Positions 1 through 64,000 of a stretch of DNA of 64,000 bases are shown in pieces. Each line of letters begins with the position of its first letter. Position 1 is the first letter of the stretch. The stretch comes from Halobaculum saliterrae (GTDB lineage: Archaea > Halobacteriota > Halobacteria > Halobacteriales > Haloferacaceae). The notes beneath the pieces were generated by a model. That model did not search any database. It was not told where the DNA came from and saw only the letters and a program-made list of their open reading frames with translations. The translations under genes were made by a program, and so were the position numbers. Where the stretch lies: positions 124,301 to 188,300 of the forward strand of contig NZ_WUUS01000001.1 in the NCBI RefSeq assembly GCF_009831625.1. Direction: 5' to 3'.

Positions 1-441
1 TAATGTGGACAGTCAACACGAAACACGTTATTACCAATTAGCACAGTTTGGTGCATGCCTTTGCCAGTTCAGCGCGTCCCACAGGAGGCGAGACCGGAGA
101 ACGCAGTGATCAGTATATTCGTGGCGGACACGCCAGATTCAACTCGAAGATGGACAACACGGAGCTGAGTTTGTACTGGCTGCATTCTTTGCATTCGTCC
201 CGAGTTTGGGCTTCTGACTGAGGAGGACGAGTATCAGAGACTATCACGTGCCCTGAGGGTGATGGGCTTCATAGAGGGGATGAGGAGAGTTGCGGGTTGT
301 GGATGCTCGGGAAGTGTAGTCGGGGGGTGGACCCCCTCCCTCCCTGAATATCCATTCCCCGACTTCGGAACAGTTGTCGGGAGAAACCACGCCTCCCCTC
401 ACCGGAAATAGTGGGAAGGTCTTCTGCGTGTCTGTGCCGTG
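1..441. other. Gene-poor left edge, no recognisable gene
   Basis: This stretch is more AT-rich than the rest of the window and has no reading frame with haloarchaeal coding character. A short GC hairpin (GGGGG, loop TGGA, CCCCC) lies at about 323-336. It could be intergenic DNA or the edge of a degraded accessory region that continues to the left. Confidence 0.5.
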
Positions 442-735
442 CTACTGTCGACGATGGGATCGACCTTCCGATCGTTCTACGCCTCGTGGCGAGGCGGGCC
501 CTCCGGCGGAGGTGTCCGTGTCCGTCGAAGATTGCGCTGTGGAGTCCGTCGTCAGATCGTATGCGAGCGTACGGATGGCTTCGTTGTGTTTTTCCTTCAC
601 TTGAGCGATCGCGTGCGGGTGAGTCTCCAGTTGATCGTACTCCTCGCAGTCGATAGCGTGTCCGCGCTGCCGTTCGTACTCATCGCGAACCAGTAAGAGA
701 AGTTCGTGGAGATGGACGAGTTCTATCTTTCTCAT
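442..735 (-). CDS. UPF0058 family protein
   Basis: The 97-aa product begins MRKIELVHLHELLLLVRDEY, the hallmark N-terminus of the UPF0058 family, a small archaeal family common in haloarchaea whose function is unknown. The C-terminal third is Thr/Ser/Arg-rich and divergent. An in-frame upstream start at 762 would add nine unlike residues, so the ATG at 735, directly before the conserved block, was chosen. It stands alone, in lower-GC DNA than the genes to its right. The family call rests on the N-terminal motif only. Confidence 0.75.
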   Translation of the reverse strand: MRKIELVHLHELLLLVRDEYERQRGHAIDCEEYDQLETHPHAIAQVKEKHNEAIRTLAYDLTTDSTAQSSTDTDTSAGGPASPRGVERSEGRSHRRQ

Positions 736-1186
736 GTGTTGGAACCCATTCGCTGCTCGCAACTTGATCTGGTTCCCACAGATCGCTCCGTCCCCGTAGA
801 ACGGTCGTCGCTCCCTTTGTTATTCTCCACTCCTCAAAGCTGGGGGTCAGCTTACTGACAGGGTGTAAGGGCGTACCCGATCCGACCGATCTCCAAGCAC
901 CCGCACACATCAGCGAAAAAAGAACTGCTTACTCACCGAGCAACTGGTGGCCCAGAGCGATCCGTACGTACAGACCATCGCGTACTGTGCTCTGGATCGG
1001 CCGATTCACGGAGCGGTCAACGAGGTATATTGAACCGTTCTATGACACCCTCGTGAGAACGGAACCGACGCCATCGGTATCGACGTCACCAGCAACACCG
1101 TCGGCGACACCACTCACTGATCCGAGTAGGGGCACGCCCGGCCGACTCCACCCCGTTTACCACCCCACGACCACACACACGGATCA
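736..1186. other. Intergenic, nothing recognised
   Basis: About 450 bp between the UPF0058 gene and the monooxygenase gene. The short open frames here lack acidic haloarchaeal composition and match no family I recognise. Promoters for both flanking divergent genes must lie here, but I see no convincing TATA element at leaderless spacing. Confidence 0.4.
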
Positions 1187-2539
1187 ATGAGCGACGGTAT
1201 CCACCTCAACCTCTTCACGATGAACTCCGTGGAGCACGTCTCTCCGGGATCGTGGACACACCCGGCGGACCGCTCCGCCGAGTACAGAGACAGGGAGTAC
1301 TGGACGGACGTAGCGAGAACCGCCGAACGCGGCGGCTTCGCTGCGGTGTTCTTCGCCGACGTGCGCGGTATCTACGACGTGTACGGCGGCGACCGCGAGA
1401 CCGCCATCGAGCACGCGGTGCAGACCCCCTCGAACGACCCCGGCTACCTCGTGCCCGCGATGGCCGAGGTGACCGACTCGCTCGGGTTCGCGGTCACGAA
1501 GTCGACCACCTACACCCACCCGTACCAGCTCGCGCGGGAGTTCTCGACGCTGGATCACCTCACCGACGGCCGGGTCGCGTTCAACGTCGTCACCTCCTAC
1601 CTGGAGTCGGCGGCGGCGAACCTCGGCCTCGACGAGCGCATGGACAAGGAAACGCGGTACGACCGCGCCGACGAGTTCATGGACGTCTGTTACGCGCTGT
1701 GGGAGGACTCGTGGGACGACGACGCGGTCGTCCGCGATCGCGAGTCGGGCGTCTTCAGCGACCCGGCGAAGGTCCACGAGATCGACCACGAGGGCGAGTT
1801 CTTCGACGTGCCCGGACCCCACGGCTGTGAGCCGTCGCCGCAGCGCAGTCCCGTGATCTTCCAGGCGGGCTCCTCCGACCGCGGGCGCGACTTCGCCGCC
1901 GCCAACGCGGAGGCGGTGTTCTGTTCGCAGCCCACCGAGCACGGCGTCCGCGAGTACATGGAGGACCTGCGCGAGCGTGCCGCCGACCTCGGCAGGGATC
2001 CCGACGACCTCGCGTTCTTCCCGGGCGTCGTTCCCGTCGTCGCCGAGACGGAGGAGGCGGCGGAGGCGAAGTACGAGCGCCTGCTGGAGACGGTCGACGT
2101 GGAGGCGACGCTCGCGCTGCTGTCGGGCTTTCTCGACATGGACCTCTCGGAACTCGACCCCGATCAGCGGATCGAGCACATCGAGACCGACGCGATCCAG
2201 GGGACGATGAACGCCTTCACCAAGTCCGACCCGGACCGGGAGTGGACGGTCCGCGAGGTCGCGCAGTTCTCCGGCCTCGGTACCACCTCGCCGGTCGTCG
2301 TCGGCACGCCCGAACAGGTTGCCGACGAACTGCAGTACTGGTACGAGGAGGTGGGCGTCGACGGATTCAACGTGAAGGAGGTGCTCCGCACCGGGAGCCT
2401 CGACGACGTGGTCGACCTCCTCGTTCCGGAACTGCGCGCGCGAGACCTCCTCGCGGAACCGACCCCCGGGGAGACCCTCCGCGGGCGGCTCCTCGGCGAC
2501 GGACCGCGGCTCGCTCCCTCGCATCCCGCACGCCAGTGA
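1187..2539 (+). CDS. FMN-dependent monooxygenase of the NtaA/SnaA/SoxA (luciferase-like) family
   Basis: The 450-aa product matches the two-component, FMNH2-dependent monooxygenase family that acts on nitrilotriacetate, sulfonates or sulfides with a separate flavin reductase. Visible family signatures are the N-terminal HLNLFTMNSVEH strand, the WTDVARTAERGGF helix, the STLDHLTDGRVAFNVVTSY flavin-site block and the SPVIFQAGSSDRGRDFAA block. Its length equals the family norm, and the ATG at 1187 fits the N-terminus. No flavin reductase or sulfur/amine transporter gene is adjacent, so the substrate cannot be inferred. It is transcribed alone, with a possible small RNA just downstream. Confidence 0.88.
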   Translation: MSDGIHLNLFTMNSVEHVSPGSWTHPADRSAEYRDREYWTDVARTAERGGFAAVFFADVRGIYDVYGGDRETAIEHAVQTPSNDPGYLVPAMAEVTDSLGFAVTKSTTYTHPYQLAREFSTLDHLTDGRVAFNVVTSYLESAAANLGLDERMDKETRYDRADEFMDVCYALWEDSWDDDAVVRDRESGVFSDPAKVHEIDHEGEFFDVPGPHGCEPSPQRSPVIFQAGSSDRGRDFAAANAEAVFCSQPTEHGVREYMEDLRERAADLGRDPDDLAFFPGVVPVVAETEEAAEAKYERLLETVDVEATLALLSGFLDMDLSELDPDQRIEHIETDAIQGTMNAFTKSDPDREWTVREVAQFSGLGTTSPVVVGTPEQVADELQYWYEEVGVDGFNVKEVLRTGSLDDVVDLLVPELRARDLLAEPTPGETLRGRLLGDGPRLAPSHPARQ

Positions 2540-2647
2540 ATAAATGAACGGCGTTCCGTTCGAAACGATCGCGACCGCCCTCGCCGAGGCGTACACGCAG
2601 TACGTCCGGCGGTTTCGATCAGGGACGGTACGGCCGGCGCCAACATC

Positions 2648-2765
2648 GTTAAGTACTCGCACCCGCTTGTCTCAGGTGACGCTTCGTCTGGAGGGCCGAA
2701 GCGTCAGCGGGGACCAATTCAGGGCGGAACGCGCGCCGCTCTTTTCACCGGCGCGCGTTCCTCCC
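2648..2765 (+). ncRNA. Putative structured small RNA with two perfect hairpins
   Basis: A TATA-like GTTAAGTA lies at 2648-2655. About 25 nt downstream a perfect 10-bp stem (2677-2686 with 2697-2706) begins, followed by a perfect 13-bp GC-rich stem (2726-2738 with 2749-2761) around a 10-nt pyrimidine-rich loop. The spacing fits transcription starting at about 2674-2680 on the plus strand. No open frame explains the sequence. A minus-strand role, as a terminator for the small gene at 2859-3047, is also possible because stems read the same on both strands. I do not recognise the RNA family. Confidence 0.4.
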
Positions 2766-2858
2766 ACGTTTCACACCTGCGAGCGACCGCTGTGTGACTG
2801 CGAACGGTATCGTGTCCGAGAGCCGTCGGCTCAGCACCGTACCCGTCAGCGCAGGTAG

Positions 2859-3047
2859 TCACCCGTCGGTCGGCGGATTGCGGAACACGCCGTCGGCGAT
2901 GGCGAGGCCGCCGACCACCGAACCCGCGGGCGCCGTCACCCGAAACGGCACGCCGAACGCCGTCGTCGCGAACACGGCCGCGAACAGGCTCGCGCCGATG
3001 AGCGCGAGGATCACGTCCGGACGCGACAGCCCGTCAGCCGGGAGCAT
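2859..3047 (-). CDS. Small haloarchaeal membrane protein
   Basis: The 62-aa product has one or two hydrophobic segments (about residues 11-32 and 38-52) separated by a short polar turn, so it is predicted to sit in the membrane. Tiny proteins starting with a similar RPDVILALI motif are common in haloarchaea, with no assigned function. The ATG at 3047 is the only good start. It diverges from the broken gene at 3116 with 68 bp between them. Confidence 0.6.
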   Translation of the reverse strand: MLPADGLSRPDVILALIGASLFAAVFATTAFGVPFRVTAPAGSVVGGLAIADGVFRNPPTDG

Positions 3048-3115
3048 GGTAATTACATCTCATTAGAGACGGAAATCCCTTGGGATCGTTTCGGACCCGC
3101 CGGAACAGGGAGGCG

Positions 3116-3321
3116 ATGGCCGAACGACACCCGAACATGCCACAGCTCCAGTTCGGCACCGAGATCCGGCCGACGACCGACGAGAGGGACACGGTCGCGA
3201 CGACGGAGTATCTGGTCGACGATCGAGACATCGTCGAATCGATCTCAAGGTGACGTTCACCGAGCACGCCGGCGCGGAGTTGATGGGATACGACCGCGTC
3301 GGCGGCGACTGGGAGGGATGA
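3116..3321 (+). pseudogene. Frameshifted small acidic protein gene
   Basis: Frame 1 from the ATG at 3116 reads a haloarchaeal-looking acidic sequence (MAERHPNMPQLQFGTEI, then a VATTEYLVDDRDIVES segment) and stops at 3251-3253. The next frame, from about 3241, continues naturally as DLKVTFTEHAGAELMGYDRV and ends GGDWEG-stop at 3321. Adding one base at about 3239-3241 would join them into one protein of roughly 68 aa. This points to a one-base deletion, or a sequencing error. I do not recognise the family. Confidence 0.5.
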
Positions 3322-3617
3322 ACTCGGAGTCGGTGCGACACACGTCTCGAACGATACCGACGCTAGCCGACCGTTCGGCCGTGTCCTCGTCCGCTTCGTT
3401 GTCCTTTCGACGGCCTCGGAGCGTACAGGCGTCGACGAGTTCGCGAGTAACCCGTCTCTTTGACCGATTTAGCTGAGAGTCCGCGGTACAGAAATTATTT
3501 CCCAACCAGCCGTGTACCTCGCTGCATGAGTTTTCAGTTGGGAGGAGGCAGGGCCACCACAGGGACTTCGTCTAGGGATCCGCTTGCGCTCCCGTCCTCT
3601 CACGGGGACAGAGGGCG

Positions 3618-4913
3618 ATGACGGGGACGAATTTTCTGTTCGTTTCGCTGGACGGACTCATCGGAGATATCGCGTGGCGTGTGAAACAGCACGGAAACGA
3701 CGTGAAGTACGCGATCACGGAGGACGAATTCTCACAGGACGTCTGCGATGGCCTCGTCCCGAAGACCGACGACTGGCGGGCCGAGCTCGAGTGGGCCGAC
3801 GTTGTCGTGATGGACGACAGTTTCGGCCTCGGCCGTGAGGCTGAACGTCTCCGTGAGGAAGGGATTCCGGTCGTCGGCGGCACCGAGTTGACCGACCGAC
3901 TCGAGGAGGACCGGGGGTTCGGACACGAGACGATGCGTGAGTTGGGACTGAACGTCATCGAGTCCCGGATCTTCGAGAGCCTCGACGCCGGCATCGAGTA
4001 CGTCCGAAACAACCCAGCGCCCTACGTTCTGAAACCGAGCGGGGACACGCAGAACTTCAACGAACTTCTCTACGTCGGGCAATCAGAGGACGGCGCCGAC
4101 GTCGTACAGATGCTCCAACGGTATCGGGACAAGTTGGACGGCGAGGTCGAGGAGTTCCAGTTACAGCTCCGGAAAACCGGCATCGAGATCTCCGTCTGCG
4201 GGTTCTTCGACGGAGAACAGTTCGTCGAGCCGATCAATTACACGTTCGAACACAAACGGCTGTTCCCGGGTGACCTCGGCCCGATGACCGGAGAGATGGG
4301 AACGGCGATGTTCTGGGGTCCCCCGAACCGGCTGTTTCACGGGACGATCGCACCGTTCGAGCCTCTCCTCCGTAAGGAAGGGTACGTCGGCGCGTTCGAC
4401 ATCAACTGTATCGTCAACGGCGACGGGATCTTCCCGCTTGAGATCACGTCTCGGTTCGGCTATCCACAGATCGCGATCCAGGAAGCCGCGATGGAGACAC
4501 CGATCGACGACTTCCTGTACGGACTGGCGGCCGGGACCGACCCGGAACTCGAAACGCACGACGGCTTCCAAGTCGGGTTGCGGGTTTGCGTCCCGCCGTT
4601 CCCGGCCGACGACGTCGACTGGTTCGAGGAGCACTCGCGTGACCTGCAGATCGGGTTCCGCGAGGAGGGGCTTCCGGACGGCATTCATCTCGAGGACATG
4701 AAACACACGGACGGCGAGTTCCGCGTTGCGGGCGAGACGGGCGAAGTCCTCGTTGCGACCGGGCTGGGCGAGACGATGCAGGCTGCAAAGACCGAGGCCG
4801 AGGAACGTGCCGACGATGTCGTTCTCCCCAACAATTTTTACCGCACCGATATCGGTTCGAAGTGGCAAAAGGAGGCCGAGCAGTTGATCCGCTGGGGATA
4901 CCTTCGCAACTAG
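3618..4913 (+). CDS. PurD-like ATP-grasp ligase of unknown substrate
   Basis: The 431-aa product is an ATP-grasp protein resembling phosphoribosylamine-glycine ligase (PurD). Seen directly: a Rossmann-like N-terminus (residues 5-66), the nucleotide-binding YVLKPSG at 136-142, the PurD-like block EHKRLFPGDLGPMTGEMGTA at 211-230, and the metal/nucleotide segment PLEITSRFGYPQ at 273-284 (compare EFNCRFGDPE in PurD). The N-terminal GGGGREH glycine loop of true PurD is missing, so a role in purine synthesis is doubtful. ATP-grasp ligases join a carboxylate to an amine or thiol via acyl-phosphate. A metallopeptidase-like gene follows 61 bp downstream on the same strand. GC is lower than in most of the window. 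Confidence 0.75.
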   Translation: MTGTNFLFVSLDGLIGDIAWRVKQHGNDVKYAITEDEFSQDVCDGLVPKTDDWRAELEWADVVVMDDSFGLGREAERLREEGIPVVGGTELTDRLEEDRGFGHETMRELGLNVIESRIFESLDAGIEYVRNNPAPYVLKPSGDTQNFNELLYVGQSEDGADVVQMLQRYRDKLDGEVEEFQLQLRKTGIEISVCGFFDGEQFVEPINYTFEHKRLFPGDLGPMTGEMGTAMFWGPPNRLFHGTIAPFEPLLRKEGYVGAFDINCIVNGDGIFPLEITSRFGYPQIAIQEAAMETPIDDFLYGLAAGTDPELETHDGFQVGLRVCVPPFPADDVDWFEEHSRDLQIGFREEGLPDGIHLEDMKHTDGEFRVAGETGEVLVATGLGETMQAAKTEAEERADDVVLPNNFYRTDIGSKWQKEAEQLIRWGYLRN

Positions 4914-4974
4914 TCGATCCCACCACAGCGCGTAAAGAAACACCTATCCTCGGCCTGCCGCATAGGGACCGTGA

Positions 4975-5460
4975 ATGGAGCGTACCCAGATCGAGGAACG
5001 GACCGAACTCCACGACATCGTCACCGGAGTGTACGATCTCCTCTTTCCGGACGATCTGGACTCGGACGAGATCGACCTATACTACATCGACTCCGAGCAC
5101 GTCGAGGCCGAGATCGAGTTTCCCTACATCGGCATCAACCGCGCGGACTGGGAGCGAGAGTGGACAGCCGAACGAAAACTCGAGGTGCTCCTCCACGAGT
5201 TCGCACACGTCGAGGAAGGCCCCGACGAGGCGGACCACGGACCGCGTTTCTACGATCGGCTCGCCGACTTGACGACCACTGCGGAGGCGAAACAGGAAGG
5301 GATCGAGGCGGTCTTCGGGACGTCCCTCGACTTCGAGCGGATCCATGGCCACATCATCGAATCCGTAAACGAGTACACGATCGAGACAGCTAGCGATACG
5401 ATCGAGGGCAGGCGGCGGGTCCTCCGGCAAGAGCTGTCGGACCCCTCCACGACTCGGTAG
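4975..5460 (+). CDS. Small HEXXH zinc metallopeptidase-like protein
   Basis: The 161-aa product carries VLLHEFAHVE at 71-80 with a downstream DHGPRFYDRL (His88). This HEXXH plus His-Gly arrangement resembles SprT/WLM-type zincins: His74 and His78 bind zinc, Glu75 is the general base, and His88 is the probable third ligand. There is no signal peptide or membrane segment, so it should act in the cytoplasm. It is closely similar over its length to the C-terminal domain (425-573) of the convergent gene at 5470, whose stop lies 9 bp away. It probably shares a transcript with the ATP-grasp gene. Its substrate is unknown; it may cleave a conjugate made by that ligase. Confidence 0.7.
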   Translation: MERTQIEERTELHDIVTGVYDLLFPDDLDSDEIDLYYIDSEHVEAEIEFPYIGINRADWEREWTAERKLEVLLHEFAHVEEGPDEADHGPRFYDRLADLTTTAEAKQEGIEAVFGTSLDFERIHGHIIESVNEYTIETASDTIEGRRRVLRQELSDPSTTR

Positions 5461-5469
5461 CGGTCGCGT

Positions 5470-7191
5470 TCATCGGGGGAAGAACTGTTCACGGAGCCAT
5501 CGTTTCCGTTCGTCGATGTCATCACAGTCCTCTTCGATCGTCTCCTCGTGGACGGATTCGATGATAGACCGACGGACGCCGTCGAAGTCGATGTCCTCGT
5601 CGAACGTCGCTTCGAGTTCCGGTTGCCAGTCGGCGGCGATCGCTGTGATCTCGAGGAGGCGCTCGTAGAACTCGTCGCCGTGGTCGCGCTCGTCCGGTTC
5701 CTCCTCGACGTGCGCGAGTTCGTGAAGTAACACCTCGAGGCGTCGCTCGACCGGCCACTGTCGCCAGTAGTGGAAGTTGATTCCGACCTCCGGAAGGTAG
5801 ACGTCCGCCTCCTCGTCCTCGTGTAGAAGTTGATTTAATTCGATCTCGTCCGGGGAGATCGAGTCCTCAAAGACGACATTGTAGAGCGCAGCGATCGATC
5901 CCTTGATCGAGGCTCGTTCCTCGGGCGTGGTCACGACGCCCCCGGATCCCAGTTCGCCGTGAGGGGTTTCGATCCGAGCGACTGTTTCGTCGGCGAATTC
6001 GGCGGCTTCCACCGGCGTTCCACGAGCACGCTGTCGGAACAGATCTCGAGGGAGTACACCGTCCGCGAGCGTCCGTGAGATCGCGGATCGAACGAGACTC
6101 GCGGCGTCACTCCAGCCGAGATACTCGAACAACAGACGGCCGGCGAGCACCAGCGGGATCGGGTTCGTTCCGGGCGTCGCCGACTGCCTGTGCCCGGACG
6201 AGTGTGCGGTGACGAGAAGCGTTCCGTCGCCGAGTCCGAGATCTGCTGACTCGCTGGTTTGCCCGACTGCCGTGTTAGCCACAGTTGAGAGATACGTCCC
6301 GCCCAGAGCCGGGGCAAGGATCACGTCGTACTCGTCCGGATCGACCAGTAGGTCACGACAGAGTTCCTCAGTTCGACGTTCGAGGAGGACGAGTTCGTCC
6401 TCGGGGAACGCCTGATACTCCTCACGGAACGTCGCTTCGTCCACGACGCTGTCGCCGTACTCCGCATCGATGTACGCACGTGCCCACGATACGAACGAGC
6501 CCTCCGAGGCCGGCCGCAGGTCCCCTTGGTGGGAGATCGTGACCGTCCTCCGATCGTGTTCGAACGCGTATTCGAGTGCCACATCGACGAGCGCTTCGGT
6601 CCCGCTCTGTGAGATAGGGCTGACGCTATACCCGGTCGGATCGTCCGGGACTCGTTCGGCGCCGTCAGTTCGAAGCAGACAGTCGCGAAGCCTTCGTGCG
6701 TCACGTGTCCCCGGCCCGTACTCGAGTGAGGCGGCAACGTCCTCGGAGACATCCCTGAAGAGGGTGCTATCCAGATCACCGCCACGAATCGGTGAGGGAT
6801 GCCGCGCGATGTCCGAACAGCGAGTCGTCGCGGTCACGATCTCGAGACGACTGCGGATCTCGTTCCCGAGCGCGAGCGCCTCTCGACGGTCTCCGGAAAG
6901 TGGTCCAAGGATCCCGAGACGAAACCGTCGGAACGCACGGATCGTCTCTTTCGGGAGGGGATCCCCGTACCGTTCTCGCGCTTCCTCACCGGTATAGACT
7001 CGCATCCAGTGAATTTCCCGCCCCGTCCGTTCGACAGCCGTGTCGAGTATCCGACGAGCCGCCGAGACGAGTTCCTCGTTGACACCCGGGGAAAACGGAA
7101 CGATCGGTGCTTCAGGCGGGGTAAAGTCGCCTTCGTACGTGACCGCCGTTCCCCTTGGGGGAACGGATATCTGTTCGAAATCCCGAGTCAT
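5470..7191 (-). CDS. Inactive isocitrate-dehydrogenase-like domain fused to a HEXXH metallopeptidase domain
   Basis: The 573-aa product has two parts. Residues 8-385 align from memory, block by block, with NADP isocitrate dehydrogenase: IHWMRVYTGEEARERYG (60-76), TLFRDVSEDVAASLEY (143-158), VTISHQGD (217-224), DEYDVILAPALGGTYLS (286-302), LFEYLGWSDAA (354-364). Against E. coli Icd numbering the key residues are changed: Ser113 to Ala107, Asn115 to Gly109, Arg129 to Thr123, Tyr160 to Ala153, Lys230 to Gln222, Asp307 to Thr299 and Asp311 to Thr303. Arg153 is kept as Arg146. Loss of the catalytic Lys and Tyr and of two metal Asp residues predicts no dehydrogenase activity. Residues 425-573 are a zincin with HELAH at 490-494 and His504, paralogous to the gene at 4975. 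Confidence 0.75.
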   Translation of the reverse strand: MTRDFEQISVPPRGTAVTYEGDFTPPEAPIVPFSPGVNEELVSAARRILDTAVERTGREIHWMRVYTGEEARERYGDPLPKETIRAFRRFRLGILGPLSGDRREALALGNEIRSRLEIVTATTRCSDIARHPSPIRGGDLDSTLFRDVSEDVAASLEYGPGTRDARRLRDCLLRTDGAERVPDDPTGYSVSPISQSGTEALVDVALEYAFEHDRRTVTISHQGDLRPASEGSFVSWARAYIDAEYGDSVVDEATFREEYQAFPEDELVLLERRTEELCRDLLVDPDEYDVILAPALGGTYLSTVANTAVGQTSESADLGLGDGTLLVTAHSSGHRQSATPGTNPIPLVLAGRLLFEYLGWSDAASLVRSAISRTLADGVLPRDLFRQRARGTPVEAAEFADETVARIETPHGELGSGGVVTTPEERASIKGSIAALYNVVFEDSISPDEIELNQLLHEDEEADVYLPEVGINFHYWRQWPVERRLEVLLHELAHVEEEPDERDHGDEFYERLLEITAIAADWQPELEATFDEDIDFDGVRRSIIESVHEETIEEDCDDIDERKRWLREQFFPR

Positions 7192-7487
7192 GAGGGAAAT
7201 CCTATCGCCACCCCGGTGAATGTTCGCTCTGCTGTATCACTGTACCTGCCGTCACATCCCGGATCTATCACCACCCGAGGTTCAACAGAGCCGATTCAAA
7301 CGGGTTCGGAACCGATACACGCCGTTCGCGTCCGTTCGATCCGAAATCCTTCTCGTCACGCACCGTTTCGCTCTTCGTGACTGCGAGAGAAGGGATTTGA
7401 ACCACATCCGGACGTGCTCGCTGCGCTGCGCGTCCGGTCTGGTTCAACTCCTCCCGGAACGGTTCGGGGGCCTTCGGCCCCACTCAT
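7192..7487. other. Spacer between the accessory module and tRNA-Leu
   Basis: This interval has no convincing gene. It contains an imperfect copy of the tRNA-Leu 3' end (7383-7403), an inverted repeat around 7399-7446 (GAACCA...CCGGACG paired with CGTCCGG...TGGTTC), and a GGGGGCC-TTC-GGCCCC hairpin at about 7466-7480. These features are listed separately or in the findings. Confidence 0.5.
7383..7403 (-). repeat. Partial duplicate of the tRNA-Leu 3' end (attachment-site remnant)
   Basis: The 21 bp at 7383-7403 match the last 21 nt of the tRNA-Leu gene (7488-7508) at 20 of 21 positions, in the same orientation. Only the tRNA 3' end (acceptor and T-arm side) is repeated. This is the usual signature of an integrase-mediated attachment site at the 3' end of a tRNA gene. 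No integrase gene is visible in the window. Confidence 0.5.
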
Positions 7488-7571
7488 GCGAGGGAAGGGA
7501 TTTGAACCCTCGAACCCCTGAGGGAGCGGATCTTAAGTCCGCCGCCTTTGGCCAAGCTCAGCCACCCTCGC
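7488..7571 (-). tRNA. tRNA-Leu (anticodon UAA)
   Basis: The minus strand folds as an 84-nt class II tRNA. The acceptor stem is GCGAGGG (7571-7565) with CCCTCGC (7494-7488). The anticodon stem GCGGA/TCCGC encloses loop CTTAAGA with anticodon TAA. A long variable arm (GCTCCCTCAGGGG) precedes the T-arm GAGGGTTCAAATCCC. CCA is not encoded. Class II shape and the UAA anticodon identify leucine. Confidence 0.95.
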
Positions 7572-7705
7572 GCGGACGCTCGTTTCGCCGGACGGTGCAA
7601 GTGGATTTCGGTCGCACGCCGGGGATGCTTGCTGCGGCTCCGGGATCGAGGACAGCCCTGCGGAGAGCGACGGATGAATACGTGTCCGGGGCCCTCGTTG
7701 TCGTC

Positions 7706-9352
7706 GTGAGCGACAACACTGACGACACGCTGGACGCGATCACGCGGCGGCGAGTCCTCGCCGGCGCCGGCACCGCGAGCGCGGTCGGCCTCGCCGGGTG
7801 TACCGGCGGGTCGGGAGGCGGCGGGTCCGAGACCGACGCGGCCGGGACGGGCGACGCCGAGTCGACCACCGCGACGACCGGCGGCGGGACGCTGAACTTC
7901 GCGCAGGCGAAGTCGCCGCTGGACTTCGACCCGCTGAAGGCCAACGACGTCCCGTCGCTGCAGGTCGTCGAACAGGTCTTCGACAGCCTCTACACGTACG
8001 GCGAGGGGACCGAGCTCGTTCCCCAGCTCGCCGCCGGCGAGCCGGAGGTCAACGACGACGCCACGCAGTACGTCGTCGAGCTCCGCGAGGGACTCACGTT
8101 CCACAACGGCGAGCCGATCACCGCCGAGGACGTGAAGTACTCCTTCCTCGCGCCGGGACGGGAGGAGACCTCCAACGGGTCGGAGTTCACGATGATCGAC
8201 TCCATCACCGTCGTCGATGACCGGACGGTCCAGTTCGACCTGAAGTACGCCTTCGGACCGTTCCGCCACAAGCTCGCGTGGTCGCCGGTGCCGAAGGCCT
8301 ACCGCGAGGAGAACAAGGAGTCGTTCAACCGCGACCCCGTCGGCTCCGGGCCGTTCACGCTGGAGTCGGCCACCGAGGGCGACGAGGTCGTCATGGAGCG
8401 CTGGGACGAGTACCACGGGGGCGCGCCGAGCATCGAGGAGGTGGTCTTCAGCCCCGTCGAGGAACCGACGACGCGGGTGACGACGCTCAAGAACGGCGAG
8501 TTCGACATCGTCCAGACGGTGCCGCCGAAGCTGTACTCGACCGTCGAGAGCCAGGAGGGCTCCTCCATCGCGGAGCGCCAAGGACTGGGCTACTACTACC
8601 TCGCGTTCAACTGCAACGAGGGCCCCACCGCGGACCCGAAGGTCCGTGAGGCCATCGACTACGCGGTGTCGATGGATCAGGCCGTCCAGAACTACATCGA
8701 GCCGGCGGGCACGCGCCTGACCGCGCCGATGCCCGACACGGTCACCGACGCCTGGGACTTCCCGACCGACGAGTGGAGCGACATCGCCCACGACAAGGAC
8801 GTCGACATGGCCGCCCAACTGCTGGAGGAGGCCGGCGTCCCCGAGGACTACTCCTGGAAGATCATCGTCCCGCCGGACGACAAGCGCGAACAGATCGGCG
8901 TCTCGGTCGGCAACGGGCTCCAGGAGGCCGGCTGGAGCAACGTCGAGGTCCAGCGGCTGGACTGGGGGGCGTTCCTCGACAAGTACTCCACCGGCAACGA
9001 GGACGACTACAACATGTACACCCTCGGGTGGGTCGACGAGTTCGACCCCGACGGCTACCTCTACTACATGTTCCACCCCGAGGTGGAAAGCGAGACCAAC
9101 GGCTGTTACTACCGCAACGAGGAGGTCGCCGACAAGCTGACGCAAGCACGGCAGTCGGCCGACCGCGAGGAGCGCAACCGGCTCTACACCGAGGCGACGA
9201 CGACGATACTGGAGGACCGAGCGCACCTGCCCGCGTACAACCTCAAGAACAGCTTCGGCGTTCGGGACACCGTCGAAGGCTTCCGTCCCCACACCGTCGC
9301 CGGGATCAACCCGCGACTGGCCGGGGAAGACACCGTCAGCCTGAACGAGTAA
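7706..9352 (+). CDS. ABC transporter substrate-binding lipoprotein, peptide/nickel (family 5)
   Basis: The product is about 548 aa. The N-terminus has twin arginines (ITRRRVLAGAG), a hydrophobic stretch and a lipobox ending GLAGC, so it is a Tat-exported lipoprotein anchored outside the membrane. A flexible Gly/Ser/Thr linker precedes the binding domain. Family 5 signatures include TFHNGEPITAEDVKYSFL, NRDPVGSGPFTLE and the C-terminal YNLKNSFGV region. It should capture oligopeptides, dipeptides or a similar solute for an ABC importer, but no permease or ATPase gene is adjacent. The frame stays open upstream through the tRNA gene, so the GTG at 7706, just before the signal sequence, was chosen. 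Confidence 0.88.
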   Translation: MSDNTDDTLDAITRRRVLAGAGTASAVGLAGCTGGSGGGGSETDAAGTGDAESTTATTGGGTLNFAQAKSPLDFDPLKANDVPSLQVVEQVFDSLYTYGEGTELVPQLAAGEPEVNDDATQYVVELREGLTFHNGEPITAEDVKYSFLAPGREETSNGSEFTMIDSITVVDDRTVQFDLKYAFGPFRHKLAWSPVPKAYREENKESFNRDPVGSGPFTLESATEGDEVVMERWDEYHGGAPSIEEVVFSPVEEPTTRVTTLKNGEFDIVQTVPPKLYSTVESQEGSSIAERQGLGYYYLAFNCNEGPTADPKVREAIDYAVSMDQAVQNYIEPAGTRLTAPMPDTVTDAWDFPTDEWSDIAHDKDVDMAAQLLEEAGVPEDYSWKIIVPPDDKREQIGVSVGNGLQEAGWSNVEVQRLDWGAFLDKYSTGNEDDYNMYTLGWVDEFDPDGYLYYMFHPEVESETNGCYYRNEEVADKLTQARQSADREERNRLYTEATTTILEDRAHLPAYNLKNSFGVRDTVEGFRPHTVAGINPRLAGEDTVSLNE

Positions 9353-9358
9353 GCGGCA

Positions 9359-9700
9359 TCACCAGTCGACGCTGAGCGTCCCGTCGCCGTGCGGATCCGG
9401 CGCCAGCTCCTCGTCGGTGCGGCGGTCGACGACGTGGATACAGCCGACGTCCTTCTTGGCGGGGCAGACCTCCGCCGCGCGGAGGTTCTCCTCGAGGTCG
9501 TCCTCGCCGACGTAGTACGACTTCGGCCTCGCCATGCCGCTCGTGATGTCCATCTCCCAGTTGTCCGCGACCTCCGCGCACTTGCCCGCGCCGAAGCAGG
9601 CGTTGGCCTCGAAGATGATCTTGTACGGCTTCTCCTCCACCGGCGGCCCGTCGCCGCCGACGTCGCTCGCGGTCTGTACCTCCGCGTCGAGGTCGCTCAT
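9359..9700 (-). CDS. Single-cluster ferredoxin
   Basis: The 113-aa acidic protein has the motif CFGAGKC followed about 40 residues later by CPAKKDVGC. The Cys-x5-Cys spacing, with Gly where the middle Cys normally sits, plus the late Cys-Pro resembles small [3Fe-4S]/[4Fe-4S] ferredoxins that donate electrons to monooxygenases or P450s. It is cytoplasmic. Its stop lies 6 bp from the convergent lipoprotein gene, and it starts 60 bp after the membrane protein gene at 9761, with which it may be cotranscribed. Its redox partner is unknown. Confidence 0.8.
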   Translation of the reverse strand: MSDLDAEVQTASDVGGDGPPVEEKPYKIIFEANACFGAGKCAEVADNWEMDITSGMARPKSYYVGEDDLEENLRAAEVCPAKKDVGCIHVVDRRTDEELAPDPHGDGTLSVDW

Positions 9701-9760
9701 ACCGGGCCTTCCGCCCGGGGCGACTTTCGTCTGTCGGTGGCGGGCGGACGCGTCGGCGGC

Positions 9761-10792
9761 TCAGTCCTCCCACTCGACCTCCGTCACCTCGTCCGTCTCC
9801 CGGAGGATGAACGGGCCGATCGACAGCGTGTGCTTCGTCACGGTCGCGATTCGGAGGACGTACGCGAGCAGCACGAGGAACGGGATCGTCGCGACGGTCG
9901 CGGCGACCGCGACGAGGGGAACAAGCGTCCCGACGCCGAACGGAGAATACGTGTACGCCTCCGCGTCGAAGAACGCGACCATGAACACCGACACCAGCAG
10001 CGCGGGGAGCGCCCACGCGAAGACGGCCCGCGAGAGGTCGATCAGCTCCCACTGGAAGTACAGCGTCTTGAAGTGCTCGCGCGCGGGGCCGAACAGCCCG
10101 AGCACCTCGGCGAGCCCGTCGAGCGCCTCCAGCCCCTCCTCGTCGAAGGCGTCGCCGTGCTCGGCGCGGATCCGGTTGGCGGTGAACAGCTTCCACGAGT
10201 AGTTGAAGTTCAGCGCCGAGGAGATCACGTCGAACTCGCCGAAGCGCGCACCGTCGAGTCCGGCCGACACCTCCTCGGCGTTGCCGACGAGGCTCCTCAC
10301 GAGGCCCTCGACGTCCTCGAGTGCCTCGTCGTCGGCGGTGCGGTTCGCGGCCTCGCGCACGTCGCGGGCACGTTCGGCAGACACCTCCACGAGCGCACGA
10401 AGGAACTGCGCCGGCCGCGCGGGACTGACCGAGGCGTCGATCATGTCGGCGGCGTCCTCGCGGAACTCCATGGCCCCGCGCATCCGGTCGCGCTGGTCGC
10501 CGATGGCCCCCAGCTCCTGAGAGAGCACGAGTTGGTTCAGCGTGAGCACGAGGGTGACGCCGGTGATCGTCGCCGTCAGGAAGCCCTGAAAGAGCGTGTC
10601 GATCGAGTCCCCTGACCGGAGGGCCTCCTCGGCCGGCGGGTACAGCAGGCCGGAAGCGAGCAGCACGCCGAACACCCCGGTCACGAGCACGAGAACGACG
10701 AGCCGACGGTCCGCCTCGAGGAAGAGCCACAGCTTCCAGCGGCTCTCGGCGGCTCGCTCGCGCAGCCGGTTGCTCGGCTCGTCGTCGGTCAT
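9761..10792 (-). CDS. Haloarchaeal multi-pass membrane protein
   Basis: The 343-aa product has hydrophobic segments near residues 28-50, 70-90, about 260-282 and 290-320, with a long soluble middle region (about 100-250) predicted to be helical. The architecture suggests two membrane hairpins flanking a cytoplasmic domain. I recognise no catalytic motif. The ATG at 10792 is the first start directly before the conserved-looking TDDEPSNRLRERA; the frame upstream is low-quality sequence. It lies downstream of pspA in the same direction, so a link to envelope stress is possible but unproven. Confidence 0.7.
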   Translation of the reverse strand: MTDDEPSNRLRERAAESRWKLWLFLEADRRLVVLVLVTGVFGVLLASGLLYPPAEEALRSGDSIDTLFQGFLTATITGVTLVLTLNQLVLSQELGAIGDQRDRMRGAMEFREDAADMIDASVSPARPAQFLRALVEVSAERARDVREAANRTADDEALEDVEGLVRSLVGNAEEVSAGLDGARFGEFDVISSALNFNYSWKLFTANRIRAEHGDAFDEEGLEALDGLAEVLGLFGPAREHFKTLYFQWELIDLSRAVFAWALPALLVSVFMVAFFDAEAYTYSPFGVGTLVPLVAVAATVATIPFLVLLAYVLRIATVTKHTLSIGPFILRETDEVTEVEWED

Positions 10793-10952
10793 GACACCAT
10801 CATCTCGACCGGCGATGAAAAGCGGGACGGCCGAGGACACACGGGTGGCAGCAGCGTGTGAGCGTGGACAGGGGCAGAGACGGGGCGAAGACGGGACGAA
10901 ACGGGCAGTATCGAGGACGGACGGTACGGGAGGGTGGCGGGGGTCGACCGTC

Positions 10953-11783
10953 TCACTTCGAGGCGTCGGCGTCCTCCTCCTGTTGGAGCTCCTCCAGCTC
11001 CGCCTCGACCTCCTCGTCGACGAGGTCGTCGGACTCGGTCGCGGTGTCGGCCGCGTCGGCGTCGCCGTCGCCGTCGTCGGCGGAACCCTTCCCCAGTTCG
11101 GCACGCAGCGTCTCCAGCTCGGCGTCCACCTCGCGGTCGGTGCGGCCGGAGCTGAGTTCCCGGTCGATCTCGTCCTCGTCGGAGAGCGCGTCGTCGAACG
11201 CGCCGGTGTCCTGCAGCTCGTCCATCGCCTGCGAGCGCGCCTCCATCTCCTCGGTGCGCTCCTCGGCCCGCTCGATCGAGCGGGCCACGTCGCCCATCTC
11301 GTCGCCGACGCCGGACATCGCCTCCGAGACGCGGGTCGAGGCCTCCGCCGCCTCGTAGCGCGCCTTCATCGTCTCCTTCTTCGTGCGGAACTCCTCGATG
11401 CGGCCCTGAAGCTCGTCCTTCTTGTCTACCAGCCGGTCCTGGGTGTCCTGCAGCTCAGCGATCTGCGTCTCCAGGTCCTCGATCTGGTTCATCTTCGACT
11501 TCTTCTTCTCGAGCGCCTTGCGCGCGAGGTCGTCGCGGTCCTGCTGGACCGCCTCCCGCGCCTGTTCGTTGTGCTTCTCGACGTTCTCCTCAAGGCGACG
11601 CTTCTGGATCTCCAGGCGCTTCTTCTGGGTGGTGAGGTCGGCGATACCCTGTTTCACGTCCTGAAGCTCGTCGCGCATCTGCTCGTAGCTGTAGTCGAGC
11701 GACTCCGACGGGTCCTCCGCTCGGTTGAGGAGCGCGTTGACCTTCGAGCGGACGACGTAGGAGGCGCGAGAGAGGATTCCCAT
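10953..11783 (-). CDS. pspA: PspA/IM30 (ESCRT-III-like) family protein
   Basis: The 276-aa product begins MGILSRASYVVRSKVNALLN, the membrane-binding amphipathic helix of PspA/Vipp1, followed by long coiled-coil helices (about 25-190, for example QKKRLEIQKRRLEENVEKHN). The C-terminal third is a very acidic linker rich in Asp/Glu, a haloarchaeal elaboration. PspA forms ESCRT-III-like polymers that protect membranes under stress. It has its own promoter (TATA at 11808-11814), is probably leaderless, and diverges from a hydrolase gene. The membrane protein and ferredoxin genes lie downstream. Confidence 0.88.
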   Translation of the reverse strand: MGILSRASYVVRSKVNALLNRAEDPSESLDYSYEQMRDELQDVKQGIADLTTQKKRLEIQKRRLEENVEKHNEQAREAVQQDRDDLARKALEKKKSKMNQIEDLETQIAELQDTQDRLVDKKDELQGRIEEFRTKKETMKARYEAAEASTRVSEAMSGVGDEMGDVARSIERAEERTEEMEARSQAMDELQDTGAFDDALSDEDEIDRELSSGRTDREVDAELETLRAELGKGSADDGDGDADAADTATESDDLVDEEVEAELEELQQEEDADASK

Positions 11784-11805
11784 GCTCTCGGCTAGGACAA
11801 CTGGC

Positions 11806-11816
11806 CGTATAAATCT
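11806..11816 (-). promoter_or_regulatory. TATA element of pspA
   Basis: On the minus strand the sequence reads ATTTATACGG, with the A/T core at 11808-11814, 25-31 nt upstream of the pspA ATG. This spacing implies a leaderless transcript. Confidence 0.6.
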
Positions 11817-11873
11817 CACCCGACCGAGAGGACGGTCGACGCCGTTTTGCGGGGCGCGACCGCAGCCGAACGC

Positions 11874-12500
11874 ATGACCGACGTACTCGTGCCGGGCGGA
11901 CGCGACGTGCGCGCCTCGCTCGACCGTGGGGCCGAGTCGGAGGCGACCCCGGCGGACGCGACCGCCGCCGGCGACGCCGACGCCTGCGTGGTCGCGTGTC
12001 CCCCGCATCCGCAGCACCGCGGCCACCGCGGCGACGAGCGCCTCCGGGCGGTCTCGTCGGTCCTGACCGCCGGCGGCGTCGACTGCCTCCGGTTCGACTA
12101 CGGCGACTGGGACGAGGGATACGGCGAGCGCGCCGACGCCCGCAACGCCGTCGCGTGGGCGCGCGAGCGCTACGACCGCGTCGGCCTGTTCGGCTTCAGC
12201 TTCGGGGGCTGTCTGGCCCTGCTGGTCGGATCGGAGGGCGACGCGGACGCCGTCTCGGCGCTGGCGCCGACGGCGCGGCTCGCGTCCGACCTCGACGCCG
12301 TGGCCGCGATGGCGGACATCGACTGCCCCGCGCAGGTGGTGTACGCGACCCGCGACGACACCGCCGACTGGGAGCCGGTCGTCGAGCGCGCGCGGGAACT
12401 CGGGTTCGACCGCCGGGAGTTCTCGGCCGACCACTTCTTCGTCGGGCAGTCGGGGAAGGTCGGCGACGCCGTGGGTGAGTGGCTACTCGACGCGCTGTGA
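11874..12500 (+). CDS. Alpha/beta hydrolase (dienelactone-hydrolase-like)
   Basis: The 208-aa product has the serine-hydrolase nucleophile elbow GFSFGG, an early CPPHPQHRGHRGDERL oxyanion-loop region, a likely acidic residue in YATRDDTADW and a C-terminal His in SADHFFVG. These match small alpha/beta hydrolases often annotated as dienelactone hydrolases. It is cytoplasmic and its substrate is unknown. The ATG at 11874 was preferred over the upstream in-frame start because the preceding residues do not look coding. Its end overlaps the convergent membrane protein gene by 18 bp. Confidence 0.82.
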   Translation: MTDVLVPGGRDVRASLDRGAESEATPADATAAGDADACVVACPPHPQHRGHRGDERLRAVSSVLTAGGVDCLRFDYGDWDEGYGERADARNAVAWARERYDRVGLFGFSFGGCLALLVGSEGDADAVSALAPTARLASDLDAVAAMADIDCPAQVVYATRDDTADWEPVVERARELGFDRREFSADHFFVGQSGKVGDAVGEWLLDAL

Positions 12501-12899
12501 GGCGTCGGCGGCGTCGCTCTCGCGGTAGCCGACGGCGAGGTTGACCACGACCGCGGTGGCCGCGAGCGCGAGGACGAACACCCAGAACGCGGCGCTCGCG
12601 GCCCCGGCGAGGCTTCGGGTGAGAACGTACGCCGCCGCCGCCGCGATCCCGGCGAGCGCGAACGGCGCGAGGAACGGGGCGTCGCTCCAGGCGCCGCCCG
12701 CGTTGCGGTACTCGACGGCCGACGCCCAGACGTTGCCGACGGTGAACTGGAAGACGACCAGCCCGAACAGCCCGGAGAGCACCGCGACGAACGGCTCTGC
12801 ACCCCCGGCGAGCTGGAGGGCGGTGCCGGCGAGGAAGACGACGAGCATGAGCGCGTGCCAGGGTCTGAGTCGATCGCGGACGCGATCGTGGAGGGCCAT
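12483..12899 (-). CDS. Haloarchaeal membrane protein
   Basis: The 138-aa product has four hydrophobic segments (about residues 14-32, 38-56, 75-94 and 104-124) and short polar ends, with an acidic C-terminal tail. I recognise no family motif. It lies 36 bp downstream of the transcription factor S gene on the same strand and may be part of that transcript. Its 3' end overlaps the end of the hydrolase gene. Confidence 0.65.
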   Translation of the reverse strand: MALHDRVRDRLRPWHALMLVVFLAGTALQLAGGAEPFVAVLSGLFGLVVFQFTVGNVWASAVEYRNAGGAWSDAPFLAPFALAGIAAAAAYVLTRSLAGAASAAFWVFVLALAATAVVVNLAVGYRESDAADASQRVE

Positions 12900-12935
12900 A
12901 TCCGGGTCTCTCGCGACGGTGACAAAAGCCCGTCG

Positions 12936-13259
12936 TCAGTTGTACTCCCGCCAGCGATAGCCGCACTCCTTGCACTTGAAGAACCGTGTGGGCGGCTCGT
13001 CGGCGGCGCCGGTCTGTTTGATCGTGTACCACGCGACTGTGTGGCCGCACTCGTCGCAGATCACGTCCTCCGAGGTGGGCTTCCCCTCGAAGTTCGCGCC
13101 CTCCTCGGTCTCGATCACGTCGTCGTCGGTCTGGGCCTCGGTGGAGACGAACTCGGCGGCGCGCTCCTCGTCGCGCTCGGCGGTGGCGCCGCAGGCGGAA
13201 CACACCATCACGCCGTCCTCGGTCCGCATCATCGACCCGCACTCGTCACAGAACTGCAT
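12936..13259 (-). CDS. tfs: Transcription factor S (TFIIS/Rpb9-like)
   Basis: The 107-aa product has two zinc ribbons: CDECGSMM...CSACG near the N-terminus and the diagnostic C-terminal ribbon CDECGHTVAWYTIKQTGAAD with a final CKECGYRWREY. Archaeal TFS stimulates RNA-cleavage rescue of stalled RNA polymerase through an acidic Asp-Glu pair in the loop of the C-terminal ribbon. Here the corresponding tip reads AADEPPTRFF and contains Asp-Glu. Its length is normal. It lies 32 bp downstream of the acidic Cys-rich protein gene, so the three genes from 14894 probably form an operon. Confidence 0.93.
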   Translation of the reverse strand: MQFCDECGSMMRTEDGVMVCSACGATAERDEERAAEFVSTEAQTDDDVIETEEGANFEGKPTSEDVICDECGHTVAWYTIKQTGAADEPPTRFFKCKECGYRWREYN

Positions 13260-13291
13260 TGGCGAGGCTTGCGCCCGCGACCCGGTATGCG

Positions 13292-14047
13292 TTACGCGTC
13301 GAAGTCGTCCGCGACGGGGCCGTCACCGTCGACTGCGTCTACCTCGTTGTTCGCCATCGAGGCCTCGCTTCGCTCGGCCTCGCCCGCGGTCGAGAACGCC
13401 GGTCTCCCCTCGTCGGTCACCATCGGGCACCCGCGGACGCGGAACCGGTCGGCGTCGACGACCTCCAGGATGTCGGTGCCGTCGTGCTCGCACGCCACCT
13501 CCGGCGGCGCCGTGAGGTACGGACACCGCTGGCAGTACTGGCGCTTGTCGAGCACGTGCTCGGGACGTGCGTCGCCGCCGTCGGCGCCGTCGACGGGAAC
13601 GGCGTTCGGCTCCGCAACCGCCGAGGATCCGGCCGACACGTCCGCGCTCGGCCCCCCCGCGGCGGCCGTCTCCGCCCCGGATCCCTCGCCCGAGAGCGAC
13701 GCCCAGAGCTCGTCCTCGTCGAGGTCGCCCACGTCGACCTCCTCGAACGGGTCATCGTCCGGATCGGGGTCGGAGTGGTCGTCCCCGCGGCGTCGCCGGC
13801 GGCTCACCTCCCGCGCGAGGTCGCCGAGGGGGGCGTCGCCGTCGACCTCCCTCCCGACGCCGTCGCCGTCGCCGTCGCTGTCGTCGTCGGAGGAGTCTCC
13901 CGTCGGGATGTCGGCGGCGGGGCCGTCCGCCGGAAACGGGTTCTCGACCGAGGGGACGTCGTCCGGATTCGTTTCGTCGCCGAACGGGTCGTGGGGTTCC
14001 CCGTCGCCGTCGTCCCTGCGGTCGCCCTCGGACGGCTCCTCAGCCAT
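13292..14047 (-). CDS. Acidic haloarchaeal protein with a Cys-rich segment
   Basis: The 251-aa product has a long disordered Asp/Gly-rich N-terminal two thirds, then a conserved-looking segment with QYCQRCPYLTAPPEVACEH and VRGCPMVTDEG. The four Cys residues (C-x2-C...C...C) could bind zinc or an iron-sulfur cluster. It overlaps the upstream coiled-coil gene by 8 bp and is followed 32 bp later by tfs, so translational coupling is likely. The family is not recognised; a role in transcription is only suggested by context. Confidence 0.7.
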   Translation of the reverse strand: MAEEPSEGDRRDDGDGEPHDPFGDETNPDDVPSVENPFPADGPAADIPTGDSSDDDSDGDGDGVGREVDGDAPLGDLAREVSRRRRRGDDHSDPDPDDDPFEEVDVGDLDEDELWASLSGEGSGAETAAAGGPSADVSAGSSAVAEPNAVPVDGADGGDARPEHVLDKRQYCQRCPYLTAPPEVACEHDGTDILEVVDADRFRVRGCPMVTDEGRPAFSTAGEAERSEASMANNEVDAVDGDGPVADDFDA

Positions 14048-14894
14048 CCGCGTCCTCCTCGAAGAGGTCGCTCGGGTCCGTCTCCTCGACCGTCTCGCCC
14101 TCGATCGCGGGCCGATCGCCCACGGTGAGCGACGCCGACCCGAAGAACCCCGAGGCGGGTTCGACGGCGTCGAAGGTCGCCGCACAGTGGGGACACTCCG
14201 GCGCCGACAGCAGTCCGACCCGCACCGTCGACCCGCAGGAGTCGCACGCCGCCGCCGCGACGCCGTGGCGGTTCGCCTCCGCCTTCAGGTCGGCGGCGGC
14301 TCGACGGGTCGCCGCCTCCGCCTCCATCGTCGAGACGCGCGTCCGCAGGTCGGCGACCGCCCGCGCCAGCGCCGAGAGCTTCGCGTCGTGCTCGTCGGCG
14401 GCGTCGGTGAGGTACTCGAGCACGTCCTCGTAGTTGGCGAACCCCGCCTCGAACGTCCCTTCGAGGTCGTCGAGATCGTCACGCAGCGCCGCCACCTCCT
14501 CGTCGAGGTCGGCGTCCCCGGCCTCGGCCGCCTCGCGAAGCCCCGGGTGGTCGTGGTCGGCGTCGGCCTTCGCGTCCGCCTCGCGTTTGACCTGGACGAC
14601 CCGCGAGCGGACGTCCGCTATCTTCTCGTCGAGGTCGGCGTCCAACTCGTCGACGCGGTCCTCGAGAAGGTCCAGTCGAGCCGCTTCGGGGGCGGTCCCG
14701 TCCGGTCCGACGGTTGACGCGTCGTCGGCGAGCGATCCCGGGTCGGGAAGCGACTCCTCGTGTTCGTCGAGGAGCCGCCACAGCGTGACCGCCCGAGCGA
14801 GCACCTCCTCGGGCGGACGGCCGGTCTCCTCGGCGTGGGAGAACACCCACTCGCGGAGGACTTCCGGGAGTCCCGTGATCTGCTCGCCAGCCAT
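14040..14894 (-). CDS. Coiled-coil protein with C-terminal zinc ribbon
   Basis: The 284-aa product opens with a ribbon-helix-like segment (GLPEVLREWVFSHAEETGRP). A predicted coiled coil follows at about 75-200 (heptad-like stretches such as LLEDRVDELDADLDEKIADV). Near the C-terminus is a zinc ribbon CDSCGSTVRVG...CPHCAATF. The layout suggests a DNA- or protein-bridging factor. It is the first gene of the putative tfs operon, and a TATA-like element at about 14921-14928 fits a promoter 27-34 nt before the ATG. The family is not recognised. Confidence 0.7.
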   Translation of the reverse strand: MAGEQITGLPEVLREWVFSHAEETGRPPEEVLARAVTLWRLLDEHEESLPDPGSLADDASTVGPDGTAPEAARLDLLEDRVDELDADLDEKIADVRSRVVQVKREADAKADADHDHPGLREAAEAGDADLDEEVAALRDDLDDLEGTFEAGFANYEDVLEYLTDAADEHDAKLSALARAVADLRTRVSTMEAEAATRRAAADLKAEANRHGVAAAACDSCGSTVRVGLLSAPECPHCAATFDAVEPASGFFGSASLTVGDRPAIEGETVEETDPSDLFEEDADG

Positions 14895-14996
14895 TCAGGA
14901 GGACGTAGCCGCCCGGCGTGTAAATACTACCGCCCCGGTTATCGGGGCGAGTATTCGGCGGCCGATCGGGGGACGGGACGGCGGCACTCGGGCCGG

Positions 14997-15833
14997 CTAC
15001 CGGATCTTCCGCACGTCGCTGATGTCGAGGCCGCCGTCGTGGATCTCCGTCTCGAACCGGACGATGTTCTCCGACTCGAGCTGGGAGAGCACCCCCCGGA
15101 ACTCCCGGACGACCATCGTCCGCGCGCGCTTCGAGCCGCCGGACTCCCAGCTGAACTGGAGCGTCCCGCTGCTGCCGTCGACGAGCTGGCCGAGCTGTCG
15201 GTCGGTGATCGTGTCGGTGTTGACGAGCGCGAGCAGCAGCCCACCCCACGAGTGGACCGCCTTCGCGAGCCCCCGGACGAGCATCGCCACGTCCTCCCAC
15301 TCGACATCGCCGCCGGAGGCGCCGACGAGGTCGGTGATCGAGTCGATCACGACGAGGTTGCCGGCCGCGTTGTCCGTCAGGTACTCGCCGAACGCCGAGA
15401 GGACGCCGTCGCGGTTGCCGGCCCTCCCCAGGTCGTGGATGGTGCTGGTGGCGCCCATGTACCACTCGCGGGGAATGGACGACAGCTGGAAGTACTCCGG
15501 CGAGAGGTCGACGAAGTCGATCCCGTCGACGGCGGCGTCGACGATCTCGTCGGCCATCGTGTAGCGCAGTTCGCGCTCGATGTAGTCGGCGTCGGTGGTG
15601 AACGAGAGGTAGTGTACCTCCGGCGGAACCGTCGCGGCGTCGTCGAGGTCGCCGTAGTAGAGGTCGAACGTCTCCTCGTCGACGCAGGCGAGCGCGTTCA
15701 TCGCGGCGCTCGTGTAGACGAACTCCCGGGCGCCGGCGCCGGACTCCCCGGCGACGAGCACGACGCTGCCCTCGGGGGCGCCGCCGCCCAGCACCGAGTC
15801 GAGCTGGGCGACGCCGAACGGGATCCGGTCCAT
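14997..15833 (-). CDS. KaiC/RecA-superfamily protein with degenerate Walker A
   Basis: The 278-aa product starts IPFGVAQLDSVLGGGAPEGS, the KaiC/RadA N-terminal pattern. The P-loop position reads GESGAGAREF, so the Walker A lysine is replaced by Ala and the following Ser/Thr by Arg. The Walker B strand LVVIDSITDLVG is intact. A typical KaiC core follows (RGLAKAVHSWGGLLLALVNT). Haloarchaea carry related proteins annotated as HTR-like. Loss of the P-loop lysine suggests weak or no ATP hydrolysis, perhaps a regulatory subunit. Its start lies 24 bp after the beta-RFAP synthase stop, so the two are probably cotranscribed. Confidence 0.78.
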   Translation of the reverse strand: MDRIPFGVAQLDSVLGGGAPEGSVVLVAGESGAGAREFVYTSAAMNALACVDEETFDLYYGDLDDAATVPPEVHYLSFTTDADYIERELRYTMADEIVDAAVDGIDFVDLSPEYFQLSSIPREWYMGATSTIHDLGRAGNRDGVLSAFGEYLTDNAAGNLVVIDSITDLVGASGGDVEWEDVAMLVRGLAKAVHSWGGLLLALVNTDTITDRQLGQLVDGSSGTLQFSWESGGSKRARTMVVREFRGVLSQLESENIVRFETEIHDGGLDISDVRKIR

Positions 15834-15857
15834 GCGTCCCCTCGCTCGGGCGCGCGC

Positions 15858-16880
15858 TTAGGCGTTGTGCCGGTCGGCGCGTATCTCGGCCCCCCGGTTC
15901 CGCGGCTCGACGACTTGCACGTCGCCGTCGACGCCGGCGGCCGCGAGCGCGTCCTCCCCGGCGTCGCGCGCGTCCCCGGCCCGTCCGGCATTGGTGACGC
16001 CGTAGACGGTCGGTCCCCACGACGACTGCCCGGCGCCGTACACCGCCGGCGATCGCTTCAATTCGGCGACGACGTCGCCGACCGGCGGGCGGTAGACGCC
16101 GCCCTGCTCGTCGGCGAACCACGCGCCGTTGAGTCGGCCGACCTCCTCGACCGCGGCGCCGAAGCGCTCGGCCGACCCCTCCGCGACGGCGGGAAGCAGG
16201 CGTCGCTGGATCGTGCCGGCGACGCGGTCGGCGACGGCGGGGTCGGCGTCCTCGACCGCGCGCCGGATGGCCGAGTCCTCGTCGTCGCCGTCGCGGCCCG
16301 GGTCGGCGTCGGGGACGACGAGGAGGAAACGCCAGTCGTCGGGCACGCGATGGCGCGCGGCGACTGCGGGAACCCGCCAGTCGCCGTCGGCGGGCCGGTC
16401 GGCGGTGAACCGACCGGTCGGGTGGCCGGCGTCGAGGACGAAGCCGCCCCCCTCGAACGTCGCGACGCCGACGCCCGAGCGACCGCCCCGACCGAGCGCC
16501 GGGGCGCGCTCCCGCACCCTCGGGTCGCGTCCGTGGGCGCCGGCGACGCCCGCGAGCGTCGCGAGCGCGAGCTGGGTTCCGCTCCCCAGCCCCATGTGGC
16601 GCGGGAGCGCCGCCTCGACGGCGACGCGGGCGCCGTCGACCCCGAGGAGGTCGCACGCGCGCTCGGCGTAATCGCGGACGGCGTGGTGGTCGGTCTCGAC
16701 GGCGTCGGCGGGCGCGACTCGCAGTCGTACCCGAGGCGCGTCGAGGCCGACGCCGACGGCGCCGTAGAGCCGCTCGTGCGCCAGCGAGAGGTTGACGAAG
16801 CCGAAGTGCAGGCGCGCGCCGGACTCGACCGTGACCGTCCCGGGAGCGTCGTCTCGTCGGGTGGCTGTCGGATCCGGCAT
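15858..16880 (-). CDS. mptG: Beta-ribofuranosylaminobenzene 5'-phosphate synthase (GHMP fold)
   Basis: The 340-aa product carries the GHMP-family motif PRHMGLGSGTQLALATLAG and the N-terminal VESGARLHFGFVNLS block characteristic of beta-RFAP synthase. That enzyme condenses PRPP with 4-aminobenzoate, releasing CO2 and pyrophosphate, as the first committed step of methanopterin synthesis. Further family blocks are RSGVGVATFEGGGFVLDAG and YGAGQSSWGPTVYGVT. In haloarchaea, which are not methanogens, its product presumably feeds a pterin one-carbon carrier or another cofactor. The ATG at 16880 fits the family N-terminus. Confidence 0.8.
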   Translation of the reverse strand: MPDPTATRRDDAPGTVTVESGARLHFGFVNLSLAHERLYGAVGVGLDAPRVRLRVAPADAVETDHHAVRDYAERACDLLGVDGARVAVEAALPRHMGLGSGTQLALATLAGVAGAHGRDPRVRERAPALGRGGRSGVGVATFEGGGFVLDAGHPTGRFTADRPADGDWRVPAVAARHRVPDDWRFLLVVPDADPGRDGDDEDSAIRRAVEDADPAVADRVAGTIQRRLLPAVAEGSAERFGAAVEEVGRLNGAWFADEQGGVYRPPVGDVVAELKRSPAVYGAGQSSWGPTVYGVTNAGRAGDARDAGEDALAAAGVDGDVQVVEPRNRGAEIRADRHNA

Positions 16881-17185
16881 CGCGTCTCGGGTCGGCCTTC
16901 GAGGAACGACGGGGTGTCGGTTTCGACAGCGGACAATACGGACGCCGTTCCCGAAGTCGCGGGCGGGGACGCCGCGTCGGTCGGCACGAACGCCCACGCC
17001 GGCCCGTCGACGTCGACGGCGCCGTCCTCGCCGGGGTCACGGAGCCCGCCCCGGTTCGCTCGGCGAGCGTTCTCACGTGGTCGGCGCCGTGGTCGTCGCG
17101 AGATCCGTCGCGCCGCCGCGAGGCCGGTCGAGTCCGCGGCCGTCCACGGTGAAACGCTTATGCGGGATGGCGCACCACTACCGCC
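16881..17185. other. Intergenic between divergent genes
   Basis: About 305 bp separating the beta-RFAP synthase gene from the HAD gene. A TATA-like GCTTATGC at about 17156-17163 lies 25-30 nt before the HAD start. Both strands keep longish open frames here, but neither shows a recognisable family, so I call no gene. Confidence 0.4.
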
Positions 17186-17839
17186 ATGTACGACGCGATC
17201 GTCTTCGACAACGACGGGGTGCTCGTGGGGCGCACCCACTACGACGTGCTCCACGAGGCCGCCTGGGACGCCTTCGAGGCGCTCTCGGTGGCCGATCCGG
17301 ACCCCGAACACGTCGAGTCGATGGTGGTCGGCGTCTCGCCCGGGCAGGTCGAGGAGGTGTGCGACACCTACGACCTCACGCCGCGGGAGTTCTGGGCGAT
17401 GCGCGACCGGACCGCGTTCGAGGCCCAGCGCCGCGAGGTCCGCGAGGGCAACAAGCGCCTGTACGACGACATCGACGTGTTACGCGACCTCTCGTCGCCG
17501 CTCGGCATCGTCTCCTCGAACCAGCACGAGACGGTGGAGTTCCTCCTCGATCACTTCGGCGTCGCCGACCTCTTCGACACCGCCTACGGCCGCGAGCCGA
17601 CCGTCGAGAGCCTCCGCCACAAGAAGCCGAACAGCCACTACATCGACCGCGCGCTCGCGGACTTGGACGCCGAGACGGCCCTGTTCGTCGGCGACAACGA
17701 GTCCGACATCGAGGCGGCCGACAACGCCGGCATCGACTCGGCGTTCATCCGCCGCCCACACCGCGAGGACTGGACGCTCTCGGTGACGCCGACGTACGAT
17801 ATCGACGGGCTCGACGACCTCCAGGCGATCTGTACCTGA
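17186..17839 (+). CDS. HAD-superfamily hydrolase
   Basis: The 217-aa product has all HAD motifs: motif I DNDGVL (residues 8-13, with Asp8 the nucleophile and Asp10 the acid/base), motif II in GIVSSNQ, motif III Lys in HKKPNSH, and motif IV FVGDNESDIEAADNAG. A helical cap lies between motifs I and II, as in phosphoglycolate-phosphatase-like enzymes. It acts in the cytoplasm on a small phosphoester that is not identified. It leads a plus-strand run of four genes with short gaps (37-48 bp). Confidence 0.88.
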   Translation: MYDAIVFDNDGVLVGRTHYDVLHEAAWDAFEALSVADPDPEHVESMVVGVSPGQVEEVCDTYDLTPREFWAMRDRTAFEAQRREVREGNKRLYDDIDVLRDLSSPLGIVSSNQHETVEFLLDHFGVADLFDTAYGREPTVESLRHKKPNSHYIDRALADLDAETALFVGDNESDIEAADNAGIDSAFIRRPHREDWTLSVTPTYDIDGLDDLQAICT

Positions 17840-17876
17840 TCGTCGACGCTTTCTCCCCGCCCCTCGACCGCCGCGT

Positions 17877-18674
17877 GTGAACACGGATCTCGATCTCCCG
17901 CCCGTCGGCCTCGGCACGATGGGCCTCGACGGCGACGAGGGCGCCGCCGCGGTCCGGACGGCGCTCGACGTGGGGTATCGGCATCTCGACACCGCGCAGG
18001 TGTACGAGAACGAGTCGTCCGTCGGCACGGGGCTCGCCGCGGCCGTCGAGGCGGACGTCGTCGCCCGCGAGGACGTGACCGTCGCGACGAAGACGTGGAT
18101 CGACCGCCTCGCTCCCGACGAGGTCCGTCCGTCGACTGCGGCCAGTCTGGACCGCATCGGCGTCGACGCGGTAGACCTGCTGTACGTTCACCGACCGAAG
18201 GGCGGGTACGAACCCGCGGGCACGCTGGCGGCGTTCGACGCGCTCGTCGACGACGGCCTCGTCGGGCACGTCGGCGTCTCGAACTTCGAACGCGACGAGC
18301 TGGCGGAGGCGATCGATCTGCTCGACGCCCCGCTGGCCGCCCACCAGACCGAGTACCACCCGCTGTTCCGGCGTCCCGCGCTCCGCGAGCACGCCGTCGA
18401 GCACGGCTACCCGCTGGTCGCGTACTCGCCGCTCGCGGGCGGCCGGGTTCGGGAGGTCGAGGCGGTGCGCACGGTCGCCGAGAGACACGGCGCGACGCCG
18501 GAGGCGGTGAGCATCGCCTGGCTCGCCGACAAGGAGGGCGTCGTCACGATCCCGAAGGCGTCGAGCGAGGCGCACCTGCGCGCGAACCTCGCGGCGGCCG
18601 ACCTCGACCTCGATCCCGAGGACCACGAGCGGATCGACGGGATCGAGCGCGAGGAGGAACTGTTCCCGGAGTAG
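17877..18674 (+). CDS. Aldo/keto reductase
   Basis: The 265-aa product is a TIM-barrel NADPH oxidoreductase. Motifs seen: GYRHLDTAQVYENE (catalytic Asp, and Tyr in QVYEN), VATKTWIDRL with the conserved Lys, the family signature VGHVGVSNF, QTEYHPLF and the NADPH-binding VTIPKASSEAHLRAN. It is slightly short but complete. The start is GTG at 17877; an overlapping GTG at 17875 is out of frame. It lies 37 bp after the HAD gene and 40 bp before msrB. It probably reduces aldehydes; the substrate is unassigned. Confidence 0.9.
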   Translation: MNTDLDLPPVGLGTMGLDGDEGAAAVRTALDVGYRHLDTAQVYENESSVGTGLAAAVEADVVAREDVTVATKTWIDRLAPDEVRPSTAASLDRIGVDAVDLLYVHRPKGGYEPAGTLAAFDALVDDGLVGHVGVSNFERDELAEAIDLLDAPLAAHQTEYHPLFRRPALREHAVEHGYPLVAYSPLAGGRVREVEAVRTVAERHGATPEAVSIAWLADKEGVVTIPKASSEAHLRANLAAADLDLDPEDHERIDGIEREEELFPE

Positions 18675-18714
18675 TCGACCGTGGGTTCATGCGTCTCGAC
18701 GCCCTCCCTCCGGT

Positions 18715-19131
18715 ATGAGCGACTCAGCCGACGCGACTCCCGAGGAGATCCCCGACAGCGACGAGGAGTGGCGCGAGCGACTCACCGAGGAGGAGTACGA
18801 GATCCTCCGCGAGCGCGGCACGGAGGCGCGCTTCTCCGGCGAGCACGTCGACCGGAAGGACGACGGCGTCTACCGGTGTGCGGGCTGTGGCACCGTGATC
18901 TTCGAGTCCGAGACGAAGTACGACTCCGGCTGCGGCTGGCCCAGCTTCTACGCCGCCGACGAGGAGCGGGTGACGCTGGAGGACGACACCCGCCACGGGA
19001 TGTCCCGCGTGGAGGTGAAGTGCGCCACCTGCGACGGCCACCTCGGCCACGTCTTCCAGGACGGACCGGAGCCGACGGGCGAGCGCTTCTGCATCAACTC
19101 CGTCGCGCTCGACTTCGAGCCCGAGGAGTAG
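18715..19131 (+). CDS. msrB: Peptide-methionine (R)-S-oxide reductase
   Basis: The 138-aa product is a full MsrB domain. It has structural zinc CxxC pairs (YRCAGCG and VKCATCDGHLGHVF), the SGCGWPSF substrate pocket, and the catalytic Cys in GERFCINSVAL. It repairs oxidised methionine (R-sulfoxide) in proteins using thioredoxin-type reductants, in the cytoplasm. It sits between aldo/keto reductase and 2-hydroxyacid dehydrogenase genes with gaps of 40 and 48 bp. Confidence 0.96.
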   Translation: MSDSADATPEEIPDSDEEWRERLTEEEYEILRERGTEARFSGEHVDRKDDGVYRCAGCGTVIFESETKYDSGCGWPSFYAADEERVTLEDDTRHGMSRVEVKCATCDGHLGHVFQDGPEPTGERFCINSVALDFEPEE

Positions 19132-19179
19132 GCGGACGGCACCGCGGACCTTTTCTCGCGACCGCCCGACGCGGTCGAC

Positions 19180-20151
19180 ATGACCGACGAGTCCATCGAC
19201 GAACCCACCCTCCTGTTCGCCCACACCGTCGGCCCCGACCGTGGGGCCGACCTCCGCGACCGCCTCGTCGACGCCGGGATCCCGGCCGACCGTGTCCTCG
19301 CCGCGGCGACGCCCGCCGAGACCGACGAGCACCTCGCCGACGCCGACGGGCTCGTCGTCGGTCGACTCCCCGAGGACCTGCTCGACCGCGCCGACTCTCT
19401 GCGGTGGGTCCAGGCGCTGTCCTCGGGCGTCGACTACCTCCCGGTTGACGACCTCGTCGACCGCGGGATCGCGCTCACCAACGCCGCGGGCGTCCACGCC
19501 GAGCCGATCGGCGAACAGGTGCTCGGCTACATGCTGAACTTCGAGCGCGACCTCCACGCGCTCGCGCGCCAGCAGGCCGACTCGCGCTGGGAGCGCCGCG
19601 AGGGCGGCGAGTTGCGCGGCAAGGCCGTGGGGATCGTCGGCGTCGGCGCCATCGGCACCCGCGTCGCCGAACTCACGAGCGCGTTCGGGATGGACGTGTG
19701 GGGCGTGAAGCGCGACCTCGACTCGATGCCCGACGCGGTCGACGAACCGCGGTCCCCCGATGCCCTCCACGAGGTGTGTCTCGCGTCCGACTACCTCGTG
19801 CTCGCGTGCCCGCTCACCGACGAGACCGAGGGGCTGATCGGCGGCGACGAGTTGCGCCTCCTCGGAGAGGACGGCGTGCTCGTCAACGTCGCCCGCGGGG
19901 AGGTCTGCGATCAGGAGGCGCTCGTCGGGGCGTTGCGGTCGCACCTGATCCGCGGCGCCGCCCTCGACGTGTTCGAGGAGGAGCCGCTGCCGGCCGACTC
20001 GCGGCTGTGGGACCTCTCGAACGTCGTCGTGACGCCGCACATGGCCGGGAGCACCCCCCACAAGGCCGAACGGTGGACCGAGATCCTCGCGGAGAACTAC
20101 CGACGCCTCGCCGAGGGCGACTCGGAGGGGATGCGCAACCGGGTGGTGTGA
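19180..20151 (+). CDS. D-2-hydroxyacid dehydrogenase (NAD-dependent)
   Basis: The 323-aa product belongs to the D-isomer 2-hydroxyacid dehydrogenase family. It has the dinucleotide-binding GIVGVGAIGTRVAELTSAFG, catalytic Arg in LVNVARGEVCDQEAL, catalytic Glu in DVFEEEPLP and catalytic His in VTPHMAGST. The N-terminal domain contains the usual LRWVQALSSGVDYL. It probably interconverts 2-oxoacids and D-2-hydroxyacids such as glyoxylate/hydroxypyruvate or phosphoglycerate-like substrates, but which one cannot be told. It ends the four-gene run and faces a convergent small gene. Confidence 0.9.
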   Translation: MTDESIDEPTLLFAHTVGPDRGADLRDRLVDAGIPADRVLAAATPAETDEHLADADGLVVGRLPEDLLDRADSLRWVQALSSGVDYLPVDDLVDRGIALTNAAGVHAEPIGEQVLGYMLNFERDLHALARQQADSRWERREGGELRGKAVGIVGVGAIGTRVAELTSAFGMDVWGVKRDLDSMPDAVDEPRSPDALHEVCLASDYLVLACPLTDETEGLIGGDELRLLGEDGVLVNVARGEVCDQEALVGALRSHLIRGAALDVFEEEPLPADSRLWDLSNVVVTPHMAGSTPHKAERWTEILAENYRRLAEGDSEGMRNRVV

Positions 20152-20226
20152 GGCGAGCCGAACGGGGGAGGGGGTGCGAGTGGACCGCGAGCGGAGCGGC
20201 GATCCGCCGGCTTCGCGGGCGCCCGC

Positions 20227-20472
20227 TCAGTGCGTCATGACGAGCAGTCGGTCGTCGGTGCGGGCGAGACAGATGGGGCCCTCGGGCGCCGACGAGAACG
20301 TCACCGTCTCGTCGTCGCTGACGAACAGCCGCTCGAACGGGTCGCCGCAGGCGGGACAGCCGAGTCCCTCGCGGTTCGCCAGCGACATCGACCCGGCGTC
20401 CTGTCGAAGGAGCTTCAGCTTGCTCCGATAGTCGTGTACGTCGAAGCCGTCGGAGACGTCGAGGCGCGCCAT
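20227..20472 (-). CDS. Small haloarchaeal zinc-Cys protein
   Basis: The 81-aa product has a central CPACG with no second CxxC pair, preceded by LRQDAGSMSLANREGLG and followed by a beta-rich segment (FSSAPEGPICLARTDDRLLV). Similar small proteins are widespread in haloarchaea as conserved domains of unknown function. It is probably cytoplasmic. It lies 158 bp downstream of the aIF2-beta gene on the same strand; cotranscription is possible. Confidence 0.65.
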   Translation of the reverse strand: MARLDVSDGFDVHDYRSKLKLLRQDAGSMSLANREGLGCPACGDPFERLFVSDDETVTFSSAPEGPICLARTDDRLLVMTH

Positions 20473-20630
20473 ATCGCGGGGGCGTCGCCGCGAGGAAAGT
20501 AGGTTGCGCCCCGGCTGTCAGCGCTGAGAGCGCCGCGACGGACCGAACCGCGAGAGCCGCGAAAACGCGAGAACCGTAGCCGATGACGCGCCGTGCGTGT
20601 CGCCCGGGGCTGGCCCCGGTGGAGCGTCGC

Positions 20631-21245
20631 TTACGTCGGGCGGGCGAACGCGAGGTTGCCCGAGACGTTGTGGACGTACGCCTGCACCGTCTGGCCCTCC
20701 TGGGCGCCGGAGACGAACACGGTGAACTTCCCCTTCTCGGCGACGCCGTCGCCCTTGCGGCCGGTGCCGGTGATCTCCAGCTCGTACGTCTTGCCCTCCT
20801 CGATGTCGGGCGCCTGCGAGCGCTGACTGGAGGCGGACGAGCGCTTCTGGACCGGGCGGAACGCGCCGCACGCCTGACAGCGCAGCATCCGAACGCCGTC
20901 CTCGGTCTTGAGAACGGTGTCGGGGAGCCCGCACTCCGAGCAGGTGACGAACTCGGCGATGTAGTCGTCGATGGCGGCGTCGAAGTCGGCGATGGAGAAC
21001 GACCCGTTGTAGCGGGCGACGCCGTCCTCGAACTGGCCGTTCGTCCCGAGCTGGCGCTGGATGGCGCTGTGGAGGTGCTCGGCGTCGCGCGAGAGCGCGT
21101 CGGCGATGTCCGAGACGTTCGTCAGCCGGGTGAACGCCCCGTCGGTCTGTCCCTCGGGGTCGGGGACCTGCAGCCGCTCGCCGGCGTCGGCGGGGCTGTC
21201 GGGCAACTCGTCGTAGGCTCTGTCGAGCGCGTCGGCGTAGTTCAT
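20631..21245 (-). CDS. Translation initiation factor aIF2 beta subunit with TRAM domain
   Basis: The 204-aa product has the aIF2-beta core (MNYADALDRAYDELP, LGTNGQFEDG) and its zinc ribbon CSECGLPDTVL...CQACGAFRPV. A C-terminal TRAM-like RNA-binding domain (about 147-204, EEGKTYELEITGTGRKGDG) is the haloarchaeal extension. The beta subunit joins alpha and gamma to deliver initiator Met-tRNA to the ribosome. A TATA-like CCTATACG (about 21269-21275) lies some 27 nt before the ATG, suggesting leaderless expression. Confidence 0.93.
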   Translation of the reverse strand: MNYADALDRAYDELPDSPADAGERLQVPDPEGQTDGAFTRLTNVSDIADALSRDAEHLHSAIQRQLGTNGQFEDGVARYNGSFSIADFDAAIDDYIAEFVTCSECGLPDTVLKTEDGVRMLRCQACGAFRPVQKRSSASSQRSQAPDIEEGKTYELEITGTGRKGDGVAEKGKFTVFVSGAQEGQTVQAYVHNVSGNLAFARPT

Positions 21246-21535
21246 AGGGCAAGGGAGGGCAGTTTCACGTATAGGGCTTCCGAGAGAGTCCGTGCCGTGG
21301 CTCCCGCGGGATCCGGCGATCGTGTCGCTCCGGCGACGACGACAGTTCCGCGGCTGTGACGGGTTGGCGGCCGCGGGGATCGACCAGCCCGTGCGGGTCG
21401 TGACCGGTGAAGCATCGACCAGCCCCTGCGAGTCGTGACAGCGACGGATCGCCCCGACGCGGATCCCATGTGAACGGGCGACACAGGCGCCCTCCGGTAG
21501 AAACGCGTTTCAGTCGGGACGGCCCAGCGAAGGTA

Positions 21536-22735
21536 ATGAGTTACAAGATCGGTCTCGTCGGGAAGCCGTCCGTCGGGAAGTCGAGCTTCTTCAACGCGGC
21601 GACGATGAACGACGTGCCCGAGGGCGCGTACCCCTTCACGACGATCGACCCCAGCGTCGGCGAGGCGTACGTCGGCGTCGACTGCCCCGCCCCGGAGTTC
21701 GAGGAGACGTGCGAGCCCAACCACGGCTTCTGCCGCGAGGACACCCGGTTCGTCCCCGTCAAACTGGTCGACGTGGCGGGGCTCATCCCCGGCGCACACG
21801 AGGGCAAGGGGCTCGGCAACCAGTTCCTCTCGGACCTCAACGAGGCGGACGTGCTCGTCCACGTCGTCGACTTCTCCGGCGAGACGGACATCGAGGGCGA
21901 GCCCACCGAGGGCCACGACCCCCGCGAGGACATCGACTTCCTCGAGGCGGAGCTCGACCAGTGGTACCTCGACGTCCTCGGGAAGGGGATCGAGAAGTAC
22001 GAGTCGATGTATCAGGGGCCGAACCCCGGCGACGAGGTCGGGGTCGAGGAGGTGCTCGCCGAGCAGATGAGCGCGTTCCGCACGAACAAGGACGAGATCA
22101 AGCAGGTCGTCCTGTCGCTCGATCTGGAACTCGACCCGGAGACGTGGGACGACGACGACCGGTTCGACCTCGCCCGGGAGATCCGCAAGCGCACGAAGCC
22201 GATGGTGATCGCGGCGAACAAGATGGACACCGCCGCCGCCCGCGAGAACTACGACGAGATCACGAGCGACCCCGAGTACGAACACCTCACCGTGGTGCCC
22301 GTCAGCGCCCACGCCGAGGGGTCGCTGAAGAAGGCCGACGAGGCCGGCGTCGTCGACTACACCCAGGGGGACTCGGACTTCGAGGTCGTTGGCGACGTGA
22401 GCGACGAGCAGGCGAAGGGGCTTGAGGCCATTCGCGAGTTCGTGACCGAGTACGGCGGTACGGGCGTCCAGTCGGTGATCGAGGCGGCGCTGTTCGACGA
22501 GCTCGACGCGAAGGCCGTCTTCCCCGGAAGCGCGAGCGGGAACTGGAGCAAGGGGCCCTTCCGCGACTGTTTCGTGCTTCCGGGGTACGCGACCGCCGAG
22601 GACTTCGCGTACACGCTTCACTCGGACATCGGCGACGGCTTCCTCCACGGGATCGACTGTCGGAGCGGCCGGCAGGTCGGCTCGGACGCCGTCCTCGACC
22701 ACCGCGACGTGGTCGAGGTCGTCACGACCGGATAG
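21536..22735 (+). CDS. Obg/YchF-family redox-regulated GTPase/ATPase
   Basis: The 399-aa product has the P-loop GLVGKPSVGKSSFFNAAT, switch and G3 region LVDVAGLIPGAHEGKGLG, and AANKMDTAAARENY at the G4 (NKxD) position. A C-terminal TGS-like domain includes GYATAEDFAYTLHSDIGDGF. This layout matches the archaeal/eukaryotic YchF/OLA1 group, which binds ribosomes. The start at 21536 is directly before the P-loop domain; the upstream open frame is not coding-like. It diverges from aIF2-beta with about 290 bp between them. Confidence 0.9.
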   Translation: MSYKIGLVGKPSVGKSSFFNAATMNDVPEGAYPFTTIDPSVGEAYVGVDCPAPEFEETCEPNHGFCREDTRFVPVKLVDVAGLIPGAHEGKGLGNQFLSDLNEADVLVHVVDFSGETDIEGEPTEGHDPREDIDFLEAELDQWYLDVLGKGIEKYESMYQGPNPGDEVGVEEVLAEQMSAFRTNKDEIKQVVLSLDLELDPETWDDDDRFDLAREIRKRTKPMVIAANKMDTAAARENYDEITSDPEYEHLTVVPVSAHAEGSLKKADEAGVVDYTQGDSDFEVVGDVSDEQAKGLEAIREFVTEYGGTGVQSVIEAALFDELDAKAVFPGSASGNWSKGPFRDCFVLPGYATAEDFAYTLHSDIGDGFLHGIDCRSGRQVGSDAVLDHRDVVEVVTTG

Positions 22736-22964
22736 GCTCGCTCACGGAACGGGTAGGCTCGTCAACGATCGCACGTACGGAGGACTTACGAACACCACCC
22801 GTCGATCGGCCGAGCGTCCCCCCGGGGGACGGCGGCCGCGCCGACAACGGGAGCGTACGAACGGGACGGGCAAGCCCCCGCGGCCGACGCCCGAACGTAA
22901 TCCGACCGTGTGATCTCCCCCCCGACGCATAACAAAGCGACAGCGGTCGGACGGGAACACCCGC

Positions 22965-24080
22965 ATGTCCCGACGAACCGTATCACGACGACAGCTCACA
23001 GCGGCACTCGGCGCGGCGGTCGGCGTCGGCCTCGCCGGCTGTGGAGGTGCGACGAACAACAGCACGAACGTGACCGACGAGACGGTCGGCACGGTCGAGG
23101 AGGTAACCGACGAGGAGACGCCGGTCGAAACGGAGGCGGAGACCGAGGGGTCGGCGGAGGCGGCCCCGGAGACGACCGACGATCCGGCGGCCGCGGTCGC
23201 CGACGGCATGACGGTCGTTCGCATCGCGCACCTCTCGCCGGACGCGCCGAACGTCGACGTCTCCATCGCCGGACAGGAGGTGCTCACGGACGTCGGCTAC
23301 ACGGACGTGAGTCAGTACTACGCGTTCGCGCCGGGCACGTACCCGGTGACGGTGACGGCGACGGGCGAGAGCGAGCCGGTGCTCGAACGCGAGATCGAGT
23401 TCCAGGTCGGCGCGTTCACCGTCGGGGCGTTCGGCGAGGTCTCCGGGAACAACCAGGAGCTCGCGATCAACGTCTTCGACGACGAGGTGGAGCCGCCCAG
23501 CGAGGGGACCTCGGCCCGAGTCGTCAACGCGGTACCCGACGCGTCCTCGATCTCCGTGACGGGAGAGGAGGCCGACGTCACCGTGGACGGCGTCGCGTTC
23601 GCGGAGGCGAGCGAGTACGTCGATGTGCAGGTAGGGGACTACGAGCTACAGGTCACAGCCACCGAGGGCGCCACGACCGGGACCGCGAACGCGACCGGAA
23701 CCGCGACCGAGACCGCGAACGCGACCGGGACCGGGACGCCGATGGGCTCGCCGACGGAGACCGGGACGCCGATGGAGACGGAGACCCCGACGGGGACCAG
23801 CACCTCCGCGGCCGGTGAAGCCGTCGGCATGGCCGACGTGTCGTTCGAGGCGGGGGCCGTGATGACGCTGTTCGTCACCGGCTACGGCACCCCCGAAGGC
23901 GAGTCCGCGGACGCACCGCTCGAGGTCCTCGCCGTGGTCGACTCGGGCGCCGCCGAGACCGGCACGAGCACCCCGGTCGGTACGGGCACCGCCACTCCGG
24001 ACGGTACGAGTACCGGCGGCGGCGAGGAGACCGGGACGCCGACCGAGGCCGCCGAGACGACGACGGATTCCGGCGCCTGA
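22965..24080 (+). CDS. DUF4397 surface lipoprotein
   Basis: The 371-aa product has a Tat signal (SRRTVSRRQLTAALGAAV) and lipobox GLAGC near residues 22-26, then an acidic Glu/Thr linker. DUF4397 beta-sandwich repeats follow (VVRIAHLSPDAPNVDVSIAG, and again from about 185). The second repeat is interrupted at about 231-285 by a low-complexity block of Thr/Gly/Ala/Asn residues with Asn-Ala-Thr sequons. The C-terminal tail is Thr/Gly/Glu-rich. It is an exported, lipid-anchored and probably glycosylated surface protein of unknown role. A second DUF4397 gene follows 242 bp downstream. Confidence 0.88.
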   Translation: MSRRTVSRRQLTAALGAAVGVGLAGCGGATNNSTNVTDETVGTVEEVTDEETPVETEAETEGSAEAAPETTDDPAAAVADGMTVVRIAHLSPDAPNVDVSIAGQEVLTDVGYTDVSQYYAFAPGTYPVTVTATGESEPVLEREIEFQVGAFTVGAFGEVSGNNQELAINVFDDEVEPPSEGTSARVVNAVPDASSISVTGEEADVTVDGVAFAEASEYVDVQVGDYELQVTATEGATTGTANATGTATETANATGTGTPMGSPTETGTPMETETPTGTSTSAAGEAVGMADVSFEAGAVMTLFVTGYGTPEGESADAPLEVLAVVDSGAAETGTSTPVGTGTATPDGTSTGGGEETGTPTEAAETTTDSGA

Positions 24081-24322
24081 GTCGGACCCTCCGCTCGGCC
24101 GTCCACCGCTGTCGCCGGGGCGCCGTGGAGCGAACGGGAACGTTCGACGTACGCGAACACAACGTCCGATTTCTCTCCTGACGGCGACCTTACCGCCGGA
24201 CGGGAGGCCGACCGCCTGAACGTGTCCGGACGACGAGCGACCGACGTACGGCGACGCTACGCGCCGACCGCGAACCCCGCCGGGACGGCGACGTCGTACG
24301 GGCCGGCTCATAACAAACCACC

Positions 24323-25336
24323 ATGCAGACGTGTCAACCGAACGCGATGGAAGATCCACCCACCAAGACACTCGCAGTAGCGTTCGTGATACTTCTCGCC
24401 GGGAGCGTCGTCGTCAGCGGGGCGGCCCTCGGCGGGCCGGCCGGCGCGTCGCCGGCGGCGGCGTTGCAACAACAGGCCGACGGACCGTCGACGCAGGAGA
24501 CGTCGTATCTCCGCGTCGTCCACGCCTCGGCTGATGCGCCCGCCGTCGACGTCGCGCTCGACAACGAGACGATCGTGAGCGGCGTCGAGCTCGGCGAGGC
24601 GTCCGACTATCTCGAGATCGGTGCCGGGGATCACAGACTGACGATCACCGCCGCGGAGTCCGGTGACGTCGTGTACGACGGAAACGTCAGCGTCGAGCCG
24701 CGGTCGGTGACGACGATCGCCGCCAGCGGCGAGGTGAGCGAGAACGCGAGCCAGCCGTTCGCGCCGCTGTTCATCCGCGACGACGCGCGCCAGCCCGCGG
24801 AGGGTGAGGCGGCCGTCGCCGTTGCGCACCTCTCGCCGGACGCGCCGACCGTCGACGTCACCGTCGAGGGCACCGGCACGGTCATCGCCGAGAACGTGTC
24901 CTACGCCGGCGTGTCCGACTACATGACGGTCCCCGCGGGCGACTACACGCTCGAGATCCGCGAGGCGACCGCCGAGAACGACGGGAGTGTCGTCACCACG
25001 GTCGACGTGTCGCTCGCGGACGGCTCGGCGTACACCGCGTACGCGGTCGGGTACCTCAACGCGGAGAACGCCAGTGACACGGAGAACGCCAGCGGACCGG
25101 GCTTCCAGCTCTCGCTCGCGGAGGACGCGACCACGTCGGTGACGCTCCCGAGCGACGCCGACGGTAACGAGACGGAGATGCCCGCGAACGAAACCGAGAT
25201 GCCCGCGAACGAGACGGAGATGCCCGCGAACGAAACCGAGATGCCCGCGAACGAAACCGAGACGCCGATGACCACCGAACTGCCGAACGAAACCGAGACG
25301 GAGGCGTCGGCGAACGAGACCGAATCGCCGGCGTAA
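24323..25336 (+). CDS. DUF4397 surface protein with sequon repeat tail
   Basis: The 337-aa product starts with a Sec-type hydrophobic signal (LAVAFVILLAGSVVVSGAAL). Two DUF4397 domains follow (YLRVVHASADAPAVDV from about 62; VAVAHLSPDAPTVDVTVEGT from about 162). The C-terminus is a tandem NETEMPA repeat rich in Asn-Glu-Thr N-glycosylation sequons. It is predicted to be exported and heavily glycosylated. The ATG at 24323 was used; an alternative ATG at 24347 (MEDPPTK) would shorten the positively charged N-region. It is paralogous to the upstream lipoprotein but lacks a lipobox. Confidence 0.85.
   Translation: MQTCQPNAMEDPPTKTLAVAFVILLAGSVVVSGAALGGPAGASPAAALQQQADGPSTQETSYLRVVHASADAPAVDVALDNETIVSGVELGEASDYLEIGAGDHRLTITAAESGDVVYDGNVSVEPRSVTTIAASGEVSENASQPFAPLFIRDDARQPAEGEAAVAVAHLSPDAPTVDVTVEGTGTVIAENVSYAGVSDYMTVPAGDYTLEIREATAENDGSVVTTVDVSLADGSAYTAYAVGYLNAENASDTENASGPGFQLSLAEDATTSVTLPSDADGNETEMPANETEMPANETEMPANETEMPANETETPMTTELPNETETEASANETESPA
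25166..25267 (+). repeat. 21-bp tandem repeat encoding NETEMPA
   Basis: Four complete 21-bp units (25166-25249) and one partial unit (to 25267) encode Asn-Glu-Thr-Glu-Met-Pro-Ala. Units 1 and 3 use GAG ACG for Glu-Thr; units 2, 4 and 5 use GAA ACC. This pattern suggests that a 42-bp pair was duplicated. Each unit adds one N-glycosylation sequon to the tail. Confidence 0.9.
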
Positions 25337-25542
25337 GCCGCGGGACGTTCGCGACGTCCGACGGCTCACATCGGGACGACCGAGCGTGGCCGCGGCGAGG
25401 AGCGAACGCCGCGGATCGGCTGCTCTCGGACACTCTCGCTTTTCGGGATCTGCGCGGGTCGGGAGCGTCGCTATCGGTCGGTTGCGTCGGTGAAGAAACG
25501 GATCACAGCGATGTCGCCGTCAGGCGACGGTGTGAGCCGGAA

Positions 25543-25737
25543 TTATGCGCGGACGACGTTCGTCGCGCGCGGGCCCTTGGGGGCCTGTTCGATGTCGAAC
25601 TCGATCTCGGTCCCTTCCGTCAGATCCTCGCCGCCGACATCCTCCATGTGGAAGAACACGTCGTCGTCGGAGTCCTCAGTCGCGATGAAACCGTAGCCGC
25701 CAGTGTCGTTGAAGAAATCGACCTTACCGTTTGCCAT
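25543..25737 (-). CDS. Cold-shock domain protein
   Basis: The 64-aa product is a complete cold-shock domain. It carries RNP1-like GGYGFIATED and RNP2-like DVFFHMEDV, starts MANGKVDFFNDTG and ends PKGPRATNVVR. These proteins bind single-stranded RNA/DNA as chaperones. The start at 25737 is an ATG directly before the domain. A TATA-like CTTATGC at about 25766-25772 would sit about 30 nt upstream, consistent with a leaderless transcript. The gene is monocistronic. Confidence 0.95.
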   Translation of the reverse strand: MANGKVDFFNDTGGYGFIATEDSDDDVFFHMEDVGGEDLTEGTEIEFDIEQAPKGPRATNVVRA

Positions 25738-26079
25738 TGCGACTGAACGAACAGCCGTCGACCGCATAAGGGTTCCGCATTTGTGTTCCGAGCCGGATTC
25801 TTTCCGGACAAACATTCTGTCATGAGCTGATCCAGTAGTCATTCAGCCACGTACCGTCGGTTACGTGGGAACACGCCGACCGATCGGTCACAACGAGGCG
25901 AGAACCCTCGGGGTTCGGAGGTACCAGCTCCGAGTGTACCGCTGACGCCCGATGCGTGTATTCATACCACACCGATTCGATCTCGGGAACGTGGTCCGTG
26001 AGCCCGCGGCTCAGGGAGCCCACGGCGACGCTGGACAGTGCGAGCGAACTACTATGGGGGTGCTCACGGATCGCCCACC
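25738..26079. other. Intergenic with one weak minus-strand frame
   Basis: About 340 bp. A minus-strand frame from 26101 to 25820 would encode up to 93 aa ending TDGTWLNDYWISS. Its only start options are weak, and the longest version runs into the next gene's start region. The C-terminal half (about 25820-25990) looks somewhat protein-like, so a remnant is possible. I do not call it a gene. Confidence 0.35.
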
Positions 26080-26898
26080 ATGGTATCAGAGAGCGATCCA
26101 CACGGAGACGGGACGTACGACACCGTCGAGGTCGACCGCGACGGCTACGTCGGCCGGATCACCCTCGATCGCCCGGAGGCGATGAACACGTTCAGCACCG
26201 AGTTGGCGATCGACCTCGACGACGCGTTACACGACCTCGACGAGCGCGACGACGTGCGGGCGGTCGTCGTCGACGGCGCGGGCGACGCCTTCTCCGCGGG
26301 CATCGACGTCTCCGAGCACGGCGACCACGACACGAAGGCCGAGTACGAGGAGTGGGTCGCGCGGATGGAGGACCCGTTCCACACGCTCGCGGAGATCGAC
26401 ACCCCCGTCGTCGCCGCGGCGCACGGCCACGCGGCCGCGAACGGGCTCGGGCTGGTTGCGGCGTGTGACCTCGCCGTGGCCGCCGAGGGAACGATGTTCG
26501 GGGCGACCGCGCCGAAGGTCGGGCTGTTCTGTATGGGACCGTCGGTCCCGTTGATGCGGACGCTCACGCGCAAGCGGTGTCTGGAGATGGTGCTCACCGG
26601 GGAGCTGATCGACGCGGAGACCGCCCAGGAGTGGGGAGTCGTCAACCGGGTCACCCCCCAGGGCGACCACGTCGACGGCGCCGTCGAGCTCGCAGAAACC
26701 ATCGCCTCGAAGAGCCCCGAGGCCGTGCAGATGGGGAAGCGCGCGTACTACGAGATGGAGGAGCTCCCCTACCACGAGGCGCTGGACTACTCGAACGAGC
26801 GGTTCGCCGCACTGTGCACGACTGCGGACGCGAGCGAGGGGATCGAGGGGTTCCTCTCGGGCGAGCCGCTCTCGGCCGACGAGTGGCCCGGGGAGTGA
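26080..26898 (+). CDS. Enoyl-CoA hydratase/isomerase family protein
   Basis: The 272-aa product is a crotonase-fold enzyme with GRITLDRPEAMNTFS at the N-terminus, the oxyanion-hole region DAFSAGIDVSEHG and HAAANGLGLVAACDLAVAAE, and the C-terminal SPEAVQMGKRAYYEM block. It would hydrate or isomerise enoyl-CoA thioesters in fatty or aromatic acid breakdown. The second oxyanion Gly lies in the ANGLGL motif. The start at 26080 was preferred because upstream in-frame residues do not look coding. No other beta-oxidation genes are nearby. Confidence 0.85.
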   Translation: MVSESDPHGDGTYDTVEVDRDGYVGRITLDRPEAMNTFSTELAIDLDDALHDLDERDDVRAVVVDGAGDAFSAGIDVSEHGDHDTKAEYEEWVARMEDPFHTLAEIDTPVVAAAHGHAAANGLGLVAACDLAVAAEGTMFGATAPKVGLFCMGPSVPLMRTLTRKRCLEMVLTGELIDAETAQEWGVVNRVTPQGDHVDGAVELAETIASKSPEAVQMGKRAYYEMEELPYHEALDYSNERFAALCTTADASEGIEGFLSGEPLSADEWPGE

Positions 26899-26993
26899 GC
26901 GTGGAACCGTCGGGGAGCTGCCTTCCCTCCAGCTGACAGATATCCTCAGGGTCGGTCGTCGGCCGCGCCAGGTTCCGCCCCGGTCCGCACGCC

Positions 26994-27656
26994 CTACGCG
27001 ATGTCCCAGCGGTCGGCGGTGACGCCGTCGGCTCCAGCGGCTCGGAGCGCCGCGACCTCGTCGCTCGTGCGGGCGGCCTTCCACGCGACGACCTCCATCC
27101 CCTCTGCGTGGGCGGCGTCGACGACGTCGGTCCGGAGACAGAGGTCGTAGTGGGGGTGCAGGGTATCACACCCGAGGCCGACTGCCGTGTTCAGGTTCCC
27201 CTCCGGGTCGTCCTCGAAGAGGTAACCAGTCCGCACGTCCCAATCGAGTTCGTTGACCTCCTCGATCGCCGCCGGACGGAACGACGAGACCGAGACATCG
27301 GGATTGGCTCCGGTGACGACCTCGCGGAGGTCGGCCGCCAACCCGCAGTCCTTGAGTTCGATCTGGGCGCGGACGCCGTCGGGGAAGACCGACAGCACCG
27401 ACGAGAGCAGCGGTACCGTCTCTCCGGAGTCGAGCACTTCGAGCGACGACAGCTCCGCCCAGGTGAGGTCATCGATGCGACCGCTCGCCCCGGTCAGGCG
27501 GTCGACGGTCTCATCGTGGAAGACGACGAGTTCGCCGGACGCACATCGCCGGACGTCGACCTCGATAGCGTCGACGTACTCCGCGGAGCGTTTTACTGCG
27601 GTGACGGTATTCTCAGGATACTGATCGGCACACCCCCGATGCCCGATAATCTCCAT
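26994..27656 (-). CDS. Glycerophosphodiester phosphodiesterase
   Basis: The 220-aa product has the GDPD signature IIGHRGCADQYPENT (catalytic His and Arg), IEVDVRRCASGELVVFHDETVDRL (metal Glu/Asp and the second catalytic His), IELKDCG and the C-terminal ADGVTADRW. It hydrolyses glycerophosphodiesters to glycerol 3-phosphate and an alcohol. There is no signal peptide, so it is cytoplasmic. The ATG at 27656 was chosen over a GTG two codons earlier. It lies 79 bp downstream of a nucleotidyltransferase and a glycerophosphotransferase-like gene on the same strand, suggesting joint work on a glycerol-phosphate compound. Confidence 0.9.
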   Translation of the reverse strand: MEIIGHRGCADQYPENTVTAVKRSAEYVDAIEVDVRRCASGELVVFHDETVDRLTGASGRIDDLTWAELSSLEVLDSGETVPLLSSVLSVFPDGVRAQIELKDCGLAADLREVVTGANPDVSVSSFRPAAIEEVNELDWDVRTGYLFEDDPEGNLNTAVGLGCDTLHPHYDLCLRTDVVDAAHAEGMEVVAWKAARTSDEVAALRAAGADGVTADRWDIA

Positions 27657-27735
27657 TGTCACTGTCCAAGCGAAGCGTCTGATTAACTCCTTCGTCTCGG
27701 CGGAAGGACGGTTCGCACGAGAAGTAGCCCGCCGT

Positions 27736-28425
27736 TCAGGTCTGGAGATCGACCCCGTCGGCTGGGTCGAACGGGAGCTTATCCAGGGCCGCGACCTTGT
27801 CGCTGGGGGAGTTGATCTCGACGTGTCGACCCGCCGAGATCGGCATCATCTCCGTCTCGACGGCGGTGTAGATGCCGGGGTACCACTCGTGTCGGTTGGC
27901 GGCGAGGTACGCCCGCACGGTCGTCAGGTGCGAGCGGTCGACGATCCCCACGCCGGCATGGCGATGACCGCGGATCATCCCGTAGTCGGCGACGATGCCG
28001 CGGTCGTCACAGCGGATCGCCGTCGATCCGTCCTGCTTGCCGGGGATGGCGGCGACGAAGCTGCGACCGGGCGACACGGCGTGCCTGTCGACGAGGCGTT
28101 CAACGACCGACTCCGCGACGATCACGTCGCCGTTCAACACGAGCACGTCGTCGTCGACGGCCGCGGTCCCGCGTCGGAGCGACTCGGCGTTCTCGTAGTC
28201 GGCCCAGTCCTCCACGACGACCGTTCGCGCCGACGTGACCTCCCCGATCACGTTCTCTGCGGCGTAGCCAAGGACGACCGTCACCTCGTCGACGTGATCG
28301 ACCAGGACATCCCGCTGGTACTCGTACAGCGTCTCGTCGCCGAGTTGCATGAACGCCTTCGGGATGTCGTCCGTGTGGGGCCCCATCCGGCTTCCCTCGC
28401 CGGCCGCCAGGATCACTGCGTGCAT
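27736..28425 (-). CDS. NTP transferase (nucleotidyltransferase) family protein
   Basis: The 229-aa product has the nucleotidyltransferase pattern MHAVILAAGEGSRMG (NTP-binding), IPKAFMQLGDETLYEYQ and VLVLNGDVIVAESV (metal Asp). Its size and the single domain resemble LicC-like or sugar/alcohol-phosphate cytidylyl- and uridylyltransferases that make activated CDP- or NDP-donors. Its start overlaps the end of the glycerophosphotransferase-like gene by 13 bp, so the two are probably translationally coupled. I infer that it may supply that enzyme's activated donor. Confidence 0.8.
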   Translation of the reverse strand: MHAVILAAGEGSRMGPHTDDIPKAFMQLGDETLYEYQRDVLVDHVDEVTVVLGYAAENVIGEVTSARTVVVEDWADYENAESLRRGTAAVDDDVLVLNGDVIVAESVVERLVDRHAVSPGRSFVAAIPGKQDGSTAIRCDDRGIVADYGMIRGHRHAGVGIVDRSHLTTVRAYLAANRHEWYPGIYTAVETEMMPISAGRHVEINSPSDKVAALDKLPFDPADGVDLQT

Positions 28426-29414
28426 CCGACCACCTCCCGGGCGGCGCGCTCGCCGGCGTGGCCGTCCATCGGAATCCCGAGCGCGGCGAGCTGCTCGTCG
28501 ACGCGGCGTTCGATGGTCGGTGGGTAGCCGTTCTCGTAGAGCCGGTCCATCGTTTCGAGGGTGAGCTCGTCGGTTGCGTAGCCCAGTTCGGGCACGTCGC
28601 TGCCGCTCGCCACCGCGGTCAACTGGACGAGCGGCCGCCCCGTGTGAAGCCACTCGGTGACGATGCCCGAGTAGTCGGAGACCAACAGATCGGCCGCGAG
28701 CATGCTCTCGCGGGGCGTGTCCGCCTCGTCGAAGACGACGTTGCGGAGGTCCGCGATGCGCTCCCGACACCGCTCGGTGACCGACGCGCCGGGTTCCTCG
28801 ATTCGGTCCATCGGGTGCGGCCTGAACAGGAGTCGATAGTCGGTGTCGGCGAACGTGTCGAGGACGACCTCGGCCGTCTCGAGGTAGCACCCGCCGCCGT
28901 AGTTGTGGTTCGTCGGCGCGTAGAGCACGCACCGTTCGCGGGGTGGGTCGGTCCCGACGAGGTCGTCGGCCTCAGGGATCCCGACGACGGCGATGTCGAC
29001 GCTCTCGGGAAACGCCTCGCGGTAGCGGGCGGCCCACCGCTCGCCCGGCGCCAGCGCGAGGTCGACGACATCGCCGAGATCACGCGTCGTGTTGTCGATC
29101 TCGCCCCGGCCGACGGACGCCCCGTGTCTGAGGTGGACGACCGGATACTCGTCGTGAAACGCGGGACGCTCGCCCAGGGCCGCCGCCTCGAACCGGTGGT
29201 TCTGGACGACGACGTCCGGGTCGGCCTCGTAGACGGCCGCGTCGAGGTCGGCCGCGCTCTCGATGGACGCCTCCAGTTCCGGAATCGACGACTGGTAGTT
29301 CGCCGCCTCCGGCCGCAGGGGTAGCGCCGCGGTCGTGACCGTGACGTGGCGGTCGACGGCCTCGAACGTCTTCCACATGAAACGCCTGTCGAACGTGTAC
29401 AGTATTGTTACCAT
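28413..29414 (-). CDS. CDP-glycerol glycerophosphotransferase-like protein (TagB/TagF family)
   Basis: The product is about 333 aa and fits the CDP-glycerol:polyglycerophosphate glycerophosphotransferase fold. It has CVLYAPTNHNYGGG, LLFRPHPMDRI and the C-terminal DLLVSDYSGIVTEWLHTGRPLVQL, which match the family's YAPT, RPHP and SDYSS-type blocks. In bacteria such enzymes build wall teichoic acid. The archaeal substrate is unknown. The ATG at 29414 (MVTILYTFDRRF) was preferred to 29465 because the earlier residues are unlike a domain start. AT-rich DNA lies upstream. Confidence 0.75.
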   Translation of the reverse strand: MVTILYTFDRRFMWKTFEAVDRHVTVTTAALPLRPEAANYQSSIPELEASIESAADLDAAVYEADPDVVVQNHRFEAAALGERPAFHDEYPVVHLRHGASVGRGEIDNTTRDLGDVVDLALAPGERWAARYREAFPESVDIAVVGIPEADDLVGTDPPRERCVLYAPTNHNYGGGCYLETAEVVLDTFADTDYRLLFRPHPMDRIEEPGASVTERCRERIADLRNVVFDEADTPRESMLAADLLVSDYSGIVTEWLHTGRPLVQLTAVASGSDVPELGYATDELTLETMDRLYENGYPPTIERRVDEQLAALGIPMDGHAGERAAREVVGCTQ

Positions 29415-30085
29415 TTGTGTGAGCAGGTGGCGAGGGAGTATTCCGTATGCTTGCTGTTGGTTCACCGTCCGTCGCTATCGAATCGCCAAGCCATGATGAG
29501 TATGTGGGCGAAGTTTTTAATCTTGACGCGTGAAATATAGCATTACTTTTCAGTAAGGAGAATATAACTGAACAAACAGAGTCAAATCACCGCTCAAGAT
29601 TCCGATTCCGGTATCAGGACTATCCAGTCGCAAGCGTCCGGATCGCTCGGCCGCAGCCGAGAATCGGGCCGGTGGAACGCGAACCACGTCGGTGGCCTGC
29701 GAGGACGGCGTTCGGACCCGCTGGAGCGCGCAGTCGGCGACACGACGCCGGCGGTCTCTGGCCGGGGGGCTGGTTTCGGGACTCAGAGTGTACTCTATTC
29801 GACCGGAAGTTACGGCCGTCCTCCCTCACCACGAAGGAGGCGGGATTGATCTACGTATGCCCGTTTTCCTCCTCGAAGATGTATGGGTAGAAAGCTGGCC
29901 TCGGCACTCATAGGGCTCCGCATCGCGCCGGTGCCACCCGGGCTCGGAGCGGTCACCTCGTCATCGGCCACTCGCCCCTTCCTCGCCGCGAGCCAAGTGC
30001 GTTTCTCCTCTCGGGCGACGGTTCGAACCCACGGCGACCTCCGGTTCGTCGAACAGTTATGACGCTCGGACCCGTGGCACCGACG
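29415..30085. other. Long AT-rich intergenic region between divergent genes
   Basis: About 670 bp. The part at 29500-29590 is notably AT-rich (TTTTTAATCTTGAC at about 29514-29527; GAATATAACTG near 29563) and could hold promoters for the leftward polymer gene set. The right part is GC-rich, with short frames that look non-coding. No RNA gene is recognised. Confidence 0.4.
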
Positions 30086-31837
30086 ATGAGTACGACCCGC
30101 CGGTTCGACGCCCTCCGACTGAGCAGGCCGGAGATCGCGGTGTTCATCTCCGGGGTCGCGAGCATGGGACTGGAGATCCTCGCCGGGCGGATGATCGCCC
30201 CGCAGTTCGGCAGCAGCATCTACACCTGGGGCACCATCATCGGCGTGTTCCTCGCGGCGCTCAGTTACGGCTACCACCGCGGCGGCAAGCAGGCCGCGGA
30301 ACGCGCGACGAACGGCCGGATGGCCCGCGTGTTCCTCTTGACGGCCGCCTACGTCGCGGGACTGATCCTCGTCGGCGACGTGCTCCTGCGCGCCACGTCG
30401 GGGTTCCCCCTCCCGAGCCGGGTCGCGTCGCTGCCGGCGGTGACGCTGTTGTTCGGGCCGCCGACGTACCTCCTCGGCTACGTCAGCCCGTACGCCGCGG
30501 AGCTGTCGACGAAGGAGGGGACCGGCGAGGCGTCCGGGCACGTGTACATGCTCGGCACCGTCGGCAGCATCGTCGGGGCGTTCGCCACCACGTACCTCCT
30601 GATCCCGTCGCTCGGGATCGACCAGATCGCGTTGACCTTCGGGGCGCTCTCGATCGCGACCGCGGTCGCGATCAGTCGACCCATCGGCCGCGAGCGCGCG
30701 ACCGTCACCGGCTTCGTCGCGCTGCTGCTCGTCGCCTCGGCCGCGACCGGGGCCGCGGGCTACACCGTCGAGGGCGAGGTCGTCCACGAGACGCAGACCC
30801 CGTACCAGAGCCTCCGAGTCGTCGACCTCGGCGACACCCGCACCCTCTATCTCGGCGGCCAGCGCCACAGCGCGATGGACCTGGACGAGCCGAACCGGCA
30901 CGTGTTCGAGTACACGCGCTACTTCCATCTCCCGTATCTCTACGCGGACGATCCCGACGAGATCGACCGGGTGCTGTTCATCGGCGGTGGGGGGTTCACG
31001 GGCCCGAAGCGGTTCGTCCACGAGTACGACGACGTGACCGTCGACGTGGCCGAGATCGACCCGGCGGTGATCTCGACGGCGAAGGAGTACTTCCGCGTCG
31101 AGGAGTCCGAGCGACTGAACGTCCACAACGAGGGCGGCCGCCAGTTCCTCCGGGAGACGAACCGCACGTACGACCTGATCGTCCTCGACGCCTATCAGAA
31201 GGACAAGGTGCCGTTCGAGCTGACGACGCGGGAGTTCATGTCGCTGGCGAGCAGTCGACTCGACGATGACGGGATCCTCTTCGCGAACCTGATATCGGCG
31301 GCCAGCGGCCCGGCCTCGGAGTTCTACCGCGCGGAGTACCGGACCATGTCGCGGGAGTTCCCGCAGGTGTACAGCTTCCCGACCGTCGGCGGCGGCGTGG
31401 TGCAGAACATCGAGCTGATCGCCACGAAGAACGGGACCCGGCTCTCCGAGGAGGAGCTGCTCGCACGCAACGACCGACGCGACGTCGGCATCGATCTCGC
31501 CGCGGAGATCCGGACGTACGCCGAGGCGCCGCGGACGGACGACGTGCCGGTCCTGCGCGACGACCGGGCCCCCGTCGACAGCCTGCTGGACCCGATAGTC
31601 GGCCAGCGCTACGTGGTTCAGGAGTCGAGCGGAACCGAGTCCACTGCCGACGGATCGGACACGAGCGAGTCGATAGCCGACCGCGAACGGGAGCGTGAAC
31701 GGTGGACCGATCCGGCGATCGGTCGAGACCTGAGCGTCCGCGCCGCACCGGAGCCGGCGGCTGCAACGACACCTCGCGGTCCCGACGCCCGTGTACCCGA
31801 GCCCGATCGGCCGACCGTACCGTCCTCGATGCCGTAG
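30086..31837 (+). CDS. Membrane-fused spermidine-synthase-like protein
   Basis: The product is about 583 aa. The N-terminal half (about 15-230) is a multi-span membrane domain (MGLEILAGRMIAPQFGSS, YLLGYVSPYAAELSTKEG). The C-terminal half is a spermine/spermidine-synthase fold with the SAM-type motif VLFIGGGGFTGPKRF, VDVAEIDPAVISTAKEYF and YDLIVLDAY. The tail is a disordered acidic extension. Fused spermidine synthases of this type are common in archaea and bacteria; their true substrate is usually unknown. The start at 30086 is inferred. An ATP-grasp gene follows 123 bp downstream. Confidence 0.82.
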   Translation: MSTTRRFDALRLSRPEIAVFISGVASMGLEILAGRMIAPQFGSSIYTWGTIIGVFLAALSYGYHRGGKQAAERATNGRMARVFLLTAAYVAGLILVGDVLLRATSGFPLPSRVASLPAVTLLFGPPTYLLGYVSPYAAELSTKEGTGEASGHVYMLGTVGSIVGAFATTYLLIPSLGIDQIALTFGALSIATAVAISRPIGRERATVTGFVALLLVASAATGAAGYTVEGEVVHETQTPYQSLRVVDLGDTRTLYLGGQRHSAMDLDEPNRHVFEYTRYFHLPYLYADDPDEIDRVLFIGGGGFTGPKRFVHEYDDVTVDVAEIDPAVISTAKEYFRVEESERLNVHNEGGRQFLRETNRTYDLIVLDAYQKDKVPFELTTREFMSLASSRLDDDGILFANLISAASGPASEFYRAEYRTMSREFPQVYSFPTVGGGVVQNIELIATKNGTRLSEEELLARNDRRDVGIDLAAEIRTYAEAPRTDDVPVLRDDRAPVDSLLDPIVGQRYVVQESSGTESTADGSDTSESIADRERERERWTDPAIGRDLSVRAAPEPAAATTPRGPDARVPEPDRPTVPSSMP

Positions 31838-31960
31838 TCGAGATCCGATCCGATCGCGGCGTGTCGAATGAGGAGACGGCAGATCTGCCGGTTATTTTCA
31901 CCGTACTCACGGATCGGCGCCGCATACTAATCGCGGGTCCCGCCCAACGTAGCGGAACGA

Positions 31961-33223
31961 ATGGACTCCGCGAACGGGAGGCGCGAGCGCGCGCTGATCC
32001 CGACAGGGTACGACGGAGCGACGTGTGCGTGCGTCCGGTCGCTCGCACGGCAGGGAGTGGGCACGATCGTCGCATCGGAGAAGCCGGACGTCCCGGCGGC
32101 CGCGTCGCGCTACTGCGACGAGTCGGTCACGCTCCCGCCACCGCGAGCGGACCTGCTGACGTATCGGGACGCGCTCATGGCGCTGGCCGAACGCGACGAC
32201 GTGCGGACGATCGTCCCGGTTCGCCCGGAGGACAGCTACGTGCTGTCGCGGTACGAGGCGTCGTTCGCCGAACACGTCTCCGTGGTCGTTCCCTCGATGC
32301 CGCAGTTGGAGCGCGTCTTCGACCGCCTCCAGCTCGCGGCGGCCGCGGAGGCGGCCGGCGTCCCGGTCCCCGAGACCCGGCGTCTCTCGGACGTCGACGA
32401 CTGGACGCCGGAGTTGCTGATCAAGTCGCGATACAACGTCCTCACGGGTGCGTCCCTCGACGAACTGGGGCCGGCCGACGTGGACGTCGTGAAGGACATC
32501 CACCACGTCGGCCTCGGCGAGACGCCCGACGTGGCGAGGATCCGTGCCGAGATGGGTCACGACCCCATCGTGCAGGAGTTCGTCCACACCGACGGCGAGT
32601 TCATGTTCACCGGGCTGTACGACCACGGCGATCCGCTCGCGACGTTCCAACACCGCCAGATCCGCGGGAACTCCTACACCGGGGGCGGCGGCGTCTATCG
32701 CCGGTCGATCGCCGATCCCGAACTGGAGCAGGTCGGGCGGGCGCTGCTGGAGGAACTCGACTGGCACGGCCTCGCGTGCATCGAGTACATGCGCGACGCC
32801 GCGACCGGCGAGTACGTCCTGACCGAGATCAACCCGCGGATGTGGCAGTCGCTCCCGTCGACGGTCCGCGCGGGCGCCGACTTCCCCTGGTACTACTGGC
32901 TGGCGGCGACCGGACAGGCCGACGCGATCGACGACGGCTACGACGTCGGCGTCGGGACCCACATGCTCTACGGCGAGTTCGGCTACCTCATGAGCGTCCT
33001 GACGGACGACTCGCCACACGTCGAGCGACCCTCCGTCCCCGGCACACTCTGGGATATCGTCGCCTCGATCGTCCGTGAGCCTCACTTCGACTACCTCACG
33101 CTCGACGACCCCGGTCCGTTCGTCGCCGGAATCCGCAGAGCGCTCCCCGACGGCGTCGGCGACGGGCTCTCGCTGCTGCCGTGGCCCCGCCGCGCCGACG
33201 ACCACGCGCCGCGACACTCCTGA
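31961..33223 (+). CDS. ATP-grasp enzyme (carboxylate-amine ligase-like)
   Basis: The 420-aa product has a Rossmann-like N-terminus (RALIPTGYDGATCACVRSLA), then an ATP-grasp core with LLIKSRYNVLTGA, VQEFVHTDGEFMFTGL and the metal-binding EYVLTEINPRMWQSL. This layout resembles carbamoyl-phosphate-synthase-like or D-Ala ligase-like proteins that act on small molecules or glycans. The conserved Glu and Asn of TEINPR are present, so it is probably active. It follows the membrane spermidine-synthase-like gene and may form a two-gene unit. Its substrate is unknown. It is unrelated in detail to the PurD-like gene at 3618. Confidence 0.78.
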   Translation: MDSANGRRERALIPTGYDGATCACVRSLARQGVGTIVASEKPDVPAAASRYCDESVTLPPPRADLLTYRDALMALAERDDVRTIVPVRPEDSYVLSRYEASFAEHVSVVVPSMPQLERVFDRLQLAAAAEAAGVPVPETRRLSDVDDWTPELLIKSRYNVLTGASLDELGPADVDVVKDIHHVGLGETPDVARIRAEMGHDPIVQEFVHTDGEFMFTGLYDHGDPLATFQHRQIRGNSYTGGGGVYRRSIADPELEQVGRALLEELDWHGLACIEYMRDAATGEYVLTEINPRMWQSLPSTVRAGADFPWYYWLAATGQADAIDDGYDVGVGTHMLYGEFGYLMSVLTDDSPHVERPSVPGTLWDIVASIVREPHFDYLTLDDPGPFVAGIRRALPDGVGDGLSLLPWPRRADDHAPRHS

Positions 33224-33338
33224 GCGAGCCGGGACCGCGATCGGGACCGCCGCCGGTGTCAACGATCGAACCGGACGTGGCAACCGTTGTCACGAGCCGT
33301 CGGTTTCAAGGACGCCCCGAGGTATGCGACCGACACCC

Positions 33339-33446
33339 ATGAGTCTCACCGGCTCCGACCGCGTCTTCTGCCACGACTGTGGCAGGGGATTCGACTCCGC
33401 AGCGGAACTCGAACGACACGTACGAGAGGAACGGATCGACGGGTAG
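33339..33446 (+). CDS. Zinc-finger microprotein
   Basis: A 35-aa product, SDRVFCHDCGRGFDSAAELE then RHVREERIDG, reads as a short C2H2-type finger: Cys-x2-Cys, a 12-residue finger and one His. The second His is absent, so the zinc site may use another ligand. Such microproteins are frequent in haloarchaea. The ATG at 33339 is used; an ATG at 33324 would add five residues. It lies just upstream of, and convergent with, deoxyhypusine synthase. Confidence 0.6.
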   Translation: MSLTGSDRVFCHDCGRGFDSAAELERHVREERIDG

Positions 33447-33458
33447 CGGCTACCAGTC

Positions 33459-34523
33459 CTACTCGACCTCGACCCGCTCGCGCGCCGCCGCGACGAGCAG
33501 CGGGAGGAACACCGTCGCGTCGCCGTAGACGGAGGCGTTCTCCGCGTCCTTCTCCAGCTTCCCCCACGACCGCGCCTCCTCCAGCGTCGCCCCGGAGAGC
33601 CCGCCGGTCGCCTCCGGATCCATCGTGATCTGCACCGCGTAGTCGTACGCCCGCGGCGTCACGAGCATCGTCTGGAGCGTGAAGTTCTTCGGCACGCCGC
33701 CGCCGATCAGCAGGCAGCCGGCGTTGTCGGCCTCGAACGCCTGGTCCGTCAGCGGTGTCATGTCCGCCAGCGCGTCGAGCGTCAGGTCGGAGGTCTGGCT
33801 GTACATCCACGCCTGCAACCCGAGTACCGAATCCTGTACTGCAGGACAGTAGATCGGCACGTCGTGTTCGTAGGCCGCGGCGGCGACGCCGGGGCCCTCG
33901 TCGACGCCCTCGCGCTCGTTCACGGCGGCGTTCGCGCGGCCCAACTCGGCGGTCAACTCGGCGATGGAGACGGCGCCGTCGCGCTCGGCCAGCGGCGGGA
34001 ACACCTCCTCGCGGAGGTGCGCCTCGAACTCCGCGAAGTGCTCCTGCGGGAGGTAGACGTTGTAGATCCGGTCGACCTCCTCGTCGCGGAGCTGCTCGTC
34101 GTGCTCGCGGAGGGTCTTCCCCTCCTGTCGTTCCTCGCCGTGGTGGTGCTTCCCGCCGATGGCCTCGATCGCGTCGTGGGTGAGGTTCGCCCCGGTCGTC
34201 ACGAGCGCGTCGACGTAGCCGTCCCGGATGAGGTCGGCCACGATCCGTCGCATCCCGGTCGGCACCATCGCGCCCGCGAGCGAGACGAAGACGGTGCAGT
34301 CGTCGTCGGCCCACATCCCCGAGAGCACGTCCGCGGCGCCGTGGACCGACTCGGCGCCGATGCCGGCGTGCCCGTACTGCTCGACCAGTTCGGCGACGGT
34401 CATGCCGCCACGGACCCGCGCGTGCCCAAGCGGGTCGTGGTCGAACGCCTCGCGCTCGGGCCGGTGGTGGCCGCCGTCGCCGTGCTCGTGCTCGTCGCTC
34501 CCCTCGTGGCCCTCGTCGCTCAT
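33459..34523 (-). CDS. dys: Deoxyhypusine synthase
   Basis: The 354-aa product carries DHS signatures: VFVSLAGAMVPTGMRRIVADLIRD (NAD and substrate site), LVTTGANLTHDAIEAIGG and the C-terminal SWGKLEKDAENASVYGDATV, with the catalytic Lys in SWGKL. DHS transfers an aminobutyl-type group to a Lys of aIF5A. The N-terminus has an acidic His-rich extension (DEGHEGSDEHEHGDGGHH). The gene lies with agmatinase-family and aIF5A genes on the same strand, which fits the modification pathway. Confidence 0.94.
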   Translation of the reverse strand: MSDEGHEGSDEHEHGDGGHHRPEREAFDHDPLGHARVRGGMTVAELVEQYGHAGIGAESVHGAADVLSGMWADDDCTVFVSLAGAMVPTGMRRIVADLIRDGYVDALVTTGANLTHDAIEAIGGKHHHGEERQEGKTLREHDEQLRDEEVDRIYNVYLPQEHFAEFEAHLREEVFPPLAERDGAVSIAELTAELGRANAAVNEREGVDEGPGVAAAAYEHDVPIYCPAVQDSVLGLQAWMYSQTSDLTLDALADMTPLTDQAFEADNAGCLLIGGGVPKNFTLQTMLVTPRAYDYAVQITMDPEATGGLSGATLEEARSWGKLEKDAENASVYGDATVFLPLLVAAARERVEVE

Positions 34524-34642
34524 GTCCTGCCGTGCGGTCGGGGGGCGCTTGAACCGCGTGGTTCGCGGGGGCGCCTCGACGCCGGCGATCCCGACGACGC
34601 TGGCGGCCGGTTCCTCGCCGAGATGGTCGGCGAGCGTTCCCG

Positions 34643-35410
34643 CTACAGTCCCGTCGGGTGGTCGATGTAGTGCGTCTCCAGTCCCCAGTCGTCGGCGAGC
34701 GACTGCAGCGCGCGCACGCCGAACGTCTCGGTCGCGTAGTGGCCCGCGAGGAACACGGAGACGCCGGCCTCGCGCGCCTCGTGGTACGCCTTCCCCTTCC
34801 CCTCGCCGGTGACGAGCGCGTCGAGCCCCAGCTCCTCTGCCTCCCGCAGCCAGTCGCTCCCGCTGCCGGTGACGATCCCGACCGACTCGATCTCGTCGGG
34901 GCCGAACGCGAGCGTCTGTACGCCCTCCCCGCCGTGGTCCAACTCCGCCTCCAGCGTCGCCGCGAGCTCCTCGGCCGTGTAGCCCTCGGGCGCGACGCCG
35001 CGCTGGCCGACGTACTCCGGCCCGATCTCGCCGAACGGCTCGCGGTCGACGAGCCCGAGCACGTCCGCGACGCCGGCGCAGTTGCCCAGTTCCTGCTGGC
35101 CGTCGAGCGGGAGGTGCGAGACGTACAGGGACACGTCGTTCGCGACGAGCGGCTCGATGCGGTCGTACTCGCGGCCGGTCACGCGGTCCAGGCCGCCCCA
35201 GATCATCCCGTGGTGGGTGACGAGCGCGTCGGCGCCGAGGTCGACGGCGGCCTCGGCCGTCGCCTCGACCGCGTCGACCGCGAAGGCGACGGTCTCGACC
35301 TCGCCCGCGTCGCTCCCGACCTGCAGCCCGTTTGGGGAGGCGTCGAGGTCGGCGTACGCGTCGGTGTCCAGCTCATCGTCGAGTCGGTCGACGAACTCCG
35401 ATCGCTGCAT
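34643..35410 (-). CDS. Nif3-like dinuclear metal centre protein
   Basis: The 255-aa product has NIF3/YbgI signatures: LVTHHGMIWGGL (metal His-His pair), a central VSLYVSHLPLDGQ, and the C-terminal VTGEGKGKAYHEAREAGVSV with GHYATETFGVRAL. NIF3 proteins form hexameric rings with two metals per site and often act as GTP cyclohydrolase-like or unassigned hydrolases. The start ATG at 35410 directly precedes the family N-terminus MQRSEFVDRL. It lies between agmatinase and DHS genes on the same strand. Confidence 0.88.
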   Translation of the reverse strand: MQRSEFVDRLDDELDTDAYADLDASPNGLQVGSDAGEVETVAFAVDAVEATAEAAVDLGADALVTHHGMIWGGLDRVTGREYDRIEPLVANDVSLYVSHLPLDGQQELGNCAGVADVLGLVDREPFGEIGPEYVGQRGVAPEGYTAEELAATLEAELDHGGEGVQTLAFGPDEIESVGIVTGSGSDWLREAEELGLDALVTGEGKGKAYHEAREAGVSVFLAGHYATETFGVRALQSLADDWGLETHYIDHPTGL

Positions 35411-35509
35411 GGAGGGGCGTTCGACTGGCGGACGTTTGTAGCCACCGCGTCGGCGACGTGGACCGGTCACCGTGCCGGTGACGTGGACCGGTCCCGAACG
35501 CGGGAGAGT

Positions 35510-36400
35510 TCAGTTCGCGTCGGCGTGGGAGTACACCGCCTCCCGGAGCAGTTTCCCGGCCAGCGCGGCCGCCTGGCCGTCGTCGCGGTCGTTCACCTCC
35601 ACCGCGTCGACGCCGACGCAGTGGGGCGCGACCGCGCGAACGGCGTCGCGCATCTCCCGCGGGGAGAGCCCGAACGGCTCCATCGTTCCGGTCCCCGGCG
35701 CGAACCCCGGGTCGGCGCCGTCGATGTCGATCGAGAGGTACGCGTCGCGGTCATCGAGGCCGTCGAACTCGCGCGTCCAGTCGGCCACGTCCTCGGGCGC
35801 GACGACGGTCACGTCGGGCGCGTCCGCGCGCTCCCACTCCTCCGGGGAGCCGGTGCGCGCGCCGAGGACCACGACCTCGTCGACCGTCGGGCGGTCGTCG
35901 GTGTCGGGGGCGTCCGCCTCGTCCGCCCCGTCAGCGTCGTCCGCGCCGTCGGCCGGGAGCCCGTCGAGGCAGCGGCGGACGACGCAGGCGTGGTTCAGCG
36001 GGTTGCCGTCGTACTCGTCGCGGAGGTCGAGGTGCGCGTCGAGCGTGACGAGCACGTCGGGGTCGGTCGCGCGGACGCCCCCCCAAGTGACGGTGTGCTC
36101 GCCGCCCAGGAGGAGGGGGACGGCGTCGTCGATGGCCGCCGCGCGAAGCTCGGCGCTCAGGTGATCGAGGTAGTCGTCGACCGCGTCCCACGCGGGCACG
36201 TCGCCCGCGTCGTGGACGCGGAGATCGGAGAAGAACGAGTCGGTTCGTCGGTCGTAGTCGTCGTAGGTCGAAGCGAACTTTCGGACCCTGTCGGGCCCGA
36301 AGCGGGTCCCCGGCTGGAACGTCGTCGTCGCGTCGAGCGGGGCGCCCGTGAGGACGTACGCCGCCTCGTCGCGATCGACGGACGCGCCGGGGAACCGCAT
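35510..36400 (-). CDS. speB: Agmatinase-family ureohydrolase
   Basis: The 296-aa product has arginase/agmatinase metal ligands: His in LLGGEHTVTWG, the Asp-x-His-x-Asp of TLDAHLDLRDEYDG, and the Asp-x-Asp of LSIDIDGADPGFAPGTG. The C-terminal VGVDAVEVNDRDDG is conserved. An acidic insertion (about 150-170, Asp/Ala-rich) is unusual. Established work in Haloferax links an agmatinase-like protein to making deoxyhypusine on aIF5A through an agmatine adduct. This gene sits directly beside the aIF5A gene (4 bp apart), fitting that role. Free agmatine hydrolysis is also possible. Confidence 0.88.
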   Translation of the reverse strand: MRFPGASVDRDEAAYVLTGAPLDATTTFQPGTRFGPDRVRKFASTYDDYDRRTDSFFSDLRVHDAGDVPAWDAVDDYLDHLSAELRAAAIDDAVPLLLGGEHTVTWGGVRATDPDVLVTLDAHLDLRDEYDGNPLNHACVVRRCLDGLPADGADDADGADEADAPDTDDRPTVDEVVVLGARTGSPEEWERADAPDVTVVAPEDVADWTREFDGLDDRDAYLSIDIDGADPGFAPGTGTMEPFGLSPREMRDAVRAVAPHCVGVDAVEVNDRDDGQAAALAGKLLREAVYSHADAN

Positions 36401-36404
36401 GGAA

Positions 36405-36782
36405 CTATCCGACGACTTTCCGCTGTCCCTCGTACTCGAGGTACTCGATGTTCTGGTCGGGCGTGAAGTCCTCGTCCTCGGGGACGCGCATCGTGAACGT
36501 CTCGTAGGTGTCGAGGTCCATGACCTGCGCGTCGTCGCCGGAGATGGAGACGACCTGCCCCTGCTTTCGCTGGATGATCGGGACCCAGACCTTCGCGTCG
36601 ACGGGCTGGGAGAGCGAGCGTTTCCTGTCGTCGAACACGCCCTTGCCCTCGATGCGGGCCTTCGCGCTCCCGTGCTTTCCGGGCTTGGCGGTGCTGTAGG
36701 CGTTGATCTTGCAGGGGGAGTCGTCCATCATCACGTAGCTCCCCTCCTGCAGTTCGCGGACCTGCTTCTGCTCTCTCGGCAT
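36405..36782 (-). CDS. Translation factor aIF5A
   Basis: The 125-aa product is a full archaeal IF5[21 protein letters not shown], the modification loop [17 protein letters not shown] with the target Lys36 in GKHG, and the C-terminal OB-fold ([18 protein letters not shown]). Deoxyhypusine/hypusine on that Lys helps peptide bond formation at proline runs. A TATA-like TATAAA (36807-36812 on the plus strand) lies 25-30 nt before the ATG, consistent with a leaderless transcript. Agmatinase and then the Nif3 and dys genes follow on the same strand. Confidence 0.95.
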
Positions 36783-36803
36783 ACCCCGCGATTCCCGTCG
36801 GAC

Positions 36804-36818
36804 CGGTATAAACGGTTT
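36804..36818 (-). promoter_or_regulatory. TATA/BRE of aIF5A
   Basis: The minus strand reads AAACCGTTTATACC. The TTTATA core is 25-30 nt upstream of the aIF5A ATG and has an A-rich BRE-like stretch before it. This spacing is the standard haloarchaeal leaderless arrangement. Confidence 0.65.
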
Positions 36819-36886
36819 GATAGCGCCGGAGCCGGGCGAGATCGGGCCCGCGGCTGTGACGAGCGAGCACGGCTCACTACGTGATT

Positions 36887-37363
36887 ATGTCCCGTCAGGA
36901 CGAAGGGGAGATCATGGCCGACGACACGGAGACACCGACCCACGCCGAGACACGACGCCAGGACGAGCCCCCGACTCACGACGAGGACGCCACATCCGAG
37001 AGCGACAACGGGCACACACGACCGGAGAGCGACGGCGAGGCGGCGCCGGCGACGCTCGGCGAGGAGAGCGGGACGGACGCCGACGCCCCTATCGCCGACG
37101 AGGCCTCGGTCGCCAAGGTGTACTACGAGGACGGCGAGCCGGTGGTGCTGGCGGCGGCGTTCGTCATCGAGGACTGGCCGTGGGTCGTCGGGTTCGACCA
37201 GATCGGCACGGACGGCTACGACTACGTCTCGATCCCGACCGAGCGGATCGTCGGCGTTCGCAGCCCGCGGTACGCCGTCTTCTCCCACAACGGCCACCGC
37301 GTCACCGCCTACGGCGTCATGGACGAGGAGATCCGGGAGTTCCGCGACCTCCTCCCGCTTTGA
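36887..37363 (+). CDS. Haloarchaeal acidic protein of unknown function
   Basis: The 158-aa product has a disordered acidic N-terminal half (about 1-75) and a compact beta-rich C-terminal half (SVAKVYYEDGEPVVLAAAFV to FRDLLPL). No motif is recognised. The start could be the ATG at 36887 or the ATG at 36914 (MADDTETPTHA); I kept the longer. It diverges from the aIF5A gene by 104 bp, and its stop faces the SDR gene. Confidence 0.6.
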   Translation: MSRQDEGEIMADDTETPTHAETRRQDEPPTHDEDATSESDNGHTRPESDGEAAPATLGEESGTDADAPIADEASVAKVYYEDGEPVVLAAAFVIEDWPWVVGFDQIGTDGYDYVSIPTERIVGVRSPRYAVFSHNGHRVTAYGVMDEEIREFRDLLPL

Positions 37364-37408
37364 GACGCCGCGACGACGAGCGCGACGCCACCGCCGGCCG
37401 TGTCGACC

Positions 37409-38179
37409 TCACCAGTCGATGACCTCGCGGTCGCGCCAGAACCGCCCGCCGGGACCGTCACGGAAGCGCGCGAGCCACGTCGGGGTCTCGGCGCCCTCGG
37501 CGGGCGTTCGCGGCGCCTCCTCGCCGCCCATCTCGGTGTGGACCCAGCCGGGGCACACCGAGTTGGCGATGAGTCCCTCGTCGGCGTACTCGCCGTGGAG
37601 GTACTTCGTGAGTCCGTTGAGCCCCGTCTTGGTCACGCGGTAGGCGGGCGACCCGCCGGACTGTTCCTCCCCGAGCGCGCCCATCCCCGAGGAGACGTTG
37701 ACGATCCGCGGCGTCTCCGTGTTCAGCATCGGCGGGATCGCGTACTTGCACAGCAGCATCGGCCCGCGGAGGTTCACCGAGATGGAGTGGTCGACGTGGT
37801 GGCTCCGCTCCTCGTGCAGCGCCGCGCCGAAGTGGCCGACGCCGGCGTTGTTGACGAGGACGTCGAGGCCGTCCTCGTCCTCGCCGATCCGGTTGAGCGC
37901 GTCCTGGATGTCGCCCTCCTGACTCACGTCGAGGGTGACGCGCTCGTACTCGTCGGGGAGGTCGTAGGTGACGCTGCGGACGCCCGCGTAGACTGTCGCG
38001 CCCAACTCGGCGAGGTTGCTCGCGATCTCGGCGCCGATGCCGCGGTTGGCTCCGGTCACGAAGGCTGCCTGTCCCGAGAGGTCGTCGTAGAGATCCGGCT
38101 CGGCGGGGCTGTCGCCGCGAGCGTGCGTGTCCACGTCGGGGGTGTCCGTGCCGCCCGCGTCGGCGTCGCTGTCGGTCAT
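37409..38179 (-). CDS. Short-chain dehydrogenase/reductase
   Basis: The 256-aa product has the SDR cofactor site AAFVTGANRGIGAEIASNLA (TGxxxGIG), the NNAGVGHFG motif, and the catalytic Tyr-x3-Lys as PAYRVTKTGLNGL. The segment RIVNVSSGMGA contains the catalytic Ser. A disordered acidic N-terminal tail of about 30 residues precedes the Rossmann fold. It reduces or oxidises an unidentified alcohol/ketone. It is followed by no other dehydrogenase and lies upstream of a convergent unknown gene. Confidence 0.9.
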   Translation of the reverse strand: MTDSDADAGGTDTPDVDTHARGDSPAEPDLYDDLSGQAAFVTGANRGIGAEIASNLAELGATVYAGVRSVTYDLPDEYERVTLDVSQEGDIQDALNRIGEDEDGLDVLVNNAGVGHFGAALHEERSHHVDHSISVNLRGPMLLCKYAIPPMLNTETPRIVNVSSGMGALGEEQSGGSPAYRVTKTGLNGLTKYLHGEYADEGLIANSVCPGWVHTEMGGEEAPRTPAEGAETPTWLARFRDGPGGRFWRDREVIDW

Positions 38180-38202
38180 ACCCGACGTTGACGGTCAGGG
38201 CA

Positions 38203-38670
38203 TTACGGCGTTTCGACCCGGAGCGACCGGAACGACTCGCCGGTCCAGCGGTACGCGACGATCTCATCGGGCGCGACGATCGCGTAGACGGAGCCCGTCC
38301 ACGTCGCCCGCCCGCGGTCGGTTTCGGAGGGCTCGGCCGGGCCGCGCGGGTGACTGTGATAGAAGCCGATCACGTCGCGGCCGTGGGCCTCGGCGTCCTC
38401 GATGGCGACGACCGTCTCCGCGGGGTCGAGTTCGTAGAAGCGCTCGGGATCGTCCGCGACGTTGGCGACGGGGACCGCCTCGGCGACGCGGTCGGCCGCG
38501 TCGGTTTCTACGACGCCGTCGCCCGCGCTGTCCGCGTCGCCCCCGCTGTCCACGTCACCACCGCGGTCGCCGACGAGCACGCCGCACACCTCCGCGGGCG
38601 CGCCCGCGGCCCGCCGCTCGTGGAGCGCGTCGCGGACGGTCGCCGGCAACAGGAGGCGATCGGCGGGCAT
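38203..38670 (-). CDS. JAMM/MPN domain metalloprotease
   Basis: The 155-aa product has the JAMM pattern: Glu in PAEVCGVLVGD and the His-x-His...Asp set in GFYHSHPRGPAEPSETDRG. Archaeal JAMM proteins (for example HvJAMM1) remove ubiquitin-like SAMP modifiers from proteins. An acidic Gly/Asp insertion (about 36-55) sits in a loop. The ATG at 38670 directly precedes the domain. The idi gene starts upstream on the same strand; JAMM follows it by 17 bp, so they are probably cotranscribed. A link to the MoaD-like gene at 52803 is functional speculation only. Confidence 0.85.
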   Translation of the reverse strand: MPADRLLLPATVRDALHERRAAGAPAEVCGVLVGDRGGDVDSGGDADSAGDGVVETDAADRVAEAVPVANVADDPERFYELDPAETVVAIEDAEAHGRDVIGFYHSHPRGPAEPSETDRGRATWTGSVYAIVAPDEIVAYRWTGESFRSLRVETP

Positions 38671-38687
38671 GGGGTCGGTTCGTGGCG

Positions 38688-39281
38688 CTACTCGAAGTCG
38701 CGCCGCATGGCGATCTCGAACCACGGGCACAGGCGCAGTTGGCGATACCACTCGGGGTGCTCGTGGAGGTGCTCGTAGTCGACCCACAGTAGGCCCGCGA
38801 TCTCCTCCTCGTCGGGGTCGAGCGCGTCGTCCTCCAGCGTGACCTTCAGGACCGCACAGACCTCCCACTCCAGCCCCGCGTTCTCGAAGTAGCGCTTGTA
38901 CTCGAAGCGGTCGGTGAGCGCCACCTCGTCGTACTGGTCGGGAGTGATGCCGAGCTCCTCCTCCAGCCGCTGTCGGGTGGCCTCCTTCTGCGTCTGTCCC
39001 TCGACGGGGTGGGAGGCGACCGTGCCGTCCCAGTACGTCCCCCACAGGCGCTTGCCGGGCGCGCGTTGGCCCAGCAGGAGGCGACCGTTCGAGTCGAAGA
39101 CGAGGCAGGTGAACGCGCGGTGGCGGATGCCGTCGCCGGTGTGGGCGTCCAGTCGGTTCACCGTGCCCTGCGGTTCGTCGTCGCTGTCGACGGCGATCAC
39201 GTCCTGCATGGCGTTCTCGTGTTCCGGTTCCTCGGTCGCGGTCGCCGCGGCGTCGCTCGCGCCGGCGTCCTCAGTGCTCAT
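38688..39281 (-). CDS. idi: Isopentenyl-diphosphate delta-isomerase, type I (Nudix)
   Basis: The 197-aa product has the IDI-1/Nudix pattern: HRAFTCLVFDSNGRLLLGQR, TYWDGTVASHPVEGQTQKEA and RRLEEELG-like RQRLEEELGITPDQ, and late WVDYEHLHEHPEWY. IDI interconverts IPP and DMAPP for archaeal lipid and carotenoid synthesis. The acidic Thr/Glu-rich N-terminal 25 residues are extra. The start at 39281 avoids nine upstream residues that look spurious. Confidence 0.92.
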   Translation of the reverse strand: MSTEDAGASDAAATATEEPEHENAMQDVIAVDSDDEPQGTVNRLDAHTGDGIRHRAFTCLVFDSNGRLLLGQRAPGKRLWGTYWDGTVASHPVEGQTQKEATRQRLEEELGITPDQYDEVALTDRFEYKRYFENAGLEWEVCAVLKVTLEDDALDPDEEEIAGLLWVDYEHLHEHPEWYRQLRLCPWFEIAMRRDFE

Positions 39282-39383
39282 GGCGCGTTCTGCGTCAGGC
39301 TGGACCATGACCGCTTCGGTCGACCGCGACGCGGCGGGGGTGGTCGGGTCGCGTCCGCGCGACCGGACGGGCGGCCCGAGGGG

Positions 39384-40334
39384 TCAGGAGACGTCCGGCG
39401 GGTTCTCCTCCGGGTGGGTGTCGTACGCCTCGCCGACGGCGAACCGCATGGCTCGGGGGCGGCAGCCGAACTCGACGTGGCGGCGTTCCACGAGCTCGCC
39501 GTCGAGCGAGAACTGCCGCGGCCTGGCGGCGTCGACGACGAGCGACGACGCCTTCACCCGCGTGAGGTGGGACGCGCCGCGCCGCAGGAACCGGTCGGCG
39601 GCGCCCCGGGCGAGGTAATCGATCGCAGGCGCGTCCTCGACCACGACGACGTTGAGCTTGCCGTCCTCCATGTTCGCCTGCCGGCGCTGCTCCCCCGGGA
39701 ACCGTCGGCCGTTGCCGACGAGCAGCATCGCGGCCGTCCCCTCCCACGTCGGGTCGCGCTCGGACCCCACACGAACCTCCAGTTCCAGCCCCTCGAAGCC
39801 CCGCGTGTGCGCCATCGTCGTGAGAACGTACGCGAGCACGCCGAGTCGCCGCTTGGACGCCGGCTTCGTCCGCGCGCTCGACTCGGCGGTCAGCCCGCCG
39901 ACACAGGAGTTGAGGAACGGTCGCGGCGGGAGCGCGTCGTCCCGGTCGATCTCCGGGTCCGCCGGGAGGTCGACGCTCCCCAGATCGATCCGGCGCCGCT
40001 CGCCGGATTCCAGCACCTCGAAGGCGTGGTCGACCCCGCGGATCCCGACGTTGTCGGCGAAGTCGTTGCCGGTGCCGGCGGGGACTACCCCGAGTTCGGT
40101 GTCGTCCAGGCGGTCGGCGTCGTCGACGCCGTGGACCACCTCGTTGAGCGTCCCGTCCCCGCCGCAGGCAGCGACGAGTTCGGCACCCCCGACGGCGGCC
40201 TCCCGGGCGAGGTCGTACGTCTCGCCGGCTCTCGTCGAGTCGCGGACGTCGAACCCGCGGTCGCGGGCGAGGTCGGCGGCGCGGGCGCTTCGCTTTCCGT
40301 CGCCGCTGTTGGGGTTCCTGACGAGGACGCGCAT
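39384..40334 (-). CDS. Diacylglycerol kinase-like (DAGKc) lipid kinase
   Basis: The 316-aa product matches the DAGK catalytic fold: MRVLVRNPNSGDGKRS at the start, the nucleotide-binding VAACGGDGTLNEVVHGV and LGVVPAGTGNDFADNVG, and the C-terminal PRQFSLDGELVERRHVE. Such enzymes phosphorylate lipids such as diacylglycerol or archaeal glycerol diethers. It has no predicted membrane span. The ATG at 40334 gives the canonical N-terminus. It lies in a head-to-head pair with the PHP gene (79 bp apart). Confidence 0.9.
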   Translation of the reverse strand: MRVLVRNPNSGDGKRSARAADLARDRGFDVRDSTRAGETYDLAREAAVGGAELVAACGGDGTLNEVVHGVDDADRLDDTELGVVPAGTGNDFADNVGIRGVDHAFEVLESGERRRIDLGSVDLPADPEIDRDDALPPRPFLNSCVGGLTAESSARTKPASKRRLGVLAYVLTTMAHTRGFEGLELEVRVGSERDPTWEGTAAMLLVGNGRRFPGEQRRQANMEDGKLNVVVVEDAPAIDYLARGAADRFLRRGASHLTRVKASSLVVDAARPRQFSLDGELVERRHVEFGCRPRAMRFAVGEAYDTHPEENPPDVS

Positions 40335-40413
40335 GGACGTGCTGTCGGTGCCACGGACAAAAGGCTCTACCGGCATCCGCAACACCGAAGCCCTCGGGGC
40401 GAGCATCGCCGCC

Positions 40414-41085
40414 GTGACCCGGTTCGCCGTCGACCTCCACAGCCACACCCGCTTCTTCCACGGCCGCGTCGGCCGCCCGACCGCCTACGACCCGGTCGGG
40501 CTGCGCCTCCAGACGGCGGCGGCCCGTCGACGCGGCCTCGACGCGCTCGCCGTGACGAACCACGACTACGCCTACTCCGCGGAGACCGCGTTCCCGACGG
40601 TGCCGGGGATCGAGGTGTCGACGACGCGGGGGCACGTGGTGATCGTCGGGGCGAACCCGCCGGCGCGGACGACGCCCGGAGAGCACACCCCCGAGGAGGC
40701 CGTCGCGCTCGCACACGAGCGGGGCTGTGCGGCGATCCTCGCGCACCCGTTCCGCGGGAGCATGGCCCGCAGGAGCGGTGCCGACTTCGACGCCGTGGAG
40801 ATCAACGGAAAGAACCCCGAACACGAGTCGCGAACCCGCCGGCTCGCGGAGCGACTCGACCTCCCGCTGGTCGGCGGGAGCGACGCGCACTACCCGGTCG
40901 AGGTCGGGCGGGCGTACACGGTCGTCGATGTCGACGGCGACGAGCCCACGCCGCGGGCGGTCGCGGACGCGGTCCGCGCGGGTCGGACGGAGCCGGTGCT
41001 CCGGTTCGACGGCCTCCAGCGCGTCGTGGACCGCGCATATACCGCCATCCACGCTCGACGGTGGCGGGCCGGTCGGGAACGGTGA
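40414..41085 (+). CDS. PHP domain metal-dependent phosphoesterase
   Basis: The 223-aa product is a PHP-fold protein: FAVDLHSHTRF (metal His-x-His), DALAVTNHDYAY, CAAILAHPFRG and LVGGSDAHYPVEVGRAY. The metal site looks complete. It would hydrolyse a phosphoester; the family includes histidinol phosphatase-like and nucleotide-acting members. The start is GTG at 40414, directly before the first strand; a longer frame upstream overlaps the lipid kinase region and is not credible. Confidence 0.85.
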   Translation: MTRFAVDLHSHTRFFHGRVGRPTAYDPVGLRLQTAAARRRGLDALAVTNHDYAYSAETAFPTVPGIEVSTTRGHVVIVGANPPARTTPGEHTPEEAVALAHERGCAAILAHPFRGSMARRSGADFDAVEINGKNPEHESRTRRLAERLDLPLVGGSDAHYPVEVGRAYTVVDVDGDEPTPRAVADAVRAGRTEPVLRFDGLQRVVDRAYTAIHARRWRAGRER

Positions 41086-41137
41086 GGCGACCGGTACGGA
41101 ACGGGGACGGGACGGGGACGACTCGTGCGGACCCGCG

Positions 41138-41551
41138 TCAGCCGAGCCGCTCGTCCAGAATGAGTCGCGTCTTCGTCCCCTCGATCTCGTCCAGCTCGCG
41201 GGCGCGCGAGATGAGCTCGTTGACCGCGCGGGTGTCGACGCAGTCGACGATGAGCACGATGTCCTCCTGTCCCGACACCTGCCACACGAAGTCCACCTCC
41301 TCCCAGTCGGCGAGCCGGTCGGAGACCGCGCTCGTGTCGACGTTCATGTCGACGGAGATCTCCACCATCGCCTTCACGTTCCCCGTGCGCGTGGTGACGG
41401 TGAACCGCTCGATCACCCCGTCGCTTGTCATCCGGTCGACGCGGTTGCGAACCGTCCCCTCGCTGGTGCCGACCTCCTCGGCGATCTCGGTGTACGGCGT
41501 TCGGGCGTCCCGTCGAAGGAGGTTGAGGATCCGCCGGTCCAGGTCGTCCAT
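41138..41551 (-). CDS. Lrp/AsnC family transcription regulator
   Basis: The 137-aa product has an N-terminal helix-turn-helix (LDRRILNLLRRDARTPYTEI and EGTVRNRVDRMTSDGVIERF) and a C-terminal RAM ligand-binding domain (VWQVSGQEDIVLIVDCVD). It is a typical amino-acid-sensing regulator. It diverges from carA with a perfect 15-nt palindrome between them (41583-41597) overlapping its own TATA region, so autoregulation and control of carA are likely. Confidence 0.92.
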   Translation of the reverse strand: MDDLDRRILNLLRRDARTPYTEIAEEVGTSEGTVRNRVDRMTSDGVIERFTVTTRTGNVKAMVEISVDMNVDTSAVSDRLADWEEVDFVWQVSGQEDIVLIVDCVDTRAVNELISRARELDEIEGTKTRLILDERLG

Positions 41552-41582
41552 GCATGCCCTTTCCCGAGGCCCGGCAAAGAGA

Positions 41583-41597
41583 TTACGAATTTCGTAA
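41583..41597. promoter_or_regulatory. Perfect palindrome between lrp and carA (probable Lrp operator)
   Basis: TTACGAA-T-TTCGTAA forms a perfect 7-bp dyad with one central base. A second small dyad (TTCGTAACGAA, 41591-41601) overlaps it. The palindrome covers the BRE/TATA position for the lrp gene and lies about 20 bp upstream of the carA TATA (ACTTATG, 41617-41623). This is the geometry of an archaeal Lrp operator. Confidence 0.6.
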
Positions 41598-41648
41598 CGA
41601 AGCTTCGAACGACGCACTTATGTTCCGCCCGACGCTGTGTATCTCGTA

Positions 41649-42716
41649 ATGGCGGACGCCTACGTCGCCCTGGCCGACGGCCGTGTCTTCGAGGCACGCG
41701 CCCGCGCGCCGGGCCGGACACGTGGTGAACTGGTCTTCACGACCGCGTACACCGGGTACGAGGAGTCGCTCACGGACCCCTCCTACGAGGAGCAGGTCCT
41801 GACGTTCTCCTACCCGTTGATCGGCAACTACGGCGTCCGAGACGAGCGATTCGAGTCCGACCGCGTTCACCCGAACGCCGCGATCGCCCGCGAGTTCACC
41901 GACGACGTGGCCGAGTGGCTCGAGTCGGAGGGCGTGCCGGCGGTCGACCACCTCGACACCCGCGACATCGTCACGAGCGTGCGCGAGGAGGGCGCGATGG
42001 CCTGCGGCATCGCCGCCGGGCCGGACGCGACCCCGGAGGCGGCCAAGGAGGAACTGGAGGGGTGCGTCGAGATGTCCGACCACCTCGACATCGGCAAGCA
42101 GGTGTCGACGGACGAGCCGTACACCGTCGACGGCGGCGGCGAGTACGACGTGGCGCTCGTCGACTGCGGCATGAAGGGCTCCATCTCCTCCTCGCTGGCA
42201 GAGCGCGGCGCCGACGTGCACGTGCTGCCGTACGACGTGGACGCCGAGACGGTCACGGATCTGGACCCGGACGTGCTGTTCATCTCGAACGGCCCCGGCG
42301 ACCCCGCGAACTTCGAGTCGGCGCAGGCCCTCGTCGAGAAACTCTCCGGCGAGATCCCGCTGGCGGGCATCTGTCTCGGCCAGCAGATCGTCGCCCGCGC
42401 GTTCGGCGGCGACACCGAGAAGATGGCGTTCGGACACCACGGCGTCAACCAGCCCGTTCGCGACCTCGAGACGGGGCAGGTCGTCATGACGACCCAGAAC
42501 CACGGGTACTCGGTCGCCGACCCCGGCGACCTGCAGGTGACGCAGGTGAACGTGAACGACGACACCGCCGAGGGACTCGAGAGCGACGAGTGCGCCGTCG
42601 TCACCCGGCAGTACCACCCCGAGGCGAACCCCGGCCCGAACGACTCGCTGAGCTTCTTCGACGACGTGCTGGAGATGGCGGAGAACGGGTCGCGGACCCC
42701 GGCCACCGCCGACTGA
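41649..42716 (+). CDS. carA: Carbamoyl-phosphate synthase small subunit
   Basis: The 355-aa product has the CarA N-terminal domain (GELVFTTAYTGYEESLTDP, YPLIGNYGV) and a class I glutamine amidotransferase domain with catalytic Cys in LAGICLGQQIVARAFGGD, plus TTQNHGYSV and RQYHPEANPGPND (His, Glu). It hydrolyses glutamine and passes ammonia to CarB for arginine and pyrimidine synthesis. No carB follows in this window; the next gene is the Rieske protein 90 bp away. The probable TATA (ACTTATG at 41617-41623) sits 26-32 nt upstream of the ATG. Confidence 0.95.
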   Translation: MADAYVALADGRVFEARARAPGRTRGELVFTTAYTGYEESLTDPSYEEQVLTFSYPLIGNYGVRDERFESDRVHPNAAIAREFTDDVAEWLESEGVPAVDHLDTRDIVTSVREEGAMACGIAAGPDATPEAAKEELEGCVEMSDHLDIGKQVSTDEPYTVDGGGEYDVALVDCGMKGSISSSLAERGADVHVLPYDVDAETVTDLDPDVLFISNGPGDPANFESAQALVEKLSGEIPLAGICLGQQIVARAFGGDTEKMAFGHHGVNQPVRDLETGQVVMTTQNHGYSVADPGDLQVTQVNVNDDTAEGLESDECAVVTRQYHPEANPGPNDSLSFFDDVLEMAENGSRTPATAD

Positions 42717-42806
42717 AGCGAGGTCGAGCGCCCCCAGGAGTGTCCGGGTTCTTACAGAAACGACGTTCCGAGAACCTTCTTCGGGGTTCGTATCGTTCAC
42801 TGACAC

Positions 42807-44663
42807 ATGGCAGTCGATGACACGAGTCACGGCGAGTTCCGCGAGGCGGTCGACCTCGCGGACCTCCGCGAGGAGGGGCGCGCGCTGACCGCCGTCGACG
42901 GGACGCCGATCGCGTTGTTCCACCACGAAGGCGAGGTCCGCGCGGTGAACAACCGCTGTCCACACATGGGCTTCCCGCTCACGGAGGGCAGCGTCGAGGA
43001 GGGCGTGCTCACCTGCCACTGGCACCACGCCCGGTTCGAGCTCTCCTGCGGCGACACCTTCGATCCGTGGGCCGACGACGTGGACACGTATCCGACCGAG
43101 ATCCGGGACGCTGACGGGAACGTAGTGACTGTCAGCACGCTGGACGAGCGAGGCGAGTCCAGCGAAGGGACGGTGTACGTCTCCCCGGAGCCGCGACGCA
43201 CGGAGCCGCCGGGGGTCCACTGGCGCGAGCGCCTCGACGACGGCCTCGAACAGAACCTCCGGCTCGTGCTCGCGAAGTCCGCCGTCGCGCTCCTCGACAG
43301 CGGAGTCGACCCCGCGGAGGTCGTCGAGCGCGGCGTCACGTTCGGCGTCCGAAACCGTGCCGACGGCTGGAGTTCCGGGCTCACGATCCTCACGGCGCTC
43401 TCGAACCGCCTCCCGGATCTCGACGAGCAGGACCGCAAGCGGGCGCTGTACCAGGGACTCACGGAGGTCGCCGGCGACTGCGACGGGGAGGCCCCGAAGT
43501 TCGATCAGGAGGCGTTCGCCGCCACGGACGTTCCCGTCGAGCGCCTGCGTTCGTGGTTCCGCGAGAACGTCGAGGTCCGCGACGCCGACGGCGCCGAGCG
43601 CGTGCTGCGCACCGCCGTCGCCGCCGGCCACGGCCGCGAGACGCTGACCGAGCTGCTCGTCACCGCGGCGACGGACCACCGCTACCTGAACACCGGTCAC
43701 ACCTTCGACTACGTGAACAAGGCGACCGAGGCGCTGGACCTGGTCGGTTGGGACGACGAGGAGCGGACCGCCGAGGTGCTCGCCTCGCTCGTGCGGGGGC
43801 TCGCGACCGCCGACCGCGCCGAGGAGACCTCGTCGTGGCGGCAGCCGGACGACCTCGCGACGATGTGCGAGGACACGTTCGCCCGCCTCGACGACCTCGT
43901 CGCCGCCGGGGAAGGGGAGACGTGGACCGAGCCGGACGACTTCACCGAGCGCCTGCACGCCGCCGACCCCGAGACGGTGTTCGACGCGCTGGAGGGGGCG
44001 ATCGAGGACGGCGCGACCGTCGAGCAGCTCGCGAGCGCGGTGTCGTTTGCGGCGGCCAAGCGGGTGGCGCTGTTCGCCACCAGCAACGAGTTCAACGACT
44101 GGAACACGGTCCACCACACGTTCACGTTCGCGAACGCGGTCCACCGCGCGGCCGAGCGGACCGACGCGACGGCGCTGTACCGCGGCGTGTTCGACGCCGC
44201 CGTGAACGTGTATCTCGATCGGTTCCTCAACACGCCGCCGGCGCCGGAGGCGACGGGCGAGCCCGACGCCGACCCGGAGGCGGCGTTGGAGTCGCTGCGG
44301 ATGGCGTTCGAACAGCAGGGGAAGGTGCAACGGGCGGGCGACGCGGTCGCGGACTACCTCGCCGCCGGCGGCGACCCCGACCGGCTGAAGGCGGAGCTGG
44401 GGAACGCGCTGCTGGTCGAGGACACGAACTTCCACACGTTTCAGGCGTACGAGGCGGCGTGTCGGCAGTTCGACGCCCGCGACGACCCCGACGAGCGTCG
44501 TGACTGCCTCGTCGCCGCCGCGCGCTACATGGCCGCCCACTACCCGACGCGCCGCTCGCGCGAGCAGACGTTCTCCATCGCCGCGCGACTGCTGCGCGGG
44601 GAGCGGATCGACGCCGCGGGGAACGCGGAGGGTTCGGGTTCCGGGGCGAACGCGGACGACTGA
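42807..44663 (+). CDS. Rieske [2Fe-2S] protein fused to a large helical domain
   Basis: The 618-aa product starts with a Rieske domain (residues about 10-120) whose cluster motif is RCPHMGFPL and CHWHHARFELSCG, giving two Cys and two His. Most of the protein (about 130-600) is an alpha-helical domain with conserved-looking His-rich segments (TAATDHRYLNTGHTFDYVNK, WNTVHHTFTFANAVHRA, VEDTNFHTFQAYEAA). It may bind a metal or substrate; I do not recognise an enzyme family for it. It is cytoplasmic and monocistronic, and starts 90 bp after carA. The tail is acidic and disordered. Confidence 0.8.
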   Translation: MAVDDTSHGEFREAVDLADLREEGRALTAVDGTPIALFHHEGEVRAVNNRCPHMGFPLTEGSVEEGVLTCHWHHARFELSCGDTFDPWADDVDTYPTEIRDADGNVVTVSTLDERGESSEGTVYVSPEPRRTEPPGVHWRERLDDGLEQNLRLVLAKSAVALLDSGVDPAEVVERGVTFGVRNRADGWSSGLTILTALSNRLPDLDEQDRKRALYQGLTEVAGDCDGEAPKFDQEAFAATDVPVERLRSWFRENVEVRDADGAERVLRTAVAAGHGRETLTELLVTAATDHRYLNTGHTFDYVNKATEALDLVGWDDEERTAEVLASLVRGLATADRAEETSSWRQPDDLATMCEDTFARLDDLVAAGEGETWTEPDDFTERLHAADPETVFDALEGAIEDGATVEQLASAVSFAAAKRVALFATSNEFNDWNTVHHTFTFANAVHRAAERTDATALYRGVFDAAVNVYLDRFLNTPPAPEATGEPDADPEAALESLRMAFEQQGKVQRAGDAVADYLAAGGDPDRLKAELGNALLVEDTNFHTFQAYEAACRQFDARDDPDERRDCLVAAARYMAAHYPTRRSREQTFSIAARLLRGERIDAAGNAEGSGSGANADD

Positions 44664-44685
44664 CCGGGTCCCGTGACGCCCCCGA

Positions 44686-45417
44686 TCAGTCGGTCACGTC
44701 GTCGTCGAGGCCGGAACCGTCCGCGCGAGCGGTCCCCGGTCCCGATTGCCACGCGGCGTCGTCGATCCCGGTCCGCGGCAGCTCGTCGAAGCTCCACACG
44801 CGGTGGTCCGCCCGGACGCAGCGCCCGCGCTGCTCGTGCCCGTGGCGCTCGACGTGGACGGCGTCCAGTCCCGCGTTCCACGCGGCGCCCACGTCGCTGT
44901 CGCCGTCTCCGAGGTAGACGCCGCGCTGGCTCGTCGGGTCGACGCCGATGTCGTCCATCGCGATCCGCAGCGGGTCGGGGGCGGGCTTCCACCCCGTCTC
45001 GTCCGAACACGAGAGGAACGTGTCGAATCGAGCGGTCAGGTCGAGCCGGTCGGTGACCGGGCGCGCGAGGAACTCCGCGCAGTGGGTGACGATCCCCATG
45101 GGAACGTCCCGCTCGTGGAGGTCGTCGAGCAGGCGCGCGGCGTCGTCGTGGAGGTACGATGCCTCGGCCCGCGCCCGGGGGTCCTCGACGGCGTGGAACG
45201 CCGGCCAGAACTCCCCCGGGTCGAGCCCCCACTCGCGAAGCAGCGGGTCGCGCGCGCCCGAGAGCCCGTGCCACAGCACCTCGGCCTGCCGGTCGGAGAA
45301 CTCGTAGCCGATGCGGGATCCGACCCGGTCGAACACCTCGCGGGTGTACGACCACTCCGCGTCGACGAGCGTGCCGTCGAGGTCGAACAGCCAGAAGTCG
45401 TACGTGTCGGGGACCAT
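44686..45417 (-). CDS. HAD-superfamily hydrolase (phosphatase-like)
   Basis: The 243-aa product has the HAD motifs: LFDLDGTLVDAEW (nucleophile Asp), GIVTHCAEF (motif II Thr), the motif III region TGWKPAPDPLRIAM, and VYLGDGDSDVGAAWNAGL (motif IV). The helical cap resembles phosphoglycolate phosphatase. It is cytoplasmic with an unidentified phosphorylated substrate. The start at 45417 (MVPDTYDF) was preferred over upstream residues that do not look coding. Confidence 0.86.
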   Translation of the reverse strand: MVPDTYDFWLFDLDGTLVDAEWSYTREVFDRVGSRIGYEFSDRQAEVLWHGLSGARDPLLREWGLDPGEFWPAFHAVEDPRARAEASYLHDDAARLLDDLHERDVPMGIVTHCAEFLARPVTDRLDLTARFDTFLSCSDETGWKPAPDPLRIAMDDIGVDPTSQRGVYLGDGDSDVGAAWNAGLDAVHVERHGHEQRGRCVRADHRVWSFDELPRTGIDDAAWQSGPGTARADGSGLDDDVTD

Positions 45418-45486
45418 CGAAGGGATACGGAGTAGGCCGTTCCCGCTGTTATATCTTCGCACCCTAACGGCCGGGTTTGCCGCCGC

Positions 45487-45873
45487 TTACCCGCCTTCCG
45501 CGGTCGAGTCCACTCGGATCGACGAGCCGAAGTACTTGTGCAGCGCCTCCCGGACCGAGTCGGCGCGGAACGCGGCCAGGTCCTCCCCGACGGCCGCCCG
45601 CAACGACTCGAGGTACGCCTCGTCGCTCTCGAACTCCGCGAACGTCGCCGACAGCACCTCGACGCCCTCGGGAAGGCGGTCGGCACAGAGCTGTCGCGCG
45701 TGCTCCTCGTCGTTCGCCTCCCCGTGCCACAGCGCGTCGCGAAACAGCAGCCATCCCTCCTCGCCCGGACGGGGCGCGGGGATCCGGAGCGCCGTCTCGA
45801 AGGCGTCCGGATCGATCCGCGCGCGCCGCGGCGAGAGGGTGAACCGGACCCGGAACACGTACGCCGCGTCCAT
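45487..45873 (-). CDS. LWR-salt-type haloarchaeal protein
   Basis: The 128-aa product contains WLLFRDALWHGEANDEEHAR, resembling the LWR-salt family of haloarchaea (named after a Leu-Trp-Arg motif, here Leu-Trp-His). It is acidic and cytoplasmic, with no predicted membrane span. It lies 12 bp downstream of the pterin dehydratase gene on the same strand, so the two are probably cotranscribed. The function is unknown. Confidence 0.6.
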   Translation of the reverse strand: MDAAYVFRVRFTLSPRRARIDPDAFETALRIPAPRPGEEGWLLFRDALWHGEANDEEHARQLCADRLPEGVEVLSATFAEFESDEAYLESLRAAVGEDLAAFRADSVREALHKYFGSSIRVDSTAEGG

Positions 45874-45885
45874 CGCTCCCGCCCG

Positions 45886-46170
45886 TCACTCCGCGAGTTC
45901 GTTCAGCCGCTCGGCCAGGTCGATGTCCTTCCCGGTGACGCCGCCGGCGTCGTGGGTGGTCAGTCGAACCTCGACCTGGCGCCACTCGATCGTCATCGAC
46001 GGGTGGTGGAACGCCTCCTCCGCGAGTCCGCCCGCGCCGGCCGCGAAGCCGACGCCCTCGAGGTACGAGTCGAACTCGAAGGTGCGGGCGATCTCGTCGG
46101 CGTCGGCGTCGTGGTGCCATCCGTCGGGCAGTTCCGCCGCGATCTCGTCGGCGTCGAGTACGTCGCTCAC
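45886..46170 (-). CDS. Pterin-4a-carbinolamine dehydratase
   Basis: The 94-aa product has the PCD/DCoH fold motif: EFDSYLEGVGFAAGAGGLAE and HHPSMTIEWRQVEVRLTTHD with the paired His active-site residues. The enzyme dehydrates 4a-hydroxytetrahydropterins. The GTG at 46170 gives the family N-terminus and length; a TTG at 46197 would extend it by nine residues. There is no aromatic hydroxylase gene nearby, so the role may be in another pterin pathway. Confidence 0.85.
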   Translation of the reverse strand: MSDVLDADEIAAELPDGWHHDADADEIARTFEFDSYLEGVGFAAGAGGLAEEAFHHPSMTIEWRQVEVRLTTHDAGGVTGKDIDLAERLNELAE

Positions 46171-46360
46171 GCGTTCGCGGACGGTCGCCCGGGGCAAAAG
46201 CGTACCCCGGAGGGGCGACCCGTGGGAACGGCGGGCGAGCGGTCGGACGAGAACGGGCAGTCGGAACGGTCGAACGGCGACGGTCGGCCGGGACCGGTCG
46301 AGCGGAGGGTGTCGGTCGGAGGACGTCGAGCGGAGGGTGTCGAGACGCGTCCGGGGCCGG

Positions 46361-47278
46361 TCAGCGGTTGCACGCGGCCGACGCGAGCGCGGACTTCCCG
46401 TCGTCGATCAGCGAGAGCGTTTCCGCGCCCGCCGACAGCACCGGATACGGCGACGACAGCGAGCGGTAGAGGTAGTCGAACCAGCGACGACGGTCGTGCT
46501 CCTCGTCGTGGATCCGGGTCTGCCGGTCGGACAACAGCGACTCCACGCGTCCCTCGTGCCACTCCAGCCGTTCGTACGCCGCGACCAGGTCGGTGTAGGT
46601 CGCGTGCGACAGTTCGCGGTCGACGACGTCCTCCCCCGCGTCGACCGCCGGCGCGAGCGTCGACTCGGCCGTCTCGATCGACGACCGTTCGGTCTCCACC
46701 CGCGAGAGCAGGTCCGTCCGCTCCTCGCTCGCCCGCCGAGCGCCGCTCGCGAGCGTCGTCCGCAGGGACGGGGTCAGGGTTCCCCCCTCCTCGGCGAGCG
46801 CGCTCGCGACCGGGCCGGAGAACTCCTCGGCGACGTTCGTCGCGAGCGTCTCGTCGTACTCCTCCTCGTAGTGGGCCGTCGCCATCACGGTCTCGCGATA
46901 GGCCCGACGGGCGTCGACCAGTCCGTCGTCGACGGCGGCCCCGCCGGCCGGCACGGACAGGACGTTCGTCCCCCCGGCGGTCGGCGACGGACGCGTGCGT
47001 TCGGTGGGTTCCAGCCTCGCGACCCGGCGCCGGAACCGCTCGAACGCGTCCCGCTCGGCGCGCGTGCGGACCGCCTCCCGCGCGAGCGCATCGCGAGCGT
47101 CGTCGAGTCGCGTGAGCACCGCTCCCGCGGCGAGGACGAACACCGCGGTCAACCCCAGGACCGCGAGCGCGACGGCGACGTCCGGGTGCTCGCACGCCGC
47201 GGCCCGGCACACGGACTCCACGCCCAGTTCGACCCGTTCGGTCGAGAGCCGACCGACACCGTGGCTCGCTCCTTGCAT
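46361..47278 (-). CDS. Haloarchaeal signal/membrane-anchored protein (DUF7260-like)
   Basis: The 305-aa product has one hydrophobic segment (about residues 32-56, VAVALAVLGLTAVFVLAAGA) and a long predicted helical, acidic soluble region with coiled-coil character (ERDAFERFRRRVARL). It resembles haloarchaeal proteins of the DUF7260 type. The ATG at 47278 is used; an in-frame start at 47308 would precede it by 10 residues. No catalytic motif is seen. It follows the hemA operon end by about 80 bp but on the same strand. Confidence 0.6.
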   Translation of the reverse strand: MQGASHGVGRLSTERVELGVESVCRAAACEHPDVAVALAVLGLTAVFVLAAGAVLTRLDDARDALAREAVRTRAERDAFERFRRRVARLEPTERTRPSPTAGGTNVLSVPAGGAAVDDGLVDARRAYRETVMATAHYEEEYDETLATNVAEEFSGPVASALAEEGGTLTPSLRTTLASGARRASEERTDLLSRVETERSSIETAESTLAPAVDAGEDVVDRELSHATYTDLVAAYERLEWHEGRVESLLSDRQTRIHDEEHDRRRWFDYLYRSLSSPYPVLSAGAETLSLIDDGKSALASAACNR

Positions 47279-47375
47279 GGGTCCACGTGTGACGGCATCG
47301 CACATCACAGTTTCCCCTACGACACGCGGCGAGAATGTTTCGTCCGAGGAATGCTGAAAACTCGCAGACAGCGGG

Positions 47376-48707
47376 TCACTCCTCGGAAAGCCGTTCGAGC
47401 ACGCCGTCGGGGGCGTCGGCGCCGCCGTCGGGCGACCGAGCGCTCCCCGGCGTCGGCGGCGGCCCGTCGAACTCGGGGTCGAACAGCTGCATCGCCGTGT
47501 GGATCGTCGCCCAGTCGTCCTCGGCGGCCGCCTCGCGCAGGCTCTTCGTCGGCGCCGCGAGGAGCTGCCCGACGAGGGCGTCCGCGAGACCGGCGACGAC
47601 CTCGCGCTGCTCGTCGGTGAGCTCGCCGTTCGCCTCCAGTTTCGCCATCGCCTCGCGCAGCTCGCGCTGTTTCGTCCGCTCGGCGGACTCGTACATCGCG
47701 GAGACCGCGTCGTCGGCGCGCTTTCGCTTGAACTCCTCGAGGAGCCGATCGAACTCCGCGTCGATCATGTCCTCCACGGCCCTCGCGGCGGCGGAGCGCC
47801 GCTCGCGCGCCTCGTCGGTGACGGTCTCGAGGTCGTCGATGTCGCGGACGGCGACGTCCGCACCCCCGGCGTCCGGGACGACATCGTGGGGCTGACCGAG
47901 GTCGATACACAGCGTCTCGCCGGCGTCGGCGACCGTCTCATCCCTGACGATCGGGTCCGCGGCGCCGGTCGCCGCGATGACGACGTCCGCGCGTTCGGTC
48001 GCCGCCGACAGGTCGTCGAGCCGGAGCGCCGCCGACTCGGTGTCGAGGTCCGCCGCGACGTGCTCGGCCGTCCGCTGCGTCCGGTTGGCGACGACGATCC
48101 GCGAGACCGGGGACGCGTCGAGCGCCCGCGCCGCGAGCAGTCCCATCTCGCCGGCGCCGACGACCAACGCCGAGGCGTCCGCGAGGTCGATCTCCCGGGT
48201 CGCGAGCTCGACGGCCGCCGACCCGAGCGACAGCGATCCCTCGTTGATCGCGGTCTCCGCGCGGGCGCGCTTGCCGACCTGATGGGCCTTCGAGAGGGCG
48301 TCGTCGAGCACGCCGCCCGACAGTCCGCCGACCTCGCGGGCCGCCTCGGCGGCGTCCTGAAGCTGCCCGAGGATCTGGTCCTCGCCGAGCACGAGCGACT
48401 CCAGCCCCGCCGCGACCCGCATGAGGTGCCGCAGGCTTTCCTCGTGGTCGAACTGGACGATGGCGCCCTCGCGGACGTCGGGAGAGAGCGCCTCCACCGC
48501 CGTCCGTGCGACCGCGGCGTCGTCGGCGGCGACGTACGCCTCCGCCCGGTTGCACGTCTGGATGGCGAACGCCTCCTCGATCCCCTCGCGCGAGATCAGA
48601 TCCGACACGAGCGTCTCCGAGTCCACCGTCTGAGCGGACTCGATCTCCTCGACGGACGCGTTCGCGTGGCTGACGCTCACCCCCGCGATGACGCCGGTGT
48701 CAATCAT
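47376..48707 (-). CDS. hemA: Glutamyl-tRNA reductase
   Basis: The 443-aa product has all three domains. The catalytic domain includes QTCNRAEAYVAAD (active-site Cys), and LESLVLGEDQILGQL is a family hallmark. The NADPH domain reads DASALVVGAGEMGLLAARAL, and a C-terminal dimerisation helix follows. It converts glutamyl-tRNA to glutamate-1-semialdehyde, the first step to tetrapyrroles. Its start overlaps the precorrin-2 dehydrogenase stop by 8 bp. The C-terminal tail beyond the usual end is acidic and disordered. Confidence 0.96.
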   Translation of the reverse strand: MIDTGVIAGVSVSHANASVEEIESAQTVDSETLVSDLISREGIEEAFAIQTCNRAEAYVAADDAAVARTAVEALSPDVREGAIVQFDHEESLRHLMRVAAGLESLVLGEDQILGQLQDAAEAAREVGGLSGGVLDDALSKAHQVGKRARAETAINEGSLSLGSAAVELATREIDLADASALVVGAGEMGLLAARALDASPVSRIVVANRTQRTAEHVAADLDTESAALRLDDLSAATERADVVIAATGAADPIVRDETVADAGETLCIDLGQPHDVVPDAGGADVAVRDIDDLETVTDEARERRSAAARAVEDMIDAEFDRLLEEFKRKRADDAVSAMYESAERTKQRELREAMAKLEANGELTDEQREVVAGLADALVGQLLAAPTKSLREAAAEDDWATIHTAMQLFDPEFDGPPPTPGSARSPDGGADAPDGVLERLSEE

Positions 48708-49338
48708 GTATCTCCTCCATGACTCGGTCCGCTTCCTGCCGGCCGTTGGAGAGTCCCTCTTGTAAAGCCTTCCAAACCTCCGACGACCCGACCACCGCGC
48801 GAACCGCCTCCCGTCGGTCGGTCGGCGGGACGTCGGCCGCCTTCAGGTCGGCCCTGATCTCCGCCACCAGGTCCGCCATCGGCCCCGCCCCCTCGATCTC
48901 CGACTCGATCCGGCGGCGCAGTTCCTTCGAGAGCGCGGGCGCGGCGCCCCCGGTCGCCACTGCCGCGACGACGGACCCGTCGCGGACCGTCGCCGGGACG
49001 ACGACGCTGCCGGCGTCGCGCCCCCCCGAGCGGTCCGCCCGGTTCACGAGCGCCCCGGCCTCGCGGGCGGCGCGCTCGGCCGCCCCGTTCACCGCGTCGT
49101 CGTCCGTCGCCGCGACGACGAGCGCCGGATCGAGGCGGTCGACCCAGTCGGCCACCTCCCCGGGCGCCGGCGCCGCCCGCACCAGCTCCGCGTCGCCGAA
49201 GTCGCGGTCGGCGAACGCCGGGCTCACGACGACCGTTCGCGCCTCGCGGGCGAACGAGCGGGCCTTGCGCGCGCCGACCGGTCCGCCGCCGACGACGAGC
49301 ACGGCCTCCCCCTCGAAGTCGTGCAGCAGCGGGATCAC
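48700..49338 (-). CDS. Precorrin-2 dehydrogenase/sirohydrochlorin ferrochelatase-like (siroheme synthase N-terminal type)
   Basis: The 212-aa product starts with the NAD-binding IPLLHDFEGEAVLVVGGGPVGARKA, the siroheme synthase (CysG N-terminal/Met8-like) signature. It continues with LVVAATDDDAVNGAAERAAR, GSVVVPATVRDGSVVAAVAT and a C-terminal dimer domain. It oxidises precorrin-2 to sirohydrochlorin and may also insert iron. The start is GTG at 49338. A TATA-like CATAAA (49379-49384) lies about 40-46 nt upstream, so the transcript may have a short leader. hemA overlaps its end. Confidence 0.88.
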   Translation of the reverse strand: MIPLLHDFEGEAVLVVGGGPVGARKARSFAREARTVVVSPAFADRDFGDAELVRAAPAPGEVADWVDRLDPALVVAATDDDAVNGAAERAAREAGALVNRADRSGGRDAGSVVVPATVRDGSVVAAVATGGAAPALSKELRRRIESEIEGAGPMADLVAEIRADLKAADVPPTDRREAVRAVVGSSEVWKALQEGLSNGRQEADRVMEEIHD

Positions 49339-49510
49339 GGGTCACGCTCCGCATCGTCGGGCGATTTCGCCCGGACTACATAAAGATCGATCCCCGGATC
49401 GCGAACCGTGGACCGCGGGCGAACCCGTTCGGGGCGAGCCGGCGACGGAACTCGTCGCACCACCGACGTGGACCGCGACCGTGGTCCGGTGAGCCGCGTT
49501 CCCCCCACGG

Positions 49511-50605
49511 TCACGCGTCCGTGGGCTCGCCGTCCTCGCTTCGCACCTGTGCGTCGGCGCGCTCGTCCAGCCGGATGCCCGTCTTCTTCAGGATCCGCGT
49601 CGAGAACAGCGAGTCCCACTCGTCGTCGTCGACGTCCCAGAACTCCGCCATCGTCTCGCGCACCTGCTCGATCCGGTGCTCGGACTCCGCCTCGTCGCGG
49701 CCGTGGGTCATCGCGAAGAAGTTGTACGGCCACACGCCCTCGTGGCGCGGGCGGTGATAGCAGTGGGTGACAAACCCGAGCGACGCGACCGCCGGACCGA
49801 CCTCCGAGAGCAACTCGTCGGGCACGTCCCAGACGGTCATCCCGTTCTCGCTGTAGCCGAGCGCGTAGTGGTTGGGGATGACGCCGACGCGGCGCACCTT
49901 CCCCTCCTCGTTGAAGCGCTTGATCGTCCCGATCACCCACTCGACGGGCTGGTCGATCGCCTCGGCCACGTCCCCGTAGGGCGTCTCTGTGATCGGCAGG
50001 CCGCCCTGGATCTCGACGACGAGGTCGCGCTCGCGGGCGGTGATCCCGCGCTCCTCGGAGGGCTCGACCTCGGGGCCGAGCTGTGACAGGTCGAGGTCCC
50101 CGTCGCTCACGGGGCCGTCGAGCAGGAACTTCGCGCCGACGTGGAACTCCTCCCGTTTCGGGAGGTTATACGTCTCCTGTCCGGTGGCGTCCTCGACGTC
50201 CGCGAGCACGCGCTCGACCTCGTCCTCGCTCGCGACCGAAACGACGAACCACATGTTGAGGTGTGGGTGCTCGCGCTCGTAGTTGTGCGCTACCTCGCGG
50301 AAGCCGTTGACCGTCTCGGCCACCTCGTCGTAGCGCTCCTCGGGTGCGTGCATCGCCACGAGCGTCGCGGTGCCGCCGATCTCCTCGGCGTTCACGAGCG
50401 CGCCGAACCGTGAGAGCACGCCTCGCTCGTCCAGGTCGCGGACGGTCGCGAGCAGTTCGGCGGCGTCGACGTCGACGCCGCGCTCGGAGAGCGCCGCCGC
50501 GGCCGGCTCCCACGGGCGTTCGGTCACCGGGAAGCCGCCCTGGAAGGCGTTGACGACGGCACGTTCGAGCGTCGAGAGGTCGACGTCCGTCCCGACTTGG
50601 TCCAT
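49511..50605 (-). CDS. ahbAB: Fused siroheme decarboxylase (AhbA-AhbB type), AsnC/Lrp-related
   Basis: The 364-aa product consists of two AsnC/Lrp-like siroheme decarboxylase modules (residues about 8-185 and 190-345). The first carries VNGFREVAHNYEREHPHLNM and WFVVSVASE; the second carries VTHCYHRPRHEGVWPYNFF and AMTHGRDEAE. This matches AhbA/AhbB (NirDL-type) proteins, which decarboxylate siroheme to didecarboxysiroheme in the archaeal heme pathway. The haloarchaeal gene is fused into one chain. A TATA-like CTTATG (about 50629-50634) lies 25-29 nt before the ATG. It lies upstream of the precorrin-2 dehydrogenase and hemA on the same strand. Confidence 0.85.
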   Translation of the reverse strand: MDQVGTDVDLSTLERAVVNAFQGGFPVTERPWEPAAAALSERGVDVDAAELLATVRDLDERGVLSRFGALVNAEEIGGTATLVAMHAPEERYDEVAETVNGFREVAHNYEREHPHLNMWFVVSVASEDEVERVLADVEDATGQETYNLPKREEFHVGAKFLLDGPVSDGDLDLSQLGPEVEPSEERGITARERDLVVEIQGGLPITETPYGDVAEAIDQPVEWVIGTIKRFNEEGKVRRVGVIPNHYALGYSENGMTVWDVPDELLSEVGPAVASLGFVTHCYHRPRHEGVWPYNFFAMTHGRDEAESEHRIEQVRETMAEFWDVDDDEWDSLFSTRILKKTGIRLDERADAQVRSEDGEPTDA

Positions 50606-50805
50606 ACCCGCGCTCGGGACGCCGCGAGCATAAGCACCGCGTTCGCGGGCGTCACGGATCCGGCCACGCGACGAGCGTCACAGGGTGCGCGACGAACGGG
50701 TACACGAGACGAGGACGATGGGGCGGCTGGTCCCGATCGCCCCGTGCCGCGTCGCATTTGGCAGTCGCTACTAATGTCCCTCGAGAGCGTACCGTCCACG
50801 GTATA

Positions 50806-52152
50806 ATGGATCGACGACAGTTCCTGCGAACGACCGCGGCGACGGGGATCGCTGCGGTCATCGGTGGATGCGGAGGATCCGGAGCGGACTCCGACCAGCC
50901 ACGGCCCTCCGAAACCGCCGCGACCCCCTTCGACACCCCCTCCACGTCGACCCCCGGACGGGCGACCGACACGGATCGATTCGACTCGGTCGTCGACCTC
51001 GCCGAGGCCGGCGCCGACGCAGACCGATCGCTCGTGCCGCACCTCGAACGACACCTTGCCGACGACACGATGGTGTACCTCCCCGCCGGCCGGTACCGCA
51101 TGGACGACACCGTTCGCCTCCTGTCGTTCGACAACGTCGGTATCGTCGGCGACGGCGCCGTCATCGTTCCGCCCGACGGGTTCGACTCCACGCTCTTCGA
51201 TCTCGGTCGGCCCGGCCGGGCGTCGAACCTGTTGTTCGAGGGGATCACGTTCGACTTCGGTGCGCCGGACACCGGGTCGCGCCCCGTCTCCGCGCTCGTC
51301 GACGACGGCCTCGTCATCCGCGACCTCGCGGTGGTCGGCAGGCAGGACGCCGGCAGAGCGATGCTTCGAGCCGACGTCACCGACGCGGACGGAACCGGCC
51401 TCGTCGAACGGCTCCGGCTCCCGGACGGCGCCGCGTACGAGACACAGTCGACCGCCTTTCTCGTCGGCGACCGTCACCGCGGCGAGCTTCGCTTCGAGGA
51501 CTGTCGGATCGTCGGCTTTCCCGACAACGGACTGTACGCCGATCCCGATCACGGACGCGTCGAAGTCGTCGGCGGCTACTACGCGAACTGCGACATCTCG
51601 AACGTCCGCGTCGGCAACGACAGCGTCGTCCGCGGCGTTCACGTCAGGAACGACACCGCGTCGTCGGGGTACGAGAACATGCGCGGCATCCGAGCCACAC
51701 ACGGCGACGGCGTCCTGATCGAGGACTGCACCGTCGAGCTCGAGAGGGTTCCCGCGAGCGAGGGCGGACTCGTGATGAGCAGCCAGCTGACCGCCGGAAC
51801 GGTCCGGAACACCCGGATCGAGGTCGACGCCGACGGGGTCAGCGCGATCAGAGCGAAGTCGCCCGACGACGCCTTGGCCGACGGGGAACTCGTGTTCGAG
51901 GACATCGCGGTTCGGGGGACCGCCGCGAACGGGGCGGCGATCGAGATGCTGAACCGAGAGGACTGTACGTTCGATCGGGCCACTGTCGTCCAGTCGGGAG
52001 CGTCCCGCGACGGGTTTCTGTTCGACTACGTCTCGAACGGGGTCATCCGGGACTCGCGCATCGACGTGACCGGCCGTCCGGTCGTGTCCGCCGACCGGGC
52101 GTCAGTCCAGGTGTCCGATTCGCACCCCCCAGAGGTGAACACCTCCCGGTAG
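50806..52152 (+). CDS. Tat-exported parallel beta-helix lipoprotein
   Basis: The 448-aa product has a Tat signal (MDRRQFLRTTAATGIAAVIG) and a lipobox ending GGC. Its body is a right-handed parallel beta-helix (pectate-lyase-like repeats: LLFEGITFDFGAPDTGS, ELRFEDCRIVGFPDNGLY, GTVRNTRIEVDADGVSA). Such surface proteins bind or cleave polysaccharides, but no catalytic pattern is identified. The start was set at 50806 before the twin-arginine motif; the frame remains open upstream. Confidence 0.85.
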   Translation: MDRRQFLRTTAATGIAAVIGGCGGSGADSDQPRPSETAATPFDTPSTSTPGRATDTDRFDSVVDLAEAGADADRSLVPHLERHLADDTMVYLPAGRYRMDDTVRLLSFDNVGIVGDGAVIVPPDGFDSTLFDLGRPGRASNLLFEGITFDFGAPDTGSRPVSALVDDGLVIRDLAVVGRQDAGRAMLRADVTDADGTGLVERLRLPDGAAYETQSTAFLVGDRHRGELRFEDCRIVGFPDNGLYADPDHGRVEVVGGYYANCDISNVRVGNDSVVRGVHVRNDTASSGYENMRGIRATHGDGVLIEDCTVELERVPASEGGLVMSSQLTAGTVRNTRIEVDADGVSAIRAKSPDDALADGELVFEDIAVRGTAANGAAIEMLNREDCTFDRATVVQSGASRDGFLFDYVSNGVIRDSRIDVTGRPVVSADRASVQVSDSHPPEVNTSR

Positions 52153-52188
52153 GGAACTCGTACCGTCACCGCTCGGCGGCGCGAACGC

Positions 52189-52587
52189 TCAGGGAACGAG
52201 CGTCACGTCGTCGACGCCGTCGAGCGCGCGCACGTCCTCGCCGAGCGCCTCCTGGTCGACGCCGGCCTCGTAGTAGAACACGAGGTCGAACGTCCCCTCG
52301 CGGAGCAGCTGCTGACACTCCCAGACGAACTCCTCGTCCTCGAGAGTGAGCCCCTGGAACTGGTTCGATGAGAAGTCCGCGTCCTCGTTTCCGGCGTGGA
52401 TGTACGACTCGCCCTTGCCGGCGTGCTCGGCGATGACCTCGTTGAGGTCGACGGTGAGTTCCTGCATCTCCAGGTCCTCTTGCCCGCCCAGCGACGTGTG
52501 CACGACCATACCGAGGAGTTCGATGTCGCCCGGCTCCAACAGCGCCTTCGTCCGCTCGTAGAGGTCCTGATCGATGGGGTCGGCCAT
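52189..52587 (-). CDS. DUF5778 family protein
   Basis: The 132-aa product begins MADPIDQDLYERTKALLEPG and contains VVHTSLGGQEDLEMQELTVD and KGESYIHAGNEDADFSSNQF, a conserved haloarchaeal family usually annotated DUF5778. Its function is unknown. It is acidic and probably cytoplasmic. The ATG at 52587 fits the family N-terminus; a start six codons earlier is unlikely. It converges with the beta-helix lipoprotein gene. Confidence 0.8.
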   Translation of the reverse strand: MADPIDQDLYERTKALLEPGDIELLGMVVHTSLGGQEDLEMQELTVDLNEVIAEHAGKGESYIHAGNEDADFSSNQFQGLTLEDEEFVWECQQLLREGTFDLVFYYEAGVDQEALGEDVRALDGVDDVTLVP

Positions 52588-52802
52588 GTCGCGTTGTCCG
52601 GTCACCGGAGGGATACCGATGACGGTTTCGCGTCGACCGGGTGCCCGCTCGCTGGGGATTCAGCCCGTTCGCCTCGTGGGGTCCCCCCGGTCGGCCGTGC
52701 ACGTGCTCGCGGGTCGTTCCTCCCCGCTCGCCTCGCGGTCTCCCTTCGGTCGACCGCGCGCTCCCCGCGTAGCTTTTTGCCCGCCTCCCCCCACGTGTCC
52801 GT

Positions 52803-53387
52803 ATGGAGCTCACGCTGAAGTTCTTCGCCACCTTTCGGGAGGCGGTCGGCTCGAAGATCGTCGACCGATCGTTCCCGGACGCGAGCACCGTCGGGGACGT
52901 GCTCGCGGCGCTGGAGGACGAGTACGACGGACTCGCGGGCGGCCTGCTCGAGGACGGGGACCTCAAGCCCCAGATCAACGTCCTGCTCAACGGCCGCGAG
53001 GTCCTCCACATGGACGGCGTCGAGACCGCGGTCTCGGACGGCGACACCATCGCCGTGTTCCCGCCGGTCGCCGGCGGCGACGTCGACCGCGCCCCTGCGG
53101 ACGGGGAGTCCGACGGGACCGAAACCCGGACAGAGGCGTACCGCGGCATCTCCCGGCGCCTCGCGGTCCGCTACCTCCGGAACCTCGGCGGGGACCCCGA
53201 CGGCCCCGACGAGGAGGCGACCGAGATCGCCGGCGACGGGTGGCGCGCGTCCGTCGCCGCCGAGAAGGTCGCCGCCGCGGGCGCCATCACGCTCACCGAG
53301 GTGACGGTCACCTTCGAGGGCGACCCCGGGGTGCTCGACGACCTGATCGACCGCTTCGGCCAGAAGGCGATGCGCGCCGGCGGGTGA
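52803..53387 (+). CDS. MoaD/SAMP-like modifier with C-terminal domain and two Gly-Gly motifs
   Basis: The 194-aa product starts with an archaeal MoaD-like beta-grasp domain (MELTLKFFATFREAVGSKIV, LNGREVLHMDGVETAVSDGD) whose expected C-terminus, TIAVFPPVAGG, is internal at about 82-92. A second domain follows (AYRGISRRLAVRYLRNLGGD, MoaD-associated DUF1952-like), and the chain ends RAGG. Sulfur carriers and SAMPs use a C-terminal Gly-Gly. Here the mature form may use the terminal Gly-Gly or require internal processing. The next gene starts with an overlapping ATGA, suggesting coupling. Confidence 0.8.
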   Translation: MELTLKFFATFREAVGSKIVDRSFPDASTVGDVLAALEDEYDGLAGGLLEDGDLKPQINVLLNGREVLHMDGVETAVSDGDTIAVFPPVAGGDVDRAPADGESDGTETRTEAYRGISRRLAVRYLRNLGGDPDGPDEEATEIAGDGWRASVAAEKVAAAGAITLTEVTVTFEGDPGVLDDLIDRFGQKAMRAGG

Positions 53388-53908
53388 TGCCCGGTCGCGA
53401 CGGCGGGGGCGAGGACGGAGAACGGACCGACGACAGCGATCCCGAAAACGGCGAACACGGAGCGGGGACCGACGACCCGGCCGACCCGTCCTACGACCCG
53501 GACACACGGGCGATGGGACACCCGATCGATCCCAACGCACTCATGATCGCGGCGGCGACCGCCAGCGTCGGCGCCGGACGGCTCCCCGAACTCCTCCGGA
53601 CCGCCGACGAGCACCTCCGAACGCGACGCGAGGAGTACGAGCGGGCCTACGAGTGCGTCGACGACGACGGGGACGACGATGACGACGAGGACAACGGCGA
53701 CGGCGGGGACGACGGCGCCTCGACCTACCTCGTTCCCGACGGTCACTGGAGCGAGGTGGGCGACGAACTCGGCGTGAACCGCCGGGAGGCCGACGCGCTC
53801 CGACGGGCCCACGAGCAGCACCTCCTGCGGCTCGGGACGAAACGGGGACGACGGCGGGAGTTCGAGTCGGCGCTGGAGCTTCGCGAGGCCGTCGTCATCA
53901 GGCGGTGA
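53387..53908 (+). CDS. Acidic haloarchaeal protein of unknown function
   Basis: The 173-aa product has a disordered acidic N-terminus, a helical segment (LPELLRTADEHLRTRREEYE), a second acidic linker of Asp/Gly residues (about 97-115), and a C-terminal basic helix (KRGRRREFESALELREA). The ATG overlaps the upstream MoaD-like gene's TGA by one base, so translation is coupled; it may act with the modifier. No family is recognised. In the same frame the ORF is open upstream, but the overlapping ATG is the natural start. Confidence 0.6.
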   Translation: MPGRDGGGEDGERTDDSDPENGEHGAGTDDPADPSYDPDTRAMGHPIDPNALMIAAATASVGAGRLPELLRTADEHLRTRREEYERAYECVDDDGDDDDDEDNGDGGDDGASTYLVPDGHWSEVGDELGVNRREADALRRAHEQHLLRLGTKRGRRREFESALELREAVVIRR

Positions 53909-54022
53909 CCGTCCGCGGACCGGCGGTCGCCGCGTTCCGTGGGCCTCCTCTCCGATCGCGTTCCATCCTCGTCCCCCTGCCGAGACCGGTGCCCCCTTGA
54001 GTGCGCGCGCCGCCGCACACAC

Positions 54023-54784
54023 ATGGACAGCCGCGTTCCCCCCGACCTCCGCGACGGGATCCGCGACACGCTCCCGCTGTTGCTCGGGATCGTGCCGTTC
54101 GCGCTCGTCGCCGGCGTCGCCGGCGTCGAGGCGGGGCTCACCCCGCTGCAGACGGTCGGCCTCTCGGTCGTCGTCTTCGCCGGCGCCTCCCAGCTCGCCG
54201 CGATCGATCTGCTCGGGCGCGACGCCGCCCTCGGCGTCGTCGTGCTCACCGTCGTCGTCGTGAACCTCCGAATGTTGATGTACTCCGCGTCGATCGCGCC
54301 GTACTTCCGCGACCTGTCGGCGCGCGTTCGCGCCGGCTGCGCGTACGTGCTCACCGACCAGGCGTACGCGCTGGCGCTGGCCCGCTACGTGGGCGACCGC
54401 GACCGCGGGACGTCGACCCGGCGCCCGTACTACTACCTCGGCGTCGCGCTCACGCTGTGGATCGTCTGGCAGGCGGGCACGGTCGTCGGCGTCGTCTTCG
54501 GCGCCGCCGTTCCCGATAGCTGGCGCCTCGGCTTCGCGGTCCCGCTCGTGTTCCTCGCGCTGCTCGTCCCCGCGGTCTCGGACGCGCCGAGCCTCGGGGC
54601 CGCCGTCGTCGCCGGCGCGGTCGCGGTGCTGGGCGCCGGACTCCCGTTCAACGCCGGGCTGATCGTCGGCGCCGTCGTCGGCGTCGCCACGGGGATCGCG
54701 CTCGATGAATCGGGCCTCGGGAACGGCGACGGGAGCGGTGGAGGCGGAGACGGGACCGATTCCGATCCCGCGGAGGGACACTGA
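54023..54784 (+). CDS. azlC: AzlC-family amino-acid exporter subunit
   Basis: The 253-aa product is a multi-span membrane protein with the AzlC family start DGIRDTLPLLLGIVPFALVA and the signature AGASQLAAIDLLGRDAALGV. AzlC pairs with AzlD to export branched-chain amino acids. It is followed by azlD with an overlapping stop/start (TGATG). The C-terminus is a Gly/Asp-rich soluble tail, unlike bacterial AzlC. The start at 54023 was chosen for the family N-terminus. Confidence 0.88.
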   Translation: MDSRVPPDLRDGIRDTLPLLLGIVPFALVAGVAGVEAGLTPLQTVGLSVVVFAGASQLAAIDLLGRDAALGVVVLTVVVVNLRMLMYSASIAPYFRDLSARVRAGCAYVLTDQAYALALARYVGDRDRGTSTRRPYYYLGVALTLWIVWQAGTVVGVVFGAAVPDSWRLGFAVPLVFLALLVPAVSDAPSLGAAVVAGAVAVLGAGLPFNAGLIVGAVVGVATGIALDESGLGNGDGSGGGGDGTDSDPAEGH

Positions 54785-55119
54785 TGGCGACGAGTTACGG
54801 GCCGCTGTCGATCTGGGCGGTGATCGTCGCCGGCGGACTGGCGACGTTCGCGATCCGGCTGTCGTTCATCCACCTGTTCGGCCGCGTCGACGAGGTGCCC
54901 CCGTGGCTGGAGCGTGCGCTCGTGTACGTCCCCGCCGCGGTGTTGGCGGCGCTCGTCGCGCCGGACTTCGCGCCCGCGAGCGCGACCGTCGAGGCGGCGA
55001 TCACGCCGGAACTGCTCGGGGGCGCCGCGGCGGTCGCCGCCGCCTGGAAGACGGAGGACGTGCTGTGGACGGTCGCCGCCGGAATGGTCGGCCTCCACGT
55101 CGCGCGCTTCCTCCTGTGA
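54784..55119 (+). CDS. azlD: AzlD-family transport protein
   Basis: The 111-aa product has four hydrophobic segments and the AzlD-like WAVIVAGGLATFAIRLSFIH at the N-terminus. It overlaps the azlC TGA by one base, so the pair is coupled. It is the small subunit of the AzlCD branched-chain amino acid exporter. A gene for an MFS transporter follows about 100 bp downstream but with its own start region. Confidence 0.88.
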   Translation: MATSYGPLSIWAVIVAGGLATFAIRLSFIHLFGRVDEVPPWLERALVYVPAAVLAALVAPDFAPASATVEAAITPELLGGAAAVAAAWKTEDVLWTVAAGMVGLHVARFLL

Positions 55120-55215
55120 GCCTGTGACCCCGGAACCGACGACCGGCTCGGCCCGGAGACGGCGGCGATTGCCGGAGGGCCCGCGTACACCTCCCTCCCG
55201 ACGGAACGCCCGCCG

Positions 55216-56493
55216 ATGACCGAGTCGCTGCTGGCGGCCGCACGACGGGCGCCACGCGAGACGTGGGTGGTCGTCGGCGCCGTCTCCGCCTCGCAGTACC
55301 TCAACCACGCGTATCTCGTGTTGTTCCCGCCGATCCTCGCGGTCCTCTCGGGGGAGTTCACCGTCGGACTGGCGGCGCTGGGCGTCGCCCTCGGGGTACA
55401 GGGCGCGACCAACACGGCGTTTCAGCTCCCGTTCGGCCGCCTCGCGGACCGCTACGACCGGACGATCGCGCTCGGGCTCTCGTCCGTGCTCGGGGCGGTG
55501 GGGGTACTGGCGGCCGCCGCCGCGCCCACCTACGAGTGGCTGCTCGTCGCGCAGGCGGTCATCGGGATCGGCGTCGCGGGCCACCACCCGGCCCACTACC
55601 CGCTCATCTCCGATTCGACGCCCGAGGACCTGATGGGCCGGGCGTACAGCCTCTACGGCTTCGGCGGGTCGGTCGGCTTCGCCACCCCGCCCGTGCTCAT
55701 CGCGGGCGTCGTCTCGGCGGGCTACTCCTGGCGCCTCGGTGTCGGGCTCATCGGCGCCGTCGGGCTCGCGTACGCCCTCGGAGTCACGTGGCTGTTCGCC
55801 GCCCGTGTCGACGACGCGGTCACCGCGCCGAACGTGCCCGACGACGGCGACGCGGACGACGCCGGTCCGACCGGCTCCCGATCGCGCGGCTCGTGGATCG
55901 CGCGAGCCCGGGCGTACCTCCGGGAGCTGGCGGCCGCCCCGGGCGTGCTCGCGCTGGCGCTGCTCGCGCTGGTCAGCTCCACCTCGAGCTGGGGGTTCAC
56001 CAGCTACGTCGTCGTGTTCCTGCAGGACGGCTACGGGCTGTCGCTGTCGCGGGCGAACCTCGCGCTCACGGGGTCGTATCTCGTCGGCGCGCTCGCCGTC
56101 TTCGTCGGGGGCGACCTCTCGGACCGGATCAGCGCCGGGCCGGTGATGATCGCCAGCTTCGCCATCGTCGGCGTCCTCGTGGGCGTGTTCGCGCTCGGGA
56201 CGGTCGGCCCGCTCGCTGCCGTCGGGCTCGTCCTCCTCGTCGGCGGCGCGCGCTCGATCGCCGGGCCGGCACGCTCGAAGCTGACCGACGCGCTCTCGCC
56301 GTCGGGGGCGACGGGGACGAGCTTCGCGATCACCACGATCGGGGTGATGCTCGGCAACGCCGTCGCGCCGCCGGCGTTCGGCTACCTCATCGAGACGGCC
56401 GGGCGTCGGGCGGCGTTCCTCGGCGTCGCCGGCGTCTCGCTACTCGCGGTCGTTCTCACTGTCTGGCTGATCGCCCGGTTCGGCGACGCCTGA
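55216..56493 (+). CDS. MFS family transporter
   Basis: The 425-aa product has about 12 membrane segments and the MFS loop motif GRLADRYDRTIALGL between TM2 and TM3. A central cytoplasmic loop (about 195-230) carries an acidic stretch before the second half. The C-terminal six spans begin around residue 232 (LRELAAAPGVLALALLALVS). The substrate is unknown; the fold is drug/sugar-phosphate-like. Its last 54 bp overlap the convergent small membrane gene. Confidence 0.88.
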   Translation: MTESLLAAARRAPRETWVVVGAVSASQYLNHAYLVLFPPILAVLSGEFTVGLAALGVALGVQGATNTAFQLPFGRLADRYDRTIALGLSSVLGAVGVLAAAAAPTYEWLLVAQAVIGIGVAGHHPAHYPLISDSTPEDLMGRAYSLYGFGGSVGFATPPVLIAGVVSAGYSWRLGVGLIGAVGLAYALGVTWLFAARVDDAVTAPNVPDDGDADDAGPTGSRSRGSWIARARAYLRELAAAPGVLALALLALVSSTSSWGFTSYVVVFLQDGYGLSLSRANLALTGSYLVGALAVFVGGDLSDRISAGPVMIASFAIVGVLVGVFALGTVGPLAAVGLVLLVGGARSIAGPARSKLTDALSPSGATGTSFAITTIGVMLGNAVAPPAFGYLIETAGRRAAFLGVAGVSLLAVVLTVWLIARFGDA

Positions 56494-56820
56494 GGCGGGG
56501 CGGTCCACGCCGTCGGCGTCCGTCGGCGCCGGGTCGTCGGTCGCGTCGACGCCGGCGGTCGACCGGTCCTCGTCGCCCGCGCGGTCGCCGCCGGCGACCG
56601 CGGCGCGGCGCTCCTGCGCGACCGCGATACGCTCGTGGGCGCGGACGAAGCGGTACAGCAGCCACAGGAGGAACGCGACGGATGCGAAGTAGACGACCGC
56701 AAGGATCTGCGACACGATGAGAACGGCGTAGAGGGTGACGAGGACGAACAGAACGACGACCGCGATCCCGGCTCGGGAACTCAGCGACTGTCGGAGGGTG
56801 GGCGGGGACTCGCTGGACAC
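56440..56820 (-). CDS. Small haloarchaeal membrane protein with acidic tail
   Basis: The 126-aa product has two closely spaced hydrophobic segments (about 17-38 and 40-60, AGIAVVVLFVLVTLYAVLIV), then a long acidic disordered tail. The start is GTG at 56820. The gene overlaps the convergent MFS gene's end by 54 bp. No family is recognised. Confidence 0.65.
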   Translation of the reverse strand: MSSESPPTLRQSLSSRAGIAVVVLFVLVTLYAVLIVSQILAVVYFASVAFLLWLLYRFVRAHERIAVAQERRAAVAGGDRAGDEDRSTAGVDATDDPAPTDADGVDRPASGVAEPGDQPDSENDRE

Positions 56821-57209
56821 GAACCGCGATCCTCACGGGGAGGTGATAAATCGGGGCGGTAGGCGCGAATGGGAGGCGAGCGATGGGACGGTGATGTCAC
56901 AACCACTGAGCACCAGCAGTTGTACCGCGAGCGAGCCAGCCGTCAGGCTGGCGAGCGAGCGGCCTTTTGGCATCATCAGACGCCTTCGGCGTCCGATCAG
57001 CAGCAGGAACGCGAAGCGTTCCTGCAGCATCGACGGGTTTTGGCGGGGTTCGACGAGCGAGCGCGGCGAGGCCGCGCGAGCGAGGAGGACCCCGTGAACG
57101 GAGGTCGTTCGTGGGCGGCTCGGGCCACGCGGCCTCACTCCGTTCGGCCGCGCACACCTCGCCGCCGGACAGCCGAGGTCTCGCTCGCTCCGCTCGCTTC
57201 GACCTCGCC
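56821..57209. other. Intergenic region with an array of short hairpins
   Basis: About 390 bp with at least four perfect short inverted repeats: 56935-56952 (7 bp, 4-nt loop), 56979-56993 (6 bp, TTC loop), 57003-57025 (10 bp, GAA loop) and 57061-57077 (7 bp, GAG loop). They lie downstream of the AOR stop on the minus strand and upstream of the small membrane gene. No credible gene is present. Confidence 0.6.
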
Positions 57210-59138
57210 TCAGTCGTCAGCGGGCGCGACGCCCGAATCGCCCGAGGAGACGCCCGTGCCCGGCCCGATGTCGATGCCGAGCTCGTCGAGCTTCTCGTCG
57301 GGGACGACGCCGTCGACCCAGCCGCGGACCTCGTAGTACTCCTCCTTCATCTCCGGCAGCTCGCAGTACTCGCCCTCGGAGGCGCCCTGCCCGGCGATGC
57401 CGCCCTCGAGGAACCGCGCCGGCAGCGAGTCGTCCGTGCCGTCGAAGCCGTTGAGGTTGTTGTAGTAGCGCTCGAGCGTGTAGATCCGCTCGCCCGCCTC
57501 GAGGAGGTCGTCCTCGGTCACGTCGCGGCCCGTCATGCCGTTGTACTGCGTGACGTACTCCTCGATCCCCTCGGCGAAGGCGTTGAACTTGCAGATGTCG
57601 AACGAGTCCGAGATGGCGTGCAGGTCCTGGAAGGTGACCGTCAGCTCGCCCTTGCCCTCGTGCTCGTAGGGGTCGACCTTCTGCGGGATGCCGAGGATCT
57701 CGGCGGCCGGCGTGTACGCGCGCAGGTGGCACGCGCCGCGGTTGGAGGTCGCGTACGCGATGCCCATGCCCTTCATGCAGCGCGGGTCGTACGCCGGGAT
57801 CGTCTGGCCCTTGACCGCGAGGGAGTTGTCGTGGGCGTCGAAGCGCTCGGCGAGGCCGTTCGCGCCCTCCGCGAGCGCGTCGGGGAGCTCCCCCTCGCGG
57901 TGCGCCGTCTCGTCGATGAGGTCGATCATGCGCTCGGTGTCGCCCCAGTCGAGCTGCTCGTCGAGGCCGTCGAGCTTGCCCTCCTCGGACATCTCCATCG
58001 CCATGGCCATCATGTTGCCCATCTCGATGGTGTCGACGCCCATGTCGTTACAGCGCTCGATCATGACGGCGATCTCGTCGCGCTCGGTGTGCGCGGAGTT
58101 GGGACCCAGCGCGTACGCCGACTCGTACTCGTAGGACTCGGTGCGGACGTTCAGCTCCTCGCCCTTGTGGTCCACCGACACCTCGACCTCCTTCTTGCAG
58201 GCGACCGGGCAGGAGTGGCACGTCGGCTCGTCCACGAGGATGTTCTCGCGGACGTTCTCGCCGGAGACGCGCTCGGCGTCGATGTCGGCGCCCTCGGCGT
58301 CGCGCATCGCGGCCGTGGACGTGTACTTCCCGTTCTTCGTCGGGAGGCCGTCCATCTCCTCGCCCGCGTTCATCAGGACGTTCGTCCCGTACAGCGAGAG
58401 GCCGCCCTCGTTGGGCGCGGTCACGTCGGACTCCTGGATGACCTGCATCGCCTGCTGGTACCCCTCCTGGAACACGTCGGGCTTCTCCGGCTTGGGCATC
58501 TTCGTGCCCGACTTGACGACGACCGCCTTGAGGTTCTTCGAGCCCATCACGGCGCCGGTGCCGCCGCGGCCCGAGGCGCGGTCGTCCTCGTTGACGATGC
58601 AGGCGTACTTGACCTCGTTCTCGCCGCCGGGACCGATCGCCATCACGGAGACGTTGCGGCCGACCGAGCCGTCGACCTCCTCGCCGACCGTGTCGATGGT
58701 GTCGTGGACGCCCTCGCCCATGAGGTGGGAGGCGTCACGCAGCTCGACCTCGCCGTCCTCGACGACGGCGTACACCGGGTCGTCGCTGGCGCCGTCGAAG
58801 ACGAGGCCGTCGAAGCCCGCCCACTTCAGGCGCGCGCCCGACCAGCCGCCGTGGTGGCTGTCGGTGACGGTCCCCGTCAGCGGCGACTTCGTCGTCACCG
58901 CGATCCGTCCGCTCATCACGGTCTGTGTCCCGGTGAGCGGACCGTTCATGAAGCACAGTCGGTTGTCCGGTCCCAGCGGGTCCACGTCCGGTCCCGCCTC
59001 GAAGACGTACTTCACGCCGAGGCCGCGCGCGCCGATGTACTTCTCCGCGTCCTCGTCGTCGATGCCCGCGTACGATACGTCGCCCGCCGAGAGGTCCACG
59101 TGTGCGACGTGGTCCCTGAATCCGCCCATATCTGTCAT
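57210..59138 (-). CDS. Aldehyde:ferredoxin oxidoreductase family (tungsten-type)
   Basis: The 642-aa product is a full AOR: the N-terminal domain (GARGLGVKYVFEAGPDVDPL, MSGRIAVTTKSPLTGTVTDS), the cluster motif THSCPVAC-like PTCHSCPVACKKEVEV (Cys-x2-Cys-x3-Cys), and the late Cys in DICKFNAFAEG. These bind a [4Fe-4S] cluster and a tungstopterin. The family oxidises aldehydes to acids with ferredoxin. The ATG at 59138 is used, but a TATA-like ATATAA at about 59155-59160 sits 26-31 nt before an alternative ATG at 59129 (MGGFRDHV), which would fit leaderless spacing better. Confidence 0.93.
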   Translation of the reverse strand: MTDMGGFRDHVAHVDLSAGDVSYAGIDDEDAEKYIGARGLGVKYVFEAGPDVDPLGPDNRLCFMNGPLTGTQTVMSGRIAVTTKSPLTGTVTDSHHGGWSGARLKWAGFDGLVFDGASDDPVYAVVEDGEVELRDASHLMGEGVHDTIDTVGEEVDGSVGRNVSVMAIGPGGENEVKYACIVNEDDRASGRGGTGAVMGSKNLKAVVVKSGTKMPKPEKPDVFQEGYQQAMQVIQESDVTAPNEGGLSLYGTNVLMNAGEEMDGLPTKNGKYTSTAAMRDAEGADIDAERVSGENVRENILVDEPTCHSCPVACKKEVEVSVDHKGEELNVRTESYEYESAYALGPNSAHTERDEIAVMIERCNDMGVDTIEMGNMMAMAMEMSEEGKLDGLDEQLDWGDTERMIDLIDETAHREGELPDALAEGANGLAERFDAHDNSLAVKGQTIPAYDPRCMKGMGIAYATSNRGACHLRAYTPAAEILGIPQKVDPYEHEGKGELTVTFQDLHAISDSFDICKFNAFAEGIEEYVTQYNGMTGRDVTEDDLLEAGERIYTLERYYNNLNGFDGTDDSLPARFLEGGIAGQGASEGEYCELPEMKEEYYEVRGWVDGVVPDEKLDELGIDIGPGTGVSSGDSGVAPADD

Positions 59139-59152
59139 GGTTAATCTACACT

Positions 59153-59162
59153 AGTTATATGG
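59153..59162 (-). promoter_or_regulatory. TATA element upstream of the AOR gene
   Basis: The minus strand reads CATATAACTAG, with the core at about 59155-59160. It is about 17-22 nt upstream of the ATG at 59138 and 26-31 nt upstream of the alternative ATG at 59129, so it helps decide the start. Confidence 0.5.
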
Positions 59163-59277
59163 GACTGGATTCTGTTAGCCGTTGTCACGCGGATGTAACG
59201 TATTTCGGTTTCGCCACGCGACTCCCGCCCGCGTCGGATTGGTGACGTTTTTGTCGTGCAGTCCCCGGATCCGCTCG

Positions 59278-59715
59278 ATGGACACCCGCGATCGACGCCT
59301 CGCGATATTTGCCGCGGTGACGGCTATCGTCGTTACCTCGTCGCTCGTGCCGATGCCGGCGGCGCCCGGCCCGGCCGCCTCGGCCGATCCGGTGTCGCCG
59401 ACGCCGGGGACGGACAAGCTGGTCCACGCGGTCGGCTACGCCGCCGTCGCGTACACGCTGGGTCGGGCGCTTCCGGCTCGGGTTCGACGCGGCGCGGACG
59501 GGCCGTCGGCCGCCGTCCTCCTCGGCGTCGTCGCCGTCGCGACGGCGATCGGCGCGGGCGTCGAGATCGCGCAGGGGGCCGTTCCCGGCCGGGATCCTTC
59601 GGCGCTCGACGGGGTCGCCAACGCCGTCGGCGCAGCCGTGGGGGTGCTGCTGTGGCGACGGCGCGGGGGCGACCGCCCGCGCCGCCGCACGGGTGACGGA
59701 GCCGACGACGCGTGA
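59278..59715 (+). CDS. VanZ-like membrane protein
   Basis: The 145-aa product has about four hydrophobic segments and the VanZ-type pattern TDKLVHAVGYAAVAYTLGRA with a later DGVANAVGAAVGVLLWRR. VanZ-like proteins are small integral membrane proteins of unclear function. The ATG at 59278 directly precedes the first hydrophobic segment. The RaSEA gene follows 38 bp downstream. The C-terminal Arg/Asp tail is soluble. Confidence 0.75.
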   Translation: MDTRDRRLAIFAAVTAIVVTSSLVPMPAAPGPAASADPVSPTPGTDKLVHAVGYAAVAYTLGRALPARVRRGADGPSAAVLLGVVAVATAIGAGVEIAQGAVPGRDPSALDGVANAVGAAVGVLLWRRRGGDRPRRRTGDGADDA

Positions 59716-59753
59716 GCGAAGCGGTTTTCCGCGGCTGTCGCCCAGTCTCGACA

Positions 59754-60830
59754 ATGAGTCAGCCGAGCCCCGAGGTCTACGAGCGCGACCGCGGGATGGA
59801 CGCCCACAACGCGGTCATGCGCGACATCCGGTCCGAGCGCGACGAGACGTACGACGCCCACGAGCCCACCCGCGTGTGGCTCGACGAGGACAACACCCCC
59901 GACGGCGTCAAGACCAGCCTCACGATCATCCTCAACACCGGCGGGTGTCGCTGGGCCCGCGCCGGCGGCTGCACGATGTGCGGCTACGTCGCCGAGTCCG
60001 TCGAGGGGGGCAGCGTCTCCCACGAGGCGCTCATGGACCAGATCGACGTCTGTCTGGAGCACGAGGCGGAGAACGCGGACGAGCCCGCGGAGCTCATCAA
60101 GATCTACACCTCCGGCTCGTTCCTCGACGAGCGCGAGGTGCCCGCCGAGAGCCGCCGGGCCGTCGCCGAGACGTTCGCCGACCGCGAGCGCGTGGTCGTC
60201 GAGTCGCTCCCCGACTTCGTCTCCGCGGAGAAGCTCTCGGAGTTCACCGACCGCGGGCTCGAAACCGACGTGGCGGTCGGGCTCGAGACCGCCACCGACC
60301 GCGTGCGCCACGACTGCGTGAACAAGTACTTCGCCTTCTCGGACTTCGAGGACGCCTGCGCGGAGGCCGCGGAGGCGGGCGCGGGCGTGAAGGCGTACCT
60401 CCTGATGAAGCCGCCGTTCCTCGCGGAGTCGGAGGCGCTCGCGGACATGGTCTCCTCGGTCGAACGGTGCGCCGCGGTCGACAACTGCCACACCGTCTCG
60501 ATGAACCCCTGCAACGTCCAGCGGTACACGATGGTCGACGAACTGCACTTCCGCGGCGGCTACCGCCCGCCGTGGCTGTGGTCGGTCGCCGCCGTGCTCG
60601 AACGGACCGCGGACGCCGACGCGATCGTCGTCTCGGACCCGGTCGGCGCCGGCTCCGACCGCGGCCCCCACAACTGCGGCGAGTGCGACGATCGCGTCCA
60701 GACGGCGATCAAGGACTTCGACCTCCGGCAGGACCCGTCGGTGTTCGAGCAGGTGTCCTGCGAGTGCGAGCGCACCTGGGAGCTGGTGCTGGAGGAGGAG
60801 ACCGCGTTCAACCAGCCGCTGGCGCGCTGA
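59754..60830 (+). CDS. raSEA: Archaeosine biosynthesis radical-SAM protein RaSEA
   Basis: The 358-aa product has the radical SAM signature NTGGCRWARAGGCTMCGYVA (Cys-x7-Cys-x2-Cys), DFVSAEKLSEFTDRGLETDV and GVKAYLLMKPPFLAESEAL. RaSEA converts the preQ0-lysine intermediate made by ArcS into archaeosine in tRNA. The C-terminal Cys-rich segment (NCGECDDRVQ and CECERTWEL) may bind a second cluster or zinc. The start at 59754 was chosen over the upstream in-frame start. No arcS gene is in the window. Confidence 0.93.
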   Translation: MSQPSPEVYERDRGMDAHNAVMRDIRSERDETYDAHEPTRVWLDEDNTPDGVKTSLTIILNTGGCRWARAGGCTMCGYVAESVEGGSVSHEALMDQIDVCLEHEAENADEPAELIKIYTSGSFLDEREVPAESRRAVAETFADRERVVVESLPDFVSAEKLSEFTDRGLETDVAVGLETATDRVRHDCVNKYFAFSDFEDACAEAAEAGAGVKAYLLMKPPFLAESEALADMVSSVERCAAVDNCHTVSMNPCNVQRYTMVDELHFRGGYRPPWLWSVAAVLERTADADAIVVSDPVGAGSDRGPHNCGECDDRVQTAIKDFDLRQDPSVFEQVSCECERTWELVLEEETAFNQPLAR

Positions 60831-61075
60831 GTCCGGAGCGGGCACCCTCCGGTCGGTCGGCAGACACCGTCGGGTCGAGGGACCGACTTCGGCGAGCCGG
60901 GGGCACCGTCGCCATCAGGTCGGCCACCCGGTCGGTTCGAACTCTCGGTTCACGCTCGTGATCGACCGAACACCCACGGGTTCGGAAGACCCGATCGTTA
61001 GGGTTCATGCGTCCGTTCCACCGTTGTCAGACGCGCGGCATACAATTATGTACCTTGACACCATATGACACGTTC

Positions 61076-61255
61076 ATGGAGATAGTCGACCGAGCGATCT
61101 TCACTTGCGACGACTGTGGAACGTCGGCGCCGTCGTTCGGGATCGAGTACGACAGCCTCGGGTACCCGGTGTGTCCGGGGTGCGGGGCGGTCGTCGGTCC
61201 GCTCGAACGGAACCGTGCGGGCGCGGAGTCGACGGCGACCGAGCGGGTGCGATAA
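61076..61255 (+). CDS. Small zinc-ribbon protein
   Basis: The 59-aa product has two CxxC pairs (FTCDDCGTSAPSFGIEYDSL and CPGCGAVVGPLE), a compact zinc ribbon. The ATG at 61076 fits a short protein; the longer frame upstream is not credible. A TATA-like AATTATG lies about 30-35 nt upstream (around 61040-61046). The function is unknown. Confidence 0.6.
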   Translation: MEIVDRAIFTCDDCGTSAPSFGIEYDSLGYPVCPGCGAVVGPLERNRAGAESTATERVR

Positions 61256-61577
61256 GCGGAGACGCGGGTCGACGCCCGCGACCGATCCCTCGAGTGGATA
61301 CCTGCCCGGCGGGAGAGACAGGAGTGTCGCCTCTCCGTTGGCGTCCTCGAACACGACGTCGATCGGCGGCTCGTCAGGTCGGCACGGGTCGACGAGGTCG
61401 ACCACGTCGTCGGCCGTCGTTCACGGGGAACACCCGGCCCGTATTCGCATTGTAATACAGCCGACAGTGTTGGTAAGCGGTTACTGACGCGGGGTCCCCG
61501 GGTGAGCGAGCGGTGGTGAGACGGATCGACGCGTTCGAGCGGTTCGGCCGGAAGTACGAACGTCCTCCCGCAGTCGG
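61256..61577. other. Intergenic, no gene called
   Basis: About 320 bp between the zinc-ribbon gene and purQ. A minus-strand segment around 61260-61405 reads VDLVDPCRPDEPPIDVVFED and looks faintly protein-like, but it runs antisense into the zinc-ribbon gene, so I do not call it. The convergent ends of both neighbours fall here. Confidence 0.4.
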
Positions 61578-62255
61578 CTACTCCGCGAACGCGCGGAGGA
61601 CGCCCTGCCCGTCCGTGCCGCCCACGTCGGGGAGGGTCGCGCGCTCGGGGTGCGGCATCATCACCGCGACCGTCTCGCGGGCGCCGAGCACGCCCGCGAC
61701 GTTGGCGGTCGACCCGTTCGGGTTCGCCTCGTCGGTGACGGCGCCGTCGGCGTCGCAGTAGCGGAACAGGACGCGGTCGTCGGCCTCCAGCGTCTCGAGA
61801 CGGTCCTCCCGGATCTCGAAGCGGCCCTCCCCGTGGGCGATCGGCACCTCGATCACGTCGCCCTCGTCGTAGGCCGCGGTCCAGGGGGTGTCCGCGCGCT
61901 CGACGCGCAGGTGGACGTGCTCACACTGGAACCGCGCCGAACGGTTCGTCGTGAACGCGCCGTCGGTGAGCCCGGCCTCACAGCCGATCTGGGCGCCGTT
62001 GCAGACGCCGAGCACGGGCGTTCCCGACTCGGCCGCCGCGCGGACCTCGGCCATGATCGGTTGCCGTGCGGCCATCGCGCCGGCGCGGAGGTAGTCGCCG
62101 TAGGAGAAGCCGCCGGGAACGACGATGCCGTCGGTGTCGTCCGGGAGGCCGTCCGCGTGCCAGACGCGCTCGGCGTCGACTCCGAGGTGCGTGAGCGCGC
62201 GGACGGCGTCGCGGTCGCAGTTCGAGCCGCCGAACTGGACGACTGCGACCGTCAC
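61578..62255 (-). CDS. purQ: Phosphoribosylformylglycinamidine synthase, glutaminase subunit PurQ
   Basis: The 225-aa product is a class I amidotransferase with catalytic Cys in PVLGVCNGAQIG and the His-x-Glu of MMPHPERATLPDVG. It starts VAVVQFGGSNCDRDAVRALT, the PurQ hallmark. It supplies ammonia to PurL for FGAM synthesis in the purine pathway. The start is GTG at 62255. purS lies 58 bp upstream on the same strand. Confidence 0.96.
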   Translation of the reverse strand: MTVAVVQFGGSNCDRDAVRALTHLGVDAERVWHADGLPDDTDGIVVPGGFSYGDYLRAGAMAARQPIMAEVRAAAESGTPVLGVCNGAQIGCEAGLTDGAFTTNRSARFQCEHVHLRVERADTPWTAAYDEGDVIEVPIAHGEGRFEIREDRLETLEADDRVLFRYCDADGAVTDEANPNGSTANVAGVLGARETVAVMMPHPERATLPDVGGTDGQGVLRAFAE

Positions 62256-62313
62256 GCCGTCTCACCTCGCCGGGAGCGGCCACTGACGGTCGCAGTCGGA
62301 TGAGTCGAGACCG

Positions 62314-62568
62314 TCATTCGCGCTCCTCAACCGCCACCTCGTAGTCGTGGATGGTCGGGTTCGCGAGCAGCCGGTCGGCCATCTCGCCGGCGCGCTCGTC
62401 GGCCTCGTCGGCGTCGGCGGCCTCCAGGTCGATCTCGAAGCGGTCGGCCGAGCGCAGGTCCTCCAGCTCGAAGCCGAGCCGTTCGAGCGCCCGCTGTGTC
62501 GTCTCAGCCTCCGGGTCGAGCACGCCGTGCTTCAGGCGGACCGTCACCGTGGCGGTGTAGCCGGTCAT
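62314..62568 (-). CDS. purS: Phosphoribosylformylglycinamidine synthase subunit PurS
   Basis: The 84-aa product has the PurS pattern TATVTVRLKHGVLDPEAETT and RALERLGFELEDLRSADRFE. PurS bridges PurL and PurQ in the FGAM synthase complex. A TATA-like GATTTTGCG (about 62592-62600) lies 26-31 nt before the ATG. It is immediately upstream of purQ on the same strand; purL is not in the window. Confidence 0.95.
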   Translation of the reverse strand: MTGYTATVTVRLKHGVLDPEAETTQRALERLGFELEDLRSADRFEIDLEAADADEADERAGEMADRLLANPTIHDYEVAVEERE

Positions 62569-62591
62569 CGTGCGACTCTGCGAGTTCATGC

Positions 62592-62603
62592 GCAAAATCC
62601 GTT
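62592..62603 (-). promoter_or_regulatory. TATA/BRE of purSQ
   Basis: The minus strand reads CGAAACGGATTTTGCG. The ATTTTG core is at about 62594-62599, 26-31 nt before the purS ATG, with a BRE-like CGAAAC just upstream. This fits leaderless transcription. Confidence 0.6.
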
Positions 62604-62659
62604 TCGGGACGGATTCGATATCCACGTTCGTGTACGGCAGTCGTCGCGCGGAGCGACAC

Positions 62660-62668
62660 CTGTTTACT
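62660..62668 (+). promoter_or_regulatory. TATA element of purU
   Basis: TGTTTACTC at 62661-62669 lies 22-30 nt upstream of the purU ATG, matching leaderless haloarchaeal promoters. It faces the purSQ promoter in a divergent arrangement with about 60 bp between the TATA elements. Confidence 0.55.
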
Positions 62669-62690
62669 CGCGGGAGAGGAAACGATCGAC

Positions 62691-63611
62691 ATGACCGCGG
62701 CCGACCGCCCGAATCCGAGACGCTGGGACACCGAGATCGTCGTCGTCGGGGACGACGCGACGGGACTGGTCGCCCGCGTCACCTCGCTGCTGTTCGAGCG
62801 CGGGTGCAACATCGAGGACCTCGATCAGGACGTTCGCGACGGCGTGTTCCGGATGCGCCTGCACGCCGACACCGACGGGATGGTGTGCAAGCCGGCGACG
62901 CTGGAGGAGGACCTGCAGGACCTCGGAACCGAACTCGGCGTCGACATTCGGGTTCGCCTCGCGGACGCCGAGGCGGCGCGCAAGGCCGCGCTGCTCGTGA
63001 CGAAGGAGGACCACGCCCCCCGCGCCGTGCTGGAGGCGTGCGAGGACGGAACCCTCGACGCGGAGGTGCCGGTGATGATCGGCAACCACGGCACCCTCCG
63101 GTCGCTCGCCGACGAGTACGGCGTGCCCTTCGTCGACGTGGGCGACGACGGCGGCTCCCACGACGAGCGCGAGCTGCTGCGGGTGCTCGACGAGTACGAC
63201 GTCGACTGTCTGGTGCTCGCGCGGTTCATGCGCATCCTCTCGCCGGAGGTCGTCTTCCGCTACGAGGGGCGCATCATCAACGTCCATCCCTCGCTGCTGC
63301 CGGCGTACCCCGGCGCGGAGGCGTACCGGCAGGCCGTCGAGGGCGGCGCGCGCGTCCACGGCGCCACCGCCCACTACGTGACGACGGACCTCGATCAGGG
63401 GCCGATCATCGCCCAGCGGGCGTTCCCGGTCGAGCCGGACGACGGCCCCGAGGACCTGAAGGAGCGCGGGCAGCCGTTGGAGGCGGAGGCGCTCGTCGCC
63501 GGGCTCCGGGCGCACCTCGACGACGCCGTCGTCGTCCGACGCGGGCGCACCCACTTCCGCGAGGGCGTCGACCCGGACGCCTACGATCTGGGCGGCGTCA
63601 CCGCGGAGTAG
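62691..63611 (+). CDS. purU: Formyltetrahydrofolate deformylase
   Basis: The 306-aa product has an N-terminal ACT-like domain (VVVGDDATGLVARVTSLLFE, INVHPSLLPAYPGAEAYRQA in the catalytic part). The C-terminal formyltransferase domain carries the conserved Asn-x-His-Pro-Ser and a late Asp in TTDLDQGPII. It hydrolyses 10-formyl-THF to formate and THF. The ATG at 62691 is used because upstream in-frame residues look spurious. It diverges from purSQ. Confidence 0.93.
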   Translation: MTAADRPNPRRWDTEIVVVGDDATGLVARVTSLLFERGCNIEDLDQDVRDGVFRMRLHADTDGMVCKPATLEEDLQDLGTELGVDIRVRLADAEAARKAALLVTKEDHAPRAVLEACEDGTLDAEVPVMIGNHGTLRSLADEYGVPFVDVGDDGGSHDERELLRVLDEYDVDCLVLARFMRILSPEVVFRYEGRIINVHPSLLPAYPGAEAYRQAVEGGARVHGATAHYVTTDLDQGPIIAQRAFPVEPDDGPEDLKERGQPLEAEALVAGLRAHLDDAVVVRRGRTHFREGVDPDAYDLGGVTAE

Positions 63612-63712
63612 CCGTCACCTCGGCCACTATCGCTCCGGGTGGCATCACCTGACCACCGTCGCTCCGGGTGCCGTCGCCCGGGAACCATCGTCCCGGACGC
63701 CGTCCCCGCGCC

Positions 63713-64000
63713 TCAGAGGTCGCGGACGGCGTCGACCGCCTCGGCGACGGGCGGGGCGTCGAACCAGTCGGTGCCGGTGTAGGCGTTCGTGCCGGCGGCG
63801 TACATGTCCGCGACGCGCTCGATCACGTCAGGATCGAGCGCCTGAGGTTCGACGGCACACAGCGGCCGCCAGTCGGCGACGGCCTCGTCGTCGGCACGTG
63901 CCTTCGCCTCGCTCACGGCCTCGACCCACTCGGGCGCGATCCGCTTGTAGTGCTGTCGGACGACCTCCTTGGACACCTCCTGCCCGTCGTACGCGAAGCG
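63713..64000 (-). CDS. Partial gene running off the right edge, unknown function
   Basis: The visible C-terminal 95 residues include RFAYDGQEVSKEVVRQHYKR and DWFDAPPVAEAVDAVRDL at the end. The open frame continues past 64000, so the start is not in the window; an in-frame GTG at 63976 is internal. It is acidic and soluble, and no family is recognised. Confidence 0.6.
   Translation of the reverse strand, partial: RFAYDGQEVSKEVVRQHYKRIAPEWVEAVSEAKARADDEAVADWRPLCAVEPQALDPDVIERVADMYAAGTNAYTGTDWFDAPPVAEAVDAVRDL

Follow-up and report, generated by a model that had tools for sequence, protein, structure and literature searches.

ATP-grasp enzymes of the PurD type usually act on small molecules, and zincins of the SprT, Wss1 and minigluzincin types usually cut proteins. 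Amide-forming ATP-grasp ligases reportedly occur beside acyltransferases or peptidases in the amidoligase/peptidase neighborhoods described by Iyer and colleagues in 2009. To our knowledge, none of those neighborhoods holds anything like a fusion of a pseudo-isocitrate dehydrogenase (pseudo-Icd) with a zincin, and we know of few prokaryotic cases in which a pseudoenzyme from core metabolism is fused to a protease. A search for pseudo-Icd-protease fusions in the literature library used here found none. The window analyzed here, a stretch of 64,000 nucleotides from Halobaculum saliterrae, contains a three-gene cassette that resembles those neighborhoods in placing a ligase of the putatively amide-forming type beside peptidases. 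A preliminary description had reported the three genes, all of which were present as open reading frames. Beyond that description, the Icd domain was found to have the residues of a pseudoenzyme, the zincin to be duplicated, and the ATP-grasp family to be common and usually solitary.

The insert and its recurrence

Gene 1 (3618-4913, plus strand, 431 aa) encodes a predicted ATP-grasp ligase, gene 2 (4975-5460, plus strand, 161 aa) a stand-alone zincin with the motif HEFAH...DH, and gene 3 (5470-7191, minus strand, 573 aa) an Icd domain fused to a zincin. Gene 3 is convergent with genes 1 and 2, and because of its opposite orientation, the three genes cannot form one transcript. They are the only genes of a cassette of ∼4.0 kb (about 3318 to 7350, no strand assigned), whose approximate boundaries were drawn from GC content and BLASTN comparison with 10 congeners, and which is flanked by an LLM-oxidoreductase gene (1187-2539) and tRNA-Leu(UAA). 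The cassette is an insertion not seen in congeners: BLASTN found the site empty in 10/10 sequenced congeners, with flank matches running up to about 3202 to 3317 and resuming at 7350 to 7369, or at 7439 to 7487 in the more diverged ones. The GC content of 3318-7349 was 61.3%, versus 69.9% for the rest of the window, and ranked second lowest among 1,200 windows of equal length. The low-GC, tRNA-adjacent setting noted earlier was thereby borne out as that of an accessory insert.

The tRNA gene (7487-7571, minus strand; ARAGORN, Rfam RF00005 at 51.4 bits) has its 3' end facing the cassette. Between the two, a repeat search found a 22-bp near-copy (21/22) of that 3' end at 7382 to 7403 (no strand assigned), a candidate attachment-site remnant. 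The same motif occurs in one to four copies per congener; here the copy lies on one side of the cassette only, with no integrase gene there, and a comparison of 3151-3420 with 7251-7420, made to look for a matching att repeat at the opposite end, found no common word of 8 to 16 bp. Our best reading is that the cassette was recently inserted, horizontally acquired and accessory. A 31-codon ORF (3526-3621) that overlaps gene 1 at an ATGA was considered as a precursor peptide; no matching small ORF was seen upstream in the second genome described below, and we make no such claim for it. A gene caller based on amino-acid composition removed spurious high-GC antisense ORFs (e.g., 4161-4943, minus strand).

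Strong matches to the gene 2 zincin family were found in 2/392 genomes of the order, namely this one and L054, which belongs to a different family. There, a stretch of 6 kb holds a member of the same ATP-grasp subclade, a zincin and an Icd-zincin fusion. The joint occurrence of the three families, raised earlier as a check, was thus recovered. The association of the three parts is real but rare, and because the same parts recur together in another family, it goes beyond chance. In L054, an AstE/AspA-type (DoeB/AstE-like) deacylase gene adjoins the ligase gene; neither it nor the DUF1508 gene of that locus is present in the window.

Enrichment in viral or defense islands, proposed earlier as a test, was not found. 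A search of viral_contigs with genes 1, 2 and 3 returned no relatives. The best phage relative of gene 1 (MW202796) is a single 30%-identical ATP-grasp protein outside the module subclade, and the other phage-record matches, at 25 to 27% identity, are probably true PurD. Phage-record matches to gene 3 covered the Icd part only; several are annotated as ordinary icd, and such matches are possibly host DNA. On these results viral cargo was rejected; plasmid cargo was likewise rejected, with neither the zincin nor the fusion found in plasmids. A known anti-phage defense system was also discounted, as PADLOC gave no match at E values up to 1.

An ATP-grasp protein distinct from PurD

Gene 1 belongs to the ATP-grasp ligase superfamily as judged from its predicted fold and its ATP/Mg residues; its ligase activity is putative. 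The GARS_A match was above its cutoff (37.8 bits), and the AF2 model (pLDDT 90) matched GAR synthetase with a Z score of 35 and PurK/PurT with Z scores of 23 to 24. Residues K139, E190, D261, E275 and R279 were invariant across 30 relatives. Gene 1 shares with PurD the whole-chain fold, ∼20% identity over ∼395 residues, the ATP-grasp lysine, the HK/R motif and the E-x-x-x-R-F-G motif, but it lacks the GGREHA phosphoribosylamine (PRA)-binding loop, has GYPQ in place of GDPE, and has Thr in place of the Mg-ligand Asn. Its N terminus reads SLDGLIGDIAW where the host's own PurD has GGGGREHA. Against the TIGR00877 purD equivalog cutoff of 288 bits, gene 1 scored 88.8 and the L054 copy 84.3, both below it, whereas the true purD elsewhere in the same genome scored 387.7. 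The identification of gene 1 as a true purD was rejected on the sub-cutoff score, the missing PRA loop and the separate genomic purD, in agreement with the earlier view of an amide-forming type of ATP-grasp protein other than PurD. Synteny with purine genes, previously named as the sign of a true purD, was not found: no purine gene adjoins gene 1, and 25 other haloarchaeal copies have no conserved partner gene nearby, their neighbors varying.

The parent family of gene 1 is widespread and usually solitary, occurring in ∼40% of the sampled haloarchaeal genomes, in DPANN and in several bacterial phyla, with Acidobacteria and Gammaproteobacteria among its bacterial sources. A GNAT/FemAB-type acyltransferase gene directly follows the ATP-grasp gene in ∼12/57 loci of wider relatives, and aminoacyl transfer fits this arrangement. 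These solitary or GNAT-coupled proteins are ∼50% identical to gene 1 and have identical invariant residues, but gene 1 shares 19 unusual positions with the L054 copy (e.g., N148, S192, T209 and R214). The two form a clade (SH-aLRT 100) whose stem measures 1.14 substitutions per site; this separate, long-branched subclade is the only one, among the copies found, to adjoin these zincins. The comparison thus brings out an uncharacterized and widespread PurD-like family that is not purD and is coupled in some lineages to a GNAT/FemAB-like acyltransferase.

The zincins and the Icd-like fusion

The zincin domain of gene 3 (residues 416 to 573; 5470 to 5946, minus strand), located by alignment to gene 2, has an intact HExxH and is 45% identical to gene 2, indicating that the zincin was duplicated. 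The module zincins keep HExxH-x9-H in alignment, and across seven zincin relatives H74, E75, H78 and H88 (HExxH plus the third His) were invariant, the His residues being putative zinc ligands. The AF2 model of gene 2 (pLDDT 85) gave best Z scores of 8.3 (BepA, selecase) and 7.5 (Wss1). On the invariant motif and a probable zincin fold, the earlier suggestion of zinc peptidases beside the ligase stands, with zinc binding putative. The HExxH helix and, in the predicted structure, a probable compact alpha/beta zincin core are shared with SprT/Wss1/WLM proteins and minigluzincins (selecase, jannalysin), and the third His resembles that of Wss1/SPRTN. The module zincins differ from these groups in being ∼20% identical at best, in having extra C-terminal helices and in scoring below Pfam cutoffs (17.2 bits against a gathering score of 26 for WLM, PF08325, and likewise for SprT). 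Distant zincins of the gene 2 family lie near integrases and other accessory genes.

The N-terminal domain of gene 3 (residues 1 to 415; 5947 to 7191, minus strand), delimited with TIGR00183 and a catalytic-site map, is a full-length Icd domain ∼36% identical to the host's own Icd and matches the Archaeoglobus NADP isocitrate dehydrogenase 2iv0 at 231 bits. Iso_dh (PF00180) spans residues 37 to 401 (E value of 4e-25; 1e-47 for the L054 fusion), and the TIGR00183 score was 212.6 bits against a cutoff of 567. In contrast to NADP isocitrate dehydrogenase, however, gene 3 has a C-terminal zincin and has lost the catalytic Lys and Tyr, two metal-binding Asp and most isocitrate-binding residues, which the equally diverged paralogue LeuB retains. 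In E. coli numbering, Y160A, K230Q, N232D and D311T are identical in both fusions; R129, S113, N115 and D307 are also lost in both, with Thr or Ala at position 307; and R119 and R153 are retained in both, while the cofactor residues H339, K344 and Y345 differ between them. As a control, LeuB, 35% identical to genuine Icd, keeps the Lys, Tyr, Asn, both Asp and three Arg. Judged by these residues, the Icd domain is a pseudoenzyme, predicted to be catalytically dead.

Both fusions are intact, at 573 and 580 codons, and their identity of 45% in the Icd domain and 61.5% in the zincin argues for long selection as folded proteins. Decayed pseudogenes were rejected on the intact reading frames and retained zincin motifs. 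Within gene 3, the Icd domain changes fastest (45% identity; the ligase, by comparison, is at 72%), which could also mean relaxed constraint.

Possible roles of the cassette

Our tentative reading is that an amidoligase/protease cassette arrived by horizontal transfer and that its dead Icd domain serves to recruit or sense a target. Gene 1 would activate a carboxylate with ATP and form an amide, placing an amino acid or peptide onto a protein or a small molecule. Acting in that pathway too, both HExxH zincins would cleave a peptide or amide bond, and the Icd domain, no longer oxidizing isocitrate, would direct or gate the zincin fused to it. By the simplest route, the retained Icd fold would bind a partner, which may be the product of the ligase or a protein of the Icd family, either the host's own Icd or another. 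The invariant ATP-grasp residues on a GAR-synthetase fold and the exclusion of PurD identity favor this reading, as do the conserved HExxH-x9-H, the Icd substitutions common to both fusions, the intactness of the fusions, the L054 locus with its deacylase gene, and the acyltransferase coupling in wider relatives. What we infer is the chemistry of amidation and cleavage (the conjugation/deconjugation suggested earlier), a substrate common to the enzymes, and the part of the Icd domain in recruiting or sensing. Counted against it were the two genomes on which the whole pathway rests, the lack of a substrate, carrier or conserved acceptor peptide, the split gene orientation, the absence from the window of two L054 genes (deacylase and DUF1508), and the fast change of the Icd domain.

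The four identical substitutions in both fusions, with R119 and R153 retained, are what one would expect if the pocket had been put to a new use instead of decaying. They make it possible, if doubtful, that the pseudo-Icd is a metabolite sensor. Its remodeled pocket (Q, D, T, A) would then take up a ligand, be it a TCA-like tricarboxylate, a nucleotide or the product of the ligase, and control the fused zincin allosterically, the free zincin being its partner or substrate. Most carboxylate-binding residues (S113, N115 and R129) are lost, however, and the cofactor residues vary between the two proteins. A small-molecule pathway, in which the ligase makes an amide metabolite (e.g., an aminoacyl osmolyte or dipeptide), the zincins hydrolyze it and the Icd domain only stabilizes one zincin, is unlikely: the usual substrates of PurD-type enzymes and the deacylase beside the L054 ligase would suit it, but the zincins are of types that usually cut proteins, and the insert has no transporter or other biosynthetic gene. 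Chance neighbors from separate insertions, with no functional linkage, are nearly excluded. The parent ATP-grasp family is indeed common and mostly solitary with changing neighbors, but strong zincin matches occur in only 2/392 genomes of the order, in both of which the fusion and a member of the special ATP-grasp subclade lie no more than 6 kb apart, and the whole insert consists of these three genes alone.

Patchy distribution, insertion beside a tRNA gene, an enzyme mimic fused to a protease, a fast-evolving Icd domain and distant family zincins near integrases would all accord with an integrated-decoy or guard defense, in which the dead Icd mimics a host enzyme attacked by invaders, its perturbation unleashes the zincin, and the ATP-grasp protein makes or protects a signal. 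We regard this as improbable, given the lack of a PADLOC match, the lack of other defense genes in the insert and the lack of viral_contigs matches to any part; moreover, we know of no virus that targets haloarchaeal Icd. Little weight is also given to the broader idea of an archaeal conflict or regulatory system of a new kind. Here the metalloprotease would carry a fused, catalytically dead TCA-cycle enzyme that acts as decoy or bait or pairs with its host counterpart in mixed dimers, and the amidoligase would write a mark that the proteases read or erase. If, as in the recruiting or sensing reading favored here, the Icd domain aims or gates the zincin, the cassette would offer a tractable archaeal example of a TCA enzyme repurposed as a targeting or sensing module.

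A three-gene insertion beside tRNA-Leu(UAA)

The three open reading frames of the preliminary description were recovered at the same positions by ORF calling in the window, which derives from a 3.78-Mb haloarchaeal genome (G000). Gene 1 (3618 to 4913, + strand; 431 aa) matched GARS_A, with TIGR00877 (purD) far under its cutoff (88.8 versus 288 bits). Gene 2 (4975 to 5460, + strand; 161 aa) contained HEFAH and gave only subthreshold WLM/YgjP matches, while gene 3 (5470 to 7191, - strand; 573 aa) comprised Iso_dh at residues 37 to 401 and then a second zincin, 45% identical to gene 2 by sequence comparison. A 31-codon ORF (MSFQLGGGRATTGTSS...) lies at 3526 to 3621, its stop overlapping the gene 1 start (ATGA), and is preceded by an AT-rich stretch.

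The module is an insertion of exactly three genes. Its flanks, an LLM-oxidoreductase gene (1187 to 2539) on the left and tRNA-Leu(UAA) (7487 to 7571, - strand) on the right, were 0.64 to 1.9 kb apart in 10/10 congeners searched, compared with 4.95 kb in the window. In pairwise alignments with these ten congeners, left-flank homology ended at approximately 3065 to 3206 (3317 in several species) and right-flank homology resumed at approximately 7350 to 7369 in the closest congeners and 7439 to 7487 in others, with no congener sequence between the flanks matching the insert interior. The lower GC content noted previously for DNA adjoining a tRNA gene was also evident, at 61.3% in the insert versus 69.9% in the remainder of the window. 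A repeat search located a 21/22 copy of the tRNA-Leu 3' end at 7382 to 7403, and 1 to 4 copies of the tRNA-Leu(UAA) 3'-end motif were found beside the same tRNA in congeners (L160 to L169; window 7382 to 7508), a sign of repeated integration events in the genus. Therefore, the locus looks like a used integration site. Neither an integrase gene nor a far-end repeat was found for the insert, so we infer its mode of entry. Elsewhere, positions 391 to 990, spanning a small gene (445 to 762), have an 84% identical copy at G000:C2:93165-93763 and are possibly a duplicated or mobile element.

The ATP-grasp family of gene 1

Assignment of gene 1 as purD was rejected, as had been anticipated, the genome having a separate true purD that scores 387.7 bits and carries the GGREHA loop. 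The structure predicted for gene 1 (pLDDT 90) has the GAR synthetase fold (Z 35), and K139, E190, D261, E275, and R279, invariant in alignments of its relatives, are presumed to bind ATP/Mg, judging by alignment with PurD and by what is generally known of this fold. The family numbered 64 loci at ∼50% identity in haloarchaea, DPANN, Acidobacteria, Gammaproteobacteria, and others; relatives occurred in 115/292 genomes of the class searched, and G000 itself holds a second copy (52% identical). Gene neighbors vary among haloarchaea. A GNAT/FemAB-like acyltransferase lies directly downstream in ∼12/57 bacterial and DPANN loci, and in Gammaproteobacteria and DPANN the pair resembles a two-gene system for aminoacyl transfer. 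The acyltransferase is Acetyltransf_6, often with zero spacing (L012, L015, L022, L032, L035, L037, L038, L041, L049, L058, L010, and L048).

Half-length ATP-grasp genes (query residues ∼3 to 213 and 209 to 429), often lying in tandem beside a full-length one, were seen in several haloarchaea (G006, G015, G038, G039, G126, and G158; L116 and L117). An unannotated ORF of a tailed phage (L178 6001 to 7299; MW202796.1 42143 to 43441), shares 30% identity with gene 1 across 98% of its length; a gene for a GCN5-type acetyltransferase lies a few kb upstream of it.

Recurrence of the module and loss of Icd residues

Among 392 genomes of the order, strong zincin-family matches were confined to G000 and G305, a metagenome-assembled genome from another family that is the source of locus L054 (contigs identical up to orientation). 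G000 stood alone among all 170 genomes of its family, plus one weak distant match, and was the only one of 393 genomes sampled across the phylum to pass 1e-10. The neighborhood check suggested earlier thus found the three families together again: L054 holds the ATP-grasp (5635 to 6969, + strand), free zincin (3806 to 4279, - strand), and Icd-zincin fusion (7692 to 9431, - strand) within 6 kb, interspersed with genes for an Amphi-Trp/DUF1508 protein and an AstE/AspA-like deacylase. Gene 1 grouped with the L054 ATP-grasp (72% identity) in a clade (SH-aLRT 100) whose stem measures 1.14 substitutions per site, and the two have in common 19 departures from otherwise conserved positions, which suggests that the substrate has changed in this clade.

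The fused zincins of the two loci were 61.5% identical, compared with 41% for the free zincins and 42 to 47% for free-fused pairs; therefore, the two loci most likely diverged after both the duplication and the fusion had occurred. HExxH and the third His were kept in alignments of the module copies. The gene 2 model (pLDDT 85) resembled archaeal minigluzincins, Wss1, and BepA in predicted fold, a moderate match (Z 7 to 8).

Icd residues, whose roles are established in E. coli, were mapped through the genome's own Icd. Y160A, K230Q, N232D, and D311T were present in both fusions, together with D307T/A, R129T/Q, and loss of S113/N115; R119, R153, and N352 were retained in both. LeuB of this genome, which is just as far from Icd (35% identity) and served as the control, kept Tyr, Lys, and Asn as well as both Asp and all three Arg. 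The Icd domain of gene 3 is thus a predicted pseudoenzyme. Since both fusions are intact (573 and 580 codons), it appears to be retained for a role other than catalysis. It changes faster than its partners, with 45% identity between loci versus 61.5% for the fused zincin and 72% for gene 1.

A possible ligase-peptidase system

Co-occurrence, the common pattern of residue loss, and clean empty sites argue that the module is more than a chance cluster, within the limits of two instances. The safest mechanism would be a ligase that forms an amide alongside two zinc peptidases, one of which may be aimed or gated by the dead Icd domain. Candidate targets are a protein, peptide, or metabolite, with host Icd as a candidate partner. 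The one pointer to a possible defense role is the accessory distribution.

Distant zincin relatives in other haloarchaea have a putative ParB-like C-terminal region or lie near integrase-like or methyltransferase-like genes; those at L134 (7968 to 8795) and L136 (7620 to 8336) have the ParB-like region and adjoin integrase-like genes. In L054, a 26-bp unit is repeated three times in tandem (5441 to 5518) where the AstE-like and ATP-grasp genes start divergently. A DUF7139 protein that carries five DUF1508 repeats (1976 to 3394) and similar proteins (10676 to 11389 and 11389 to 12471) flank this second module as near-duplicate pairs.

Follow-up and report, generated by a model that had tools for sequence, protein, structure and literature searches.

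Related proteins

Not all proteins with the isocitrate dehydrogenase (Icd) fold are enzymes in their own right: yeast IDH1 and human IDH3 gamma are non-catalytic subunits that bind citrate/ADP or AMP and control their partner. Regulatory IDH subunits of this kind (yeast IDH1, human IDH3 gamma and beta) are the precedent for non-catalytic Icd-fold proteins (PMC9731866). Among the zinc peptidases, a minigluzincin-like character has been ascribed to Wss1 and SprT (PMC4559962). For a fusion between an Icd and a metallopeptidase, nothing relevant was found in the literature (open PMC papers).

The fusion gene

The window (the whole 64,000-nt stretch of Halobaculum saliterrae DNA analyzed here) contains a gene of this kind, for a degenerate Icd-like domain (pseudo-Icd) followed by a zinc peptidase domain (Table 1). 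Its open reading frame has an ATG start and 573 codons plus a stop, without interruption, as originally predicted in coordinates, strand and length. The two domains given in that prediction were also recovered, although its limits (residues 8-385 and 425-573) proved too narrow, the wider bounds in Table 1 fitting better. The two-domain architecture is well supported.

Table 1. Features of the fusion locus, in window coordinates.
Feature	Positions	Strand	Description	Basis
Low-GC island	3318..7349	.	ca. 4.0 kb; exactly three genes (ATP-grasp, free zincin, fusion)	Flank alignments, GC
PurD/GARS-like ATP-grasp ligase	3618..4913	+	431 aa	Profile matches
Free-standing zincin paralog	4975..5460	+	161 aa; HEFAH...H; 44-45% identical to the fusion's zincin domain	
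Pseudo-Icd/zincin fusion gene	5470..7191	-	573 aa	ORF, Pfam, phmmer, AlphaFold2 + Foldseek
Minigluzincin-like zinc peptidase domain	5473..5940	-	C-terminal, residues 418-573; HELAH at 490-494, His504	
Pseudo-Icd domain	5971..7182	-	Residues 4-407; active-site residues lost	Sequence match, alignment, predicted fold
Copy of tRNA-Leu 3' end	7382..7403	+	22 bp; 21/22 identical to 7487-7508	
tRNA-Leu(TAA)	7487..7571	-	3' end faces the island	

The host genome is a draft in 21 contigs, which could bring to mind an assembly or contamination artefact, but this is extremely improbable: the flanks of the island align with the syntenic locus in ten congeners, and another assembly holds the same fusion, so a false join or contamination was ruled out. 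The fusion is genuine. The same architecture occurs in an independent genome, the predicted structure has the Icd fold, and a full alignment gives no intact catalytic site (see below).

The Icd-like domain

The fusion scores 89.2 bits against Pfam Iso_dh (PF00180; cut-off 27), and its best solved relative is the A. fulgidus Icd, 2iv0 (phmmer against PDB, E=2.3e-67, residues 4-406). For an AlphaFold2 model (mean pLDDT 81.7) built from 31 aligned window and locus proteins, Foldseek likewise ranks 2iv0 first (E=1.3e-33; TM 0.86 by target length). Because that alignment held real Icds, favoring this fold, it is the sequence match that provides independent support. Pfam, phmmer and predicted structure all point to an Icd, as expected from the original prediction, and by fold the domain belongs to the isocitrate/isopropylmalate dehydrogenase superfamily. 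It falls well short of the score for a functional Icd (TIGR00183, 212.6 bits against an equivalog cut-off of 567.3). The region equivalent to the clasp (window residues ca. 150-200) is modeled with low confidence (pLDDT 51-69), so that even the contact between dimer subunits may have changed. Placement among the Icds by tree was abandoned, with branches of 10 and 2.5 changes per column being far too long to resolve anything beyond the grouping of the two known fusions.

For the active site, the fusion was aligned with 27 Icds from haloarchaeal genomes, the host's own included; the E. coli residue numbers used here are mapped by motif, not by direct alignment to the E. coli protein. Twenty-two positions were examined, and the 27 Icds vary at only two of them. 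The fusion has the replacements K100L, T104S, T105G, S113A, N115G, R129T, Y160A, K230Q, N232D, D283E, D307T, D311T, G340S, K344R, and Y391R, including every one of the seven originally called (K230Q, Y160A, S113A, N115G, R129T, D307T, and D311T); it retains R119, R153, H339, N352, and R395. The catalytic Lys230 and Tyr160, present in 27/27 haloarchaeal Icds, are Q222 and A153 here and Gln and Ala in the one ortholog found (described below), and the metal ligands Asp283/307/311 are E275/T299/T303 here and Asp/Ala/Thr there. The ortholog has lost most of the same positions, with identical replacements at five (Y160A, K230Q, N232D, D311T, and Y391R). Altogether, of the 20 active-site columns with almost no variation in the 27 Icds, 14 are lost in both fusions. 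The predicted loss of catalytic, metal-binding and cofactor-binding residues is thus borne out and, as far as sequence comparison goes, the domain is an Icd fold without the residues on which the chemistry of isocitrate, metal and NADP depends.

The idea that losses fall preferentially on the active site was considered and rejected: both fusions keep 4/20 active-site columns and 66/193 other invariant Icd columns (p=0.22). Since active-site columns have not been lost significantly more often, the Icd part has drifted as a whole while staying full length.

These residues bear on two proposals for the role of the domain. One is that it is a ligand sensor, binding a carboxylate or nucleotide and thereby opening or closing the peptidase. 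Both fusions keep R119, R153, N352, and R395, and regulatory subunits with an Icd fold are known (PMC9731866). Set against these, the two fusions share the loss of S113, N115, R129, Y160, and the greater part of the HGSAPKY cofactor loop. The usual form of the substrate pocket is thus not preserved, nor is that of the NADP pocket, and the proposal is unlikely.

The other is that the Icd fold has been re-purposed as a catalyst of some other reaction, and that the zincin tail serves in its maturation or auto-processing. Forty-one residues common to both fusions occur in none of the 27 Icds, Y160A, K230Q, N232D, and D311T among them; the altered site has thus been conserved in part. The loss of the general acid/base Lys and Tyr together with two metal-binding Asp residues nonetheless makes such catalysis decidedly unlikely; no beta-decarboxylating dehydrogenase is known to us that functions in the absence of the catalytic Lys and Tyr and the metal Asp.

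A normal Icd is kept on another contig of the same genome, and the fusion therefore need not serve the TCA cycle. A different genome (G154) carries a pair of full-length Icd-like genes whose scores are nearly the same (C1:3376455-3377816, C2:221954-223198).

The peptidase domain

The C-terminal part carries the zincin signature as predicted: an intact HExxH motif (H490, E491, H494) with a downstream third ligand (H504), all four residues invariant in 7/7 aligned zincins. The peptidase is apparently active, to judge from these residues. It had been called SprT/WLM-type; it is a zincin, but not SprT or WLM proper, since it reaches neither Pfam cut-off (SprT-like, PF10263, 13.4 bits against 25.6; WLM, PF08325, 11.5 bits against 26), and for this reason "minigluzincin-like" is preferred. 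Modeled by itself with six relatives (pLDDT 88.7), the domain has archaeal minigluzincins (abylysin, selecase, jannalysin) as its top nine Foldseek matches, with Wss1 further down; the nine have probabilities of 0.95-1.00 but E values of 0.02-0.19, with TM 0.56-0.62 by target length and 0.40-0.45 by query length.

Related zincins occur in other settings. One haloarchaeal protein of 512 aa (L140:1495-3033, minus strand) has a C-terminal zincin motif, HELGHHETNPDEDGHG, and an N-terminal stretch resembling a GHKL-type ATPase (domains judged by eye); a different N-terminal domain before a related zincin is in line with the zincin being a portable protease tail. Distant free-standing zincins (L102:6359-8654; L104:7617-9894) adjoin a shared family of integrase-like genes in stretches of low GC3, suggesting that relatives of the peptidase may ride other mobile elements.

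Neighboring genes and distribution

What the original prediction overlooked is the context: the fusion is one of three genes in an acquired cassette, the others encoding an ATP-grasp ligase and a free paralog of its zincin. The free zincin gene is convergent with the fusion, their stop codons 9 bp apart, and the ATP-grasp gene lies 61 bp upstream of it. The ligase matches the PurD profile at 88.8 bits, far under the cut-off of 288, and 2xcl with a profile E of 1e-19. It belongs to a paralog family found in 145/392 Halobacteriales genomes (51-55% identity for a compared sample) and generally without zincins. The gene neighborhoods of paralogs L088-L101 are largely unrelated, and the two copies scored against PurD were far below its cut-off.

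One ortholog of the fusion was found, in a metagenome-assembled genome (MAG) of another family, Euryarchaeota archaeon Ods04 (JAQZDD010000007.1; G048 C229), bringing the known examples to two. It has the same architecture and 50% identity overall (580 aa against 573 aa), with 46% for the Icd part and 61% for the zincin part. The MAG locus also has its free zincin, along with an ATP-grasp gene that is 72% identical to that in the window, with AstE-like and amphi-Trp/HVO_2922 genes lying among the module genes. Two diverged copies of a segment, 71-77% identical, bracket the module in the MAG (L034:1957-4437, 11034-13960); they carry HVO_2922-type repeats and a membrane-protein-like gene.

A third fusion was not found among 392 Halobacteriales genomes, 170 of the family and 295 of the phylum (overlapping samples, of about 700 distinct genomes as counted by handles), nor in a pattern scan of GTDB r220, a kind of scan that can miss diverged members, nor in IMG/VR. 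Relatives of the zincin occur in only 5/392 Halobacteriales genomes, and zincin and ATP-grasp genes are found together in both of the genomes with a fusion. That these three genes are linked in two genomes so far apart, when the zincin family is rare, suggests that they function together.

Comparison of the two fusions also bears on whether the gene is simply decaying, with an Icd part that is no more than a remnant, retained because the peptidase is useful or because the island carries it. The Icd part does diverge faster than the zincin part (46% against 61% identity), and the fusion has the lowest GC3 of the cassette (0.70). However, the frame is open and full-length, of near-constant length in two distant genomes, and the Icd part, at 46% identity, is free of stops and frameshifts, leaving decay an outside chance. 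Instead, the persistence of a degenerate Icd domain at this level of identity in both genomes argues for a kept function.

Origin of the cassette

The three-gene cassette was acquired within this genus. The insert is missing at this site in 10/10 genomes of the genus, in which the distance from the upstream luciferase-like gene to the downstream tRNA-Leu is 0.6-1.9 kb, as against 4.9 kb here. Its base composition is also distinct: the island has a GC of 0.613 versus 0.703, and its three genes have GC 0.61-0.62 and GC3 0.70-0.82, versus 0.68-0.74 and 0.92-0.98 for eleven other window genes. In adjoining a tRNA gene and being absent from the corresponding site in relatives (10/10 congeners) it resembles a tRNA-associated genomic island. 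No integrase is encoded by its three genes, and no flanking att repeats were found, both 22-bp repeats being on one side and relatives also carrying copies. The 3' end of tRNA-Leu(TAA), which looks like a recurrent insertion site, is repeated in the window (7382-7508) and has several copies in one congener (L136, G210; 1220-1536).

An acquired cassette of this sort invites comparison with defense islands. On this proposal the pseudo-Icd would be an integrated decoy, a mimic of the host Icd through which viral or toxin attack on Icd trips the peptidase. The cassette is indeed at a tRNA site and missing from congeners, a dead copy of a housekeeping enzyme is joined to an effector-like peptidase, and distant zincins adjoin integrase-like genes. 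Against this, PADLOC gave no match for any cassette protein, so that a known defense system was rejected, and no recognized defense genes adjoin the cassette. Relatives of the fusion, zincin and ATP-grasp proteins were all absent from IMG/VR scans, on which ground a viral gene was rejected; likewise, the zincin domain had no match in phage records, and the free zincin had none in PLSDB, so that a plasmid gene was rejected as well. A decoy is improbable in consequence. On its own, the Icd part has matches to two PHROGs, neither of known function.

A possible mechanism

The leading explanation, a tentative one, is that the pseudo-Icd targets or controls the attached peptidase through Icd-type contacts, within the three-gene cassette. 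The domain would serve as both targeting and control module for a minigluzincin-type peptidase, acting through Icd-type subunit contacts, either between its own copies or to the normal cellular Icd. The free zincin paralog would work without such a module, and the ATP-grasp ligase might make or modify the substrate. Peptidase activity, partner binding by the Icd part, and joint action of the three gene products are what we infer from the locus, as is any role of the Icd part as a sensor, scaffold or binding module, which the original prediction proposed.

A broader formulation is possible but rather doubtful: a mobile archaeal system consisting of an ATP-grasp ligase and two paralogous minigluzincins, one of them aimed or switched by a captured, dead TCA-cycle enzyme. 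Within such a system the pseudo-Icd could possibly be a bait or a partner for the host Icd.

If the proposed role is correct, a dead Icd fused to a protease on an acquired cassette would be a different use of the Icd fold, linking central metabolism to targeted proteolysis in archaea. Being compact and well delimited, the cassette could be transferred to a laboratory haloarchaeon for direct tests.

Comparison with known systems

With NADP-dependent Icd (TIGR00183, PF00180) the fusion shares its fold, and it is ca. 35-40% identical to the host's own Icd over the whole enzyme; it differs in lacking the catalytic Lys and Tyr, the metal Asp, the substrate-binding Ser, Asn, and Arg, and the NADP loop, and in carrying a peptidase. 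The non-catalytic IDH subunits put an Icd fold to regulatory or structural use, as is proposed for the pseudo-Icd, but they control the catalytic subunit of their own enzyme, while the pseudo-Icd is NADP-Icd-like and fused to a peptidase.

The minigluzincins (abylysin, jannalysin, selecase) and Wss1/SprT have an HExxH motif and a third His, as does the fusion's zincin, which differs from them in its helical C-terminal extension as well as its fusion to a pseudo-Icd. PurD (GAR synthetase), finally, has a domain layout in common with the cassette's ATP-grasp ligase, which matches the PurD profile; the ligase nonetheless falls in a haloarchaeal paralog family, far below the PurD cut-off.
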